In this document: positions 1 through 61,558 of the stretch, in pieces
Layout: every line of letters begins with the position of its first letter
Position numbering within the stretch: position 1 is the first letter of the stretch
Origin: Blastococcus sp. MG754426
GTDB lineage: Bacteria; Actinomycetota; Actinomycetes; Mycobacteriales; Geodermatophilaceae
NCBI RefSeq assembly: GCF_021699055.1
Contig: NZ_SSXC01000015.1
Span: 1 to 61,558 of the forward strand
Reading direction: 5' to 3'
DNA length: 61,558 nt
Made by a program: the position numbers and the translations under genes
Notes under the pieces: generated by a model
What the model was told of the DNA's origin: nothing
The model's database searches: none
Seen by the model: the letters and a program-made list of their open reading frames with translations, nothing else

Positions 1-1048
1 GCACCGCGTCGTCCCCGGGTCCCGACCCCTCCCCCAGCCGCTCCAGCCGGTCGAACCGGACGTCGCCGTGGGTCAGCGTGCCGGTCTTGTCCAGGCACAC
101 GACGTCCACGCGGGCCAGGCCCTCCACCGCCGGGAGCTCCTGCACGAGGGTCTGCCGGCGGGCCAGCGTGAGCGTGGCGACCATGAACGCCAGGGTCGTC
201 AGGAGCACCAGCCCTTCGGGGACCATCCCGACCAGGGCGGCGACGGTGCCGGTGACCGCCTCTCGCCACCCGACGTTCTCCGCGCTCCGGAACTGGCTCC
301 ACAGGACGGCCGGCGCCACCACGACCAGCACGACGGCGATCCAGCGCAGCAACCGGTTCGTGCCGGCGACGAGCTCGGAGAAGGTGGTGCTGAAACGCCG
401 GGCCTCGGTGGCCAGGCGGGCCGCGTAGGCGTCGTCGCCCACCGCGGTGGCCTGCGCGCGCCCCCGCCCGGCGACCACGATCGCGCCCGACCAGAGGAGG
501 TCGCCCGGCTCCTTGGCCACCGGCTCGGCCTCACCGGTGAGCAGCGACTCGTCGACCGCGAGCCCCGTGGCGGTGCGGACGACGGCGTCGGCCGGGACCT
601 GGTCCCCGGCCCGGATCTCCAGCAGGTCGTCGAGGACGACGCCCGCCACGGCCACCTCGGCGACCGTGCCGCCGCGCACCACCCGGGCGGTCGGCGCGTT
701 GAGCACCGCGAGCCGGTCCAGCGTCCGCTTGGCCCGCAGCTCCTGGACGATCCCGATCCCCGCGTTGGCGACCACCACCATGCCGAAGAGCGCGTTCTGC
801 CAGCGCCCGGTGAGGACCGCGACCACCCACAGCGCCGCGAGCAGCCCGTTGAAGAAGGTGAGGACGTTGGACCGGACGATCTCGCCCACCGTGCGGCTGG
901 TGCGGACGGTGGAGGTGTTCGTCCGGCCGGCGGCCACCCGCTCGGCGACCTGCGCCGCGGAGAGCCCCGCCGGCGGTGTCACCGGGCGGTCCGGCACGGC
1001 CGCGCCGGCGGCAGGGGACCGCGGGGTCTCGACGACGTCGGCACCCAT
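1..1048 (-). CDS. P-type cation-transporting ATPase, CtpE-like (3' end beyond window)
   Basis: Membrane ATPase that would couple ATP hydrolysis to cation transport; only the N-terminal 349 or so residues lie in the window. Visible in order: two N-terminal membrane segments (about residues 60-100), the actuator domain with LLTGEAEP (TGES-equivalent), two more membrane segments carrying the ion-site motif VPEGL, and the phosphorylation motif DKTGTLT with Asp320. The RTSRTVGEIVRSNVLTFFN stretch resembles mycobacterial CtpE, a calcium-uptake ATPase, so calcium is a possible substrate (inference). The ATG at 1048 gives the expected short cytosolic N-terminus. It is divergent from the GerW-like gene, with a DevR-type box between them. 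Confidence 0.9.
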   Translation of the reverse strand, partial: MGADVVETPRSPAAGAAVPDRPVTPPAGLSAAQVAERVAAGRTNTSTVRTSRTVGEIVRSNVLTFFNGLLAALWVVAVLTGRWQNALFGMVVVANAGIGIVQELRAKRTLDRLAVLNAPTARVVRGGTVAEVAVAGVVLDDLLEIRAGDQVPADAVVRTATGLAVDESLLTGEAEPVAKEPGDLLWSGAIVVAGRGRAQATAVGDDAYAARLATEARRFSTTFSELVAGTNRLLRWIAVVLVVVAPAVLWSQFRSAENVGWREAVTGTVAALVGMVPEGLVLLTTLAFMVATLTLARRQTLVQELPAVEGLARVDVVCLDKTGTLTHGDVRFDRLERLGEGSGPGDDAV

Positions 1049-1134
1049 GTCGCTCCTCTGCCTGGTCGTGCGGGGCGGGTCCACCTGACCAGGCCCGGTG
1101 GGCACCCGGAGGTGCCCGAGTGCCCGTGCCCGCC

Positions 1135-1148
1135 GGGACGTTGGTCCC
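1135..1148. promoter_or_regulatory. DevR/DosR-type box, exact GGGAC-N4-GTCCC
   Basis: GGGACGTTGGTCCC is a palindrome with the same half-sites and spacing as the mycobacterial DosR box core (GGGACTWWAGTCCC). It lies between the divergent ATPase (start 1048) and the GerW-like gene (start 1229) and could serve either. Binding is inferred. Confidence 0.65.
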
Positions 1149-1228
1149 TCCACCGGCTCCCCGCCGCGGCGGCACGGTGGGTCCCACCGCACGGGGAGGA
1201 CGGGCCGGTGACCCACGGAGGAGGAGCC

Positions 1229-1567
1229 ATGCGCGTGGAGGAACTGCTGGGCCAGGCCCGGGACGCGGTCACGGTGCGCCGCGTCTTCGGCGAGCCGTAC
1301 GAGAAGGACGGCGTCACCGTCATCCCGGCCGCGCGGATCGGGGGCGGCGGTGGCGGGGGCAGCGGCTTCGACCAGGCGGGCCAGGAGAACTCCGGCGGCG
1401 GCTTCGGCGTCGGCGGCCGCCCGGCGGGTGCGTTCGTCGTCCGGGACGGCCGGGTCTCCTGGCAGCCCGCCGTCGACCCGAACCGGGTGATCGCCGTCGC
1501 CGGCGCGCTGCTCGGGATCTGGCTGCTGACCCGGTCCCGTCCCGCCCGGGCCCACCGGGGTGGCTGA
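1229..1567 (+). CDS. GerW/YtfJ-family protein
   Basis: A 112-residue protein of the GerW (YtfJ) family, named for a Bacillus spore protein but common in non-sporulating actinobacteria, where the role is unknown. The N-terminal half has the family pattern VFGEPYEKDGVTVIPAARI followed by a glycine-rich run (residues about 38-62). The C-terminus has one hydrophobic segment (IAVAGALLGIWLL) and a basic tail, suggesting membrane anchoring. The ATG at 1229 is preceded by a strong GGAGGAG. The 3' end overlaps the GH65 gene by 8 nt, so the two are probably cotranscribed from the promoter near the 1135 box. Confidence 0.85.
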   Translation: MRVEELLGQARDAVTVRRVFGEPYEKDGVTVIPAARIGGGGGGGSGFDQAGQENSGGGFGVGGRPAGAFVVRDGRVSWQPAVDPNRVIAVAGALLGIWLLTRSRPARAHRGG

Positions 1568-4025
1568 TCCGGCGTCCCGGATCCCCGGGGACGGGGAACC
1601 GCACACCGGGGCGGAGGGCTGGCTGCTGACCTACGAGGGGTACGACCCGGCGCAGGAAGCCCTCCGGGAGGTGCTCTGCGCGCTGGGCAACGGCCGGTTC
1701 GCCACCCGGGCCGCGGCACCCGAGAGCCGCGCCGACGGCGTCCACTACCCCGGGACGTACGCCGCCGGCGTGTTCGACCGGCTGGTCGACGAGGTCGACG
1801 GGCGGCAGGTGCCCAACGAGAGCATCGTCAACCTGCCCGACTGGCAGTCGCTGGCCTTCCGGCTCGGCGACGGCGGGTGGGTCGACCTCGCCGGTGCGGC
1901 CGTCTCCGGCTACGTCCAGGAGCTGGACCTGCGCCGGGGCGTCCTCACCAGGCGGTTCGTCGTCCAGGACGCCGAGGGCCGCCGCACCCGTGTCGCCCAG
2001 CGGCGGGTCGTCTCCATGGCCGCGCCCTGCCTGGCCGCCCTGGAGACGACCTTCCGCGCCGAGAACTGGTCGGGCACCGTGACCGTCCGCTCCGGCCTGG
2101 ACGGCCGGGTGCGCAACTGCGGGGTGGCCCGCTACCGGGGCCTCCGGGGGGACCACCTGCGGGTGGAGGAGACCTCCACCGAGGGCGGGCTGCTCGTGCT
2201 CGTCGCGGAGACCGTCCAGTCACGCGTGCGCGTCGCGCTCGCGGCGCGGCACCGGGTGCGCGTGGACGGCACCGAGCACCCGGTCACCACCCGGACCACC
2301 ACCCACGACGGCTACGTCGGCTGGGAGGCGGAGCTCTCCCTGCCCGACGGCGTGCCGGTCACCGTCGAGAAGACCGCGGCGCTGTGCACCTCGCGGGACC
2401 GCGGCGCGGGTGAACCGGGTGAGGCGGCGCGTGCCGAGCTGGACCGGGCCCCCGGTCTCCCAGAGGTGCTCGACGCCCACGTGCTCGCCTGGGCGCACCT
2501 GTGGCGGCGCTGCGACGTCGCCGTCACTGGCTCCCCCCGGACCTCGCTGGTGATCCGGCTGCACGTCTTCCACCTGCTGCAGACGATCTCCCCGCACAGC
2601 ATCGACCTGGACGTCGGCGTCCCGGCCCGGGGCCTGCACGGCGAGGCCTACCGGGGGCACGTCTTCTGGGACGAGATCCTGGTGCTGCCGTTCCTCAGCG
2701 TCCGGCTGCCCGAGGTCTCGCGCGCGATGCTGCTGTACCGCTGGCGCCGGCTCCCGCAGGCGCGGGCGGCCGCCCGCGCGATCGGCCGGCGGGGCGCGAT
2801 GTTCCCCTGGCAGAGCGGCTCCTCCGGCGACGAGGAGACCCAGCGGGTGCACCTGAACCCGCTCTCCGGCCGGTGGCTGGCCGACCGGTCGCACCTCCAA
2901 CGGCACGTGGGCCTGGCGGTCGCCTGCAACACCTGGCGCTACGTCGAGGCGACCGGCGACGAGGAGTTCCTGTCCTCCTACGGGGCCGAGCTGATCTGCG
3001 ACGTCGCCGCGTTCTGGGCCGACCTGGCCACCTACGACCGCACCGACGACCGGTACGACATCTGCGGTGTCATGGGCCCGGACGAGTACCACGACGCGCT
3101 GCCCTGGCGGGACACGCCGGGGCTCGACGACAACGCCTACACCAACGTCCTCGCCTCGTGGACCCTCACCCGGGCGCTCGAGTGCCTCGAACGGCTACCG
3201 GTCTGGCGGCGGGACGAGCTGCTGGACCTCCTCGGGCTCAGCCGGACCGATCTGGAGCACTGGGCGCACGTCAGCCGCCGGCTGCGGCTGTGCTGGCACG
3301 ACGACGGCGTGCTGAGCCAGTTCCGCGGCTACGAGGACCTCGCGGAGTTCGACTGGTCCGGCTACCGCCGCCGGTACGGGGACATCGGCCGGCTGGACCG
3401 CATCCTGGAGGCGGAGGGCGACACGACCAACCGCTACCGGGTGTCCAAGCAGGCCGACGTGCTCATGCTGTTCCAGCTCCTGCCGGCCGACGAGCTGTAC
3501 GCCGTGCTGGACCGGCTGGGGTACCGCTGGGACCGGCGGACGATCCCACGCACCGTGGCCTACTACCTGGCGCGGACGAGCCACGGCTCGACGCTGTCGA
3601 AGACGGTGCACTCCTGGGTGCTGGCCCGCAGCGACCGCCGCCGGGCGTGGACCTACTTCCTCGAGGCGCTGGACAGCGACATCACCGACGCCCAGGGCGG
3701 CACCACCGCCGAGGGCATCCACCTGGGAGCGATGGCGGGCACGGTCGACCTCCTGGTGCGCGGCTTCACCGGGCTGGAGACGCGGGGCGAGGCCCTGGGC
3801 TTCGACCCCTACCTCCCCGATGCACTTCACGAGCTGCGGTTCCGGCTGCGCTACCGCGACCACCCCGAGCTGGAGGTCGTGGTGGGGCACGACGCGCTGG
3901 TCGTGGGCGGCAGCTCCGCCCGTGCGACGACGCTGCCGGTGCGGGTGCGGGGCGGGGAGCACCGGATCGACCCGCGCGCCACCCTGGAGGTCCCGCTGCC
4001 CCGCCGGCGGGCCGACCGGCCCTGA
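1560..4025 (+). CDS. Glycoside hydrolase family 65 disaccharide phosphorylase
   Basis: An 821-residue cytosolic GH65 enzyme. Such enzymes split a disaccharide (maltose, trehalose, kojibiose or similar) with phosphate to give beta-glucose 1-phosphate and a sugar, saving ATP. The order is an N-terminal beta-sandwich (about 20-300), a helical linker, the (alpha/alpha)6 catalytic barrel (about 340-740) and a small C-terminal beta domain. Catalytic acid Glu509 lies in GPDEYHD; VSKQADVL and the phosphate-binding SHGSTLSKT (His675-Ser680) are present, which favours phosphorylase over hydrolase. Substrate cannot be told from sequence alone. The GTG at 1560 overlaps the upstream gene by 8 nt. Confidence 0.92.
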   Translation: MADPASRIPGDGEPHTGAEGWLLTYEGYDPAQEALREVLCALGNGRFATRAAAPESRADGVHYPGTYAAGVFDRLVDEVDGRQVPNESIVNLPDWQSLAFRLGDGGWVDLAGAAVSGYVQELDLRRGVLTRRFVVQDAEGRRTRVAQRRVVSMAAPCLAALETTFRAENWSGTVTVRSGLDGRVRNCGVARYRGLRGDHLRVEETSTEGGLLVLVAETVQSRVRVALAARHRVRVDGTEHPVTTRTTTHDGYVGWEAELSLPDGVPVTVEKTAALCTSRDRGAGEPGEAARAELDRAPGLPEVLDAHVLAWAHLWRRCDVAVTGSPRTSLVIRLHVFHLLQTISPHSIDLDVGVPARGLHGEAYRGHVFWDEILVLPFLSVRLPEVSRAMLLYRWRRLPQARAAARAIGRRGAMFPWQSGSSGDEETQRVHLNPLSGRWLADRSHLQRHVGLAVACNTWRYVEATGDEEFLSSYGAELICDVAAFWADLATYDRTDDRYDICGVMGPDEYHDALPWRDTPGLDDNAYTNVLASWTLTRALECLERLPVWRRDELLDLLGLSRTDLEHWAHVSRRLRLCWHDDGVLSQFRGYEDLAEFDWSGYRRRYGDIGRLDRILEAEGDTTNRYRVSKQADVLMLFQLLPADELYAVLDRLGYRWDRRTIPRTVAYYLARTSHGSTLSKTVHSWVLARSDRRRAWTYFLEALDSDITDAQGGTTAEGIHLGAMAGTVDLLVRGFTGLETRGEALGFDPYLPDALHELRFRLRYRDHPELEVVVGHDALVVGGSSARATTLPVRVRGGEHRIDPRATLEVPLPRRRADRP

Positions 4026-4029
4026 ACGC

Positions 4030-5706
4030 TCACAGCAGGCCGCCCGCCCGGAGGTTGAGCGCGGCGAGTGCGACGGTGAGGGCGATCCCGCCGACCGTGG
4101 CCAGGGCCAGCAGCAGGCGCCGGGCGCTCCAGCGCTGGATGCGGATCCTCGGGTGGTGCGGCAGCGAGGCGCGGAACTCCGCCAGCAGGTCGCGGCCGGA
4201 CGCGTCGATCCGCCGGCGCAGCTGGCGGGGAACGGTGACCGACCCGGTGGCGGCGAAGGCCTCCGCCAGCTCCTGCTCGTCGAAGTACTGCCGCGCCCGT
4301 GCCAGCACCCGCTCGGTGCCGACGGCCAGCGCGAGGACGAGCAGCATGTTCGCCAGGTCCACCGCCTGCCGCCAGCGTGAGGGGCGCAGCTCACCGAAGG
4401 ACACGTCGACGAGGACGGCCCGGGCCCCCTGCGCCAGCACGTTGGAGGGCTTGATGTCCCGGTGCGCGGCGCCGGCGGCCCAGAGCCGGCGGACCTGCAC
4501 CAGCGCGTCGTCGACCAGCGCCTCCCCCACCGGCGCGTCGAGGACCTCCACGGCGTCGGGCACGAGCTCGGTGACCAGCAGGTACTCCCGCCCCGGCACG
4601 ACCTCCACGACGCCGACGGGCTCGGGCACGCGGACGCCGGCGTCGCGCAGCAGGCGGAGCATGTAGTCCTCGTGCTCGACCAGGCGGCGGACGGAGGAGA
4701 ACGGCGCCTCGTCCTCCAGCCGCCCGTAGCGGAGCACGCGGGCCAGCTTGTACCAGCGGTCCGAGTGCAGGTGGGTGCTCGAGTAGAGCTTGCCGAAGAG
4801 GAGGCCCTCCGGGGGACCGGCGATGCGCAACCGGCAGGGGGTCGATCCCGCCGAGCCGTCGAGCCGGTACGGCTCCAGGGCGGTCAACCTCAGCCCCAGC
4901 TGCTCGCGCACCGCCCGGGACACGGCCGCGCACCGCTCACCGTCCAGCCGCAGGTGGGCCTTCACCTGCCGGCGGAACGAGACCGGGAAGGCGTCCTCGG
5001 GCGCCAGCACGTGGAAGGCGACGGCCGCCAGACCGCAGCCCAGCAGCGCGCTGAGGACCTCGGTCGACGCCACGTCGTGCCCGAGCGCCACCCGCCCGGC
5101 CGAGACGACGCCCAGGAGCAGGACGACGGCGGACCACCCCCACCTCCGCGCCGGTCCGGAGGGGGTCAGCACGAGGAGCGTCGCCGTCGCCACGGTGGCG
5201 AGCACGAGCAGGGGCCAGGCCGGCAGGTGGACCGCGTCGGGCGAGCCGGTGAGCTCGTCCCGGAAGGCCCGCGCCAGCGTCGCCGGCCCCAGGGCGAGCT
5301 GGGCGACGGCGGCGACGACCGACACGGTGCCCAGGTAGACCACCAGGTGCCGCCACCGCGTCGTCCACACGAGGACCAGCAGCACGGGGAACCACAGCAC
5401 CCGGTAGCCGAGCACCCCGCCGAGCCGGTTCATGCTCTCCGCCCAGCCGGGGACCTGCTCCTCGGCGCCGAGGAGCAGGTCGCGTGCCTCGCGGTCGAGG
5501 CCCGCCACCAGCTCCGGGTGGGCGCTGCGGACGAGCAGGCCGGCGACGGCCGCCACGACGGCGACCGACCATGCCAGGACCACCCGCGGGAGCCGGCGGC
5601 GGCCCGTCGGCTCCAGTCCCGAGGGCCGGCGCCACCGGTCCTCGTCGGGCCACCGCGGGCGGCGCACGTCCGCACCGACGGCGTGGCCGCGGTCCTGGGT
5701 CTCCAC
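4030..5706 (-). CDS. Membrane protein with degenerate PAP2-like domain fused to a protein-kinase-like domain
   Basis: A 558-residue protein. The N-terminal half (about 40-270) has some six to seven hydrophobic helices and resembles a PAP2 phosphatase fold, but I see no intact KxxxxxxRP or PSGH motif, so that part is probably inactive. The C-terminal half (about 275-540) is kinase-like, with HRDIKPSNV (His415-Asp417) as catalytic loop and DVSFG as metal-binding motif, followed by a final hydrophobic helix. The substrate could be a lipid or sugar rather than protein. The GTG at 5706 follows GGGAGG at a good distance; an upstream open extension has no such support. It is convergent with GH65, leaving only 4 nt between them. 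A related, larger fusion lies at 11588-14026. Confidence 0.75.
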   Translation of the reverse strand: METQDRGHAVGADVRRPRWPDEDRWRRPSGLEPTGRRRLPRVVLAWSVAVVAAVAGLLVRSAHPELVAGLDREARDLLLGAEEQVPGWAESMNRLGGVLGYRVLWFPVLLVLVWTTRWRHLVVYLGTVSVVAAVAQLALGPATLARAFRDELTGSPDAVHLPAWPLLVLATVATATLLVLTPSGPARRWGWSAVVLLLGVVSAGRVALGHDVASTEVLSALLGCGLAAVAFHVLAPEDAFPVSFRRQVKAHLRLDGERCAAVSRAVREQLGLRLTALEPYRLDGSAGSTPCRLRIAGPPEGLLFGKLYSSTHLHSDRWYKLARVLRYGRLEDEAPFSSVRRLVEHEDYMLRLLRDAGVRVPEPVGVVEVVPGREYLLVTELVPDAVEVLDAPVGEALVDDALVQVRRLWAAGAAHRDIKPSNVLAQGARAVLVDVSFGELRPSRWRQAVDLANMLLVLALAVGTERVLARARQYFDEQELAEAFAATGSVTVPRQLRRRIDASGRDLLAEFRASLPHHPRIRIQRWSARRLLLALATVGGIALTVALAALNLRAGGLL

Positions 5707-5810
5707 CTGCCGTCCTCCCGCCCGTCCGCTCGGTCGCGTCCCGGCGGTGCTCCCCTTGGATCGTCGACCGGTCACGCTCGGGGCACGCGGGCCCGCCGTC
5801 CCGCGGCGCA

Positions 5811-5824
5811 GGGCCGAAGGTCCC
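5811..5824. promoter_or_regulatory. DevR-type box, one mismatch (GGGCCGAAGGTCCC)
   Basis: On the minus strand this reads GGGACCTTCGGCCC, one base off a perfect GGGAC-N4-GTCCC. A weaker second copy, GCGCCGAAGGTCCC, lies at 5856-5869. Both sit between the divergent kinase gene (start 5706) and the small membrane protein (start 5959). Confidence 0.5.
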
Positions 5825-5915
5825 TCCCGCGACCTCGCGTCGCCGTGGCCGCGCGGCGCCGAAGGTCCCCGCGGGACGGGGTCGGGAGACCCCGGGCAGG
5901 CCCCCGGTGCGCGTC

Positions 5916-5921
5916 TAGCGT
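5916..5921 (+). promoter_or_regulatory. Probable -10 element TAGCGT
   Basis: TAGCGT fits the actinobacterial TANNNT pattern and lies in a context (CTAGCGTCGCC) shared with other upstream regions here (26253, 41982, 54198). A transcript starting near 5928 would serve the genes from 5959 onward. No clear -35 is seen. Confidence 0.4.
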
Positions 5922-5958
5922 CGCCAGCACCGCCCGCCCGCCGTCCCGGGGAGTGCCC

Positions 5959-6258
5959 GTGCCACGCCTGCTGCCGCTCCTGCTGCTCGCCCTGCTCGGC
6001 GTCCTCGTCGGGGCCGTCGACGCCGCCCGGGGCGGCGACGGTGACCTGGTGGTGCTCCTGGCCGCCGTCGGCGTCGTGCTCGCGGCGGCGCTCGTCCTGG
6101 TGCTGCGCTCCCGGCACCGGATTTCGCTGCGTCCCGACCTCGCCACCTGGCTGCGCCGGCGGGCCGCGGCGACCGGCGAGCCGGCCGACCGGCTGGCCGA
6201 CCGGTGCGTGGCCGCCTACCGCGCCGGGCTGACCACCGCCGGGGACGCGGGCCGGTGA
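5959..6258 (+). CDS. Small two-helix membrane protein, function unknown
   Basis: About 99 residues. The first 50 form two hydrophobic helices (LLPLLLLALLGVLVGAV and VVLLAAVGVVLAAALVLVL) with a short loop between. The rest is a basic cytosolic tail with a helix (LRPDLATWLRRRAAATGE) that looks like a short DNA- or protein-binding helix; I do not recognise the family. The GTG at 5959 has GGGGAG 6 nt upstream; another GTG at 5953 directly abuts that sequence and is less likely. It overlaps the dikinase gene by 4 nt (GTGA), so the two should be translationally coupled. Confidence 0.7.
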   Translation: MPRLLPLLLLALLGVLVGAVDAARGGDGDLVVLLAAVGVVLAAALVLVLRSRHRISLRPDLATWLRRRAAATGEPADRLADRCVAAYRAGLTTAGDAGR

Positions 6259-8666
6259 CCGTCACCACCGGTGTCCGGCGCGACGCCGTCGCCGAGCCGG
6301 TGGTGGTCCTCCGCCGCGGCAACCCCGCACCGCCCGGGGAGCTCGGCGGCAAGGCGGCCTCGCTCGACCGCCTGGTGCAGGCCGGGTTCCCGGTGCCTCC
6401 GACCGCGGTGGTCAGCGCCACCACCTACCGGTCGGTCGCCGCCCACCCCGACCTCGCCGGCCTGCTCGGCCGGCTGCGCGCCGGGGAGACCGTGCCCGCC
6501 GGCGAGGTCGACGCCGCGTTCCTCGCCGTACCGGTCCCGCCGTCCCTCGAGGAGCGGCTCGTGGCCACGGCCCGGTCGGTCGGGGGTGGCGCCCCGGTGG
6601 CGGTGCGGTCGTCGGCGACCGTCGAGGACATGGCCGGGGCCTCCTTCGCCGGCCAGTACCGCTCCTCGCTGGACGTCCCGCCCGACGACGTCCTGCACGC
6701 GGTGCGCCTGACCTGGGCCTCGCTGTGGCACCCGGCCCCGTGCGCCTACCGCCGCGCGTGGGGCATCGGCAGCGACGACGTCGCCATGCCGGCGGTGCTC
6801 ATGCGGATGGTCCCGGCGCGCTCGGCCGGCGTCGTGTTCACCGTCGACCCGGGCGGCTCTCCCGGCCAGGTGCGCGTCGAGGCCGTGCCGGAGCTCGGCG
6901 AGGCGCTCGTCTCCGGCGCCCGCACGCCCGACGTCTGGCTCCTCCCCCGGCAGCCGCCGGGCGAGGCGGCGGCCCCCGCCCACGTGCGGGAGGCGGCGGC
7001 CCTGGCCCTGCAGGTCGAGGCGGCGTCCGGCGGCCGGCCGCAGGACGTCGAGTGGGCCTGGGACGGCAAGCGGACGTGGGTGGTCCAGGCGCGGCCCATC
7101 ACCACCGGGCCCGACCGCACCGACGACGGCGCGGACACCCCTGTCGACGACGCCGAGCTGACCACCGCCGGGATCGGCGAGACGCTGCCCGGCGTCCTCC
7201 CGCCGCTGGTGTGGGACGTGGCCTCCTTCCTCGTCGAGGAGGCGCTGCGCGACGTGCTCGGCCGGTCGTGGGGGCTGCCCGCCGACCGGTGCGGTCCCCA
7301 CGAGCTGGTCCGCCGCGTGCGTGGGCGGGCCGCCCTGGACCTGGACCTGCTCAAGAGGGCCGCCCGCAGCGTCCCGGGCGGATCCGAGGCGGAGCTGGAG
7401 CGCCAGTACTTCGGCTCCGCCGAGCCCGACGCCGACGAGGGGGCGCCGGCGTCCCGGTGGCGGACCGCACGGGTCCAGCTCCGGGCGGGCGCGGCCCGGC
7501 GGCGCGCGACGGCGGAGGCCGCGGTCGTCCTGGCCGCCACCGACCAGCTCCTGGCCGATCCGCCCGCGCTGCCCGCGATGGCGATCCCCGACCTGCTGGC
7601 CTACCGCCGGAGGCTGGTCGACCTGGGCACCCGCGGCATGACGGTGGAGTTCGCCGTCGCCTCGGCGGCGGTGGGCGCCTACGCGGAGCTGGAGGCGACC
7701 CTCGCCGGGCACCTCGGCGAGCAGGAGGCGGCCTCCGCCGCGCAGCGGGTGACCTCCGGTGCCGGCGCGCGGCGCACGCGGTCGGCCGGCACCTCCCGCT
7801 CGGTGTTCGCCGGCCCGACGTGGGCCGAGGGCGGGCAGGAGTCCCTCCCCGCGCACCGGTCCCGCCGGGTCGAGCGGGAGACGGCACGGCACGAGCTGGA
7901 GCGGCGGCTGACCGGGCAGCGGTCGTGGCGGCGGGTGCGGATCCTCACGGGGCAGGTCGTCGACGTGCGGCTGCACGTGCTCCGCCGGCTCGTGACCGAC
8001 GCGAGCGACGGGCTGGCCCGCCGGGAGAACGTCAAGGCTGCGGTCCTGGCCCTCGGGGGCGAGGTGCGGCGCGTGCACCTGGAGCTCGGCCGGCGGCTGA
8101 CCGGGGCGGGGGCGCTGCCCGATCCGGAGGCGGTCGACCTGCTGCGCGAGCACGAACTCGCGCCGGCGCTGGCCGGTGCCCCGCCCGCGCCGGCCGAGCT
8201 CGCCCGCCGGAGGCGCTGGCTGCGGCAGCGTGAGGAGGAGCCGCCGTTGCCGGTCCGGTTCACCGGCGACCCCGGCACCGCGCCGGTCGCGGTGCCGGTG
8301 GGGGACCGCCTCGACGGCTGGGCCGCCGCACCGGGCCGGCACACCGGGCGGGCGCACGTCCTGCGCGCACCGGACCCGGACCTCCTCGAGCCCGGGGAGG
8401 TGCTCGTGGCCGCCGCGACGGACGCGGGGTGGTCCCCGCTGTTCCTCCGCGCCGGCGCGATCGTCGTCGAGCGGGGCGGGCCGCTGTCCCACGCGGCGAT
8501 CGTGGCCCGCGAGCTGGGTGTGCCGGCGGTGCTCAACGTCGCCGGCGCCACGAGCGTGCTGGACGGCCGCACCGTGACCATGGACGGGGACGCCGGGACC
8601 GTCGTCCTGCACGCCGGGGACGGCGCGCACGGGACCGGCGCCCGGGACGCGGGGGTGGCCCCGTGA
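6255..8666 (+). CDS. PEP synthase / rifampin phosphotransferase-like dikinase
   Basis: An 803-residue member of the pyruvate phosphate dikinase superfamily. The N-terminal ATP-grasp part has GELGGKAASL and AVRSSATVEDMAGASFAGQ (about residues 25-150) and the nucleotide-site segment QDVEWAWDG (about 260). The middle (about 300-670) is a long helical region unlike that of PEP synthase and more like the linker of rifampin phosphotransferases. The C-terminal swivelling domain has the phosphohistidine motif GGPLSHAAIVARELG with His746. There is no PEP/pyruvate barrel, so it should transfer phosphate to another, unknown substrate. It sits inside a 4-nt-overlap operon with the PhoD-like gene. Compare the standard enzyme at 34604-36931. 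Confidence 0.8.
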   Translation: MTVTTGVRRDAVAEPVVVLRRGNPAPPGELGGKAASLDRLVQAGFPVPPTAVVSATTYRSVAAHPDLAGLLGRLRAGETVPAGEVDAAFLAVPVPPSLEERLVATARSVGGGAPVAVRSSATVEDMAGASFAGQYRSSLDVPPDDVLHAVRLTWASLWHPAPCAYRRAWGIGSDDVAMPAVLMRMVPARSAGVVFTVDPGGSPGQVRVEAVPELGEALVSGARTPDVWLLPRQPPGEAAAPAHVREAAALALQVEAASGGRPQDVEWAWDGKRTWVVQARPITTGPDRTDDGADTPVDDAELTTAGIGETLPGVLPPLVWDVASFLVEEALRDVLGRSWGLPADRCGPHELVRRVRGRAALDLDLLKRAARSVPGGSEAELERQYFGSAEPDADEGAPASRWRTARVQLRAGAARRRATAEAAVVLAATDQLLADPPALPAMAIPDLLAYRRRLVDLGTRGMTVEFAVASAAVGAYAELEATLAGHLGEQEAASAAQRVTSGAGARRTRSAGTSRSVFAGPTWAEGGQESLPAHRSRRVERETARHELERRLTGQRSWRRVRILTGQVVDVRLHVLRRLVTDASDGLARRENVKAAVLALGGEVRRVHLELGRRLTGAGALPDPEAVDLLREHELAPALAGAPPAPAELARRRRWLRQREEEPPLPVRFTGDPGTAPVAVPVGDRLDGWAAAPGRHTGRAHVLRAPDPDLLEPGEVLVAAATDAGWSPLFLRAGAIVVERGGPLSHAAIVARELGVPAVLNVAGATSVLDGRTVTMDGDAGTVVLHAGDGAHGTGARDAGVAP

Positions 8667-11512
8667 GGCGCCGGGTCCGCGAGGACTGGTGGGCGCAGGC
8701 CGACGTCGACCGGGCGCAGATCTTCGTGCCCGCCATCATCGGCGCCGGCATACTCGTCTCCGCCTTCACGCTGGTGCGCGACGCCCTGCACGGCCGCAAC
8801 CGGCGGGGGCGGGACCGGCGAACGTCGCTGCAGGGCCTGGCCACGGCGCACGGCGTCCGGACCGGCGACCCCCCGGAGGCCGCGCTCCCGGCCGGTCTCC
8901 GGCTCCGCGTCCACTACCTGCTGCTGGCCCTGAGCGCCGGCGCGCTGGCGGTCTACGGGGCCCGGGGCGCGACGAAGAACTACACCCAGGCCGCGGGCAT
9001 GTTCGGCGCCGGCGTGTCGTGGCTGTACGCCCTCCTCCTCCTCGCCGCCGGAGCGATGGCCGCCCTCGCCATCACCTCCCTGGTCCTCCTCGTCCGCTGG
9101 CCCGACGTCCCCGGGCCGGTCCGGCCGCTGCTGGTCAGCACCCCGCTCGGCCGGCGGCCGCCGGCACCGGGCGCCCCGTCCGGGCTCGGGGTGCTGCTGC
9201 TCGGCTGGGCCGCGGTGCTCACCGGCGCCGCCGCGGCCCAGTTCACCTTCACCGTCGCGGGGGCACCCCAGCTGCTCGAGGGGGTGGACGAGACCGTGCC
9301 GGAGCTGCCCGGGTGGACAGGGCTGCCCCTGGAGCTGGTCGGCACGGTGCCTGTCGCCGTCGCGCTGTCGGTCCTGGTCGGCCTGCTCACCCGGCGCTGC
9401 CCGCCGTTCGCGCTCGGGCAGCTGACCGTGGTGGGCCTCTCCCTGGGGGCGCACCTGTGGTTCACCGACGCGGTGGAACGCGCCCACCCGCCCGACGGCC
9501 CGCTCGCGGGCCTGCTCGACTCGCTGCCCAGCGGCCCCGCCCTGCAGGCGACGCTGCTGGCCGGGTTCGTCCCCCTCGCCGTCCACGTGCGCACCCGCCG
9601 GCGCGGGCCGGCGCTGGCCGTCCTCGGCGGCACCGCCGCGCTCCTGGCCGGCTACGCGGTCCAGCTCGTGCGCGACCGGCTCTACTGGCCCTCCGACGTC
9701 GGCGCCGGCGTGCTCATCGGCACGGCGCTGGTGCTCGGCACCTGGTGGGCGCTGGAACGGCGCGGGCTGCACCGGGACTGCAGCGGATGCCCGTGGCAGC
9801 CGGCCGGTGCCACCCCGACCCCGGGCCTGGTGAGCCTGGGGCCCGCGCGTGAGCGGACCGTCCGGCGCCTGGCCCGGGCGTGGCTGGCCGGGGCGCTGGC
9901 GTTGTTCGCCGTCCTCGCCCTGGTGGAGGGGCTGCCCACCAGCCCGGAGGGCGACACGATGGGTGCGGAGCTGTCCCGGACCCTCCAGCTCGGGCTGCTC
10001 GCGCTGGCCGCGGTGGGGCTGCTGGTGGCGCTGCGGTCCGAGGCCGTCGGCGCCCTGCTGGCCGCCGTCGCCGGCACGGCCCTGGGCATCTTCGCCGCCA
10101 TCACGTACCAGCCGTGGGTGAGCCTGCTCGTCGGTGCCGTCTTCCTGCTGCCGGCCGTCGGCTTCTGGCTGGTCTGGCAGCACCGCAGCTCGCTGCGGGC
10201 GGTGACCACCCTGGCGCTGGTGACCGCGCTGGTGCTCGGCGGCACCTACGGCGCCGCGGCGGCGGTGTACGAGCGGCTCTTCGGGCCGGCGCACCCCGTC
10301 TCCGCCACCCTGCCGCTCGAGGTGGACCGGGTGCTCTGGGCCTGGTCCGGCGGCGTGACCGGGCGGTCGGCACAGGTGGTCGCCGGCCTGGCGGACCCGT
10401 CCTCCACCGCCCGCCTGGCGGTGACCCCGGTCGACGGCGGCGCACCGCGGCGCTCCGCCGCCGTCGCCCCCACCGCACGCGGCGTCGTCCGGCTCGCCGT
10501 CGACGGCCTGTCGCCCGGCACGGCGTACCGCTGGACGGTCGAGGTCGACGGCCGGCCGGACGAGGGGCGCGGCCGGGGCGGCTTCCGGACCGTCCCCGAG
10601 GGCCCGGCGTCGTTCACCCTCGCGGTCGCCGGCTGCGCGCGCACCGGCTCCAGCGGGGCGGTGTTCGACGCGATCGCCCACGTCGACCCGCTGCTCTACC
10701 TCCAGACCGGCGACCTGCACTACGCGGACGTCTCCCGGGACGACGTCGGCGCCTTCGGCGACCGGTACGAGGACGTGCTCACCGCCCCGGCCCAGGCGGC
10801 GCTGTACCGCGAGGTCCCGGTGGCGTACGTGTGGGGTGACCACGACTTCGGCGGGGACGGGTCCGACGCCTCCTCCCCCGTCGGGCCGGCCGCGCGGCAG
10901 GCCTACCGCGAGTACGCGCCGCACCACCCCCTGCCGGACGAGGGCGCCGTGTACCAGGCCTTCACCGTGGGCCGGGTACGCGTCGTCATGACCGACACCC
11001 GGTCCGAGCGCACCGCGACCTCGATGCTCGGCGCCGAGCAGAAGGCCTGGCTGGCCGACGAGCTGGTGCGCGCCGCGCGCACCCACGCGGTCGTGCTCTG
11101 GGTGAACCCCGACCCGTGGGTGGCGCCGGCCGGACCCGGCCGGGACGACTGGGGCGGCTACGCCGACGAGCGGCGCGAGCTGGCCGACGTCGTCGCCGGT
11201 GCGGGCATCGACAACCTCGTCATGCTGTCGGGGGACGCGCACATGGTCGCCGTCGACGACGGCACCCACACCGGCTACGCCACCGCGGGCGGGCCGGGGT
11301 TCCCGCTGCTGCACGCGGCGGCGCTGGACCGCCCGGGCTCGGTCAAGGGTGGGCCGTACAGCGAGGGCGCCTTCCCGGGGGCCGGCCAGTTCGGCACGGT
11401 CGCGGTGGCGGACGACGGCGGGCCCACGGTGACCGTCACCCTCGCGGGCTGGACGTGGGAGGGCGAGCAGCTGGTCTCGCACACCGTGACGGTGGCCGCG
11501 CCGCCCGGCTGA
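8663..11512 (+). CDS. Membrane protein: degenerate PAP2-like region fused to PhoD-like metallophosphoesterase
   Basis: A 949-residue fusion. Residues 1-540 hold about twelve hydrophobic helices. Within them LPSGPALQATLLAGF (Pro289-Gly291) and LYWPSDVGAGVLIG look like PAP2 motifs 2 and 3 in which the catalytic histidines are gone (PSGP for PSGH). Residues about 545-645 form a fibronectin-like N-terminal PhoD domain. Residues about 650-949 are a metallophosphoesterase of the PhoD type, with metal-site motifs GDLHYAD (683-689), VWGDHDFGGDG and MLSGDAHM. PhoD enzymes hydrolyse phosphodiesters or monoesters outside the membrane, usually with iron and calcium; here the domain is tethered by the membrane part. 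The GTG at 8663 overlaps the dikinase stop by 4 nt. Confidence 0.8.
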   Translation: MRRRVREDWWAQADVDRAQIFVPAIIGAGILVSAFTLVRDALHGRNRRGRDRRTSLQGLATAHGVRTGDPPEAALPAGLRLRVHYLLLALSAGALAVYGARGATKNYTQAAGMFGAGVSWLYALLLLAAGAMAALAITSLVLLVRWPDVPGPVRPLLVSTPLGRRPPAPGAPSGLGVLLLGWAAVLTGAAAAQFTFTVAGAPQLLEGVDETVPELPGWTGLPLELVGTVPVAVALSVLVGLLTRRCPPFALGQLTVVGLSLGAHLWFTDAVERAHPPDGPLAGLLDSLPSGPALQATLLAGFVPLAVHVRTRRRGPALAVLGGTAALLAGYAVQLVRDRLYWPSDVGAGVLIGTALVLGTWWALERRGLHRDCSGCPWQPAGATPTPGLVSLGPARERTVRRLARAWLAGALALFAVLALVEGLPTSPEGDTMGAELSRTLQLGLLALAAVGLLVALRSEAVGALLAAVAGTALGIFAAITYQPWVSLLVGAVFLLPAVGFWLVWQHRSSLRAVTTLALVTALVLGGTYGAAAAVYERLFGPAHPVSATLPLEVDRVLWAWSGGVTGRSAQVVAGLADPSSTARLAVTPVDGGAPRRSAAVAPTARGVVRLAVDGLSPGTAYRWTVEVDGRPDEGRGRGGFRTVPEGPASFTLAVAGCARTGSSGAVFDAIAHVDPLLYLQTGDLHYADVSRDDVGAFGDRYEDVLTAPAQAALYREVPVAYVWGDHDFGGDGSDASSPVGPAARQAYREYAPHHPLPDEGAVYQAFTVGRVRVVMTDTRSERTATSMLGAEQKAWLADELVRAARTHAVVLWVNPDPWVAPAGPGRDDWGGYADERRELADVVAGAGIDNLVMLSGDAHMVAVDDGTHTGYATAGGPGFPLLHAAALDRPGSVKGGPYSEGAFPGAGQFGTVAVADDGGPTVTVTLAGWTWEGEQLVSHTVTVAAPPG

Positions 11513-11587
11513 CGCAGTGCGGGAGGTCCCCCGGCCCGGGCCGGAAGACCCTGCTGCCGGGGGCGGCCACGGGGGTGCACTCCTGGG

Positions 11588-14026
11588 GTGACCACGCAGC
11601 TGCAGGTGGGCAGCCGGGACCTGGGACCGGGCGGCTCGGGACCGCCGCGGGCCGGCCGCTCCCCGGTGCACCGCTACCACGTCGACCTCGTCCGCGTCCT
11701 CCTCGGCGCGGCGGTGCTCGGCCTCGGGTTCCTCGTCGCGCAGCGCGGTGAGCTGCCCACCTTCGAGCGCGACCTGTTCCAGCTGGTCAACGGCCTGCCG
11801 GCGGGCATCTTCCCGGTGGTGTGGGTGGTCATGCAGCTCGGCAACGCGGTGGCCGTCCCGGTCCTCGCGGCCGCCGCGCTCGCCGCCCGCCAGGTGCGCA
11901 TGGCGCGGGACCTGCTGGTCTCCGGGCTGCTCGCCTACGTCGCGGCCGACCTGGTGAAGGGAGTGGTCCGGCGGGAGCGGCCCGGCGGCTTCGCCGTCGA
12001 GGTGAACTTCCCCGAGGGCCCGGTGGGTGGCCTGGGCTTCATCTCCGGCCACTCCGCGGTCGCCGCCGCCCTGGCGACGGCCGCGGTGCCCTACCTCTCC
12101 CGCCGCATGCGGCGCGTCGTCTGGGTGCTGGCCTGGTCGGTGGCGCTGGGCCGCATCTACGTGGGCGCCCATCTGCCCCTCGACGTCGTCGGCGGCGTCG
12201 CCGTCGGCTGGGCCATCGGCTCGCTGGTGCACTGGGTCTTCGGGGTGCCACGGCGCGAGGTCGACCCGCGCCGGCTGAGCGGCCTGCTGACCCGGCTGGG
12301 CATGCCCGTCCGGGACCTCTGCCCGGCCGAGGTCGATGCGCGCAGCTCGCACCCCTTCGAGGCCACGACCGCACACGGCTGGCGGCTGTACGTGAAGTAC
12401 CTGGAGCCGGACCGCGCCGAGCGGGACTGGCTGTACCGCCTCTACCGGCTGCTGGCCGTCCGGGACGTCAAGGACGCCGACGCCGTGGCGCCCCTGGGGC
12501 AGCAGGCCGAGCACGAGGCGGTCGCCGCGATGACCGCCCGGGAGCGCGGGGTGCGGACGCCGCGCATCCTCCTGGCCCGGGGCGACGACCGCGGCGCCGT
12601 CGTCGTGCAGGAGTTCCTCCCCTCCCGGCCGCTCGACGAGCTCCCGGCCGAGGCCCTCACCCCGGAGCTGCTGGACGCGGTCTGGGAGCAGGTCGGCCTG
12701 CTGCGCCAGGCGCGCGTCGCCCACCACGACCTGGTCGCGGGCAGCGTCGTGGTCGACGACGTCGGCCGGCCCTGGATCGTCGACTTCGGCAACGCCCTCA
12801 CGGGCGCCTCCGACGACTCGCTGGCCGGGGACGTCGCCGAGCTGCTGGCCGCCCTCGCCCTGCTCGTCGAGCCCCGGCTGGTGGTCGCGTCGGCCGTGGA
12901 CCGGCTCGGACCGGCACCGGTCGCCGCGGCGCTGCCCGCCCTCGCCCCGCTCAGCCTCTCCTCGGCGACCCGCGCCCGGCTGCGGGCCCGGCCGGACCGC
13001 CTGCACCTGCTGCGCGCCGAGATCCGGGCGCGGCTCGGCCTGCCCGACCCCGACCGCCCGGAGTTCGCGCCCGCCGGCTGGCCGGCGCGCACCGCCGTGG
13101 CCGTGGGCTCGCTCGGTGCCCTCGTGGGTGTGCCGCTGCTGGCCGGGGCCGGCCCGATGGCCGAATCCGTCGAGCGCGGTGGCTGGCGGTGGCTCGGCGC
13201 TGCCGTGGCGCTGGCGGTCCTCGCCCGCGCGGCGATGGCCGTGGGCGCGTTGCTGACCGTGGAGCGGCGGATCGCCCTGGGCCGGACGTACGGCGCCGGG
13301 ATGGTGGCCGACAGCGCCATGCTGCTGCACGGTCACGACGGATGGCGGCGCGCGGCCGCCCGCTTCCTGGAGCGGGCCGGGGTGCTGCCGGAGGCGGCCC
13401 GGGCGGCCCTGGCCCGGTTCACCGCCGGGGCCGTGGTCGCCGCCGTCCTGGTCGCCGTGGCGACGTTCGCCCTCGCCGTGGTGGAGGGTCGGCTGACCGG
13501 CTGGCGCACGCCCGAGGCGCTGGTGCCCGCCGTCCTCGTCGGGCTCGGGGCGTGGGCGCTCGTGCTCACCGGGCAGTGGCTCGCCCTGCGCGGGTCGGGG
13601 GCGACCCCGGCCCGGACCGCGCCACGGGAGGACGTCGGGCAGGCGCTGCGCGACCTGCTGTCGCTCCGCCGGCAGGGCGTCGAGCGGCCGCCGTGGCGGC
13701 GCGGTGCCCAGCTGGCGTGGACGGTCGCGGGCGTCTTCCTCGAGGCCGCCGTCCTGGCCGCGGCGCTGCACAGCGTCGGCGGTCAGGTCGCGCTCCTCGC
13801 GACCGCGACGGTCTACGGCGCGCTCCACCTGCTGTGGTCGGTCGTCCCCGTCACGGCCGCACCCGGTGCCGCCGACGTGGCGCTGCTGCTGGCCCTCACC
13901 GGGCTGGGGGCGCCGCTGGCCAGCGCCTGCGCCGCGGTGCTGCTCTTCCGGCTGCTCACCTTCTGGCTGCCGGCCGCGGCGGGAGCCGCCCTCACCGCCC
14001 GGTTCGAGCACCGCTTCGGGCTGTGA
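11588..14026 (+). CDS. PAP2 phosphatase - kinase-like - flippase-like (UPF0104) three-part membrane fusion
   Basis: An 812-residue protein. Residues 25-220 are a PAP2 lipid phosphatase with all three motifs: KGVVRRERP, ISGHSAV (His155) and GRIYVGAHLPLDV (His195). Residues about 225-470 are a kinase-like fold whose catalytic loop reads HHDLVAGS (Asp381) and metal loop VDFGNAL (Asp399). Residues about 495-812 carry seven or so helices resembling the lysylphosphatidylglycerol-synthase transmembrane (flippase-like) family. It may dephosphorylate, phosphorylate and move a lipid carrier, but no substrate can be named. The GTG at 11588 is the first start and its ribosome binding site is weak. The next gene overlaps by 4 nt. 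Confidence 0.8.
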   Translation: MTTQLQVGSRDLGPGGSGPPRAGRSPVHRYHVDLVRVLLGAAVLGLGFLVAQRGELPTFERDLFQLVNGLPAGIFPVVWVVMQLGNAVAVPVLAAAALAARQVRMARDLLVSGLLAYVAADLVKGVVRRERPGGFAVEVNFPEGPVGGLGFISGHSAVAAALATAAVPYLSRRMRRVVWVLAWSVALGRIYVGAHLPLDVVGGVAVGWAIGSLVHWVFGVPRREVDPRRLSGLLTRLGMPVRDLCPAEVDARSSHPFEATTAHGWRLYVKYLEPDRAERDWLYRLYRLLAVRDVKDADAVAPLGQQAEHEAVAAMTARERGVRTPRILLARGDDRGAVVVQEFLPSRPLDELPAEALTPELLDAVWEQVGLLRQARVAHHDLVAGSVVVDDVGRPWIVDFGNALTGASDDSLAGDVAELLAALALLVEPRLVVASAVDRLGPAPVAAALPALAPLSLSSATRARLRARPDRLHLLRAEIRARLGLPDPDRPEFAPAGWPARTAVAVGSLGALVGVPLLAGAGPMAESVERGGWRWLGAAVALAVLARAAMAVGALLTVERRIALGRTYGAGMVADSAMLLHGHDGWRRAAARFLERAGVLPEAARAALARFTAGAVVAAVLVAVATFALAVVEGRLTGWRTPEALVPAVLVGLGAWALVLTGQWLALRGSGATPARTAPREDVGQALRDLLSLRRQGVERPPWRRGAQLAWTVAGVFLEAAVLAAALHSVGGQVALLATATVYGALHLLWSVVPVTAAPGAADVALLLALTGLGAPLASACAAVLLFRLLTFWLPAAAGAALTARFEHRFGL

Positions 14027-15111
14027 GCACGCCTCTCCCCGGCCGGTCCCGCCCCGGTCGCGCCCGGGCGGTCCTCACCGGCCGGGTCGCGCGGGCGCTC
14101 CTCACGGTCGGCGTCCTGGTGGTCGTCTTCGCCGGCATCCTGCCCCGCATCGCCGACTACGACCGGGCGTTCGGCCTGGTGCGCGCGCTCACGTGGCGGG
14201 AGGTGGTCCTCGTCGCCGCCGTCGCCGCGGTGAACCTGGTCTCCTACGCGCCCCTCTGGATGGCCGCCGTACCCGGGCTGCGGCTGGGCCGGGCGGTCCT
14301 CGCCGACCAGGCGTCCACCGCGATCGCCAACACCGTGCCGGCCGGGTTCGCCTTCGGGGTGGGGACGACGGCGGCGATGTACCACTCCTTCGGCGTGCCA
14401 CCGGCGGCCATCGCGCGCGCGGTCACGCTCACCGGCGTCTGGAACAACCTCGTCAAGCTCGCCATGCCGGCGGTGGCGCTCGGTGGTCTGGCGCTCGCCG
14501 GCGACACCTCGCCGGCCCTGGCGACCGCGGCCGCCCTCGGCAGCGGCCTGCTCGTGCTGGCCGTCGCCGCCCTGGTGCTGGCCCTCACGTCCCACCGGGC
14601 CGCCGCGACGCTGGCCTCGGGGGCGGAACGGCTGTCGGCCCGGGCACTGCGCCGGTGGGGGCGCCGACCTCCCTCCGGCTGGGTGGCGCGCACCGAGACC
14701 TTCCGGACGGAGTCCCTGGGGCTGGTCCGCGACCGGTGGCACCTCCTCACCGCCGCAGCGGTGGGCAGCCACACGGCCCTGTTCGTCCTCCTGCTCGTCT
14801 GCCTGCGGACCGTCGGCGGGGAGGGCGCCGGCGTCCCCTGGCTCGCCCTCCTGGCCGTCTTCTCGGTCACCCGGCTGGTGACCGCGGTACCGATCACCCC
14901 CGGAGCGCTCGGCATCGCCGAGCTCAGCTACGTCGCGGGGCTCACGGCCGTCGGCGTGGACGCGGCCGCGGCGGCCGGGGCGGTGCTCGTCTTCCGGCTG
15001 CTCACCTGGTTCCTGCCCATCCCGCTGGGCGCGCTCGCCTGGGTGCTGTGGCGCCGGGGTGCGGGTCGGGTGACCGCTCGCGTGCCGCAGGGCGCCGTGG
15101 TCCGGGGGTGA
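14023..15111 (+). CDS. Flippase-like membrane protein, UPF0104 / LPG-synthase TM family
   Basis: A 362-residue integral membrane protein with about eight helices. Features typical of the lysylphosphatidylglycerol synthase transmembrane family are SYAPLWMAAVPGLRLGRAVL, NTVPAGFAFGVGTTA and the C-terminal VTAVPITPGALGIAELSYVAG. There is no C-terminal aminoacyltransferase domain, so it is not a complete MprF. It repeats the third domain of the preceding protein, to which it is coupled by a 4-nt overlap, and a PAP2 phosphatase follows with another 4-nt overlap. Together they suggest handling of a polyprenyl or phospholipid intermediate (inference). Confidence 0.82.
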   Translation: MSTPLPGRSRPGRARAVLTGRVARALLTVGVLVVVFAGILPRIADYDRAFGLVRALTWREVVLVAAVAAVNLVSYAPLWMAAVPGLRLGRAVLADQASTAIANTVPAGFAFGVGTTAAMYHSFGVPPAAIARAVTLTGVWNNLVKLAMPAVALGGLALAGDTSPALATAAALGSGLLVLAVAALVLALTSHRAAATLASGAERLSARALRRWGRRPPSGWVARTETFRTESLGLVRDRWHLLTAAAVGSHTALFVLLLVCLRTVGGEGAGVPWLALLAVFSVTRLVTAVPITPGALGIAELSYVAGLTAVGVDAAAAAGAVLVFRLLTWFLPIPLGALAWVLWRRGAGRVTARVPQGAVVRG

Positions 15112-15758
15112 CCGTGGACGTGCGGCGCCGGTGGGCCGATGCCGCCACCGTCGCCGGTGGTGCGGCGATCGCGGGGCTCTGCGCGCGGGTGGTGGCGCCG
15201 GGCACCGTGGGCGACCTCGAGCGCCGGGTGTTCGAGCTGGTCAACCACCGCTCCGACGTCTGGCAGTGGCCGCTGTGGTCGGTGCAGCTGGTCGGGGTGC
15301 TGGGCATGCCGCTGCTCGTCGCGACCGGCGCGCTGGTGCTCCGCCGGTGGCGCCTCGCCGGTGCGCTGGTGCTCCTCGTGCCGCTCAAGCTCCTCGTCGA
15401 ACGGGCGGTGCTGAAGGAGCTGGTGCACCGCGAGCGCCCGGGGACGACGATCCCCGGAGCGGTGCTGCGCGACGTCCCCTCAGCGGGCGCCTCGTTCCCC
15501 TCGGGGCACGCGATCATCGCCTTCGGGATCGTCGTGCTGCTGCTGCCCCACCTCCCGCGAGGCCGCTGGCGGGTGGCGGTGGTGGTCCTGGCCGTGCTGA
15601 ACTCCGCGGCGCGCGTCTACCTGGGCGGGCACGCGCCGCTGGACGTGGTGGGTGGCGCCGCGACCGGCGCGGCGCTGGGGGCCGTGCTCAACCTCGGGGT
15701 GGGCGTCCCCCGCCGGACGGCGGAGCCACGGCCGGCCGGCCGGCCCGCTCACGGGTGA
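15108..15758 (+). CDS. PAP2-family lipid phosphatase
   Basis: A 216-residue phosphatase with five or six helices. All PAP2 motifs are intact: KELVHRERPG, FPSGHAIIA (His134) and ARVYLGGHAPLDVVGG (His175). Members dephosphorylate phosphatidic acid, phosphatidylglycerol phosphate or undecaprenyl pyrophosphate at the outer membrane face. It is the last gene of the 4-nt-overlap operon 14023-15758. After it, 15759-15970 holds no gene and I see no convincing terminator there. Confidence 0.88.
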   Translation: MTVDVRRRWADAATVAGGAAIAGLCARVVAPGTVGDLERRVFELVNHRSDVWQWPLWSVQLVGVLGMPLLVATGALVLRRWRLAGALVLLVPLKLLVERAVLKELVHRERPGTTIPGAVLRDVPSAGASFPSGHAIIAFGIVVLLLPHLPRGRWRVAVVVLAVLNSAARVYLGGHAPLDVVGGAATGAALGAVLNLGVGVPRRTAEPRPAGRPAHG

Positions 15759-15970
15759 CGGCCCCACCGACCGGCGCACCGGGGCCGATCGTCACCTGCG
15801 ACCACGACCGTCGCCCCTGACCCGCCGCATCCGGTCCCGCGACCATCGGGTGGTCACGCGCCACCCGCCGGAGGGACCGGGCACGCCGATCCACCTCCGC
15901 CCGTCCCCCGCCGGCACGGGTGCGTGGTCCGCCGGTGCCCCGGCGGCGTCGCGACCGCTCGGAGGTCAGG

Positions 15971-16894
15971 GTGAGCACGGTGCGCCAGGCCCGCTGGACG
16001 GGCATCGCCCTCGCCGCGGCGGCGCTGGTGGCCCTCGTCGTGGCGGTCGTGCTGGCGGGGGGTGGGGGATCCGGCGACCGCGCCGCGGACGGCACCGGAT
16101 CCGCCCCGGCGACCACCACCGTGCCGCCCTCGACGGTGCCGCCCTCCGCCGTCCCGCCCGAGCCGTCCACGAGCCCGGCGCCGTCCACGAGCACGGTGCC
16201 GGGTCCGCCGGCCACCGTGCCGCCGGCCTCCCCCTCCCCTCCGGCGGCCGCGGTCCCCGCGGCGCTCCGCGGCCAGGACGTCTCCACCGTCCCCACCGAC
16301 CGGCGGGTGGTGGCGCTCACCTTCGACGCCGGGGCCGGCAGCTCGGGCCTCGCCTCGATCCTCCGGACGCTCGCCGACGAGCGCGTGCCGGCGACGTTCT
16401 TCCTCACCGGCCGCTGGGCCGCGGCCGATCCCGCCGGCGTCGAGGCCATCCGCGCCGCCGGGCACCGCATCGGCAACCACTCGGCCACCCATCCCCACCT
16501 CACCGGGCTGTCCACCGCCGCGATCGCCGCGGAGGTGCGCGGCGCGGAGGCCACGCTGCGAGCCGCCGGGGTCGATCCGCGGCCGCTGTTCCGCTTCCCC
16601 TTCGGGGACCGCGACGCCCGCACCGTCACCGCGGTCAACGACCTGGGGTACGTGGCGGTGCGGTGGACCGTGGACACGCTCGGCTGGCAGGGCACCAGCG
16701 GCGGCCGCACCGCCACATCGGTCGTCGACCGGGTGATGGGTGCGCTGCAGCCCGGCGAGATCGTCCTCATGCACGTCGGCGCGCACCCCGAGGACGGCAG
16801 CACGCTCGACGCCGACGCGCTGCCGGCGCTGGTCGACCGGATCCGCGCGGCCGGCTACGGGTTCGTCACCCTCGACGCGCTGTTCCCGGGCTGA
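15971..16894 (+). CDS. Secreted polysaccharide deacetylase (NodB-like)
   Basis: A 307-residue protein with an N-terminal membrane anchor or signal sequence (about 9-32, GIALAAAALVALVVAVVLA), a Pro/Ser/Thr-rich linker to about residue 95 that should span the wall, and a NodB deacetylase domain (about 105-305). Motifs seen: LTFDAGAG (the family has TFDDG; the second Asp is Ala), HSATHPHL (metal histidines), RFPFGDRD and the C-terminal LMHVGAH. Such enzymes remove N-acetyl groups from peptidoglycan or chitin-like polymers. The GTG at 15971 follows GGAGGT by 4 nt; a second in-frame GTG is at 15980. The 3' end overlaps the convergent acyltransferase by 29 nt. Confidence 0.85.
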   Translation: MSTVRQARWTGIALAAAALVALVVAVVLAGGGGSGDRAADGTGSAPATTTVPPSTVPPSAVPPEPSTSPAPSTSTVPGPPATVPPASPSPPAAAVPAALRGQDVSTVPTDRRVVALTFDAGAGSSGLASILRTLADERVPATFFLTGRWAAADPAGVEAIRAAGHRIGNHSATHPHLTGLSTAAIAAEVRGAEATLRAAGVDPRPLFRFPFGDRDARTVTAVNDLGYVAVRWTVDTLGWQGTSGGRTATSVVDRVMGALQPGEIVLMHVGAHPEDGSTLDADALPALVDRIRAAGYGFVTLDALFPG

Positions 16895-18212
16895 CGCCGG
16901 CGAGCTCGTCGAGGCGGCGCTGCAGGGCCTCCCGGAGCACGGGGAGGTCGGTCACCGCGCCCGCATCGGCGACAGCGGTGACCGTGAGCGTGCCCGCGTA
17001 GGACAGGGCGGTGAAGGAGACCGTGAGGTTGCCGGACTCCCCCACCGCCACCGGCACCACCGCGGTGACCGGGACGCCCCCGAGGGACCGGGGCACCGGC
17101 GGCCCGGCGACGTCGCTCACCAGGGTGTGCATGCGGCGCTGCCGCCGCAGGTACCAGCGGTAGCACCCCCCGGCGGCCAGCACGCGGAACACCGGGCCGA
17201 GGAGCGCCGGGAGGGACGGGCCGGCGGCCTGCTCCCGCCGCGCCGCCACCACGCCGGCGACGGTGCGCAGCCCCTCCTCGGCGCCCCCGCCCACGGGCAC
17301 CGCCACGACCAGCGGGGCCGCCGCGTTGCCCGGCCGGTCCGCCCGGGCGGTCCGGCGCCCGGACACCATGACGGCGACCCGGAGCACGTCGAGGTGCTCC
17401 CCGCGGTGCCGCAGGAGGTCCCCGAGCGCCGCGGCGACCGCCGCCAGCAGCGCGTCGTTCACCGATGCGCCGGAGCGGTGCGCCGTCGCCCGGAGCGGGG
17501 CGAGCGCGGCGCGCGCCACCGCGAGGGCCACCCTGCCACCCGTGGGGGCCAGCAGTGAGCAGGGCGCGGCGGCGCCGGGGTGCGCCCCGCCCCCGGCCGA
17601 CAGCGCCCGTCGCAGCTCGGGGAGGGCCCGGCGGAGCCGGCGGACCCCGGCGATCCGCGCCCGCCACGCGTCGGCGACGAGGCGGGCGTAGGCGGGCCGC
17701 GACGTCCCGGCCGGGCTCCCCACCGGCGGGGCGTCGTGGCCGTCGAGGAGGCGGTCGAGCACCGCCATCCCGCCGATCCCGTCGAGGACCGCGTGGTCGA
17801 CGACGAGCAGCACCGCTGCCCGGCGGTACCCGGTCAGGATGGTGGCCGACCACAGCGGGCGGTCCCGCGGCAGCCGGCGGCCCACGACGTCGGCGGCCAG
17901 CCCGAGCAGCGCGTCCTCCTCGCCGGGCCCCGGCCACGGCAGGTGCCGCACGTGCCGGTCCGGCGCGAAGGCCGGGTCGTCGACCCAGACGGGCGGGCCG
18001 GCCAGGGGCAGGGCGGCGAGCAGGCGCCGGCGCAGCCGCGGCACGGACGCCAGCCGCGACACCAGCAGCCGCTCGACGGCGTGCAGGTCGTCCGCCGGGC
18101 CGGTGCCCAGGAGCAGGAGGACCCCCAGCTGCCCGGGTCGTCCCCGGCGCCCCATGGCCGCCATGGCCCGGTCGGCCGGCGAGGCCCGGTCGATCGGCTG
18201 GTCGGTCGCCAC
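16866..18212 (-). CDS. WS/DGAT-family acyltransferase
   Basis: A 448-residue protein of the wax ester synthase / diacylglycerol acyltransferase family, which makes storage lipid in actinobacteria. The active-site motif HHxxxDG appears as DHAVLDG (residues 139-145): the second His, His140, and Asp144-Gly145 are kept, while the first His is Asp. The NDALLAAV motif is in the middle, and the C-terminal domain (about 270-448) has the expected SDVAGP and TVSFTALSYAG stretches. The GTG at 18212 follows GGGGAGGG. Mycobacterial DosR induces the triacylglycerol synthase tgs1, so the upstream DevR-like box at 18269 fits. Confidence 0.8.
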   Translation of the reverse strand: MATDQPIDRASPADRAMAAMGRRGRPGQLGVLLLLGTGPADDLHAVERLLVSRLASVPRLRRRLLAALPLAGPPVWVDDPAFAPDRHVRHLPWPGPGEEDALLGLAADVVGRRLPRDRPLWSATILTGYRRAAVLLVVDHAVLDGIGGMAVLDRLLDGHDAPPVGSPAGTSRPAYARLVADAWRARIAGVRRLRRALPELRRALSAGGGAHPGAAAPCSLLAPTGGRVALAVARAALAPLRATAHRSGASVNDALLAAVAAALGDLLRHRGEHLDVLRVAVMVSGRRTARADRPGNAAAPLVVAVPVGGGAEEGLRTVAGVVAARREQAAGPSLPALLGPVFRVLAAGGCYRWYLRRQRRMHTLVSDVAGPPVPRSLGGVPVTAVVPVAVGESGNLTVSFTALSYAGTLTVTAVADAGAVTDLPVLREALQRRLDELAGVSPGTARRG

Positions 18213-18268
18213 GCGTCCCTCCCCGGCAGTCGTGCGACGACGCTGCCCACCCGGGTCCGGCCCGGGGA

Positions 18269-18282
18269 GGGCCGAAGGTCGC
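18269..18282. promoter_or_regulatory. DevR-type half-conserved box (GGGCCGAAGGTCGC)
   Basis: It is related to the GGGCCGAAGGTCCC copies at 5811 and 31493 with one further change. It lies in the divergent region between the acyltransferase (start 18212) and the 2TM gene (start 18410). Confidence 0.4.
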
Positions 18283-18409
18283 CGACCACGGGGGCCGCTC
18301 GACCCGGACCGGAGGACTTCCGCACCGGGACCCACCGGCGGCCGGTCCCCGACGCTGGACCGCGGTCGGGTCACCGGCCCGCTGCCGCCGTCCGGATCCG
18401 GAGCGCCCG

Positions 18410-18655
18410 ATGCCCGACGAGGGCTCCCTCCCCTCCCCCGCCCAGATGCGGCGGCGTCGACGGTTCGCGCACCACCTGCTGGTCTTCGCGACCGTCAACG
18501 CCGCCCTCGTGGTGGTCTGGGTCGTCGGCGCCCTCGCGACCGGCTCCTGGTTCCCGTGGCCGCTGGTACCGGTCGCGGTCTGGGGCGCGGTGCTCCGCCT
18601 GCACCGGCGCAGCGCCTACGCCGACCGGGACGCGGCCCACCGGGACCGCGCGTGA
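18410..18655 (+). CDS. Small 2TM-domain protein
   Basis: 81 residues of the 2TM domain type: a short basic N-terminus (MRRRRRFAHH), one hydrophobic helix (LLVFATVNAALVVVWVVGAL), a turn, a second helix (WFPWPLVPVAVWGAVL) and a basic charged tail. The domain is often found as a stand-alone protein or at the N-terminus of sensor proteins; the function is unknown. The ATG at 18410 has no strong ribosome binding site. A 4-nt overlap couples it to the ATPase gene. Confidence 0.75.
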   Translation: MPDEGSLPSPAQMRRRRRFAHHLLVFATVNAALVVVWVVGALATGSWFPWPLVPVAVWGAVLRLHRRSAYADRDAAHRDRA

Positions 18656-21156
18656 CCGGGGACGTCGCGGCCGCCACCCCGGCCGGCCTGTCCTCGGCAG
18701 AGGTGGCGGGACGCCGGCCCGAGGGCGGGAACCGGCTGCCGGTGGAGGGACCGCCCCCACCGGTGCGGCTGCTGGCCGCCCAGCTGGTGCACTTCTTCGC
18801 GCTGCTGCTGTGGGCCGCCGCCGGGCTGGCCTTCGTCGGCGGCATGCCGGAGCTGGGCGTGGCGATCGCGGTGGTCGTCGTCCTCAACGGCGTGTTCGCC
18901 TTCGTGCAGGAGTACCGCGCCGACCGGGCCGCCGAGGCACTCCGGGACCTGGTGCCCCACCGGGTGACGGTCGTCCGCGACGGCGTGCGCCGGCAGGTCG
19001 ACGCCGTGGACCTGGTCCCGGGCGACCTGGTGCTCCAGGAGGCGGGTGACCGGGTGGCGGCCGACCTGCGGGTGGTCGAGTCGCACGGGCTGCGGGTCGA
19101 CGAGGCGCTCCTCACCGGGGAGAGCGAGCCCGTGGGCAAGGACGCCGGCGACCCCCTGTCGGCGGGTTCCTTCGTCGTCGAGGGCGAGGCCTCCGCCGTG
19201 GTGACCGCGATCGCCGGCGACACCCGCCTGGCATCGATCGCCCGCCTGACCCGCACGGTCGAACGCGCCAGGACACCGCTGGCGCGGGAGCTCCACCGCG
19301 TCGTCCGCACGGTCACCGTGCTGGCGGTGGGCATCGGCACCGTCTGCTTCCTCACCGGCACCTGGCTCGGCCTGCCCGCCGGCGAGGGCTTCCTCTTCGC
19401 GGTCGGGGTCACCGTGGCGCTGGTCCGCCGGCTGGAATCCGTGGAGACCCTGGGCTCCACCACCTTCATCTGCACCGACAAGACCGGGACCCTCACCCAG
19501 AACCGCATGGCGGTGGTGCGGGTCTGGACGCCGGCGGGCGACGTGGCGGTCGAGGGCACCGGTTACGAGCCGGTGGCCGAGGTCCGCGGCGTCGAGGCCG
19601 CGGTGACGGCCGCCGGTCGGCTGGCGCGGACGGCGGCCGCGTGCTCCACCGGCCGGGTCCACCGGGACGACGACGGCGGCTGGGTCGCGGTCGGCGACCC
19701 GATGGAGGCGGCGCTGGACGCGCTGGCGCGTCGGCTCGGCGTCCCCGGCACCGAGGCCGGCGCACCGCCGGGCGCCCGGCGGTTCACCTTCGACCCGCGG
19801 CGGCGCCGCATGTCGGTCTGGTCGGACGGCACGCTCGCGCTCAAGGGGGCACCGGACAGCGTGCTGCCCCGGTGCACCGCCCCGGGCGGCGCCGCCGACG
19901 AGGCGGCCCGCATGGCCGCCGACGGGTTGCGCGTGCTCGCCGTCGCCCGCCGCTGCGGCCCGCTGCCGGACGGTGCGGACGCCGACGCCGCCGAGCGGGA
20001 CCTGGAACTGCTGGGCCTGGTCGGGCTGGAGGACCCGCCCCGACCCGGCGTCGACGAGGCGCTGAGCCGCTGCCGGACCGCCGGCATCGCCGTCGCCATG
20101 ATCACCGGGGACTCGGGCGCGACGGCGACGGCGATCGCCCGCCGGACCGGGCTCTGGCGCCCGGGCAGCCGGGTGCTCGCCGGCCGGGACCTGCCGGCCG
20201 ACGAGGCCGCGCTGGGCGAACTGCTCGACGCCGACGGCACGGTGGTCTGCCGCGTCGCGCCCGAGGACAAGCTGCGCATCGCCCGCGCGCTGCAGGCCCG
20301 CGGCCACGTCGTCGCCATGACCGGCGACGGGGTCAACGACGGCCCGGCGCTGCGCGCCGCCGACATCGGCGTGGCGATGGGCGTGAGCGGGACCGACGTG
20401 GCGCGCCAGGCCGCCGACCTCGTGCTGCTGGACGACCACTTCGCGACGATCGTCGACGCCGTCCGCCAGGGCCGGGCGACCTTCGCGAACATCCGCCGCT
20501 TCCTCACCTACCACCTGACCGACAACGTCGCCGAGCTCACGCCGTTCGTCGTCTTCACCGTCACCGGCGGCTCGGTGCCGCTGGCGCTCGGCGTGCTGCA
20601 GGTGCTCAGCCTCGACATCGCCACCGACCTGCTGCCGGCCCTGGCCCTGGGCGCGGAACCGGCCTCGGCCCGCGTGCTCGACGGCCCGCCGCCGCGCCGG
20701 CGGCTGGTCGACGGCGCCCTGCTGCGCCGGGCGCTCCTGGTCCTCGGGCCGGTCGAGGCCACCATGGCGATGGCCGCCTTCCTGGCGGTGCTGCTCCCGG
20801 CGGGCTGGTCCTACGGCGCCGAGGTCCCGGCCGGCACCCTGGCCGCCGCCTCCGGGGCGGCCTTCGCGGCGGTCGTGCTCGGCCAGTTCGGGAACGCGTT
20901 CGCCTGCCGCAGCACCACCCGCCCCGCGTGGCGGGTACCTCCGCGCACCAACCCGCTGCTGGCGTGGGCGGTCGCGGTCGAGCTGCTCGTGCTGGTGGCG
21001 GTCCTCGCCGTGCCACCGGTCGCCGGCCTGCTGGGCCAGGCCGTCCCTCCCCTGGCGGGGCTCGTGGTGGCGGTCGCCGCCGCGCCCGCGGTGCTGCTCG
21101 CCGACGCCGCGGTGAAGGGGGCAGCGGCGCGGCGGCACCGGGCCGGCGTCGGCTGA
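18652..21156 (+). CDS. P-type ATPase (P2-like) lacking the TM4 PEGL segment
   Basis: An 834-residue cation ATPase of the calcium/sodium pump group. Present are VHFFALLLWAAAGLAF (TM1), the actuator motif LLTGESEP, the phosphorylation motif CTDKTGTLTQN (Asp276), a KGAPDSVL-type nucleotide domain, MITGDSGATA, MTGDGVNDGPAL and a C-terminal membrane domain. Odd: the text runs GVTVALVRRLESVETLGST, whereas family members have about 25 more residues (PEGLLPTVT and the rest of TM4) between the VALV-like and RRLESVETLGS parts. The frame is kept, so this looks like an exact in-frame deletion near 19417-19426. TM4 carries the ion site, so transport is unlikely as encoded. It is coupled to the 2TM gene by 4 nt. 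Confidence 0.82.
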   Translation: MTGDVAAATPAGLSSAEVAGRRPEGGNRLPVEGPPPPVRLLAAQLVHFFALLLWAAAGLAFVGGMPELGVAIAVVVVLNGVFAFVQEYRADRAAEALRDLVPHRVTVVRDGVRRQVDAVDLVPGDLVLQEAGDRVAADLRVVESHGLRVDEALLTGESEPVGKDAGDPLSAGSFVVEGEASAVVTAIAGDTRLASIARLTRTVERARTPLARELHRVVRTVTVLAVGIGTVCFLTGTWLGLPAGEGFLFAVGVTVALVRRLESVETLGSTTFICTDKTGTLTQNRMAVVRVWTPAGDVAVEGTGYEPVAEVRGVEAAVTAAGRLARTAAACSTGRVHRDDDGGWVAVGDPMEAALDALARRLGVPGTEAGAPPGARRFTFDPRRRRMSVWSDGTLALKGAPDSVLPRCTAPGGAADEAARMAADGLRVLAVARRCGPLPDGADADAAERDLELLGLVGLEDPPRPGVDEALSRCRTAGIAVAMITGDSGATATAIARRTGLWRPGSRVLAGRDLPADEAALGELLDADGTVVCRVAPEDKLRIARALQARGHVVAMTGDGVNDGPALRAADIGVAMGVSGTDVARQAADLVLLDDHFATIVDAVRQGRATFANIRRFLTYHLTDNVAELTPFVVFTVTGGSVPLALGVLQVLSLDIATDLLPALALGAEPASARVLDGPPPRRRLVDGALLRRALLVLGPVEATMAMAAFLAVLLPAGWSYGAEVPAGTLAAASGAAFAAVVLGQFGNAFACRSTTRPAWRVPPRTNPLLAWAVAVELLVLVAVLAVPPVAGLLGQAVPPLAGLVVAVAAAPAVLLADAAVKGAAARRHRAGVG

Positions 21157-21220
21157 GCACCGGGCCCCGTCGCGCTCTGCCTGCGTGCTGCCCGGTGCGG
21201 CCGGTGGTCATCCGTCGGTG

Positions 21221-21234
21221 GGGACGTTGGTCGG
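21221..21234. promoter_or_regulatory. DevR-type box with one intact half (GGGACGTTGGTCGG)
   Basis: The first nine bases are identical to the exact boxes at 1135 and 24284, but the second half is GTCGG rather than GTCCC. It lies about 85 nt upstream of the Acg-like gene at 21317. Confidence 0.4.
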
Positions 21235-21316
21235 CGCGGCAGGGGGTCCGGCGTCAGCGGCGCCGCCGCGCGCGACGGTCGATCCTGGGAGGACCGTGCC
21301 ACCCCGAGGAGGGACC

Positions 21317-22195
21317 GTGCTCCCTGGCAGACCTCCGGACCCGCGGCGCACCGCCCGGGCGCTCCAGGACGCGGCCGTCGCCGCCCTCCTCGCACCCTCG
21401 GCGAACGGCGCCCGGCCGTGGCTGGTGCGGGTGCGACCGGGGTCGCTGGAGCTGCGCGCGGACCGCTCCCGCAGATCGTCCGTGCCCGACCGACGGGCCC
21501 GCGAGCCCCTGCAGGGCGCCGGGGCCGCGCTGCTCGACGCCCGCGTGTCCCTGGCCGCCGCCGGCCTCGCCGTCGAGGTGCGCCGCCTCCCGCTGGCCAC
21601 GGATCCCCAGCTGCTCGCGGAGGTGTGCCCCGTCGCGGGGTCACCGGACCCCGCCCTCGCCGCCCTGGGCCCGGGGACGGCTCCGGTCCCCGCCGCCGGC
21701 GAGCCGTTGCCGGGCCCGCTCGAGCCCACCCCCGCCCGGCTGCCACCGGAGCTGGTGCGCGCGCTCGTGGAGGCGGCCTCGGCCGAGGACGTCACGCTGG
21801 TCCCCGTGGACCGCGAGGACCGGCTGCGGTTGCTCGCCGACCTCGTCCGGCTCGCCGAGCCCGGCCCGCGCGCCGGCCCCGCCGATCGTGCGGAGCCGGT
21901 GGACGTCAGGCCCGGCGCGGGGCAGACCGTGGTCCTGCTGGCCACCGCCCGGGACGACGAGCTCGCCTGGCTGAGGTCCGGCGAGGCGCGCCGGCGCGTG
22001 CTCCGCATCGCCGGCGCCCGCGGCTGGACCGGAGATCCGCTGCACCAGGTGGTCGAGGTGCCGGTGGTGCGCATGCAGGTCCGCTCGGCGCTGAGCTGGC
22101 ACGCCCACCCGCAGGACCTGCTCCGCCTCGGCCGCGTCACCGCGCCCCCGGCCGGCACGGCGGCACGCGGCCGCGCCACCCCCTCGACGGGCTGA
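21317..22195 (+). CDS. Acg-family nitroreductase-like protein
   Basis: About 292 residues. The N-terminal LLAPSANGARPWLVRV matches the nitroreductase FMN-site segment typical of Acg proteins (APSxHNxQPW), and the rest aligns in pattern with the second Acg-like protein at 32215, though it is more diverged (NG for HN). In Mycobacterium tuberculosis the Acg family (Rv2032, Rv3127, Rv3131) belongs to the DosR regulon; those proteins bind FMN with little nitroreductase activity and may sequester flavin. The GTG at 21317 follows GAGGAGGGA; an upstream GTG at 21295 is possible. It is convergent with the following dehydrogenase, with 17 nt between. Confidence 0.7.
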   Translation: MLPGRPPDPRRTARALQDAAVAALLAPSANGARPWLVRVRPGSLELRADRSRRSSVPDRRAREPLQGAGAALLDARVSLAAAGLAVEVRRLPLATDPQLLAEVCPVAGSPDPALAALGPGTAPVPAAGEPLPGPLEPTPARLPPELVRALVEAASAEDVTLVPVDREDRLRLLADLVRLAEPGPRAGPADRAEPVDVRPGAGQTVVLLATARDDELAWLRSGEARRRVLRIAGARGWTGDPLHQVVEVPVVRMQVRSALSWHAHPQDLLRLGRVTAPPAGTAARGRATPSTG

Positions 22196-22212
22196 TCGCG
22201 GGACCGGCCCGG

Positions 22213-23211
22213 TCAGGCGTGCAGGACGGCCGCGCCGCCGAAGCGGCCGTGCGCCAGGTCGGCCAGCGCACGGGGGGCCTCGGCCATGGGGTAGGGCACC
22301 GTCGTCGCGGTGATCCCGAGCCGGGCCGCCAGCCGGAGGAACTCCTCGCCGTCGCGGCGGGTGTTCGCGGTGACGCTGCGCAGGCGGCGTTCCTGGAACA
22401 GCTCCGCCGCGTAGTCCAGCCCCGGGACGGCGGAGAGCCAGATACCGGCGACGGCCAGCGTCCCCCCGCGGTCCAGCGCCCGCAGTGCGACGGGCACGAG
22501 CTCCCCGGCCGGTGCGAACAGGATGGCGCCGTCCAGCGGCTCCGGTGGCGCGTCGGCCGCCCCGCCGACGGAGTCCGCCCCCAGCGCCCGCGCGAGCTCC
22601 TGGTTGTGCCGGCCGCGGGTCAGCACGTGCACGCGCAGCCCCTGCGCGAGGGCCACCTGCGCCGTCAGGTGCGCACTCCCCCCGAAGCCGTAGATGCCCA
22701 GCCGCCCGCCGGGCGGGACCTCGGCGCAGCGGAGCGCCCGGTAGCCGATGATGCCGGCGCACAGCAGCGGTGCGGCCTGCTCGTCGGTCAGCCCGTCGGG
22801 CAGCGGGTGGGCGAACGCCTCGTCGACGAGGCACGCCTCGGCGTAGCCGCCGTCGACGTCCCACCCGATGAACCGGGGGGCCGTGCAGAGGTTCTCCCGC
22901 CCGTCCCGGCAGAACCGGCAGGTGCCGTCGGTCCGGCCCAGCCAGGCGACCCCCACGCGGGCGCCCACCGCGAACCTGCCGGCGCCCGGACCCAGCGCGT
23001 CCACCCGCCCGACCACCTCGTGCCCGGGGACGACGCCGGGACGGCGCGGCGGGAGGTCCCCCTCGACCAGGTGCAGGTCGGTCCGGCACACCCCGCAGCA
23101 GCTGACCGCGACGCGGACCTGGCCCGGGCCCGGCTCGGGCAGCGGCTTCTCGACGCGGCGCAGCGGCACCCGGTCGACGGGCGCCGGTGCGTCGAGCACC
23201 CACGCGAGCAC
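22213..23211 (-). CDS. Zinc-dependent alcohol dehydrogenase family protein
   Basis: 332 residues of the medium-chain dehydrogenase family. Catalytic zinc ligands are in SCCGVCRTDLHLVEGD and PGHEVVG; the cofactor site is GRLGIYGFGGSAHL. The structural-zinc loop reads RTDGTCRFCRDGRENLC: three cysteines remain, while the first of the usual four is Asp. FIGWDVDGGYAE places it near the AdhA-like alcohol dehydrogenases of actinobacteria. The start at 23211 gives the normal N-terminus (VLAWVLDAPAP) 10 nt after the universal stress protein stop, so it is the second gene of that operon. Confidence 0.85.
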   Translation of the reverse strand: MLAWVLDAPAPVDRVPLRRVEKPLPEPGPGQVRVAVSCCGVCRTDLHLVEGDLPPRRPGVVPGHEVVGRVDALGPGAGRFAVGARVGVAWLGRTDGTCRFCRDGRENLCTAPRFIGWDVDGGYAEACLVDEAFAHPLPDGLTDEQAAPLLCAGIIGYRALRCAEVPPGGRLGIYGFGGSAHLTAQVALAQGLRVHVLTRGRHNQELARALGADSVGGAADAPPEPLDGAILFAPAGELVPVALRALDRGGTLAVAGIWLSAVPGLDYAAELFQERRLRSVTANTRRDGEEFLRLAARLGITATTVPYPMAEAPRALADLAHGRFGGAAVLHA

Positions 23212-23221
23212 CGCGACCGGC

Positions 23222-24196
23222 TCAGCCCTGGGTGGCGGCGGCGGCCATGGCCGGCCCGGCCGCCTCCTCGGTCCGCGGCGGGTGCACCACCATGACCGGG
23301 CACTCCGCCCGGACGACGGTGCGCAGCGCCACCGACCCGAGCACGATCCCGGCCAGCCGGCTCCGGCTGCGGCTGCCCACCACGAGCAGCGCGGCCCCTC
23401 GCGCCCGGTCGACCAGCACGTCGTCGGCCGGCCCGATGCCGGCCACCACCCGGACGTCCTCGCCGCGGGACGTGTCGAGCACCTCGTCGGCGACCTGCCG
23501 CCCGAACCGCTCGGCGTCCTCGCGCAACTCCCGCTCCGACGGACCGCTGTACGGCGCGAACTCCGTCCAGGTGTCCACCGGCGTGCTCGCGACCACGACC
23601 TCCAGCCGGCCACCGCGACGCCGCGCCTCCTCGGCACCCCGCCGCAGGGCGGCCCGGCCGGCGGTCGAGTCGTCCAGCCCCACGACGACGCGGTCGTCGT
23701 GGGGCTGGTCCGCGGACCGGACCACGACCACGGGGCAGCGGGCGTGGACCGAGCACTGGAGCGCCACCGAGCCGAGCACGGTGCTGCGCACGGCGCCCCG
23801 CCCGCGGCTGCCGACGACGAGCAGCTCGGCCCCGTCCGACCACCGCACCAGCTCCTCGGCCGCCCGCCCGGCCACCACGTGCAGGTCGACGGGTACGTCA
23901 CCGTCCGGCTGCGCCGTCGCCCGCCGCACGTCGTCGAGGAAGGCCCGGGCCCTGGCCGCGGTCTCCGCGCGCATGCTCTCGACGTGCCCCTCCTCCAGGA
24001 GGTAGGCGTCCCCCCAGACGAAGTCCACCGGGAAGGTGGTCACCACGTCGAGAGCGGCCGAGCGACGAGCCGCCTCCGCCAGGGCCCAGCCGAGCGCCCC
24101 GCGGGAGTGCTCGGACCCGTCGATGCCCACCACGAGGCGCGCCCGGTCGGAGCTCCCTCCGGGATCGGTCGGCTGCTGTGCGGTCGTCTCCGTCAC
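23222..24196 (-). CDS. Tandem universal stress protein (UspA domains)
   Basis: 324 residues with two UspA domains (about 17-160 and 170-315). The first has the full ATP-binding pattern G-x2-G-x9-G-S in GSRGRGAVRSTVLGS; in the second the third motif Gly is Ser (GSRSRSRLAGIVLGS). Tandem Usp proteins such as mycobacterial Rv2005c and Rv2623 belong to the DosR regulon and limit growth under hypoxia. The GTG at 24196 follows GAGGAGA. An exact DevR box lies 88 nt upstream. The alcohol dehydrogenase follows in the same operon. Confidence 0.92.
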   Translation of the reverse strand: MTETTAQQPTDPGGSSDRARLVVGIDGSEHSRGALGWALAEAARRSAALDVVTTFPVDFVWGDAYLLEEGHVESMRAETAARARAFLDDVRRATAQPDGDVPVDLHVVAGRAAEELVRWSDGAELLVVGSRGRGAVRSTVLGSVALQCSVHARCPVVVVRSADQPHDDRVVVGLDDSTAGRAALRRGAEEARRRGGRLEVVVASTPVDTWTEFAPYSGPSERELREDAERFGRQVADEVLDTSRGEDVRVVAGIGPADDVLVDRARGAALLVVGSRSRSRLAGIVLGSVALRTVVRAECPVMVVHPPRTEEAAGPAMAAAATQG

Positions 24197-24283
24197 CGGT
24201 CTCTCCTCGCTGTCGCCGTGGGTGGCCCGCCCAGCGTCGCCAGGTGGCCCGGCCGCGACCGCAGGCCGATGTCCCGCCACCGC

Positions 24284-24297
24284 GGGACGTTGGTCCC
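24284..24297. promoter_or_regulatory. DevR/DosR-type box, exact GGGAC-N4-GTCCC
   Basis: GGGACGTTGGTCCC is identical to the copy at 1135. It lies upstream of the minus-strand universal stress protein (start 24196). The 202 nt between 24197 and 24398 hold no other gene. Confidence 0.7.
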
Positions 24298-24398
24298 CCG
24301 GTCGACCGCGAGCGCTGGTACGCCGAGGAGCTCGTCGCCCGGTGCACGGCCCTCCCGCCGGGGCACGCTCCGGGGCCGGGACCCGCCGGCCACGGCGC

Positions 24399-25112
24399 TC
24401 AGCGCTGCTCGGCCCGCGCCGCCAGGCCCCGCAGCATCCGCTGCTCCATGACGTAGCCGACCGGCTCGACGAGGCGCCACAGCAGCGCCTGCGACCGGGG
24501 GTGCACGAGCCGCTGCCGCACGACGACCCGCGTGGCCCGCCCGCCCCGCTCCGGGCGCAGGACCCACTGCCAGGTCGCGACCGTCGGGTCCCCGGTCACC
24601 GCCCCGGCGCGGTGCGGGGGCCGCGGGTCGGCGCTCACCAGCACCAGCGCGCCGGGTGGCTCGGCGGTGTGCACCCGGAAGCACGGGTAGCCCTCCGGGC
24701 CGAGCCGGACCAGGTCACCGGGCTGCAGGCGCTCCTCGGCCGGCAGCAGGGTGCGCAGGCTGCGGATGCGGCAGCCGACCAGGTTCTCCAGGCCGTCGTA
24801 GCTGTACAGCCCGGCCCGGCCCTGACCGATCTGGGCGAGCCACGGCCAGACCCGCTCGACCGGCGCACCCACCGTCACGGCCCGCGTGTACCCCCGCACG
24901 GGTACCGGGACCAGGTCGTCGCCCGGCATCTCCCCGGCGACCTCGTCGGGAGTGGCGCCGCGCACCGCACGCCGACGGCGGAGCAGCGGGGAGCTGAGCA
25001 GCGCCAGCAGGACCCGGACGCCACCTCCCAGGACGTCGGCGAGGGAGCGGACGACGTCGGCGGACCCGCCCCCGACCACGGGTCCGGCGACGCCGCCGGC
25101 CGGCGCAGTCAC
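24399..25112 (-). CDS. SRPBCC-fold protein
   Basis: 237 residues. The N-terminal 50 include a hydrophobic stretch (LADVLGGGVRVLLALLSSPLL). The rest is a START/Bet v1-like SRPBCC domain, recognised by TRAVTVGAPVERVWPWLAQI near residue 80 and the following YSYDGLENLVGC, a pattern common in actinobacterial SRPBCC proteins. The hydrophobic cavity of this fold binds lipids or other small ligands; the ligand here is unknown. The GTG at 25112 overlaps the stop of the universal stress protein by 4 nt, so it is its downstream operon partner. Confidence 0.8.
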   Translation of the reverse strand: MTAPAGGVAGPVVGGGSADVVRSLADVLGGGVRVLLALLSSPLLRRRRAVRGATPDEVAGEMPGDDLVPVPVRGYTRAVTVGAPVERVWPWLAQIGQGRAGLYSYDGLENLVGCRIRSLRTLLPAEERLQPGDLVRLGPEGYPCFRVHTAEPPGALVLVSADPRPPHRAGAVTGDPTVATWQWVLRPERGGRATRVVVRQRLVHPRSQALLWRLVEPVGYVMEQRMLRGLAARAEQR

Positions 25113-26095
25113 GCCGGCACGGGCGGCGCCGGCCGGTCCGCCCCGTGCCCGGCCCCGACGGGCTCCGGCGCCCGGTCCTCCCGGGGGTGGACGACCATGA
25201 CCGCGCCGAGCGCGTGCATGGCGCACTCCAGGGCGACCGACCCCAGGACCAGACCGCGCAGCACGCCGCGCCCGCGGCTGCCGACGACCAGCAGGTCGTC
25301 TGCCCCGGCGGCCGCCACCAGCACCTCGGCGGCGCGCCCCTGCACGACCGTCGTCCGCACGTGCGGCACCACGCGGCCCGCCGCTCCCCGCTCCGCCAGG
25401 ACCGCGTCCACCGTCGCCCGGGTACGCGCCGCCAGCTCGTCCCGGATCCGCTCCGGCGACGGCACGACGGCCGTGGTCAGGTCGATCCAGAGGTCCTCGA
25501 CGTCGAAGGCGACCACGACGTCGACGTCGGCACCGGCCCGCGCGGCCTCCTCCACCCCGGTGACCAGCGCCGCCCGGGCTCCCGGCGAGCCGTCGTCCCC
25601 GACCACCACCCGCCCCGGCGCACCACCCCCGGCGTGCACCACGACGACCGGGCAGGCCGCCCGCGTGGCGCAGTGCAGCGCGACCGAGCCGAGCAGCACG
25701 CTGCGGACGGCTCCGCGCCCGCGGCTGCCCACGACCAGCAGGTCGGCGTCCCCCGACCGCTCCACCAGCGCCTGCGCCGGCGGCCCGGGCAGCACCTGCA
25801 ACCGGACCTCGACGTCGCCGGCACCCGGCACGGCCGCGACCGCCGGCGCCGACCGCGTGCCGGCCACGAGCGCACGGACCCGCGCCGCCGTCTCCTCGCG
25901 GATGAAGGCGACGTCGGGCAGCCACACCGGGGCCCCGCCCAGGTAGGCGACCTCGACGGCGTACCCGGCGACGACCTCCAGGACCGCACCCCGGCGGGCC
26001 GCCGCCGCGAACGCGTGGGTCAGGGCCGCGCGCGACGCCTCCGACCCGTCCACGCCGACGACCACCAGGGGTCGCTGCACCGCTGCACCGTCCAC
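25109..26095 (-). CDS. Tandem universal stress protein
   Basis: 328 residues, two UspA domains (about 8-155 and 162-305), each with a complete ATP-binding motif: GSRGRGAVRSVLLGS and GSRGRGVLRGLVLGS. This makes it the copy most likely to bind ATP in both halves. The GTG at 26095 has a GGAGG-like site upstream. It is divergent from the CBS-BON gene, with an exact DevR box at 26193-26206 between them, and coupled to the SRPBCC gene by 4 nt. Confidence 0.92.
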   Translation of the reverse strand: MDGAAVQRPLVVVGVDGSEASRAALTHAFAAAARRGAVLEVVAGYAVEVAYLGGAPVWLPDVAFIREETAARVRALVAGTRSAPAVAAVPGAGDVEVRLQVLPGPPAQALVERSGDADLLVVGSRGRGAVRSVLLGSVALHCATRAACPVVVVHAGGGAPGRVVVGDDGSPGARAALVTGVEEAARAGADVDVVVAFDVEDLWIDLTTAVVPSPERIRDELAARTRATVDAVLAERGAAGRVVPHVRTTVVQGRAAEVLVAAAGADDLLVVGSRGRGVLRGLVLGSVALECAMHALGAVMVVHPREDRAPEPVGAGHGADRPAPPVPA

Positions 26096-26192
26096 GCGCC
26101 GCTCCTCCGCTCGTGCCCGGCCGCTGCCCGGCAGGCCCCGACGATGCGCCCGGTCCCCGCCGTCGCCCCCGGGTCCGCCGTCCTGCGGACGG

Positions 26193-26206
26193 GGGACCAA
26201 CGTCCC
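26193..26206. promoter_or_regulatory. DevR/DosR-type box, exact GGGAC-N4-GTCCC
   Basis: GGGACCAACGTCCC lies between the divergent universal stress protein (start 26095) and CBS-BON gene (start 26299). Its centre is about 65 nt upstream of the plus-strand start point predicted from the -10 at 26253, close to the distal DosR site position known in mycobacteria. Confidence 0.7.
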
Positions 26207-26252
26207 GTCGCATCCGGCCCCGCGGCCCTGCGGCGACCGGCGCCGCCGGCCC

Positions 26253-26258
26253 TAGCGT
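26253..26258 (+). promoter_or_regulatory. Probable -10 element TAGCGT of the CBS-BON gene
   Basis: CCTAGCGTCGGCC is nearly identical to sequences at 41982 and 54198. A start near 26265 would give a leader of about 34 nt with a CAGGAG ribosome binding site. Confidence 0.45.
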
Positions 26259-26298
26259 CGGCCCGACCGCCCCACCGACGCCTGATCAGGAGCGCATC

Positions 26299-26970
26299 GT
26301 GCAGGTACGCGACGTCATGACCCGCGGGGTCGTCACCGTCGGCCCGGACACCTCGGCCAAGTACGCCGCGGAGGTGATGGCCGAGCACGGCTACGCGGCG
26401 CTGCCGGTCGTGGACGGCGCCGACCAGCTCGTGGGCATCGTGGCCGAGGCCGACGTCCTGCGCGACCGGCTGCCGGCCGACCCGCGCCTGCACCTCCGCC
26501 GCGACGACCCGGGGGGCTCCGCCCCGCCGCTGCTCGTGCGCGGCGTCATGACGCAGGGGGTGCGCACGGTGGACGAGGGCGCCGACGTCTCCGACGTCGC
26601 CCGCCTGTTCGTCGACGACCGCCTGCGCAGCGTCCCGGTCCTGGCGAACGGGCGGCTGGTCGGCATCGTGAGCCGCCGCGACCTCCTGCACGCGCTGGTG
26701 CGCCCGGACCCGGACATCGCGCGCGACCTCGCCCGCCTCGTCGAGGGGTACACCGGCGACCTGGGCGACTGGGACGTCGCGGTCGTCGAGGGTGTGGCGA
26801 CGGTCCGGCGCACCGCCGGCGTCCCCGAGCCCTCCGCGGCGGTGGAGGCGAACGCGCTGCGGGCGCTGGCCCGGACCGTGCCGGGCGTCGTCGGGGTCCG
26901 GGTGCTCCCGTCCCCGAGCGGGGACGACGGGCACCGCGGGAACCCGGTCGACGCGGACGCCACCACCTGA
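26299..26970 (+). CDS. CBS-pair and BON domain protein
   Basis: 223 residues: two CBS domains (about 1-60 and 75-135, beginning VRDVMTRGVVTVGPDTSA and VRGVMTQGVRTVDEGADV) and a C-terminal BON domain (about 140-210, VAVVEGVATVRRTAGVPE). CBS pairs bind adenosyl ligands such as AMP or NADH. Stand-alone CBS proteins are induced by DosR in mycobacteria (for example Rv2626c), though that protein has no BON domain. The GTG at 26299 follows CAGGAG by 6 nt. It is the first gene of a plus-strand run to 28877. Confidence 0.9.
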   Translation: MQVRDVMTRGVVTVGPDTSAKYAAEVMAEHGYAALPVVDGADQLVGIVAEADVLRDRLPADPRLHLRRDDPGGSAPPLLVRGVMTQGVRTVDEGADVSDVARLFVDDRLRSVPVLANGRLVGIVSRRDLLHALVRPDPDIARDLARLVEGYTGDLGDWDVAVVEGVATVRRTAGVPEPSAAVEANALRALARTVPGVVGVRVLPSPSGDDGHRGNPVDADATT

Positions 26971-26998
26971 GCTCCCGGCCCGGCTGGAAGGACCTCCC

Positions 26999-27880
26999 AT
27001 GACCACCTCCCCGCACCCCCGCCCCGTCGTCGTGGGTGTCGACGCCTCGGAGGCGGCGCTGCACGCCGTGGCCTTCGCCGCGGACGAGGCCCGGCGGCGC
27101 GGCGCACCCCTGTCCCTCGTGCACGCCCTGACCTGGCCCTTCGGCGGGTTCAGCGACGCGAACGCGAGCCCGGAGGTGCAGTCGCTCGTCCGCGCCGCCG
27201 CGGAGGAGGTCCTCGGCGCCGCCGCAGGCGGTGCCGGGGGCGGTGTGGAGGTCACCGCCTCGCTGGCCGACGGCGACCCCGTGCACGCCCTGCGCGAGGC
27301 CGCGGCCACCGCCCAGCTCCTGGTGGTCGGCAGCCGGGGGGCCGGCGGCGTGACCGGGCTGCTCGTGGGGTCGACGGCAGCCGGGGTCGTCGGCCACGTG
27401 GCCTGCCCGGTGGTGGTCCTGCCGGACCCCGCCGCTGCCGTCGTCCGGCCACGCCGGTCCGTGGTCGTGGGCGTCCGCGGCGCCCCCGACGACGACGAGG
27501 TGCTGGACTTCGCCTTCGCCGCGGCGGCCGCGCGCGGCACCGACCTCGTCGCGGTGCACGCCTGGCAGGACGTCGTCCTCGAGACCGCCTACCGGTCGCT
27601 CAGCCCGCTCGCCGAGCAGGCGGGCGTCGGCGGCGACGCGCAGCGGGTGCTCGCCGAGGCGCTGGCCGGCTGGCGGGACAAGGAGCCCGGCGTGCCGGTC
27701 CGCGAGGTCGTGGTGCGGGACCGGCCGGCGCGGGCGCTGGTCGCCGCCGGCGCGACCGCCGAGCTCCTGGTCGTCGGGCAGCGTCGCCGGCGCTGGCCGG
27801 GCCCCACCACCCACGGTGTGCTCCACCGCGCCACCTGCCCGGTGGCCGTGGTCCCGCTCCGCGAGGAGGCGGACCGGTGA
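26999..27880 (+). CDS. Tandem universal stress protein
   Basis: 293 residues, two UspA domains (about 7-145 and 152-290). The first has an intact ATP motif (GSRGAGGVTGLLVGS); the second is degenerate (VVGQRRRRWPGPTTHG), so only one half is likely to bind ATP. VAFAADEARRRGAPLSLVHA is typical of actinobacterial Usp pairs. The ATG at 26999 follows GGAAGGA by 6 nt. It lies 28 nt after the CBS-BON gene and overlaps the flavodoxin gene by 4 nt. Confidence 0.92.
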   Translation: MTTSPHPRPVVVGVDASEAALHAVAFAADEARRRGAPLSLVHALTWPFGGFSDANASPEVQSLVRAAAEEVLGAAAGGAGGGVEVTASLADGDPVHALREAAATAQLLVVGSRGAGGVTGLLVGSTAAGVVGHVACPVVVLPDPAAAVVRPRRSVVVGVRGAPDDDEVLDFAFAAAAARGTDLVAVHAWQDVVLETAYRSLSPLAEQAGVGGDAQRVLAEALAGWRDKEPGVPVREVVVRDRPARALVAAGATAELLVVGQRRRRWPGPTTHGVLHRATCPVAVVPLREEADR

Positions 27881-28404
27881 GCGGCTCCCCGCGCCGGGTG
27901 CTGGTCACCGTGGCCAGCCGGCACGGCGCCACCGCCGAGATCGCCGCCGCGATCGCGCAGCGCCTGGCCGGGGGCGGCGCCGGCCTGGTCGCCGTGCCGG
28001 TGCCCGTGACGCAGCGCCCCGACCCCGCCGCGTTCGACGCGGTGGTCCTGGGCAGCGCCGTGTACGTCGGCCGCTGGCTCGAGGCCGCCCGCGAGTACGC
28101 CGCCACGCACGCGCCGGCGCTGCGCACGAAGGCGGTGTGGCTCTTCTCGAGCGGGCCGATCGGCGAACCGCCCTTCCCGCGCGACCTCCCGCACGACGTG
28201 GAGCCGCTGACCTCCCTGACCGGGGCACGGGGCCACGCGCTGTTCCCCGGGCGCCTCGACAAGGCGCACCTCACGCTCGGGGAGCGGGCGATGGTCACCG
28301 CGATGCGCGCGCCCGTCGGGGACTTCCGGGACTGGCCGGCCGTCCACGCCTGGGCGGACGGCATCGCGGCCGAGCTGGCGTCCCCCGCCGCGGTGCGGTC
28401 CTGA
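27877..28404 (+). CDS. Flavodoxin-domain protein (HemG-like)
   Basis: 175 residues. The N-terminal VLVTVASRHGATAEIAAAIA is the FMN-phosphate loop of flavodoxins (TxxHGxT), followed by the VVLGSAVYVGRWLEAA and WLFSSGPIGEPP segments seen in protoporphyrinogen oxidase HemG-like flavodoxins. It may carry electrons in a stress redox pathway; the haem role is not established. A 4-nt overlap couples it to the universal stress protein. A second flavodoxin lies at 31608. Confidence 0.85.
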   Translation: MSGSPRRVLVTVASRHGATAEIAAAIAQRLAGGGAGLVAVPVPVTQRPDPAAFDAVVLGSAVYVGRWLEAAREYAATHAPALRTKAVWLFSSGPIGEPPFPRDLPHDVEPLTSLTGARGHALFPGRLDKAHLTLGERAMVTAMRAPVGDFRDWPAVHAWADGIAAELASPAAVRS

Positions 28405-28436
28405 GACCGCCCGGCGCGGGGATCGGAGGTGGGTCC

Positions 28437-28877
28437 GTGGGTGAGCTGTCCCTCCCGCCCGGGGTCCTGCCCGTGGGTGCCCGGGTGCTCGACGAGGACG
28501 AGTGCCGGTCGCTGCTCCGCACCGCGGAGGTGGGCCGGCTGGCGGTCACCACGGGTGCCCTGCCCGCCATCGTCCCGGTCCCGTTCGCGGTGCACGACGG
28601 CGCCGTGGTCATCCCGACGTGCACGGGATCGGCCCTCGTCCCCGCCGTCCGCGGCGCGGTCGTCGCGTTCGCGGTGGACTCCTACCGCCCGCGGGACCTC
28701 GGCGGCTGGGGGGTGAACGTGGTCGGCCCGGCTCGCGTGGTCGCCGACCCGGCCGAGGCCGAGGGCCTCGCGGCCCTCCGGCTCTTCCCGGATGCGCTGA
28801 CCGCGGGACGGTGCTTCGTCAGCGTCCGCATCGGTCTCCTGAGGGGGTGGCGGGTCGAGGATGACCGCCTCGGTTGA
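28437..28877 (+). CDS. Pyridoxamine 5'-phosphate oxidase-fold protein
   Basis: 146 residues with the split-barrel FMN/F420-binding pattern: LDEDECRSLLRTAEVGRLAV, then IVPVPFAVHDGAVVIPT, and WGVNVVGPARVV near the C-terminus. Proteins of this size, such as Rv3129, are part of the mycobacterial DosR regulon, with unclear substrates. The GTG at 28437 follows GGAGGT by 6 nt. Its end is 66 nt before devS, so a shared transcript with devS is possible. Confidence 0.85.
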   Translation: MGELSLPPGVLPVGARVLDEDECRSLLRTAEVGRLAVTTGALPAIVPVPFAVHDGAVVIPTCTGSALVPAVRGAVVAFAVDSYRPRDLGGWGVNVVGPARVVADPAEAEGLAALRLFPDALTAGRCFVSVRIGLLRGWRVEDDRLG

Positions 28878-30698
<1,821 letters not shown>

Positions 30699-30710
30699 GC
30701 CGGGCCGCGG

Positions 30711-31385
30711 TCAGCGCGGCCGGCCGCCGGGGGCCGCGTTGCGCAGCTCCGCGGCGAGCACGGCCGCCTGGGTCCGTCGCTCCAGGCCCAGCTTGGCCAG
30801 CAGGTGGGAGACGTAGTTCTTCACCGTCTTCTCGGCGAGGAACATGCGCTCCCCGATCTGCCGGTTGGTGAGACCTTCCCCGATCAGCTCCAGCACGGTG
30901 CGCTCCTGGTCGCTGAGCTTCGCCAGCGGCCCCGCGGGCTCGGCGGCGCGGCGCATCCTCTCCAGCACGGCCGTGGTCGCGGTCGGGTCGAGCAGCGAGC
31001 CGCCTGCCGCCACGGTGCGGACGGCGCTGACCAGGTCCTGCCCGAGGATCTGCTTGAGCAGGTAACCCGACGCGCCGGCCATGATCGCCTCGAAGAGCGC
31101 CTCGTCGTCGCTGTAGCTGGTGAGCATGATGACCTTGAGGTCGGGCATCCGGGACCGCAGCTCGCGGCAGACCGTCACGCCGTCACCGTCGGGCAGCCGC
31201 ACGTCGAGGACGGCGACGTCGGGCCGGAGCGCCGGGACCCGGGCCAGCGCCTCCGCGGCGTTCTTGCCCTCGCCGACCACGGTGATCTCGCCGGAGCCCT
31301 CCAGGACGTCGGCGACGCCCCGGCGGACGATCTCGTGGTCGTCGACCAGGAAGACCTTGACGGGGCTGGGCTGCTCGGTGTTCAC
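30711..31385 (-). CDS. devR: DevR/DosR response regulator
   Basis: 224 residues, NarL/FixJ type. The receiver domain (about 9-125) has Asp15-Asp16, phospho-acceptor Asp61 in [11 protein letters not shown] and Lys111. The LuxR-type HTH is at about 155-215: [20 protein letters not shown]. The residues that contact the DosR box in M. tuberculosis (Lys179, Lys182, Asn183) match Lys186, Lys189 and Asn190 with a constant offset of 7, so the same GGGAC half-sites should be read. The GTG at 31385 has only a weak ribosome binding site. A minus-strand TAGCGT at 31463-31468 and a box at 31493-31506 suggest autoregulation. Confidence 0.94.
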
Positions 31386-31462
31386 GCGACCATCCTGCGG
31401 GGTGTCCGCCCGTACCCGGGCGCGGCCGTCGGGCGGCACCGGCGGGCGCCCCCGTCCGGGCA

Positions 31463-31468
31463 ACGCTA
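31463..31468 (-). promoter_or_regulatory. Probable -10 element TAGCGT of devR
   Basis: The plus strand reads ACGCTA, so the minus strand reads TAGCGT about 78 nt before the devR start. A transcript starting near 31456 would put the centre of the box at 31493-31506 near -43, the position of activating DosR sites. Confidence 0.4.
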
Positions 31469-31492
31469 GGGACCCAGCGGCCGGGTGGCGCA

Positions 31493-31506
31493 GGGCCGAA
31501 GGTCCC
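31493..31506. promoter_or_regulatory. DevR-type box, one mismatch (GGGCCGAAGGTCCC)
   Basis: Identical to the copy at 5811. It lies between divergent devR and the second flavodoxin gene, and is best placed to control devR itself. Confidence 0.55.
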
Positions 31507-31558
31507 GACCTCGCACCGCCGACCGGCGACGCGGGCAGGGCCCGCCAGCGGCCCGCCG

Positions 31559-31572
31559 GGGACCTCCGTCCC
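31559..31572. promoter_or_regulatory. DevR/DosR-type box, exact GGGAC-N4-GTCCC
   Basis: GGGACCTCCGTCCC ends 35 nt before the ATG of the flavodoxin gene at 31608. This close spacing fits an activating site near -42 only if the transcript is leaderless or nearly so; repression is another possibility. Confidence 0.6.
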
Positions 31573-31607
31573 TCCCGGGCACGTGGCCGCTCGGGCACCG
31601 TGGCGCC

Positions 31608-32213
31608 ATGGACGCACCGCTCCGGGTCACCGTCGCGCACGCCTCCGCTGCCGGGTCCACCGCCGAGGTGGCCGAGGAGATCACCGCCGTGCTCACCGGC
31701 CGGGGGTACCGGACGACGTGCCGGCCGGCCGGCCCGGACCTCGACCCGCACGACGCCGATGCCCTCGTCGTCGGCAGCGCGGTGCACGACATGGCGTGGC
31801 TGCCCCCGGCGCTGGAGTTCCTGGGCCGGGCGGCGGCCTCCGGGCGACCGACCTGGTGCTTCAGCGTCGGCGGCCTGGCCGAGCCGTACGGGAGCCGGCG
31901 CGCGCGGTTCCTGAGCGCAGGAGAGCTGCGACGCATCGAGCAGGGCTTCCCGCGCGGCTTCCGCCCTCGCGACCACCACATGTTCGCCGGTGTGGTGGAC
32001 CTCGCCCGCGCCCCGCTGTGGGGCCGGGTGTTCTACCGCCTGACCGGGACGGGTGCCGGTGACCACCGCGACCGGCCGGCGATCCGGGCCTGGGCCGCCA
32101 CGGTCGCCGACGGGCTCGACGACGCCGCACCGCGGCCCGGGGAGCCGGCGCCGCCCGGGCGACGCGCGGCACCGGACGGACCCCGCCCGCAACCGGGCCG
32201 ATCGAGGAGTTGA
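31608..32213 (+). CDS. Flavodoxin-domain protein
   Basis: 201 residues. The N-terminal [19 protein letters not shown] is a flavodoxin phosphate-binding loop (HASxxGSTxEVA), followed by [21 protein letters not shown] and [13 protein letters not shown]. The last 35 residues are a Pro/Arg-rich disordered tail. It is a paralogue of the flavodoxin at 27877 and probably an electron carrier or oxidoreductase. The ATG at 31608 has little ribosome binding site, and the exact DevR box at 31559 is just upstream. The next gene begins 2 nt after its stop. Confidence 0.82.
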
Positions 32214-32214
32214 C

Positions 32215-33225
32215 GTGCTGACCACCCACCTGGACCGGACGACGGCCCGTGCGGCCATCGCGCTCGCCAACCGCGCCCCCTCGGTGCACAACTCGCAACC
32301 GTGGCGGTGGCGCATCGGGGACGACTCCGTCCACCTCTTCGCCGACCCCGGGCGCGCGCTCCCGGCCACGGACCCCGACGGCCGGGACCTCCGGTACAGC
32401 TGCGGGGCGGCGCTGCACCACCTCCGCGTGGCGCTGCTGGCCGCCGGCCTGGGCTCCACCGTCCACCGGCTGCCCGATCCGCACCACCCCGAGCACCTCG
32501 CCGCCGTGGAGCTGGCGCACGGGCGGCCGATGCCCCCGGACCTCGCGCTGGCGCAGGCCATCGAGCGGCGGCACAGCGACCGGCGGGTGTTCTCGACCTG
32601 GCCGGTCCCGCCGGAGTTCCTCGAGGAGCTCCGCGACGCGGCCGACGGCCAGGGCGCGCAGCTGCAGGTGCTCGAGGGCTCCGCGCAGCGGGACCTCGTG
32701 GCCCGCCTCGTCGAGCACGCCGGCGTCGAGCAGGCCCTGACCCCCGGCCTGGCGCAGGAGACGGCGACGTGGACCGGGCGGTCCCGCGGCGCGCGGGAGG
32801 GCGTCCCGGCGGCCAACGTGCCCGGCAGCCCGGACGGGGTGGTACCGGTCCGGCACTTCGGGGCCGGGGAGCAGGGCCAGAACGCCCTCGGTGAGGAGGA
32901 GTCCGACGGCACGGTGCTGGCGGTGCTGGCCACCCCGGCCGACGACCCGGTCGAGCAGCTCCGGGCGGGCGAGGCGCTGAGCGCCGTCCTCCTCACGGCG
33001 ACCCGCCAGGGCCTGGCCACCGATCCGATCAGCCAGCCGCTGGAGGTGCCGGAGACGCGCGCGCGGCTGCGGGACGTCCTGGCCGACGGCGGGGAGCCCC
33101 ACATGGTCGTGCGGCTCGGGTGGGCCCCGATCAGCGCCGAGCCCGTCCCGCGCACCGGCCGCCGCCCGCTGGCCGACACGATCGAGCCGCTGGACCACCC
33201 CTGGCCCCCGGGCCAGGGCTCCTGA
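32215..33225 (+). CDS. Acg-family nitroreductase-like protein
   Basis: 336 residues. [19 protein letters not shown] is the classic Acg / nitroreductase FMN segment, and [26 protein letters not shown] and [17 protein letters not shown] follow the full-length Acg pattern of two fused nitroreductase half-domains. M. tuberculosis homologues (Rv2032, Rv3127, Rv3131) are strongly DosR-induced; they hold FMN under a lid and may store or sequester it. The GTG at 32215 follows GAGGAG. It is in an operon with the flavodoxin, a sensible partner for a flavin-binding protein. Confidence 0.9.
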
Positions 33226-33234
33226 GCACGCGGT

Positions 33235-33267
33235 GGGGGCCGCCGGACCGCTGGTCCGACGGCCCCC
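33235..33267. terminator. Bidirectional hairpin between convergent genes
   Basis: A 15-bp stem with one mismatch (GGGGGCCGCCGGACC paired with GGTCCGACGGCCCCC) and a 3-nt loop lies between the Acg-like gene and the convergent dehydrogenase. There is no long T run, as usual in actinobacteria. Confidence 0.7.
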
Positions 33268-33275
33268 GCACGTCG

Positions 33276-34316
33276 TCACCTCCGGGAGATGCTCACCTTG
33301 AGCGCCTCGGAGGCGACCGGGTCGTCGAACACGTCGTAGGCCCGGGGCACCTCGTCGAACCCGAACCGGTGGGTCACCATGCGCCCGGCGTCCAGCCGAC
33401 CGGCGCGCAGCATGCGCAGCAGCATCGGGGTGGAGGAGGTGTCCACCAGCCCGGTGGTGATCGTGACGTCCCGGATCCAGAGGTCCTCGAGGTGCAGTGT
33501 CGTGGGCCGGCCGTGGACGCCGACGTTGGCCACCCGCCCGCCGGGCCGCACGAGCTCCACCGCCATGTCGAACGTGCCGGGCAGCCCGACGGCCTCGACG
33601 GTGACGTCGGCGCCGAGCCCACCGGTGAGGCCACGCACCGTCTCGGCCACCGCGTCGTCGGGCGACAGCGCCAGGTCGGCGCCGAACGCGGTCGCCGCGG
33701 CCCTCCGGCTCGCCACCGGGTCGACGACCACGATGCGCTCCGGGCTGTAGAGCCCCGCGGTCATGACGGCCGCCAGGCCGATCGGTCCGGCGCCGACGAT
33801 GACCACCGTGTCGCCGGGCCGTACCCCACCGTTGAGGGCCCCCACCTCGTAGGAGGTCGGGAAGATGTCGGCGAGCATGAGCGCGGCCTCGTCCGAGACG
33901 TCGTCGGGGAGCCTGTGCACGGAGCCGTCGGCGAAGGGCACCCGCACCGCCTCGGCCTGCACGCCGTCGACGGTGTGCCCCAGGATCCACCCGCCGCCGC
34001 CCTGGCACTGGCCGTACCGGGCCTCGCGGCAGAAGCGGCACCGACCGCAGGCGGTGATGCAGGAGACGAGCACCCGGTCACCGGGTCGCACGGTGCGCAC
34101 ACCGGGGCCGACCTCCTGCACCGTGCCGACCGCCTCGTGGCCCAGGACGCGGCCGCTGGCCACCTCCGGCACGTCACCGCGCAGGATGTGCAGGTCGGTG
34201 CCGCAGATGGTGAACGCGTCCACCCGGACCACCGCGTCCTCCGGGTCCTCGATGCGGGGGTCGGCCACCTCCTCCCAGGACCTCTTACCGGGGCCGTAGT
34301 AGACCAGCGCCAACAT
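33276..34316 (-). CDS. Zinc-dependent alcohol dehydrogenase
   Basis: 346 residues, medium-chain dehydrogenase. The catalytic zinc site is in ICGTDLHILRGDVPE and LGHEAVG; the structural zinc loop CGRCRFCREARYGQC has all four cysteines; the NAD(P) site is VVIVGAGPIGLAA. ADIFPTSYEVGAL and ISRR at the C-terminus resemble the threonine dehydrogenase / formaldehyde-type alcohol dehydrogenases. It would reoxidise or use NADH with an alcohol or aldehyde; the substrate is unknown. The ATG at 34316 is clear. Two DevR-like boxes lie in the 234 nt between it and the divergent PEP synthase operon. Confidence 0.88.
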   Translation of the reverse strand: MLALVYYGPGKRSWEEVADPRIEDPEDAVVRVDAFTICGTDLHILRGDVPEVASGRVLGHEAVGTVQEVGPGVRTVRPGDRVLVSCITACGRCRFCREARYGQCQGGGGWILGHTVDGVQAEAVRVPFADGSVHRLPDDVSDEAALMLADIFPTSYEVGALNGGVRPGDTVVIVGAGPIGLAAVMTAGLYSPERIVVVDPVASRRAAATAFGADLALSPDDAVAETVRGLTGGLGADVTVEAVGLPGTFDMAVELVRPGGRVANVGVHGRPTTLHLEDLWIRDVTITTGLVDTSSTPMLLRMLRAGRLDAGRMVTHRFGFDEVPRAYDVFDDPVASEALKVSISRR

Positions 34317-34403
34317 GTCCGTCTCCTCGTCGTCGGGGGGGGTGCCCGGTCAGTCCAGCCGTGGTGCCGGGGCCGCCACCACGTCCGCTCGTCCGTCGCC
34401 GGG

Positions 34404-34417
34404 GGGCCGAAGGTCCG
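34404..34417. promoter_or_regulatory. DevR-type box (GGGCCGAAGGTCCG)
   Basis: Two mismatches to the perfect palindrome. It is paired with a second site at 34453 in the divergent region between the alcohol dehydrogenase and the PEP synthase operon. Confidence 0.45.
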
Positions 34418-34452
34418 GCGGCGCGCCCGGAGGGCGCCGGTCCGCTCCCCGA

Positions 34453-34466
34453 GGGCCCTAGGTCCG
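34453..34466. promoter_or_regulatory. DevR-type box (GGGCCCTAGGTCCG)
   Basis: A second, weaker site 49 nt (centre to centre) from the one at 34404. Paired boxes are common at DosR promoters in mycobacteria. Confidence 0.4.
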
Positions 34467-34550
34467 TGCCGGGCCGGGCCCCCGGACCCGGGTCGCGCGG
34501 GCGTCACCCCAGCAGGCTGGGGCCCGAGACGCCCCGGGAGAGGAGCAGCC

Positions 34551-34607
34551 ATGCCAGGACAGGTGCGCACCCCGTCGACCGCCCGCCACCACGAGGTGCG
34601 GCGGTGA
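34551..34607 (+). CDS. 18-residue leader ORF before PEP synthase
   Basis: A short ORF (MPGQVRTPSTARHHEVRR) with an excellent GAGGAG site 7 nt before its ATG. Its TGA overlaps the GTG of the PEP synthase gene by 4 nt, so the enzyme is likely translated by coupling to this ORF. The peptide is basic with two adjacent His; no attenuator hairpin is obvious. It may simply be a way to give the large gene a strong initiation site. Confidence 0.5.
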   Translation: MPGQVRTPSTARHHEVRR

Positions 34608-36931
34608 CCGCCCAGGCGCCGGAGCGGACCGGGCTGGTCGCCCGGCTGGCCGACGTCCGGCTGGCGGACGTCGACCGGGTCGGCGGCAAGGGGGCCAACC
34701 TGGGGGCGCTGCTGGGCGCCGGTCTCCCGGTCCCGGACGGCGTGGTGGTGACGGCCGGCGCCCTGCGCACGGCGGTCGCGACGGCCGGGCTCACCGCGGA
34801 GCTGGCCCGGCGGCACGACGCGGCGCTCGCCGCGGCCCGGCCCGGCGCACCCGCCGCCGTCCGCGACGGCCTGGCGGGGAAGTGCCGGGCGGTGCAGGAC
34901 CTGGTGCACCGTGCCGGGGCGCCCCCGGCCCTCGTGGCGGAGCTGCGCACCGCGTACGCCGCCCTCGGGGAGGACCCTCCCGTCGCGGTCCGCTCGTCCG
35001 CCGTCGGCGAGGACAGCGACGAGGCCTCCTTCGCCGGGATGAACGCCAGCTTCACCAACGTGGCCGGTCCCGATGCGGTGCTCCGCGCCGTCGTGGACTG
35101 CTGGGCCTCGGTCTTCGCCCCGCGGTCGGTCGCCTACCGGGCCGAGCGGGGCCAGACCGACGTCCCGGACCTGGCCGTCGTCGTCCAGCTGATGGTCACC
35201 GCCCGCCGGTCAGGGGTGGCCTTCACCGCCGACCCCGTCAGCGGCCGGCGCGACCGCGTGGTGGTGGAGGCCGCCTGGGGCCAGGGCGAGGTCGTGGTGA
35301 GCGGCGAGGTGGAGCCCGACACCTACGTGCTGGACGCCGCCGGTCCCCGGCTGCTGGGGGTGCACCGGGGCACCCAGCGGGTGCAGGTGGTCCGCGGTGC
35401 GGACGGGGCCGACCGCACCGCACCGGTCGATGCTGGCGGCCCCCCGGTGCTCTCCGAGCAGGACGCCGTCGAGGTCGCCGGCCTGGCCCTGCGGGTGCAG
35501 GCCCTGCACGGGCGGCCGCAGGACGTCGAGTGGGCGGCCGACGACGAGCGGTTCTGGCTGGTCCAGGCCCGGCCGGTCACCACGCTCGGCCGCGGTGCAC
35601 CCGACCCGACCGGGGCGGAGCCCGGCACCGCGCCCCTGCTGCGCGGCCTGGCCGCCTCGCCGGGCCGCGCGTCCGGCCGGGTCCGGGTGCTGCACTCCCC
35701 CGGTGAGGGTGACCGGCTGCAGGACGGCGAGGTGCTGGTCGCCCCGCTGACCAACCCCGACTGGATGCCGGCCATGCGCCGCGCGGCGGCGGTGGTCACC
35801 GACAGCGGCGGGATCACCTGCCACGCGGCGATCGTCGCCCGCGAGCTCGGCGTTCCCGCGGTCGTCGGCACCCGGACGGGGACGACCGCCCTCTCCGACG
35901 GCACGGCGGTCACCGTCGACGGGGACGCCGGCGTGGTGCTCGCCGGCCGGCACGCTCCGGCCCCGGCGACGGCGGCGCCGTCCCGGTCGGCCGGGACGCA
36001 GGAGGCGGTGGAGACCACCGGCACCGGGCTGCACGTCAACCTCGCCGACCCCGGGCAGGCGGCCGCCGCGGCGGCGCTCCCGGTGGACGGCGTGGGCCTG
36101 CTGCGGGCCGAGCTGCTGCTGACGCGGGCGCTGCGCGGCCGGCACCCGTCGGAGATGATCGCGCGTGGCGAGGCCGACGAGGTGGTGGCGGCGCTGGCCG
36201 GCTCGCTGCGCACCATCGCCGCCGCCTTCGCCCCCCGGCCGGTCGTCTACCGCACCGCGGACCTGCGCTCGAACGAGTTCCGCGGGCTGGCCGGCGGGGC
36301 GGCCCACGAGCCGGTCGAGGACAACCCGATGATCGGGCTCCGCGGCTGCATCCGGTACGTCCACGACCCGTCCCTGCTCCGGCTCGAGCTGGCCGCGCTG
36401 GCGCAGGTCCGCGAGGAGTTCCCCGGCGTCGCCGTCATGGTCCCGTTCGTGCGCACCCGCTGGGAGCTGGAGGAGTGCCTGCACCTGATCGACGCCAGCC
36501 CGCTGGGGCGCCAGCGCGGCCTCCGCCGGTGGGTGATGGCCGAGGTCCCGTCGGTGGCGTACTGGCTGCCGGAGTACATCGGCCTGGGCATCGGCGGCGT
36601 CTCCATCGGCAGCAACGACCTCACCCAGCTGGTGCTCGGGGTCGACCGCGACTCCGCGGACCTCGCCGACCTCTTCGACGAGGCCGATCCGGCCGTGCTC
36701 GCCGTCATCGGCTCGGTGATCGCGACCGCCCGGCGGATGGGCGTCCCCTCGTCGCTCTGCGGCCAGGCCCCGTCCCGGCGGCCGGAGTTCGTCGAGCACC
36801 TGGTCCGGGCCGGCATCGGCTCGGTGTCGGTGGAGCCCTCCGCCGTCGGCGCGACCCGGCTCGCGCTGGCGGCCGCCGAGCGCCGGTTGCTCCTGGAGGC
36901 GGCCCGGCGCTCCCCGGGGGTGCCGGCGTGA
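34604..36931 (+). CDS. ppsA: Phosphoenolpyruvate synthase (pyruvate, water dikinase)
   Basis: 775 residues with all three parts: the ATP-grasp domain (about 1-345; VGGKGANLGALL, AVRSSAVGEDSDEASFAG, QDVEWAADD), the swivelling phosphohistidine domain with SGGITCHAAIVARELG (His407), and the PEP/pyruvate barrel (about 470-765) with GLLRAELLL, DNPMIGLRG, SIGSNDLTQ and CGQAPSRRPEF (catalytic Cys719). It makes PEP from pyruvate and ATP for gluconeogenesis, or runs in reverse. The GTG at 34604 overlaps the leader ORF, and a universal stress protein is coupled at the 3' end. Confidence 0.9.
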   Translation: MTAQAPERTGLVARLADVRLADVDRVGGKGANLGALLGAGLPVPDGVVVTAGALRTAVATAGLTAELARRHDAALAAARPGAPAAVRDGLAGKCRAVQDLVHRAGAPPALVAELRTAYAALGEDPPVAVRSSAVGEDSDEASFAGMNASFTNVAGPDAVLRAVVDCWASVFAPRSVAYRAERGQTDVPDLAVVVQLMVTARRSGVAFTADPVSGRRDRVVVEAAWGQGEVVVSGEVEPDTYVLDAAGPRLLGVHRGTQRVQVVRGADGADRTAPVDAGGPPVLSEQDAVEVAGLALRVQALHGRPQDVEWAADDERFWLVQARPVTTLGRGAPDPTGAEPGTAPLLRGLAASPGRASGRVRVLHSPGEGDRLQDGEVLVAPLTNPDWMPAMRRAAAVVTDSGGITCHAAIVARELGVPAVVGTRTGTTALSDGTAVTVDGDAGVVLAGRHAPAPATAAPSRSAGTQEAVETTGTGLHVNLADPGQAAAAAALPVDGVGLLRAELLLTRALRGRHPSEMIARGEADEVVAALAGSLRTIAAAFAPRPVVYRTADLRSNEFRGLAGGAAHEPVEDNPMIGLRGCIRYVHDPSLLRLELAALAQVREEFPGVAVMVPFVRTRWELEECLHLIDASPLGRQRGLRRWVMAEVPSVAYWLPEYIGLGIGGVSIGSNDLTQLVLGVDRDSADLADLFDEADPAVLAVIGSVIATARRMGVPSSLCGQAPSRRPEFVEHLVRAGIGSVSVEPSAVGATRLALAAAERRLLLEAARRSPGVPA

Positions 36932-37848
36932 CCGGCACGGCGGTGGGCCGGCCCGTCGCCGTCGGCGTGGACGGTTCCGCCGACGCCTCGGCGGCGTGCC
37001 GCGCCGCCGGTGAGGAGGCGGTCCGCCGTGGTGTGCCGGTGGAGCCGGTGCTCGTCTTCCCGTGGCGCCCCGGCGAGCGCGTCCCCGGCCCCCGGGGCTT
37101 CGACACCCGCGCCGTCCTGCGGGTCGCGGCCGACCTCGCGCTGGACACCGCCGTCGACGAGCTCCGCCGGCGGCACCCGGGGCTCGCCGTGCGGCCGCGG
37201 CTGGTCGAGGGCGACCCCGTCGACGTGCTGGTCGGTGCCTCGCGGTCGGCGCAGCTGCTCTGCCTCGGCTCGCAGAGCACCGGCTCGCTCGAGGACGTGC
37301 TGCTGGGGTCGACGGCGGCGGGCGTGGTGCGCGGCGCGGCCTGCCCGGTCCTCGTCGTCCCCCGGCGGGCGGTCAGGACGGTCCGCGGCCGGGCCGGCGT
37401 CGTCGTCGGCGTGGAGGACGGCACGGACGACGACGTGGTCGCGGCCGCGTTCCGGGCAGCGGCCGACCGCGCGTGCGGGCTCGTCGCCGTGCACACCTGG
37501 CGGCACCCCGCCCCCGGGCCCGCCCACCTCGCGTTCGACCCCCTGGTCGGGGACGAGGCCGCGCAGCGGCGCGAGGAGGACCTGCTGTCCGATGTGCTCG
37601 CGCCGTGGACCGCGCGGTACCCGCAGGTCCCGGTGCGGCAGGTCGTCGAGCGCGGCCGCGCGGCGGAGGTGCTGCTGTCCGCCTCGCTGACCGCCGAACT
37701 GCTCCTGGTGGGACGCCGTTCCCGATGGGGCGGCGTGCTGGGCGGGCTGCGGTCCACGACCAACGCGGTGCTGCACCGCGCCGGGTGCCCCGTCCAGGTC
37801 GTGCCGACCGGCGCCCCGGCGAGGTCCCGGTCGACCGCGCCCGCGTGA
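36928..37848 (+). CDS. Tandem universal stress protein, ATP motifs degenerate
   Basis: 306 residues, two UspA domains (about 6-145 and 152-295). Neither keeps the exact ATP-binding glycines: GSQSTGSLEDVLLGS in the first and GRRSRWGGVLGGLRS in the second. It is therefore probably the non-ATP-binding type. The GTG at 36928 overlaps the ppsA stop by 4 nt. It is convergent with the acyl-CoA synthetase gene, with 9 nt between. Confidence 0.9.
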   Translation: MTGTAVGRPVAVGVDGSADASAACRAAGEEAVRRGVPVEPVLVFPWRPGERVPGPRGFDTRAVLRVAADLALDTAVDELRRRHPGLAVRPRLVEGDPVDVLVGASRSAQLLCLGSQSTGSLEDVLLGSTAAGVVRGAACPVLVVPRRAVRTVRGRAGVVVGVEDGTDDDVVAAAFRAAADRACGLVAVHTWRHPAPGPAHLAFDPLVGDEAAQRREEDLLSDVLAPWTARYPQVPVRQVVERGRAAEVLLSASLTAELLLVGRRSRWGGVLGGLRSTTNAVLHRAGCPVQVVPTGAPARSRSTAPA

Positions 37849-37857
37849 GCGCCCCGG

Positions 37858-40515
37858 TCAACCGCGCACGGGGCGGACCCGCACGCGCACGTCCAGCGCC
37901 TGCGCGTCCTGCGGCGTCACCACCAGCGGGTTGACGTCGATCTCGGCGACCTCCGGCAGCGCGTCGGCCAGCCAGGCGACCTGCCGCAGGCACCTGGCGA
38001 CCGCATCGGCGGCCAGCGTCCGCCCGTGCACGGTGGCGAACAGGCCGGTGCCCGCCAGCATCTCCGCGACGTCCGCCTCGCCGACCGGCGCCAGGCGGTG
38101 CACGCGGTGGCCGAGCGCGTCGGTGGCCCGGCCGCCGGGCCCGAGCACCACCACGGCACCGGCCGCCTCGTCGTGCACCGCGCCGACCAGGAACTCGTCC
38201 CCGGCGGGCACGACCGGCTGCACCACCGCACCCAGCCAGTCCCCCGCGGCGCGGCGCTGCCACGCCGCGACGATCCCGGCCACGTCCCCGGCGGCCACGG
38301 GCAGCCGGAGCAGGCCGGCATCCGCCTTGTGCACCGCACCCCGGACCACGCCCTTGACCGCCACCGGCCCGGCGAGCCCGGTGGCCGCGGCCGCCGCCTC
38401 CTCCGGCCCCTCCGCCCACGAGGTCGGGACCACGCGCAGCCCCGCCGCGTCGCACAGCGCGGCGACCTCGTCCGGGAGGAGCCAGTCGCCCTCCGGCGCC
38501 CGGGCGAGCGCGGCCCGCACCACGGCCCGCGCGGCCACGACGTCGCCCGACGCCGGGGGGACCGCCCCGCGCGGACGGCCCAGCCACGCGGCGCGCCGCC
38601 ACGCCACCCCGAGCGCCCGGGCAGCGACGGCGGGCTCGGTGACCGAGGTCAGGAACCGGCTCCCGCCGGGGAGGGGCAGGGCGCACGCGACGCCGTCCCC
38701 GGCCAGGCGCACGTCGACCACGGGTGCGGGGTCGACCGCGGCGGCCAGCACGGCGGGCACGGCCGGGCCGGGATCGCTCACGGCCGTGGGGACGGTCACG
38801 GTGACGACCGCCCCGACGCGGGGGTCGCCGGTCAGCACGCGGAGCGCGGCGGCGAACTCCGACCGCGTGACCGCCGCGCCGGCGTCCACGGGGTTGACGG
38901 TGCTCGCCAGCGGCGGGAGCAGTGCGGCGAGCCGCGCCCGCAGGTCGTCGGGCAGCGGCTCCAGCGGCAACCCCTCGGCGGCGCACGCGTCCGCCGCCAG
39001 CACTCCCCCGCCACCGACGTTCGTGAGCACCACGACCGTCCCGGTGCGGGGCAGCGGCTGCCCCCGCAGCAGCCCGACCGCGGCCGTCAGCGTCGACAGG
39101 TCCGCCACCGGCTGGATGCCGGCCGCGGCGTAGGCGGCCTCGCGGACGGCGTGCGGCGACGCCGACCGGGCGGTGTGGGACGCGGCGGCCCGCGCACCCG
39201 CGGTGGAGGTGGCCGACTCGAGCGCGAGCACGGGCACCCGGCGGGCCAGGTGCTCCGCGGTGCGGACCAGCCCCCGGAGGTCGGGCTCGGACTCCGCGTA
39301 GAGGACGACGACCCGGGTGGCCGGGTCCTGGTCCAGCCAGGCCAGCACGTCCCGGGCCCCGGCGTCGTGGGCGTCGCCGATCGCGGCCATCGCCGACAGC
39401 CCCAGCCCGAGCCGCTGGAGGGCGGCGGCCACCGCGATGACGACCCCGCCGGACTGCGCCACCAGGCCGACGTCGCCCACCGGGACGGCCTGGCCGGCGA
39501 AGGTCACGTCGAGGTGGGCCGGCGGGCCGGGCGAGGCCACGCCGACGCTGTTGGGCCCCACCATCCGCATGCCGTACCGGTCGGCCAGCTCCCGGACCCG
39601 GCCACCGAGCCCCGGGACGCCGGGGAAGCCCCCGGAGAGCACCACCAGCGCCCGCACGCCGGCCTCGCCGCACTCGGCGACGACCTCCTCGATGCCGGCC
39701 GCCGGCACCGCCAGGACGGCGAGGTCGACGGGTGCCGGGACGTCGCGCACCGACGCCCGGCAGGGGTAGCCCTCGATCTCGTCCGCGTGCGGGTTGACCG
39801 CGTGCACCGGCCCCGGGAAGCCCGCCGCCCGGAGGCTGCGGAGGACCGCGCGGCCCACCGAGCGCTCGCCGCGGCCGGCGCCCACGACCGCGATCCCCCG
39901 CGGCCGGAACACCGGGTCCAGGCCGGCCGCCGCGGCCGTCCGGAAGCGGTCCTCGGCGGCCGTGCGGTAGCGGTCACCGGGGTCCAGGACGATCTCGACG
40001 GCGGTCCCGGTGCCCTCGCGCGTCGTCGCCATCGGCATGCCCAGGCCGGTGAGCACCTGCATCATCGGGCCGTTCTCGGCCAGCACGTAGGCCTGCAGCC
40101 GCCGCACCCCCCAGCGCAGCGCGACGGCGGCGACCTCCTCGAGCAGTGCCGTGGCCACGCCCTCGTGCCGCTGCGCGGGGTCCACCACCGCCGCCACCTC
40201 GGCCAGGTCGCCGCCGGCCGGGAGCAGCTGGACGGCGCCCACCAGCCGGCCCCGGACCCGCGCCCCCAGGGTCAGCGCGCCGCCGTCGGGGTCGAGCGTG
40301 CGGACCACGTACCCCTCGAGGTCCCCGGGGTGCAGGGTGGCGAAGCGCAGGTAGCGGTCGCGGTCGGGCAGCCGCCGGTGCAGGTCCAGCAGCTCCGCGG
40401 CGTCCCGCGGCCCCAGCGCGGTCAGGACGGCCGGCACCCCCGACCGGAGCAGCACGCGTGCGGGCCGCGCCGGCACCTGCCGGGCCGCCACGGCACCGGG
40501 CGTCGTCCCGCTCAC
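37858..40515 (-). CDS. GNAT acetyltransferase - NDP-forming acyl-CoA synthetase fusion
   Basis: 885 residues. The N-terminal GNAT domain (about 20-170) has AAVVDPAQRHEGVATALLEE (acetyl-CoA loop). It is followed by a CoA-binding Rossmann domain (about 185-310; RGIAVVGAGRGERSVG), a succinyl-CoA-ligase-like domain (about 325-620) with the SHTARSA segment where the phospho-His lies, and a C-terminal ATP-grasp domain (about 650-885; VKGVVRGAVHKADAGLLRL, EIDVNPLVV). The layout matches actinobacterial protein lysine acetyltransferases of the Pat type, although mycobacterial Pat lacks the ligase part. It may acetylate and regulate acyl-CoA synthetases, or work as an ADP-forming acetyl-CoA synthetase. 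The GTG at 40515 follows GGGAGG. Confidence 0.85.
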   Translation of the reverse strand: MSGTTPGAVAARQVPARPARVLLRSGVPAVLTALGPRDAAELLDLHRRLPDRDRYLRFATLHPGDLEGYVVRTLDPDGGALTLGARVRGRLVGAVQLLPAGGDLAEVAAVVDPAQRHEGVATALLEEVAAVALRWGVRRLQAYVLAENGPMMQVLTGLGMPMATTREGTGTAVEIVLDPGDRYRTAAEDRFRTAAAAGLDPVFRPRGIAVVGAGRGERSVGRAVLRSLRAAGFPGPVHAVNPHADEIEGYPCRASVRDVPAPVDLAVLAVPAAGIEEVVAECGEAGVRALVVLSGGFPGVPGLGGRVRELADRYGMRMVGPNSVGVASPGPPAHLDVTFAGQAVPVGDVGLVAQSGGVVIAVAAALQRLGLGLSAMAAIGDAHDAGARDVLAWLDQDPATRVVVLYAESEPDLRGLVRTAEHLARRVPVLALESATSTAGARAAASHTARSASPHAVREAAYAAAGIQPVADLSTLTAAVGLLRGQPLPRTGTVVVLTNVGGGGVLAADACAAEGLPLEPLPDDLRARLAALLPPLASTVNPVDAGAAVTRSEFAAALRVLTGDPRVGAVVTVTVPTAVSDPGPAVPAVLAAAVDPAPVVDVRLAGDGVACALPLPGGSRFLTSVTEPAVAARALGVAWRRAAWLGRPRGAVPPASGDVVAARAVVRAALARAPEGDWLLPDEVAALCDAAGLRVVPTSWAEGPEEAAAAATGLAGPVAVKGVVRGAVHKADAGLLRLPVAAGDVAGIVAAWQRRAAGDWLGAVVQPVVPAGDEFLVGAVHDEAAGAVVVLGPGGRATDALGHRVHRLAPVGEADVAEMLAGTGLFATVHGRTLAADAVARCLRQVAWLADALPEVAEIDVNPLVVTPQDAQALDVRVRVRPVRG

Positions 40516-40589
40516 CGCACCTCCCCGCAGCCGGGTGCCCGGCGGGCGTCCACCACGGCACGCTGCCGGAACCGCCCGCCGCCGGGACA

Positions 40590-40603
40590 GGGACCTCCGG
40601 CCC
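40590..40603. promoter_or_regulatory. DevR-type box, one mismatch (GGGACCTCCGGCCC)
   Basis: It lies 75 nt upstream of the minus-strand GNAT-synthetase gene (start 40515) and well upstream of the riboswitch. The 347 nt between 40516 and 40862 hold no gene, only this box and the riboswitch. Confidence 0.5.
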
Positions 40604-40738
40604 CCTCGGCCGGGACGTCCGCAGCGCTGCCGGGCCGCGAGCCGGCGGGCGACCCGGACGGCACCCGAGCTCCGTCGCCGTGGCCACCGGGGCGCCCGCG
40701 GTGGCGCCCGATGTACGAACTGTGCTTCACTCTTCTCG

Positions 40739-40852
40739 CGGAGGGGAGTACCCCCCAGCACCTCGTCGTCAGTACGGGTCCCCGTGGGTCCCGGCGAGGT
40801 GGGCCCCGGCAGGGGCCGGGAGAGACCTCCGGTTGGCCCCACCGACCGGAGG
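40739..40852 (+). ncRNA. yybP-ykoY manganese riboswitch with SD-sequestering expression platform
   Basis: The family signature GGGGAGTA (40743-40750), AGCACC near 40757 and the closing GAGACCTCCG are present. Helices: P1 40739-40744 with 40826-40831 (CGGAGG/CCTCCG), P2 40759-40765 with 40795-40801 (CACCTCG/CGAGGTG), and a GGCCCC/GGGGCC hairpin 40802-40807 with 40812-40817. The 3' P1 strand plus one base (CCTCCGG, 40826-40832) can instead pair with CCGGAGG at 40846-40852, which contains the terC ribosome binding site. Bound Mn2+ would stabilise P1 and free that site. The aptamer class and Mn2+ ligand are known; the switch here is inferred. Confidence 0.85.
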
Positions 40853-40862
40853 AGAAGCGCTC

Positions 40863-41915
40863 GTGGACGTCCCCCTGTGGCTCTGGGCCGCCGTGCTCGG
40901 CCTGGTGCTCGGCATGCTCGCCGTCGACCTGTTCGCCCACCGCCGTGCCCACGTCATCGGGGTGCGGGAGGCGGCCGCCTGGTCGGCCGTGTGGGTGGCG
41001 ATCGGCGTCGGCTTCGGCGCCTGGGTGTGGTGGTCCTACGGGGCCGAGCTCGGGCAGCAGTACTACGCCGGCTACCTGATCGAGAAGTCGCTGGCCGTGG
41101 ACAACGTGTTCGTCTGGGCCATCCTCTTCACCTACTTCGCCGTCCCCCGGGAGTACCAGCACCGGGTGCTGTTCCTGGGCGTGGTGGGCGCGCTGGTGTT
41201 CCGCGGGCTGTTCATCGCCGGCGGCTCGGTGCTGATCGCCAGCTTCGGCTGGGTGCTGTACGTCTTCGCCGCGTTCCTGCTGCTGACCGGCTACCGGATG
41301 CTCCGCCAGCGCAACGACCACCTCGACCCGGACCGGTCCCGCGTCCTCCGGCTGTTCCGCCGCTGGGTGCCGATGACCGACGTGTACCACGGGCAGCGGT
41401 TCCTGGTCCGACGCGGCGGGAAGCTGCTCGCCACCCCGCTGCTGGCGGTGCTCGTGCTGGTCGAGGTCACCGACGTCCTCTTCGCCGTCGACTCGATCCC
41501 GGCGATCTTCGCGGTCACCGACGAGCCCTTCCTCGTCTTCACGGCCAACGCCTTCGCCGTCCTCGGGCTGCGGGCCATGTACTTCCTGCTCGCCGACCTC
41601 ATCCACCGCTTCGTGTACCTGAAGACCGGGCTGGCGCTGGTGCTGGTGTGGGTCGGCATCAAGATGCTGCTCAAGATCGACGTCTTCTACATCCCGACGA
41701 CGATCAGCCTCGCCGTGGTCGCGACGATCATCGGCACCTCGGTCTGGCTGAGCCTCCGCGCCACCCGGGGTCAGGGGCGGCAGGCCCTGCCGGCGCCGGC
41801 CGACCCCCCGTTCGCGGTCGCGACCCCGGAGGAGGACGCCGTGCTCGAACCGGTGTGGCGCCGTCGCCCGGTTGCGGCGGAGCGGGGTCGCACCGACGAC
41901 CAGGTGCGCACCTGA
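40863..41915 (+). CDS. TerC/Alx-family membrane protein (probable Mn2+ exporter)
   Basis: 350 residues with about eight helices. The family motifs IEKSLAVDNVFVW and LVEVTDVLFAVDSIPAIFAV carry the conserved acidic metal-binding residues. The cytosolic loop and a disordered C-terminal tail of about 50 residues are typical. TerC and Alx proteins are linked to manganese export, including metal supply to secreted enzymes, and are among the usual genes behind yybP-ykoY riboswitches; the riboswitch here supports that role. The GTG at 40863 follows GGAGGAG (40848-40854) by 8 nt. Confidence 0.92.
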   Translation: MDVPLWLWAAVLGLVLGMLAVDLFAHRRAHVIGVREAAAWSAVWVAIGVGFGAWVWWSYGAELGQQYYAGYLIEKSLAVDNVFVWAILFTYFAVPREYQHRVLFLGVVGALVFRGLFIAGGSVLIASFGWVLYVFAAFLLLTGYRMLRQRNDHLDPDRSRVLRLFRRWVPMTDVYHGQRFLVRRGGKLLATPLLAVLVLVEVTDVLFAVDSIPAIFAVTDEPFLVFTANAFAVLGLRAMYFLLADLIHRFVYLKTGLALVLVWVGIKMLLKIDVFYIPTTISLAVVATIIGTSVWLSLRATRGQGRQALPAPADPPFAVATPEEDAVLEPVWRRRPVAAERGRTDDQVRT

Positions 41916-41943
41916 GGGCCCCGGGACCTCGGTCCCGGGGCCC
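41916..41943. terminator. Perfect hairpin after terC, overlapping an exact DevR-type box
   Basis: GGGCCCCGGGACC pairs perfectly with GGTCCCGGGGCCC across a 2-nt centre, directly after the terC stop: a good terminator shape without a T run. Its core 41923-41936 (GGGACCTCGGTCCC) is also an exact GGGAC-N4-GTCCC, about 65 nt upstream of the start point predicted for the next gene, so it may be terminator, operator or both. Confidence 0.6.
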
Positions 41944-41981
41944 GGGGCCGTCGGGCGGTGCCGGGGACGGTCCGGTCGCCG

Positions 41982-41987
41982 TAGCGT
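41982..41987 (+). promoter_or_regulatory. Probable -10 element TAGCGT
   Basis: GTAGCGTCGGCC matches the context at 26253 and 54198 and is also about 46 nt after an exact GGGAC-N4-GTCCC, as at 26253. It would serve the gene at 42047. Confidence 0.4.
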
Positions 41988-42046
41988 CGGCCCCGCCCGG
42001 ACGCCCTCGCGGCGTCACCCCTGCCGGCAGCGCCCCTGAGGAACCC

Positions 42047-42871
42047 ATGCTCACCTCCACGTCAGCGGGTCGCGGCACCGTCCCGCACGGCCGGCCCCCG
42101 CGGCCCTTCCGCCGGAGGGTCGCCGCGAGCGGCCTGCCGCAGGGCCCGCCCACCCCGGGCACCGTCTCCGAGGCCGATCTCGCCCCGCTGCCCCCGGCGG
42201 CCGCGCGGTACCTGCGGGCGATGGGGGTGCTCGGGCGGCCCCGGACGTGGTCCCTCCGGGCGCACCTGGTCGGCCGGTTCCGGCTCCGTCCCGGCGGGCC
42301 GTGGCTGCCGCTGGACGCCTGGCAGTACAACTCCGCCGTCGACGTCGCCCGCCTGTTCCGGATGCGTCTGCTCGTGGGGGGCGTGGTCCCGATGTGGGGG
42401 TGGGACACCTACCAGGACGGCGCCGGGCGCATGCTCGGCAAGGCCCTCGGTGTGGTGACCGTCGCCGACGGCTCCGGGCCGGAGTTCGACGTCGGCGAGC
42501 TGACCACCTGGCTCGACGACGCGGTCCTGCTCGCGCCGGCGATGCTCGTCCACCCGCGGACGAGGTGGGAGGACGCCGGGGAGGACGGCTTCTCCGTCGC
42601 GGTGACCGACGCCGGGCGGACCGTGCGGGCGACCGTGCTCCTCGACGACGACGCCCGGCCGCGGGACGTCCGCAGCGACGACCGCTGGGCGGACCTGCCG
42701 GGCGGGCCGGTGCGCACCACGTGGAGCACGCCGGTCGACGGCTGGCGCGTCGTGGACGGGATACCGCGGATGACCGGTGGGGCCGCCGTGTGGCACCTCC
42801 CGGACGGGCCGTACCGCTACGCCGAGCTCCGGGTCGCCGACCTCGCGTGGGACCTCCCGCCCGGCCGGTGA
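42047..42871 (+). CDS. DUF6544-like protein, function unknown
   Basis: 274 residues, probably cytosolic. I recognise the pattern of a conserved uncharacterised family (DUF6544, formerly DUF6920): LPPAAARYLRAMGVLGRPRT near residue 45, the hydrophobic QYNSAVDVARLFRMRLLVGG, and LTTWLDDAVLLAPAMLV. Members are of about this length and have no known reaction. The ATG at 42047 has a GAGGA site. It is convergent with acetate kinase, with 2 nt between the stops. Confidence 0.65.
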   Translation: MLTSTSAGRGTVPHGRPPRPFRRRVAASGLPQGPPTPGTVSEADLAPLPPAAARYLRAMGVLGRPRTWSLRAHLVGRFRLRPGGPWLPLDAWQYNSAVDVARLFRMRLLVGGVVPMWGWDTYQDGAGRMLGKALGVVTVADGSGPEFDVGELTTWLDDAVLLAPAMLVHPRTRWEDAGEDGFSVAVTDAGRTVRATVLLDDDARPRDVRSDDRWADLPGGPVRTTWSTPVDGWRVVDGIPRMTGGAAVWHLPDGPYRYAELRVADLAWDLPPGR

Positions 42872-42873
42872 CC

Positions 42874-43971
42874 TCAGCCGCCGAGCAGCTCCACCACCTG
42901 CCGGTGGATCTCCAGGTCCTCCCGGGCGGTGACCACCACCGTCCGCGCCGCCGCTCCGTCGGCGCTGACGTCGGCGTCGGTGGCGGCGACCTCGTTGCGG
43001 CCGGGGTCCAGCGCCAGCCCCAGGAAGGGCAGCGCGCCGGCGACGGCGGCCCGCACCCGGGGTGCGTGCTCTCCCACCCCGCCGGTCATCACCAGCAGGT
43101 CCAACCCGCCCGCGGCCGCCGTCATCGCCGCGACCTCGCGCACCAGCCGGTGCAGGTAGACGTCGAGGGCGAGCACGCAGTCGGCGTCGCCCGCGGCCAC
43201 CCCGTCCAGCACCTCCCGCAGGTCGCCGGAGGTGCCGGACAGGCCCTTGAGGCCCGCGTGGTGCTCGAGCACGTCGGAGAGCTCCGGCACCGGGACGCCG
43301 CCGTGCTCCAGCAGCCACAGCACGAGCCCGGGGTCCAGCGTGCCCGGGCGGGTGTTCATGACCAGGCCGGCCAGCGGGGTGAAGCCCATGGTGGTGTCGA
43401 CCGAGCGCCCGCCCCGCACGGCGGCCAGCGAGCCACCCGCGCCCAGGTGGCAGGAGACGATCCGCAGCTCCTCGACGGGGCGCCCGACCAGCTCGGCGCC
43501 GCGCCGCACGGCCCAGGCGTGGGAGAGCCCGTGGAAGCCGTACCGGCGCAGCTGGTAGCGCTCGTTCCACTCCCGCGGCACCGCGTACGTGGCCGCCGCC
43601 GGCGGCAGGGTGGCGTGGAAGGTCGTGTCGAAGCAGGCCACCGCCGGCACGCCGGGGAGCAGCTCCCCGGCCGCCCGCACGCCCGCGAGCGCACGCGGGT
43701 TGTGCAGCGGGGCGAGGTGGCTGATCGACCACAGGTAGGGCACCAGCACGTCGTCCACCACCGCCGGGCCGGAGTGCCGCGGGCCGCCGTGCACCACGCG
43801 GTGCCCGACGGCGTCCACCGGGCCGCACCCGGCGAGGAACTCCGTCAGCGGCGCCAGGTCGCCCTCGCCCCGCCAGCCCTCCACCGTCGTCCCCGCCGCC
43901 ACCGTCCCGTCGTCGTCGACGACCGCGAGCTTCAGGCTGCTCGACCCCGCGTTGACGACGAGGACCCTCAC
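42874..43971 (-). CDS. ackA: Acetate kinase
   Basis: 365 residues (E. coli AckA has 400). Acetokinase motifs: [16 protein letters not shown] at the N-terminus, [43 protein letters not shown] and [11 protein letters not shown]. It converts acetyl phosphate and ADP to acetate and ATP. The GTG at 43971 overlaps the phosphoketolase stop by 4 nt, so acetyl phosphate from phosphoketolase can go straight to ATP: a short fermentative shunt suited to hypoxia. Confidence 0.93.
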
Positions 43972-46409
43972 GCCTCCGGCTCCCGCAGGGGCGAGGCGCC
44001 CCCCGTGACGGGCCCCGCCCCGGCGCCCCACTGCCAGCGGCGCACCTCCGGCAGGTCCTCCCCGTGGGTGCGCACGTACCGCCGGTGCTCGATCAGCGTG
44101 TCCCGCAGCCGGTCGCGGGCGTGCGCGCCCACGTCGCGCAGCCGGGGGACCCGGTCGATGACGTCGATCGCCAGGTCGAACCGGTCGATCCGGTTCATCA
44201 CGCACATGTCGAACGGGGTGGTCGTCGTCCCCTCCTCCACGTAGCCACGCACGTGCAGGTTCTCGTGGTTGGCCCGCCGGTAGGTCAGCCGGTGGATCAG
44301 CCAGGGGTAGCCGTGGTAGGCGAAGATCACCGGCTTGTCCGTCGTGAAGTAGGAGTCGAATTCGCGGTCGGAGAGGCCGTGCGGGTGCTCCCGGTCGTCC
44401 TGGAGCCGCATGAGGTCGACGACGTTGACCACGCGCATCCGCAGGTCGGGGAAGAGGCCGCGGAGGATCTCGACGGCCGCGAGCGTCTCCATGGTCGGCA
44501 CGTCGCCGGCGCAGGCCAGGACGACGTCGGGCGCGGTGCCCGCGTCGGTGCTCGCCCACTGCCAGATGCCGATGCCCTTGGTGCAGTGCTCGACGGCGGC
44601 GTCCATGTCCAGGTACTGCAGCGCCGGCTGCTTCCCGGCCACCACCACGTTGACGTACTGCCGGCTGCGCAGGCAGTGGTCGGCGACCGACAGCAGGGTG
44701 TTGGCGTCCGGGGGCAGGTACACCCGCACGACCTCGGCCTTCTTGTTGACCACGTGGTCGATGAAGCCCGGGTCCTGGTGGGAGAACCCGTTGTGGTCCT
44801 GGCGCCACACGTGCGAGGTGAGCAGGTAGTTCAGCGAGGCGATCGGCCGCCGCCACGGGATGCCGTTGGTCGTCTTCAGCCACTTGGCGTGCTGGTTGAC
44901 CATCGAGTCCACGATGTGGACGAACGCCTCGTAGCAGGAGAAGAACCCGTGCCGGCCGGTGAGCAGGTACCCCTCCAGCCACCCCTGGCAGGTGTGCTCG
45001 GAGAGGATCTCCATGACCCGGCCGTCGGGGGCGAGGTGGTCGTCGTCGGGGTGGCGCTCCGCGACCCAGGTGCGGTCGGTCGCCTCGAGCACCGCGCCCA
45101 GCCGGTTCGAGTTGTTCTCGTCGGGCGAGAAGACGCGGAAGGTGGACCCGTTCCGCCGCATCACGTCGCGCAGGAACGTGCCCAGCACGCGGGTGGCCTC
45201 CACCGCCCCGGTCCCGGGCTCGGGGACGTCGACGGCGTAGTCGCGGAAGTCGGGCAGCCGCAGCGGTTGCAGCAGCGCCCCGCCGTTGGCGTGCGGCGTC
45301 GCGCTCATCCGCCGCTCCCCCACCGGGTGCAGGTCGCGGACGGCGGGCACCGGGGTGCCGTCGGCGTCGAAGAGCTCCTCGGGGCGGTAGCTGCGCAGCC
45401 ACTCCTCCAGCACCCGGCGGTGCCCGTCGTCGCCCCGCGCGTCGGCGAACGGGACCTGGTGCGACCGCCAGGAGCCCTCGACGCGGACGCCGTCGACCTC
45501 GGCCGGGCCGGTCCAGCCCTTCGGGGAGCGCAGCACGACCACCGGCCAGCGCGGGCGGGTGGCGTCGCCCTCCTGGCGGGCCCGGCGCCGGATCTCGGCG
45601 ATCTCGTCGAGGCACTCGTCCAGCACCGCGGCGAACTGCTGGTGCATCACCGCGGGGTCGTCGCCGGCCACCAGCCGCGGGGCGTGGCCGTAGCCCCGCA
45701 GCAGCTCCAGCAGCTCCTCGTCACCGATGCGGGCGAGCACCGTCGGGTTGGCGATCTTGTAGCCGTTGAGGTGCAGGATCGGCAGCACCGCGCCGTCGCG
45801 GGCGGGGTCGAGGAACTTGTTCGAGTGCCAGCTGGTGGCCAGCGGGCCGGTCTCGGCCTCGCCGTCGCCGACGACCGCCGCCACGACGAGGTCGGGGTTG
45901 TCGAACGCCGCCCCGTAGGCGTGGGAGAGGACGTACCCGAGCTCCCCACCCTCGTGGATCGAGCCCGGGGTCTCCGGCGCCACGTGGCTGGGGATGCCGC
46001 CCGGGAAGGAGAACTGGGTGAACAGCCGGCGCATCCCCGCCTCGTCCTGCGAGACGTCGGGGTAGATCTCGCTGTAGGTGCCCTCCAGCCACGCCGCCGC
46101 GACCGGGCCGGGGCCGCCGTGCCCCGGCCCCATCAGGTACATCATCGAGAGGTCGCGCGCCCGGATGACCCGGTTGAGGTGCGCGTACACGAAGTTCAGG
46201 CCCGGGGTGGTGCCCCAGTGCCCGAGCAGCCGCGGCTTCACGTGCTCCGGCCGCAGCGGCTCGCGCAGCAGCGGGTTGCCCATCAGGTAGATCTGGCCCA
46301 CGGAGAGGTAGTTCGCCGCCCGCCACCAGGCGTCCAGCGCCTGCAGCTCGTCGTCGGTCAGGGGTCCTGCCGGGCCCGCACCGGGCCGCTCGTCCACCGA
46401 GATCGCCAC
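43968..46409 (-). CDS. xfp: Xylulose 5-phosphate / fructose 6-phosphate phosphoketolase
   Basis: About 813 residues, thiamine diphosphate dependent. It splits xylulose 5-phosphate or fructose 6-phosphate with phosphate into acetyl phosphate and glyceraldehyde 3-phosphate or erythrose 4-phosphate. Family marks: [43 protein letters not shown], the ThDP motif [15 protein letters not shown], and C-terminal [16 protein letters not shown] place the start at GTG 46409 because a minus-strand TAGCGT (46417-46422) lies just before it, giving a leaderless message; an upstream GTG at 46418 overlaps that element. It forms an operon with ackA. Confidence 0.92.
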
Positions 46410-46416
46410 CCGTCGC

Positions 46417-46422
46417 ACGCTA
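46417..46422 (-). promoter_or_regulatory. Probable -10 element TAGCGT for leaderless xfp mRNA
   Basis: The minus strand reads TAGCGT, ending 7 nt before GTG 46409. No ribosome binding site precedes either candidate start, which fits leaderless translation. Confidence 0.4.
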
Positions 46423-46532
46423 ACGGCCCGGCGGGGCGGGGGCGAGGGCTCGGCGGCTCCCGCCGCGGTCGGGGATCATCGGACCTCCGGCGGGTCACCC
46501 GGCCGCCGGCCCCCAGCAGATCGCGAGCCAGC

Positions 46533-47822
<1,290 letters not shown>

Positions 47823-47831
47823 CCGGCCGGG

Positions 47832-48566
47832 TCAGCCGGTGGCCGCGTGCCGCACGACGCCGAGGTGGTGGGCGGCGGTCTCGGCCAGGGAGGCGGCGTC
47901 GACGGCCGCCGTCACCACGGTGGCGCCCTCGGCGGCGAAGCCGGCCGCCTCCTCGCCGCTGCGCGCGTGCACCCCCACGGGCACCCCCGCCGCCCGCGCC
48001 CGGGCGATGATCGAGGAGAGCACCGCGCGGAGCTCGTCCCGCTGCTCCTCGCCGGTCAGCTCCAGCGAGAGGGCCAGGTCCGCCGGCCCGACGTACAGCC
48101 CGTCCAGCCCCGGCACCTCGAGGACGGCGTCGAGGTCGGCGAGCATCGACGCCGCCTCCACCATCACCAGCAGGAGCGGCTCGTCCGCTCCCCCGGAGAG
48201 CCGGCCGATCGACCGTCCGCCCGCGGGCGCGTACCGGCAGGCGGCGACGATCTCGCGGGCGTGCCCGGCGTCGCGCACGTTGGGCACGACGAGGCCCCGG
48301 GCGCCGAGGTCCAGCGGCCGCCCGAGGTCGGGGAACAGCGAGCTGCGGGTGCGCACCAGCGGCACGGACCCCGCCGCCGTGATCGCCGCGCAGGTGCCCG
48401 GGAGGTCGGCCTCCGCGGTGGCGCCGTGCTGGAGGTCGACGACGACGTAGTCGGCGCCGGTCCGGGCCAGCACCTCACCGGTCACCGCCCCGGGCAGCAG
48501 GCTCCACAGCCCGTGGCAGGGCCGGCCCTCCGACCACCGTCGCCGCAGCTCCGCCTCGCCCGCCAT
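47832..48566 (-). CDS. HpcH/HpaI-family aldolase
   Basis: 244 residues. This is a class II pyruvate aldolase of the HpcH/HpaI (2-dehydro-3-deoxyglucarate aldolase-like) group: VVVDLQHG (His of the substrate loop), VPLVRTRS (Arg), LGARGLVVPNV, the metal-binding Glu in LLVMVEAAS and the Asp in LYVGPADLALSLEL. The reaction is reversible cleavage of a 4-hydroxy-2-oxo acid to pyruvate and an aldehyde; the substrate is unknown. The ATG at 48566 is clear. The 195 nt before the AhpD-like gene (48567-48761) show no gene. Confidence 0.87.
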   Translation of the reverse strand: MAGEAELRRRWSEGRPCHGLWSLLPGAVTGEVLARTGADYVVVDLQHGATAEADLPGTCAAITAAGSVPLVRTRSSLFPDLGRPLDLGARGLVVPNVRDAGHAREIVAACRYAPAGGRSIGRLSGGADEPLLLVMVEAASMLADLDAVLEVPGLDGLYVGPADLALSLELTGEEQRDELRAVLSSIIARARAAGVPVGVHARSGEEAAGFAAEGATVVTAAVDAASLAETAAHHLGVVRHAATG

Positions 48567-48761
48567 CCGGCTCCTCCTCCGTCGTCATCCCTGGACCGGT
48601 CCGATCCTGCGCGAACGGCCCGCCGCCCGCGACCGAGGGGGCGGGCGCCCCCGCGGGCAGGGTCCAGCCGCACCGGTCGACGAAGAGCCGCGTGCCCCTG
48701 CGGCCCGACCCGCCCGGGCGCGGCTCGACCCGCCGGCGGACCGTAGCGCGCCGGCCGCGGG

Positions 48762-49364
48762 TCAGGCGGGCGGCACCTCGGCGCCGCGCGGCAGCCGGCC
48801 CATCAGGAAGAACTCGGGGTTCGGCGTGATCGCCGCGAAGTGCGCGAGCCGGTTGGAGAGCGCGAAGAACGACGTGATCATGCCGACGTCCCACACGTCG
48901 TCCTCGGTGAGCCCGTGCTCGGTGAGGGCGGCCAGGTCCGCGGCGGTGACCGAGGCCGGGTCGGCCGCCAGCCGGGTGGCCACCGCGAGGACGGCGTGCA
49001 TGCGCGGCGACAGCGGGGCCTTGCGCCAGTCCACGGCGACGTGGTCGGCGATGTGCGGGTCCTTGGTGCGGATGCGGGCCACCGCACCGTGCGCGACGAC
49101 GCAGTAGAGGCAGTCGTTGCCGGCGCTGGTCGCCACCACGATCAGCTCGCGGTCGGCCTTGGACAGCCCCGGGGTCTCCTTGTCCATGAGCGCGTCGTGC
49201 ATCGCGAAGAACGCCCGCGCCTCGTCCGGCCGCCAGGCCAGCGCGGCGAAGACGTTGGGCAGGAAGCCGGACCTCTCCCGGACCTCCGCGTAGCGCTCGG
49301 CGAGGTCCGGGGGCAGCTCGTCGGCGGGGCGGAGGGGGAAGCGGCTGATCGGCGTCTCGGTCAC
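48762..49364 (-). CDS. AhpD-like peroxidase-related protein (carboxymuconolactone decarboxylase fold)
   Basis: 200 residues of the uncharacterised peroxidase-related family. The redox centre is NDCLYCVVAHGA (C-x2-C-x3-H), as in AhpD, preceded by LSKADRELIVVATSAG; VWDVGMITSFFALSNRLAHF closes the domain. AhpD-type proteins use the CxxC pair and a thiol partner to reduce peroxides. The GTG at 49364 lies 31 nt after the UGSC gene, so it is the third gene of the operon 51308-48762. Its usual Cys pair contrasts with the Sec-like position in the UGSC protein. Confidence 0.87.
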   Translation of the reverse strand: MTETPISRFPLRPADELPPDLAERYAEVRERSGFLPNVFAALAWRPDEARAFFAMHDALMDKETPGLSKADRELIVVATSAGNDCLYCVVAHGAVARIRTKDPHIADHVAVDWRKAPLSPRMHAVLAVATRLAADPASVTAADLAALTEHGLTEDDVWDVGMITSFFALSNRLAHFAAITPNPEFFLMGRLPRGAEVPPA

Positions 49365-49395
49365 CGGTCCACCCTGGCAGCGCGCGGCGCCGCCG

Positions 49396-49914
49396 TCACC
49401 CCGCGGTGGTGACGGCGGCCAGCACCGCGGGGTAGGCCGCCTCGGCGGCCGCCCGGAGCTCCGCGTCGGTGCGGTCCTGCACCGGGTGGGGGACGAGCAC
49501 GCACGGCGCCGGGAAGCCCAGCGCGGTGCCCTGCGCGCGGGCCGCCTCGGCGAACGCCTCGCTGGCGAGGAACACCCCGACGACGCCGCGGCGCTCGAGG
49601 TCGGCGATGTCGTGCACACTGCACGACGTGCAGGAGCCCTAATCGGCCAGCGCCTCGATGACCACCTCGCACTGCTCGGCGATCTCGTGCCGCAGGTCCA
49701 CCGGGGCGGTCCGGGCGAAGGTCGGCTTGCGGTAGCGCCGCACGACCGCGCCGTCCGCGGCGAGCAGCTCGGCCAGCCGGTCCAGGACGACGTCGCCGCG
49801 TGCCTTGCTGATGTCGAGCAGCCCGACGCTCCGGCCGCGCAGCGAGGCCGGGCGGGGCAGCGGCTCGCGGGCGGCCGCCTGCCGCTCGCCGGTCGGGTCC
49901 AGGACCGTTCTCAT
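49396..49914 (-). CDS. UGSC-family selenoprotein with in-frame TAG as probable selenocysteine codon
   Basis: 172 residues if TAG (49639-49641) is read through; 91 if not. The first half (LLDISKARGDVVLDRLAELL ... CEVVIEALAD) ends exactly where the family motif U/C-G-S-C begins. The codon there is TAG, followed in frame by GSCTSCSVHDIADLERRG, a conserved domain with PAPCVLVPHPVQD, and TGA at 49396. Sec would be residue 92, with Cys95 and Cys98 nearby. A SECIS-like hairpin lies at 49609-49627. The ATG at 49914 overlaps the thioredoxin-like stop by 4 nt. The UGSC family is known with Sec or Cys. Alternatives are a nonsense mutation or a base error; a TGC or TGT Cys codon would need two changes, TGA only one. 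Confidence 0.82.
49609..49627 (-). promoter_or_regulatory. SECIS-like hairpin downstream of the TAG
   Basis: On the minus strand GTCGTGC-AGTGT-GCACGAC forms a perfect 7-bp stem (8 with the closing A-T), beginning 11 nt after the TAG, with the apical loop starting 19 nt after it and a G in the second loop position. Bacterial SECIS elements have the loop 16-37 nt after the codon and a G among the first two loop bases. A competing stem, CTGCAC-GTC-GTGCAG, overlaps it. Confidence 0.6.
49639..49641 (-). other. In-frame TAG recoding site (probable UAG selenocysteine codon)
   Basis: The plus strand reads CTA. It sits at the exact U/C position of the UGSC motif. UAG-directed Sec insertion has been reported for Geodermatophilus and Blastococcus, where tRNA-Sec carries a matching anticodon. 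No selA, selB, selD or tRNA-Sec gene is in this window, so the machinery cannot be confirmed here. Confidence 0.75.
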
Positions 49915-51308
49915 GCGCGCACCTCTCTCGTCACCGGGGCGCTCCCGGTCTGACCGGCCACCCAGCCTCCCACGATCGCGCTGAACAACCCGGCGTCGCC
50001 GCCGGCGTGCGCGACCAGCAGACCACCGGGCCGGAACTTCGGCAGCTCCGCCCCCGCCAGGCCGGCGGGCACCCCCTCGGCCATGCCGCCCGCCCCGCGC
50101 ACCAGCTCCGCGCCGGGCAGGGTCAGCAGCTCCTCCAGCTCGGCCAGCAGGCGGGCCCGGTCCCACCCCGCCTCGCGGAACACCCGGCCGTGCTCGGGTG
50201 AGACCACGAGCATCGCGTCGAAGGCCATCGGCAGCTTGGGGTGGGCGTTGACGCGCAGGCAGGCGGCGAAGGTCCGCGCCAGCGACGCCGGGTCGCGGCT
50301 GAGCTGGTCGACCACCGGCTGAACGCCCGACCCCGCGAACACGGTCACCGCGTCGCCGGGCACCCCGCGGTCGGCGGCCAGCGGCGGGAACGGGCTGTCG
50401 TGCTCGCGCTCGGCGAAGCAGAAGGTGAACTTGCCGGGGTTGCCCAGGGTCGCCCGGTCCACCTCGCCGGGGCGCCCGCCGCCGACGTTGCGGACCACCA
50501 GCTGCAGCGCCCGGCCGATCGTGGCGTTGGCGCGGTTGCCCTGCCCCAGGGCGTTGACCCCGCCGTTCATGCCGATCCGCGCGGCGACCGGCCCGTTGAC
50601 CACCACCACCGGCCCGGCGAAGTACGTCGTCGCCAGCAGCCCGTGCAGCGCGAACTCCTCGGCGGCGGCCGCCTCCAGGGCGGCCAGCACCACCGGCAGG
50701 TGCTCGGGCAGGCACCCGGCCATGACGGCGTTGACGGCCACCTTCTCGACGGTGCACTCGACCAGATCGGGCGGGACGACGGCGACCACCTCGCCCGGGT
50801 CGCGGGTGGTGCCGCGCAGCATCCGCAGCACCCGCTCCGGCGTCGGCGGCACCACGGGCAGCCCGTCGGTCCAGCCCCGGTCGAACAGCGCCTCGTGCTC
50901 GTCCTCGAGCTCGGCGAGCTCGATCCGCCGGCTGACCAGCCCGGTGCCGCCGTACCGCGCCTCCAGTGCGTCGATGCGGAACGGGTCCACCGACAGCGAG
51001 CCGCAGCCCGGCCGGTGCTCGGGCAGCCCCTCCCCCAGGTCGGCGACGCCGGTGAGCTCGGCCCACTGCTCCCGGCTCCACCCGACCACCCGGGCGGTCT
51101 CGGCGCCGTCGACCACCCGCAGCAGCGTCGGGACGGTCTCGATGCCCAGCCGGTAGGAGAGCTCCAGCTCGGTGTCGTCGCCGTCGAACCACCCGGCGTC
51201 GTCCTGGCACCACACGGCGGCGCCGAGCCGCCGCAGCACCGGCTCCACGAGCACGCAGGTGGGGCAGTCGCGCTTGACCACGGCCACGAGACCGTCCGGG
51301 AGCTGCAC
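49911..51308 (-). CDS. Thioredoxin-like protein with large C-terminal domain of unknown function
   Basis: About 465 residues. The N-terminal domain (1-80) is thioredoxin-like with the redox pair in VVKRDCPTCVLVEPVL (Cys15, Cys18) and the cis-Pro segment IETVPTLLRV. The rest (about 130-465), beginning near WTDGLPVVPPTPERVLRML, is a conserved domain I cannot name; it has NGGVNALGQGNRANATIGR and LPMAFDAMLVVSPEH. It is the first gene of the operon with the UGSC and AhpD-like genes and may supply electrons to the Sec residue (inference). The start is uncertain: GTG 51308 gives a compact thioredoxin domain, GTG 51353 adds 15 residues. Confidence 0.75.
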   Translation of the reverse strand: MQLPDGLVAVVKRDCPTCVLVEPVLRRLGAAVWCQDDAGWFDGDDTELELSYRLGIETVPTLLRVVDGAETARVVGWSREQWAELTGVADLGEGLPEHRPGCGSLSVDPFRIDALEARYGGTGLVSRRIELAELEDEHEALFDRGWTDGLPVVPPTPERVLRMLRGTTRDPGEVVAVVPPDLVECTVEKVAVNAVMAGCLPEHLPVVLAALEAAAAEEFALHGLLATTYFAGPVVVVNGPVAARIGMNGGVNALGQGNRANATIGRALQLVVRNVGGGRPGEVDRATLGNPGKFTFCFAEREHDSPFPPLAADRGVPGDAVTVFAGSGVQPVVDQLSRDPASLARTFAACLRVNAHPKLPMAFDAMLVVSPEHGRVFREAGWDRARLLAELEELLTLPGAELVRGAGGMAEGVPAGLAGAELPKFRPGGLLVAHAGGDAGLFSAIVGGWVAGQTGSAPVTREVRA

Positions 51309-51414
51309 GGCGCGACCGTACCCACCCCGCCCGCCGGCCGTGACGGCGGTCACCGCGGCGCGTCCCGGTGCGGCGGCCCCGGCCGGGACGGCCCCGGCCG
51401 GCCCGGGGGCCCGT

Positions 51415-52623
51415 TCAGCCGGCCCGGGGGCCGAACCGCATCAGGCGGACGGCCTCCGGCAGCGCGGCGAGCCCCGCCAGCAGGTGCGCGGGCAACGGGG
51501 CGCTGACGTCGGTGACCGCGTACCCGTACTCCCCGCGCGTGGCCAGCACCTGGGCGTCGACGTTGAGCCCGTGCTCGCCGACGAGGGCGTCGACCCGCGC
51601 CAGGACGCCGGGCACGTTGCGGTGCAGCAGGGCGAAGCGGTCGGTCGAGGAGCCGTGCAGGACGACCGTGGGCAGGTTGACGCTCAGCGTCGTCGTCCCC
51701 GTGGCGGTGTAGTCGACGAGCTTGCCGGCCACGAACCGCCCGATGTCGTGCTGCGCCTCCTGGGTCGAGCCGCCGATGTGCGGGGTGAGGATGACGTTGG
51801 GCAGGCCGCGCAGCACCGAGGTGAACTCGTCGCCCTGCTCCCGGGGCTCGTGCGGGAACACGTCGACCGCCGCCCCGGCGATGTGGCCGCTCAGGATGCT
51901 GTCGCGCAGCGCCTCGTGGTCCAGGACGAACCCGCGCGAGAGGTTGAGGAAGATGCTGCGCGGGCGCATCCTGGCGAACTGCTCGGCGCCGAACAGCCCG
52001 GCGTTCCCGGCGCGCCCGTCCACGTGCAGCGTGACGGTCTCCGCCCGCTCGAGCAGCTCCTCCAGGCTGTCGCAGCGCTGGGCGTTGCCGAGCGCCAGCT
52101 TGTCCTCGAGGTCGTAGAAGATCACCCGCATGCCCAGCGCCTCGGCGAGCACCGACAGCTGGCTGCCGATGTTGCCGTAGCCGATGATGCCGAGCGTCCG
52201 CCCGCGGATCTCGTGGCTGCCGGCGGCCGACTTGTCCCAGGTGCCGGCGTGCAGGGAGCGGTCCCGGTCGACCAGCCGCCGGGCCAGGATGATGATCTCG
52301 GCGATCGCCATCTCCACCACGCTGCGGGTGTTCGAGAACGGCGCGTTGAACACCGCCACGCCCGCGGCCGCGGCCGCGGTCAGGTCGATCTGGTTCGTGC
52401 CGATGCAGAAGGCGCCCACCGCCTGCAGGTCGGGGCGGCTGCGCAGCACCTCCGCGGTCACCTGGGTCTTCGACCGGATGCCGAGCAGGTCCACCCCGTC
52501 GAGCGCGGCGACGAGGTCCGCCTCGTCCAGCGCCCCGCGGAGGGACTGGACCTCGTAGCCGGCGGCACCGAGGATCTCGGTCGCGACCGGGTCGATGTTC
52601 TCCAGCAGCAGAGCTCTGGGCAC
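51415..52623 (-). CDS. serA: D-3-phosphoglycerate dehydrogenase, ACT-containing
   Basis: 402 residues, the size of E. coli SerA (410). The NAD site is GIIGYGNIGSQLSVLAEAL; catalytic parts are CIGTNQIDL, NLSRGFVLD and TPHIGGSTQEAQ (His); the C-terminal ACT domain (about 330-402, LLHRNVPGVLARVDAL) usually binds serine. It oxidises 3-phosphoglycerate to phosphohydroxypyruvate in serine synthesis, the route also tied to Sec-tRNA formation, since that starts from serine; that link is loose. The GTG at 52623 follows GAGG. It is divergent from the dehydrogenase at 52811. Confidence 0.9.
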   Translation of the reverse strand: MPRALLLENIDPVATEILGAAGYEVQSLRGALDEADLVAALDGVDLLGIRSKTQVTAEVLRSRPDLQAVGAFCIGTNQIDLTAAAAAGVAVFNAPFSNTRSVVEMAIAEIIILARRLVDRDRSLHAGTWDKSAAGSHEIRGRTLGIIGYGNIGSQLSVLAEALGMRVIFYDLEDKLALGNAQRCDSLEELLERAETVTLHVDGRAGNAGLFGAEQFARMRPRSIFLNLSRGFVLDHEALRDSILSGHIAGAAVDVFPHEPREQGDEFTSVLRGLPNVILTPHIGGSTQEAQHDIGRFVAGKLVDYTATGTTTLSVNLPTVVLHGSSTDRFALLHRNVPGVLARVDALVGEHGLNVDAQVLATRGEYGYAVTDVSAPLPAHLLAGLAALPEAVRLMRFGPRAG

Positions 52624-52810
52624 GTCCAGGACCTCCTCGACCGTGGGACCGCCGGCCGGTGCACCGGCGCGTCGCCGGGCGTGCGCGACGCCGACCAGTA
52701 TCCCGGCGGCGCCGGAGCGCCCTGCGACGGGTCCTGCTGCGCCCGGCGCCCGGCGCTGGTCTACTTCCCGGGCGGCCGCACCGGGCGGTCGCGGAGGGAG
52801 GCGGTGCGAC

Positions 52811-53785
52811 GTGTGGGCCCACCGGCTGAGCGGACCGTTCGCCTTCGAGCGGGTGGAGGTGGCCGCCCCGCGCGCGGAGGACCTGGCCGCCGGTCAGGTG
52901 CTGCTCGCCACGCGGGCGGGTGGCATCTGCGGCAGCGACCTGCCCTTCTTCAAGGGCGCCCCCTTCCTGCACGCCCCGAACCCCGCGGACCGGGCGGCCA
53001 CGCCGGCGCCCGGCTTCCCCCTGCACGAGGTGGTCGGCGAGGTGGTCGCCAGCCGGCACCCGGACCACTCCCCCGGCGACCTGGTCGTCGGCTGGGCGGC
53101 CGCCTTCGACGGGATCGCCGAGCTGGTGGTCACCGACGGCGAGGGGCTGGCCGGCTACGACACCGCGCTGCCGCCCACGACCGCCGTCATGCTGCAGCCG
53201 CTGGCGTGCGTCCTCTACGCCGCCGAGCAGCTGGGCGACGTGCGCGGGCGGTCGGTGGGCGTCGTCGGGCAGGGGCCCATCGGGCTGCTGTTCAGCCACG
53301 TGCTCAAGCAGCGCGGCGCCCGCCGCGTCATCGGGGTCGACCGGGTGGACCGCAGCGCCGCGGCCGGCGTCTTCGGGGTGGACGAGACCGTCACCGCGAG
53401 CTCGAGCCGCTGGGCCGCGACGCTCCCGGACACCGACCGGCCGTCCGTCGTCGTCGAGGCGGTCGGCCACCAGGTGACGACGCTGCAGGACTGCCTGACC
53501 GCCGTGGCGCCCGGGGGCGACGTCCTCTACTTCGGGATCCCCGACGACCCGGTCTACCCGCTGGACATGATCACGTTCCTGCGGAAGAACCTCACGCTGC
53601 GCGCCGGGGTCACGCTGGAGCGGGCGCGCGTGCTGCGGGACGCGGGCGCCTACCTCGCCGAGCACCCCGGCCTGCGCGACGTCTACGTCAGCGACGTCCA
53701 CCCCGTCGACGACGTCACCGCCGCCTTCTCCGCCGCGATCCAGCCGCGGGCGGGCCAGTACAAGGTCGTGCTCGAGACGGCCTGA
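52811..53785 (+). CDS. Zinc-binding medium-chain dehydrogenase
   Basis: 324 residues. GGICGSDLPFFKGAP and FPLHEVVGEVVA hold the catalytic-zinc residues; the Cys4 structural-zinc loop is absent; the cofactor site is SVGVVGQGPIGLLFSHVL. GDVLYFGIPDDPVYPLDM resembles L-iditol / threonine-type dehydrogenases of uncertain substrate. The GTG at 52811 follows GGAGGGAGG by 9 nt. It stands alone; the convergent small membrane protein begins 13 nt after its stop. Confidence 0.83.
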   Translation: MWAHRLSGPFAFERVEVAAPRAEDLAAGQVLLATRAGGICGSDLPFFKGAPFLHAPNPADRAATPAPGFPLHEVVGEVVASRHPDHSPGDLVVGWAAAFDGIAELVVTDGEGLAGYDTALPPTTAVMLQPLACVLYAAEQLGDVRGRSVGVVGQGPIGLLFSHVLKQRGARRVIGVDRVDRSAAAGVFGVDETVTASSSRWAATLPDTDRPSVVVEAVGHQVTTLQDCLTAVAPGGDVLYFGIPDDPVYPLDMITFLRKNLTLRAGVTLERARVLRDAGAYLAEHPGLRDVYVSDVHPVDDVTAAFSAAIQPRAGQYKVVLETA

Positions 53786-53798
53786 CCGGGGGCGCCGG

Positions 53799-54020
53799 TC
53801 AGCCGTCCCTGTGCGACTCGCCCGGGTCCCGGTGCGAGCGCCCGGCGAGCCACCTCTGCCACTCCGCCCGCTCGCCGGCTCCCGGCGCGGCGGAGAGCGC
53901 GATCACCGCGACCACCGCCAGGACCGCCACCGCGAGGACGACGGCCGCCACGACCTCCCACTGGAACAGCGGGGGGACGGTCAGGTTGCCGGGGACCGGC
54001 GCGGGGCTGGGCGGTGCCAT
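53799..54020 (-). CDS. Small single-helix membrane protein, unknown
   Basis: 73 residues: a short N-terminus (MAPPSPAPVPGNLTVPPLF), one strong hydrophobic helix (VVAAVVLAVAVLAVVAVIAL) and a charged C-terminal tail (RAEWQRWLAGRSHRDPGES). I do not recognise a family. The ATG at 54020 is the best start. The 225 nt from 54021 to 54245 between it and the DivIVA-like gene hold only a promoter-like -10. Confidence 0.55.
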   Translation of the reverse strand: MAPPSPAPVPGNLTVPPLFQWEVVAAVVLAVAVLAVVAVIALSAAPGAGERAEWQRWLAGRSHRDPGESHRDG

Positions 54021-54197
54021 GCGGCACGGTGTGCCCCGCGCCGCAGGCCCGGGAACCCCCGCCGCCGGCGGCTCACCCGAGCGGGCGACGTCACGCAGCG
54101 CGACGGGTCCCGGGGCCCCCGACCGGTCCGGGTGCGCACCCCACCCGGGCGGGTGAGCGGCCCCCACCTCGGCGGGCGGACCCCCGTCCGCCCGCCC

Positions 54198-54203
54198 TAG
54201 CGT
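54198..54203 (+). promoter_or_regulatory. Probable -10 element TAGCGT
   Basis: CCCTAGCGTCGGCCCGA is nearly identical to the sequence at 26253. It lies 42 nt before the DivIVA-like ATG, with GGGAGGAGG as ribosome binding site. No DevR-type box is seen upstream. Confidence 0.4.
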
Positions 54204-54245
54204 CGGCCCGATGCGAGCCGGACACGCACGGGAGGAGGCCGCCGG

Positions 54246-55205
54246 ATGAGCACCGCGACCCGGCTCGATGGCCCTGCCGAGGCCACCGACGGCGCCCCGC
54301 GCCCGCACCCGAACGTCTCCGGCGACCTGCCGACGCTGTTCCGGGCGGCGCCGATGTTCCGCCGGGCACTGGCCGGCTACGACCGCTTCCAGGTCGACAC
54401 CTACGTCCAGTGGGCGGAGGACGAGCTGGCGACGGCGGAGCGCGAGCGGGAGCACCTGCTGGACCGCTGCCTGCAGACCCGGACCGCCCTGGACGAGGCG
54501 CACCGGCTGCTCGACCACTCCGCGGGCGGCGGTGAGCTGCTGCGGCTCTCCGGGCGGATCGGCTCGATGCTCGCCGCCGCGGCCGACGAGGCGCAGGGCA
54601 TGACCGCCGAGGCCGAGCAGCTCCGCGCGGCTGCCCGGGCCGAGGCCGAGGAGCTGCGCGCCCGCGCCGCCGACGAGCTGGCCCGCGCCCGCGCCGGCGC
54701 CCGCGAGACCGCGGCCGCCGCCACCGCCCGGGCCGGGATGCTGCTCACCGTCGTGGGACGCACCCTCGACGCCGCCGAGCAGATCCGCGCCGACGCGGTC
54801 GCCGAGGCCGAGCGCCGCGGAGCCGAGGCGCACGAGGTGGAGCAGCGCGCGGCCGAGCGGGCGGCCCGGTTCGCGGAGGAGGCCGCCGCCGAGGTGGCCC
54901 GCGGCCGGCTGCAGGGCCACGCGGAGGTCCTCCGCGTGCTGGAGGCCGGCCGGGAGCAGCGGCGCCGGGCGGACGCCGAAGCGGCAGCCCACCGCGAGCG
55001 CCTGGACCGGGAGGCCGCCGACCGGCGGGCGGCCCTGCTCGCGGAGGTCGCCGCCCTCGAGCACCGCCGGGCCGAGCTCGCCGCGGAGGTCGAGCGCGCG
55101 GCCCGCACCGTGCCGCCCCGGGCCGACGACCCGGCGGCCGGGACGAGCGGCCGGTTCCGCGACCGCGTCCGCCGCCTCCGGTCCCCGCGGGCGGGCACCG
55201 CCTAG
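54246..55205 (+). CDS. DivIVA-like coiled-coil protein
   Basis: 319 residues. The N-terminal part has MFRRALAGYDRFQVDTYVQW (about 37-56), the DivIVA/Wag31-type lipid-binding start (GYDxxxVDxYL). Residues about 60-295 are a nearly unbroken Ala/Glu/Arg-rich coiled coil. The C-terminus is basic (RDRVRRLRSPR). DivIVA relatives mark poles or septa and organise wall growth or chromosome partition. The ATG at 54246 has a strong GGGAGGAGG. It is one of three genes here that end in TAG; there is no Sec-like motif or conserved extension after it. Confidence 0.75.
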   Translation: MSTATRLDGPAEATDGAPRPHPNVSGDLPTLFRAAPMFRRALAGYDRFQVDTYVQWAEDELATAEREREHLLDRCLQTRTALDEAHRLLDHSAGGGELLRLSGRIGSMLAAAADEAQGMTAEAEQLRAAARAEAEELRARAADELARARAGARETAAAATARAGMLLTVVGRTLDAAEQIRADAVAEAERRGAEAHEVEQRAAERAARFAEEAAAEVARGRLQGHAEVLRVLEAGREQRRRADAEAAAHRERLDREAADRRAALLAEVAALEHRRAELAAEVERAARTVPPRADDPAAGTSGRFRDRVRRLRSPRAGTA

Positions 55206-55214
55206 CCTCGAGGC

Positions 55215-55724
55215 GTGGCCTTCACCGTCCCGGACGCGCACCTGCTGGCGCTGGCCGCGCACGAGGGCCAGGTGGACCGGGACGGCCACGACCACTACCT
55301 CGCCGTGCTGCGGCCGCTGGCCGAGATGCTGCGCCCGCACGGTCCCGAGGCCGAGATGGCCGGGGTGCTGCGCGACGTGCTGGCCCTCACCCGGGACCAC
55401 CCCGATCCCGCGCGGCGCTACGACGTCGGCCGGCTGCGTTCCCTGGACGTGCCCGAGGTGGTCGTCGCCGCGGTCGACGCGGTGACCCCGCGGCCCGGCG
55501 AGCCCTACATGGGCGGCTCGGTCCGCCGGGCCGCCGCCGACCCCCTGGGCCGGCTGGTCATGCTCGTCGGCAACGCGCTCGACCTCGCCGCCAGCGAGGC
55601 GCTGGCCGGCACCGACCCCGACAAGGCGCGCACCCTCCGCGAGGGGCGGTACCGGCCGGCCCGCCGGATCCTGCTCGCCGCCGAGGCCGCCGACCGCCTG
55701 CACGGCCGGCGCATCCTCGTCTGA
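55215..55724 (+). CDS. HD-fold protein related to RelA/SpoT hydrolase domains
   Basis: 169 residues. HLLALAAHEGQVDRDGHDHY resembles the start of the SpoT-type HD domain (A..AH.GQ.D..G..Y), and VLALTRDHPDPARRYDVGRL and ADPLGRLVMLVGNALDLA follow the same helical pattern. The central HD pair is not clear, so catalysis (ppGpp hydrolysis) is unproven. The GTG at 55215 lies 9 nt after the DivIVA-like stop. It is convergent with the CMD-like gene. Confidence 0.6.
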   Translation: MAFTVPDAHLLALAAHEGQVDRDGHDHYLAVLRPLAEMLRPHGPEAEMAGVLRDVLALTRDHPDPARRYDVGRLRSLDVPEVVVAAVDAVTPRPGEPYMGGSVRRAAADPLGRLVMLVGNALDLAASEALAGTDPDKARTLREGRYRPARRILLAAEAADRLHGRRILV

Positions 55725-55741
55725 GCCCGGCCCACCGCCCG

Positions 55742-56356
55742 TCAGCCGGGAGGTCCGGACCCGTCCGGCCGGAAGGTGGCCAGGGCGGTGGCGAGCATGG
55801 CGTAGTACCCGACCAGCCAGACCAGCGCCGCCAGCGCCTCGACGCCCAGGACCGACGCGGCCTCGGCGTAGCCGTCGTCGTCCAGCTCGCCGCCGTCGAG
55901 CAGCCGCCACGTCGTCGCGACGACGACCTCCTCGGCCGGGTCCAGGCCCTCGGGCACCCGGCCGTCCAGCAGGGCCTGCAGCTGGGCGGTGGCGATGCCG
56001 GCGGCGCGGGCGGCCTGCTCGTGCGCCAGCCACTCGAAGTGCGACCGGCGCCGTGCCGCGACGGCGAGGATCGCCAGCTCCCGCGCCCGCGGGCCCAGCA
56101 GCTGCTCCCCCCGCAGCGCCGCGCCCACCGCCTGCACCGCCGAGCCGATCCCGGGCGCCAGCAGCATGGCGGCGAACGGCCCCAGCAGCCGGCCGGCGTC
56201 GTCGGTGATCGGGACGACCGACGCCTGGGCCTGCCGGGGGCCCTGCGTGATCTCGGCGTGCAGCCGGGCGCGCTCGCCGTCGAGCGCCGCGGGGTGCAGC
56301 AACGGGATGCGGGCCGGCCCGCGGGGCACCGGCCGGCCGGTCAGGTCCTCGGACAC
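55742..56356 (-). CDS. Carboxymuconolactone decarboxylase-fold protein without CxxC
   Basis: 204 residues. The all-helical CMD fold is shown by LLGPRARELAILAVAARRRS and FEWLAHEQAARAAG (His at the AhpD position), but the redox cysteines are absent, unlike the protein at 48762. It is therefore not an AhpD-type peroxidase and may be a decarboxylase or binding protein of unknown substrate. The GTG at 56356 follows GGAGGG; a longer ORF upstream lacks support. Confidence 0.75.
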   Translation of the reverse strand: MSEDLTGRPVPRGPARIPLLHPAALDGERARLHAEITQGPRQAQASVVPITDDAGRLLGPFAAMLLAPGIGSAVQAVGAALRGEQLLGPRARELAILAVAARRRSHFEWLAHEQAARAAGIATAQLQALLDGRVPEGLDPAEEVVVATTWRLLDGGELDDDGYAEAASVLGVEALAALVWLVGYYAMLATALATFRPDGSGPPG

Positions 56357-56402
56357 GGCACCCTCCTGTCGCGGCACGGGATCCTGAGCCTAGGGGCCGC
56401 GG

Positions 56403-57368
56403 CTACGCGGCGGGACGCAGCAGGGCCGCGACCTCCGGCCGGGCCGCGTGCGCGCCGGCGGCGAGGAACGACCGCGAGACCACGTCGTCGAGCCGCGCGC
56501 GCGACATCATGTCGTTCCCCATCACCTCCTGCTCCTCCGGGCCGGGCGTGAAGACGACGGTGCGCACCCCCTCGGCCTCCAGCGCCCGCACCTCCCGGCG
56601 CAGCAGCCGGTCGGCGTACCGGCGCGCCGCGGGGAACACGCCGGGGCGCCAGCCGGTGGGCCCGCTCATCGGGGCGACGACGACCACGACGTCGAGCCCC
56701 TGCCCGCGCAGGACAGCGGCGTTGGTCGGCGAGTGGGCGCCGCCGTCGACGTAGGCGTGCCGGCCGATGGGCACGGGCGCGAAGTACCCCGGCACCGCGC
56801 AGGAGGCGCCGATCGCCCGGTGCAGCGGCGCCGGCGGCGCGCCCGGCCGGCCGAACACGACCCGGCGGCCGTCCCGGCGGCGGACGGCGGTGATCCACAG
56901 GTCGCGCGCGGGCCAGCCCGGGCCCTCCAGCTCGCGCAGCGCCGACAGCTGCTCGAGGACGTCGTGCCGGCCGGGCGCCATGAGCGCCATGCCGGCGGCC
57001 AGCGGCCGGAACAGCAGCGGGCGGGTGAGAGCACGCCGCACCATCTGCGGACCGGGCGGCCGCAGCGGGCGGCGCAGCAGCTCCCACGGCCGGAAGGGGG
57101 CCAGCTCCGGCAGGGGTGTCTCGGTGATCTGCCGCAGCACCTCACCGTCGTCCGACAGCGGCGCCCTGACCGTCCAGGCCGCGAGGTCCTCGGGTGAGAC
57201 ACCCAGCCGCAGCAGCGCGCCGGTGATCGAGCCGGCCGAGGTGCCGACGACCACGTCGGCGGACCGGGCGTCGAAGCCGACGTCGTGCTGCAGGACGGCC
57301 AGCACGCCGGAGTGGTAGGCCTGCCCGACCACCCCTCCGCCGCCCAGCACCAGGCCGACCCGGGTCAC
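56403..57368 (-). CDS. Patatin-like phospholipase
   Basis: 321 residues. Patatin motifs: oxyanion hole GGGGVVG (9-15), nucleophile elbow GTSAGS with Ser44, and the Asp of the dyad in YVDGGAHS near residue 210. It should cleave fatty acids from phospholipids or other acyl esters in the cytosol. The start is a GTG at 57368. It ends in TAG (56403-56405), with no conserved continuation. Confidence 0.88.
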   Translation of the reverse strand: MTRVGLVLGGGGVVGQAYHSGVLAVLQHDVGFDARSADVVVGTSAGSITGALLRLGVSPEDLAAWTVRAPLSDDGEVLRQITETPLPELAPFRPWELLRRPLRPPGPQMVRRALTRPLLFRPLAAGMALMAPGRHDVLEQLSALRELEGPGWPARDLWITAVRRRDGRRVVFGRPGAPPAPLHRAIGASCAVPGYFAPVPIGRHAYVDGGAHSPTNAAVLRGQGLDVVVVVAPMSGPTGWRPGVFPAARRYADRLLRREVRALEAEGVRTVVFTPGPEEQEVMGNDMMSRARLDDVVSRSFLAAGAHAARPEVAALLRPAA

Positions 57369-57477
57369 GGTCCCGAGCCTGCCACGGCTCCACCGGGCGA
57401 GCAGGTCGTGAACGGGCGCGGAGGGGGCGGCGCCGGAGCCGGCCGCGGCGGGCGCACCGCCGCGCCGCCACCGGGGA

Positions 57478-58071
57478 TCAGTGCAGGGCGGCGTCGGGCG
57501 GGCCGGTGACCCACCGCCGGAAGCGGACGACGAGACCCGCCCGGGTGGGGGCGCAGCAGTACGGCCCGGCGGCGACCGGCACGCCCTCCGGGAAGGGGCA
57601 GAGGCGCACCAGCCGGAACGGCTCGTCGTCGACCCGGGCCCGGACCGTCACCGCGTCCCCGGCCCGGCTGGCCCGCACGGTCACCCGGCGCCCCGCCCAG
57701 CCGGGCACCGGGGCCACCGACCAGTCCGAGCGCCCCAGCGTGACGACGGCGCCGACCTGGGGCGACCCGTCGGAGACCTCGACGCCGGCCTTGATCCAGG
57801 TCTCCGCACCGGCCCGGAGCACCAGCCCGGCCTGGTCGAACTCGCCGTCCCAGCCCAGGTCGAAGGTCACCTCGACCGCGCCCGGCGACGGCAGCGGCGC
57901 CAGCAGCGCGTGCGCGTCGTCGTGGACGAAACCGTAGGAGGTGTGCCGCCACGCGTCGCTGCCCTCCACGGCGGTGACCAGCAGGTCGGGGCCGTCCTCC
58001 TGCACGGCGGCCGGCGGAGCCGTCCAGGTGCCGGCGCTCCACGGCTGCCGGCGCAGCCCGTCGTCCGCCAT
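57478..58071 (-). CDS. DUF1349-family protein
   Basis: 197 residues with the beta-sandwich pattern of DUF1349, a concanavalin/regulation-of-enolase-like fold: VTFDLGWDGEFDQAGLVLRA, WIKAGVEVSDG and a CPFPEGVPVAAGPYCCAP-type C-terminus. The family may bind sugars; no reaction is known. The ATG at 58071 is 24 nt after the phosphotriesterase-family stop, so it is probably in the same operon. Confidence 0.82.
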   Translation of the reverse strand: MADDGLRRQPWSAGTWTAPPAAVQEDGPDLLVTAVEGSDAWRHTSYGFVHDDAHALLAPLPSPGAVEVTFDLGWDGEFDQAGLVLRAGAETWIKAGVEVSDGSPQVGAVVTLGRSDWSVAPVPGWAGRRVTVRASRAGDAVTVRARVDDEPFRLVRLCPFPEGVPVAAGPYCCAPTRAGLVVRFRRWVTGPPDAALH

Positions 58072-58095
58072 GACCCGGGACGGTGGCCGCGCCGC

Positions 58096-59076
58096 CTACT
58101 CGAAGTACCGCCGCGGGGTGTCGACGAGCATCTGCCGGAGCTGCTCCTCGGTCATCCCGCGCTCGCGCAGCATCGGCAGCACGTCCTTGCTGATGTGGGT
58201 GTAGTTCCAGTTCGGCTGGACCTGCCGGAAGGCGGCCCGGGCCGCCGGGTCGGGGAAGTAGTCGATGAAGCAGCTGGCGTCGTGGGCGAGCACCATCCGG
58301 TCTGCGTAGCCGCGCTCGGCCAGGGCCACGATCGTGTCGACCCGCGAGGACGTGGGGTTGTAGATGTCCAGGCCGAAGCGGTCCATGCCGAGCAGGCAGC
58401 CGGCCTCGGCGAGCTCGCTGAGGTAGTCCAGGTCGTTGCTGTCGCCGGCGTGGCCGATGACGACCTTGGTGAGGTCGACGCCCTCCTCGCCGAACACCTG
58501 CACGGCGAGCCGTCCGGCCTCGTTGAGCGAGGACGTGTGCACGGTGATCGGCGCGCCGGTCTCCCGGTGCGTGGCGGCGACGGCGCGCACCGTGCGCTCG
58601 ACGCCGGGCGTGAGCCCCTTGGCCTCGATCACGCACTTGAGGAACGCCGCCTTCACGCCCGTGTCGGCGATGCCGTCGCGGATGTCGCGGGTGAAGTCGT
58701 CGACCATCGGGTCGGTCGGCAGATCCAACGCCAGGCCGGGGCCGCGGTGCTCGTACTGGTGCGGGATCTCGTCGTAGGTGTAGAGGCCGGTGGCCACGAT
58801 GATGTTGATGTCGGTCTGCTCGGCGACCCGCTGCACCCGCGGTATGTAGCGCCCCAGACCCCAGACCGTGGGGTCGACGATCGTGTCGATGCCGAGCGCC
58901 TTGAGCTCGTCGAGCTGGCTCACCGCGTCGGCGACCCGCTCGTCCTCGTCCCACCAGTCGCCGGTGCCGTAGTTCTGCACGTGCTCGGTGGAGAGGACGA
59001 AGACGTGCTCGTGCATGAGGGTGGCGCCGAGGTCGGCGGTGTCGATCGGGCCACGGACGGTCTCGACGGTGGGCAC
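58096..59076 (-). CDS. Phosphotriesterase-family amidohydrolase
   Basis: 326 residues, TIM-barrel hydrolase with a two-metal site: HEHVFV (His22, His24), carbamylated Lys147 in AFLKCVIEAKG, the His of ITVHTSS, the His of VIGHAGDSND and the Asp of VLAHDASC. The family includes phosphotriesterases and lactonases; natural substrates here are probably lactones or esters. The GTG at 59076 follows GGAGG by 8 nt. It ends in TAG (58096-58098), just after the normal C-terminus RRYFE. Confidence 0.88.
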   Translation of the reverse strand: MPTVETVRGPIDTADLGATLMHEHVFVLSTEHVQNYGTGDWWDEDERVADAVSQLDELKALGIDTIVDPTVWGLGRYIPRVQRVAEQTDINIIVATGLYTYDEIPHQYEHRGPGLALDLPTDPMVDDFTRDIRDGIADTGVKAAFLKCVIEAKGLTPGVERTVRAVAATHRETGAPITVHTSSLNEAGRLAVQVFGEEGVDLTKVVIGHAGDSNDLDYLSELAEAGCLLGMDRFGLDIYNPTSSRVDTIVALAERGYADRMVLAHDASCFIDYFPDPAARAAFRQVQPNWNYTHISKDVLPMLRERGMTEEQLRQMLVDTPRRYFE

Positions 59077-59173
59077 TGCGGGGCCTCCAAGGGTGGGATT
59101 CTTCCGGTCGGTCGGCCACCCTTCGGGGTCCCGCGCCGAGCGTGCGTGGCGTGGGGGGAAGGGTGGTCTTCTC

Positions 59174-60673
59174 TCAGCGGACGGCCTGCCAGTCGGTCTG
59201 CTCGCGCAGCGGCGGCTTGAGCACCTTGCCGCCGGGGTTCCGCGGCAGGGGGTCGCTGCGCACCGCGACGAACTGCGGCACCTTGAAGTCCGCGAGCCGG
59301 TCGCGCGCGAAGGCGAGCAGGTCCGCCGGGTCCAGGTCGCGGCCGGGCAGCGGGACGACGACGGCGCCGACCTTCTCACCCATCATCGGATCGGGTACGC
59401 CGACGACCGCCACCTCCCCGACGGCGGGGTGGGCGGCCAGGGCGTTCTCCACCTCGACGCAGTACACGTTCTCGCCGCCGCGGTTGATCATGTCCTTCTT
59501 GCGGTCGACGACGTGGACGAGGCCCTCGTCGTCGATGCGCGCCAGGTCGCCGCTGTGCAGCCAGCCGTCGACGAAGGTCTCCGCCGTCTGCTCGGGCTTG
59601 CGCCAGTACCCGGCCACCACGTTGGGGCCCCGGATGAGCAGCTCCCCCACGCCGGTGGCCGGGTCCGGCTCCGCCACCTGCAGGTCGACGACGGGCGCGG
59701 CGAACCCGACGGAGTCGGCGTGCTCGGCGGCGTACTCGTCGGGCAGGTAGGTCGAGACCGAGGAGGTCTCGGTGAGCCCGAAGCCGTTGCCCACCCGGGC
59801 GGTCGGGAAGGCCGCCTTGATCCGGTGCACCAGGTCGGGGGCGATGGGCGCGCCGCCGTAGCTGACCGCGCGCACCGAGGAGGTGTCGATGTCGGCGAAG
59901 CCCGGCTGCTGCAGCGCGAGCCAGTAGATGGCCGGCACCGTCGTCAGCACCGAGATGCGCTCCTCCTCGATCGCCCGCAGGAAGGCGCCGACCTCGAACG
60001 CCGGCATGACCACCGCCCGCCCGGCGACCGCGGTGACCACCAGCAGCTGGGAGTTGCACCCGGTGACGTGGAACAGCGGCACCGAGATCAGCGTCGACAG
60101 CCGCTCGTCGCGCGGCAGGGCCAGGCAGCGCAGGCAGGTCTCGACGTTGGACAGGAAGTTCTCGTGGGTGGTCATCGCACCCTTGGGGAAGCCGGTCGTG
60201 CCGCTGGTGTAGAAGATGCCGGCCAGGTCGGTGTGCCCCTGGTCGGTCACCGCCAGCGGCTCGCCGTCCGGCAGGGGTGCGCCGGGCTCGACGACGACGG
60301 CGGCGCCCGAGTCCTCGACGACGTAGCGCACCTCGGGCTCGGCGAACCGGGTGTTCACCGGGACGACGACGGCGCCGGCGAGCAGCGTCCCCCAGAAGAC
60401 CAGCACCCAGTCGGTGCCGTTGCCCAGCCGGTTGGCGACCCGGTCCCCCGGCTGGACGCCGGCCGCCCGCAGCCCGCCGGCCACCCGCGCCGCCCGGTCC
60501 CACAGCTGCCGGTAGGTGAGCCGCTCCCCGCCGAGCTCGGCCAGCGCCTCGGCGTCCGGGTGCGCGTCGACGGCGGACCGGAGCAGGTGCACCAGGTTCT
60601 GCGGCAGCCCGGTGTAGCGCCGGATGCCGTCCGGCCCCACCTCCGTGCCGCTCCGGTCGAAGGGGCTGGGCAT
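59174..60673 (-). CDS. AMP-forming acyl-CoA synthetase / fatty acid-CoA ligase
   Basis: 499 residues. ANL-superfamily motifs: IFYTSGTTGFPKGA (P-loop, about 165-178), VGNGFGLTETSS, GWLHSGDLARIDDEG, VDRKKDMINRGGENV and the C-terminal Lys in NPGGKVLK. It activates an organic acid to acyl-AMP and then acyl-CoA; the acid is unknown. The ATG at 60673 follows GGGAGG; the longer ORF reaching 60754 has no such site. It lies 97 nt upstream of the phosphotriesterase-family gene on the same strand, so the two may form one catabolic unit with the DUF1349 gene. Confidence 0.9.
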   Translation of the reverse strand: MPSPFDRSGTEVGPDGIRRYTGLPQNLVHLLRSAVDAHPDAEALAELGGERLTYRQLWDRAARVAGGLRAAGVQPGDRVANRLGNGTDWVLVFWGTLLAGAVVVPVNTRFAEPEVRYVVEDSGAAVVVEPGAPLPDGEPLAVTDQGHTDLAGIFYTSGTTGFPKGAMTTHENFLSNVETCLRCLALPRDERLSTLISVPLFHVTGCNSQLLVVTAVAGRAVVMPAFEVGAFLRAIEEERISVLTTVPAIYWLALQQPGFADIDTSSVRAVSYGGAPIAPDLVHRIKAAFPTARVGNGFGLTETSSVSTYLPDEYAAEHADSVGFAAPVVDLQVAEPDPATGVGELLIRGPNVVAGYWRKPEQTAETFVDGWLHSGDLARIDDEGLVHVVDRKKDMINRGGENVYCVEVENALAAHPAVGEVAVVGVPDPMMGEKVGAVVVPLPGRDLDPADLLAFARDRLADFKVPQFVAVRSDPLPRNPGGKVLKPPLREQTDWQAVR

Positions 60674-60778
60674 CCACGACCTCCCGCTACCGGCCGCTGA
60701 CCTCGTCGTCCGCGGCGTCCCGGCAGTCTGTCGGTGGGCGGCCGCCGTGTCCACCAGCGGCTCCGCGCCGGTGCCGGG

Positions 60779-61558
60779 TCAACCCAGCAGCGGGCGCAGG
60801 TTCTCCGTCCAGACGTCCCAGCCGAGCCGGCCGATGAGCGCCGTGACGACGACGAGGAAGACGACGCGGATGAAGCCGCTCCCCCGTGTCGTCGCCGTCC
60901 GGGAGCCCAGGTAACCGCCGAGCATGTTGGCCCCACCCATGAGGAGGCCCAGCCCCCAGAACACCGCGCCGATCGGGGCGAAGAACAGCAGCGCCCCCAG
61001 GTTCGTCGCGACGTTGACGATCTTGGCCTTCGCGCTGGCGTTCAGGAAGTCGTAGCCGAGCAGCGACACCATCGCGAACACCAGGAAGGAGCCGGTGCCG
61101 GGACCGAGGATGCCGTCGTAGAAGCCGATGCCCGCCCCGAGCGCGCCGGCGACGCCGTGGTGCCGCCGCCCGGTGTGCCGCAGCGCCGTGACCTCGCCCA
61201 GCGACGGCCGCAGCAGGGTGAACGCCGCGATGGCGACGAGCGCGACGACGATGACCGGTTTGAACACCGCCGCCGGCAGCGCCGCCGCGACCGAGGCCCC
61301 GGCGAAGCTGCCCGCCAGCGCCACCACGGCCATCGGGAGGGCGGTGCGCAGGTCGGGGCGGACCCGCCGCTGGAAGGTGATCGCGCTGGTCGTGGTGCCG
61401 AAGATCGACGACAGCTTGTTGGTGGCCAGCGCCTCCACCGGGCTGACCCCCGGCACGAGCAGCAGCGCGGGCAGCTGCACCAGCCCGCCACCGCCGACGA
61501 CGGCGTCGATCCACCCGGCGGTCAGCGCGGCCACCAGCAGGAGCAGCAGGACGCTGCC
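60779..61558 (-). CDS. TauE/SafE (TSUP) membrane transporter, 5' end beyond window
   Basis: 259 residues visible with about eight helices; the N-terminal few residues lie beyond the window edge. Family marks: VDAVVGGGGL in the form WIDAVVGGGGLVQLPALLL, NKLSSIFGTTTSAITF and the second-repeat FYDGILGPGTGSFLVFA. TSUP proteins move sulfite, sulfonates or other organic anions. It lies upstream of the acyl-CoA ligase gene on the same strand, 105 nt away, and might import its substrate (inference). Confidence 0.9.
   Translation of the reverse strand, partial: GSVLLLLLVAALTAGWIDAVVGGGGLVQLPALLLVPGVSPVEALATNKLSSIFGTTTSAITFQRRVRPDLRTALPMAVVALAGSFAGASVAAALPAAVFKPVIVVALVAIAAFTLLRPSLGEVTALRHTGRRHHGVAGALGAGIGFYDGILGPGTGSFLVFAMVSLLGYDFLNASAKAKIVNVATNLGALLFFAPIGAVFWGLGLLMGGANMLGGYLGSRTATTRGSGFIRVVFLVVVTALIGRLGWDVWTENLRPLLG

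Follow-up and report, generated by a model that had tools for sequence, protein, structure and literature searches.

The reading of UAG as selenocysteine (Sec) in the Geodermatophilaceae is already known, having been reported in 2016. According to excerpts of a citing paper, Mukai et al. (2016) reported that FDH and UGSC selenoproteins of this family are encoded with UAG; the citing paper adds AhpC of B. saxobsidens as a further UAG-coded selenoprotein (PMC5330540), and an excerpt of another paper also describes this UAG-directed Sec system (PMC10778597). The UGSC-containing selenoprotein family itself (NF041046, PF24696) was described in ocean metagenomes (PMC2398784). Excerpts of the literature further describe an engineered case of combined UGA and UAG use for Sec (PMC9902344), and some genomes, including eight from bacteria, are known to possess two tRNA-Sec genes (PMC5330540). 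In the excerpts of the latter paper there was no mention of two different anticodons among such genomes, and no natural bacterium using both UGA and UAG for Sec was found among the papers listed in searches of the open-licence literature.

The stretch of DNA analyzed here (the window, 61,558 nucleotides) is an entire contig of a 4.71-Mb genome that is 99.99% complete in 224 contigs, and it almost certainly carries a native UAG-coded selenoprotein gene of a Blastococcus species. Judged by the relatives found, the bacterium belongs to the family in which the known system was reported, the Geodermatophilaceae, and it shares with that system the tRNA-Sec(CUA) and both selenoprotein families, FDH and UGSC; it is a different Blastococcus strain, and no other difference was found from that system as citing papers describe it in part. 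The protein is a UGSC member by both family models and has the identical Sec site, whereas its codon is UAG and not the UGA of the family as presented in the excerpted description. With the standard UGA system based on SelB and SECIS, the locus shares the three sel genes (selA, selB, and selD), a tRNA-Sec, and a stem-loop shortly after the codon, but the anticodon here is CUA and the codon UAG; therefore, the competing factor should be release factor 1 (RF1) rather than RF2.

Results

An in-frame TAG at the Sec site of a UGSC-family gene

The UGSC-family gene occupies positions 49396..49914 of the minus strand. Its product would have 172 residues, the 92nd being Sec, and the reading frame closes on TGA. 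The earlier note had given these positions correctly but had left the strand unsaid. Both profile libraries recognized the protein when C was put in place of Sec (NF041046, 145.7 bits with a cut-off of 125; PF24696, 147.7 bits with a cut-off of 25). The ATG at 49914..49912 overlaps the stop of the upstream gene as ATGA. The TAG at 49641..49639 (minus strand) falls at residue 92 of 172, in the motif EALAD-TAG-GSCTSCSVHD, and is followed by 80 sense codons and TGA. The letters thus confirmed both that the TAG stands at the U/C position of the UGSC motif and that the frame stays open for 80 residues.

A crude gene finder split the gene in two, as had been predicted of ordinary annotation. It called 50 ORFs in the window, which ended on TGA in 46 cases, on TAG in four (one being the TAG of the UGSC gene), and on TAA in none; the earlier count of 48 TGA, 3 TAG, and 0 TAA among 51 genes was therefore close but differs from the recount. 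At 55203 and 58098, the window has two further candidates for TAG read-through, which were rejected because reading them revealed no Sec-like motif.

The codon at residue 92 in relatives and translation beyond the TAG

The assignment of 49639..49641 (minus strand) as a Sec codon, the U of UGSC, comes from the comparison of codons across relatives. We surveyed 112 genomes of the family, 54 of which had a UGSC match at E 1e-8 or better, and TAG was present in 36/36 matches of at least 70% identity. All of these close genes come from one family, and they are therefore not 36 independent events. The 58 weaker matches in the family comprised, as counted in the table, 36 with one TAG, 22 without a stop, and none with TGA. 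Ten of the one-TAG matches were read and had the TAG at the Sec site, and two of the stopless ones, when read, had TGC in a CAGC motif. An extra TGA that appeared in one genome (G025, L053) turned out to be the stop of that gene itself, lying two codons earlier. The genome of the window has a second UGSC gene (L072, contig C175, match 3046-3495), also with TAG at the Sec site.

The alignment of homologues that the earlier note had proposed gave a clear division. Of 304 named relatives, the best 80 were read, the closest being Blastococcus sp. KM273128 (97% identity in the UGSC protein); 21 of the 80 had TAG, all of them Blastococcus or Geodermatophilus, and TGA occupied the site in 59/59 of those outside these two genera, at 56-78% identity. 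Altogether 128 loci were read (67 TAG, 59 TGA, and 2 TGC), the named and unnamed loci overlapping because they derive partly from the same genomes. The U position of the motif is thus filled by TAG, TGA, or TGC in relatives, and by TAG here, in a genome with tRNA-Sec(CUA).

No gaps interrupt the alignment of the 36 close genes in its first 170 codons. These genes extend 78-94 codons past the TAG, ending on TGA in 30 cases and on TAG in six. In these genes, dN/dS was 0.324 before the TAG and 0.273 in the 70 codons after it, falling to 0.059 in the first 20 codons after it. Synonymous conservation at codons +1..+16 ranked 11th of the 151 windows compared, which is suggestive only.

The TAG could in principle be a genuine terminator or an artifact of sequencing, the gene being broken or in fact two genes, as the split made by an ordinary gene finder would have it. 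This is very improbable, since the identical TAG stands at the identical residue in 36/36 close matches from separate genomes, purifying selection persists after it, and TGA takes its place in the 59 named relatives (among the best 80 of 304).

A conserved hairpin downstream of the TAG

Bacterial SECIS elements consist of a stem-loop at a suitable distance from the Sec codon, and the loop contains a conserved G. A SECIS-like hairpin of the bacterial kind, with 8 bp and a GUG loop, lies at 49609..49627 on the minus strand. It reads GUCGUGCA-GUG-UGCACGAC (49627..49609) and has its first base 14 positions past the TAG's own T, so that both a stem-loop at suitable distance and the conserved loop G were found. 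The expectation of a hairpin at the place of a bacterial SECIS was borne out by its conservation just past the TAG and by paired changes.

In 30 distinct 36-mers from 126 TAG or TGA loci, 95.8% of the stem cells were paired, as compared with 8-58% in controls where one side was slid by 1-3 bases. Changes on both sides were seen in four inner pairs (G-C to A-T, T-A to G-C, G-C to C-G, and C-G to G-C), and the two outermost pairs were broken in 4 and 6 of the 30 distinct sequences. In all 30, the loop together with its closing pair has the letters AGTGT, AGTTT, or AGTCT. The closing A and the first two loop bases form an AGT serine codon, which was present at 126/126 TAG or TGA loci; elsewhere in the 36 genes, AGT accounted for 2/174 serine codons.

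The folding energy of the hairpin was no better than that of shuffled sequences at any of the three lengths (z -0.53, +0.79, and -0.30), and unusual folding stability was thus not found. To our knowledge, such stability is not a requirement for SECIS elements. Since the folding energy is uninformative, the case for the hairpin rests on conservation and paired changes. When the sequence of the window was recoded synonymously at random, all 8/8 pairs arose in 634/20000 draws, and 14 of those also retained AGT. For a paralogue (L079), 6/8 pairs were reached in 4276/20000 recodings, showing that the pairs alone are not unusual. We infer that SelB would bind this putative SECIS.

A reassignment or suppression of UAG throughout the genome, independent of any SECIS, would suit the rarity of TAG as a stop in the window. 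Such a reading is extremely improbable: TAG terminates three other predicted genes of the window as well as selB of the genome, the hairpin is conserved, and in 6/36 genes of the family TAG serves both as the Sec codon and as the gene's own stop. A single message can hence use UAG in both roles, and the recoding must depend on context.

The Sec machinery of the genome

The search for a tRNA-Sec with a CUA anticodon, called for in the earlier note, was successful. The tRNA (C113:36447-36538) scored 67.7 bits with RF01852, has the anticodon CTA (CUA), and is the sole tRNA-Sec found in the genome. RF01852 matched nine places at E 0.001, two of them above the cut-off, namely tRNA-Sec(CUA) and tRNA-Ser(tga); four of the seven weaker places were read and proved to be tRNA-Ser, -Tyr, or -Leu. 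The selA, selB, and selD genes, also sought on that suggestion, were all present above their NCBIfam cut-offs (421.0, 290.2, and 392.7 bits, respectively) and adjoin the tRNA, selA and selB following it and selD lying on its opposite side.

ARAGORN labels this tRNA ‘tRNA-Pyl’, but that label alone speaks for UAG encoding pyrrolysine, which is extremely improbable, as the tRNA fits the RF01852 tRNA-Sec model over positions 1 to 91 and adjoins selA, PylS did not pass its cut-off in this 99.99%-complete genome (best 20.2 bits against 178.15; 1/14 control genomes was above it), and the TAG stands where UGSC proteins have Sec or Cys.

In the same ARAGORN output for the window, a tRNA-Pro(ggg) at 9740-9827 on the plus strand has 88 bases, which is long for tRNA-Pro, and may be a false call.

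The genome also has two FDH genes (contigs C158 and C1) with an in-frame TAG (L200:1419, plus strand; L201:3150, minus strand) and a hairpin after it. Translated through the TAG, they scored 1911.7 and 1981.9 bits with NF041513 (cut-off 1400). TIGR01591 matched these genes in pieces only and below its cut-off, and their identity was settled with NCBIfam, using the proteins translated through the TAG. In G072, a genome with the UCA anticodon, an FDH-like gene has, by reading and not by alignment, TGA before a similar histidine-led motif. The only tRNA-Sec found being CUA, the three sel genes, and FDH genes with in-frame UAG are all features of the known UAG-Sec system.

The anticodon follows the codon in relatives. 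The tRNA-Sec(CUA) pattern matched all 36 genomes with a UGSC gene of at least 70% identity and, in the whole family, 101/112 genomes and 9/12 genera. The 11 genomes without it were nine of genera g5-g7, where tRNA-Sec was found in 7/9 genomes and was UCA in 7/7, and two incomplete g9 genomes, in which there was no tRNA-Sec match at all. Sixteen genomes were checked through the named loci, representing 14 of the 59 TGA loci and 2 of the 21 TAG loci among the best 80 of 304. tRNA-Sec was found in 13/16 and had UCA in 11/11 TGA genomes and CUA in 2/2 TAG genomes; none was found in 3/16, including the genome of the nearest TGA relative (L104) among those 80.

A sample of 397 genomes from the order yielded the CUA pattern in 77, of which 75 belong to the family. 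The other two are G230 and G280. In G230, a draft genome from another family of the order, the tRNA-Sec(CUA) (L206, G230:C194:1-3000) is likely mis-binned. It lies on a 4.8-kb contig together with a SelA piece truncated by the end of that contig, and the assembly (82% complete, contamination 3%) contains another, full SelA. The match in G280 looks, from its letters, like chance.

None of the three observations that the earlier note had named as contrary to its reading (a genome lacking Sec genes, a tRNA-Sec with a UCA anticodon only, or a sense codon at 49639-49641) was seen, the last being judged by the 36 matches in separate genomes.

Partner gene, neighbors, and predicted fold

The upstream gene whose stop overlaps the UGSC start as ATGA (49911..51353, minus strand) encodes 480 residues with a thioredoxin-like N-terminus (CPTC). 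Its match to PF13098 (20.8 bits) is below the cut-off of 27, and it has no NCBIfam name. A gene corresponding to its C-terminal part lies beside UGSC in the same orientation at 57/57 TAG loci and 52/59 TGA loci (overlapping named and unnamed loci, the TGA ones from the best 80 of 304), and the 480-residue protein is a probable functional partner of the UGSC protein. The gene also adjoins UGSC in MAGs labeled Anaerolineales (L141) and Gammaproteobacteria (L139).

On the other side, a peroxidase-related (CMD/AhpD-like) gene with Cys lies at 48762..49364 on the minus strand (TIGR01926, 182.1 bits at 48762-49337, cut-off 81.8). Such a neighbor occurs near UGSC at 5/57 TAG loci and 0/59 TGA loci (the latter from the best 80 of 304), and since it is so seldom there, it probably stands outside the UGSC unit.

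A fold model of the UGSC protein with C for Sec (pLDDT 92.8) has five alternating strands and helices; residue 92 immediately precedes the helix 93-108. There was no solved structure matching by sequence at E 0.01. Fold matches in the PDB were weak (four at E <=0.001; among the 50 matches listed, the highest TM by length of the query was 0.54), with a flavodoxin among the first. The fold is most likely Rossmann/flavodoxin-like, with Sec standing where a helix begins, and the protein most likely carries out a thiol/selenol redox step together with the thioredoxin-like product of the upstream gene.

A possible two-codon genome

Geodermatophilus sp. LHW52908 (G058) may use UAG and UGA for Sec at once, through a native UAG code and an imported island on contig C17, a tentative reading to which we give somewhat less than even chances. 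Contig C11 has tRNA-Sec(CUA), SelA, selB (268.8 bits), and selD (379.8), and the genome has UAG in its UGSC and FDH genes. A tRNA-Sec(UCA) is found at C17:1173-1263 on the minus strand, approximately 300 bases from an AhpD-like gene at 1579-2157 on the plus strand of L070 (G058:C17:1-20000). That gene has TGA at the U of a CFYU motif, followed by a 7-bp hairpin of ordinary energy. It scored 112.6 bits with TIGR01926 (cut-off 81.8), and only 51.7 with the selenoprotein model NF041238 (cut-off 175).

A search with the AhpD-like protein gave 39 matches in 396 genomes of the phylum, from which 20 loci were fetched. Together with G058, the codon at the Sec site of CFYU was TGA in 14, TGC in 6, and TGT in 1 of 21. 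G058 alone had the TGA form among the six family genomes with a match at E 1e-20. The island has approximately 60% GC, as compared with 75-77% in the far parts of the contig, and transposase-like genes surround it, as judged by reading. One SelA was found in G058, beside the CUA tRNA, and the island would have to borrow SelA, SelB, and SelD from the host. The assembly is a draft with contamination given as 1%, and the island lies where its contig ends, which tempers the reading of two codons in one genome.

Within the transposase-like region of L070, at 9125-9253 on the minus strand, there is an ALIL pseudoknot (RF01497, 65.8 bits), which we take to be an insertion-sequence frameshift signal. 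Elsewhere, plasmid-borne selB, selA, and selD surround a tRNA-Sec-like match in Arthrobacter pYA7-1a (L237) and Tsukamurella tyrosinosolvens plasmid 17 (L238), where formate dehydrogenase genes lie next to them.

Discussion

At the level of sequence, the gene is supported as a native UAG selenoprotein by an open frame containing the TAG, by the matching tRNA-Sec(CUA) together with selA, selB, and selD, by the swap of codon and anticodon between relatives with TAG and TGA at the homologous position, and by the conserved hairpin. From what is established for the pathway, SerRS would charge the CUA-anticodon tRNA-Sec with serine, which SelA would turn into Sec using the selenophosphate of SelD. 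SelB would then deliver the Sec-tRNA to the ribosome on meeting the hairpin just past the UAG, where the Sec-tRNA would outcompete RF1 at this UAG codon only, and Sec would thus be inserted at residue 92. In the proteins of Mukai et al., Sec was reportedly proved in 2016 by 75Se or mass spectrometry.

The earlier note had further proposed that UAG is used as a way to avoid the dominant UGA stop. This is weak as an explanation, because 59 named relatives among the best 80 (of 304), many of them labeled Actinomycetota, retain UGA.

The results confirm a natural move of the Sec codon from UGA to UAG, in which codon and anticodon changed together. The move matters for annotation, because such genes get split and the tRNA is mislabeled tRNA-Pyl. 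Genes with UAG both as Sec codon and as stop would suit as reporters of SECIS-dependent recoding, and the two-codon genome of Geodermatophilus sp. LHW52908, if true, would show how the old and the new Sec codon can coexist.
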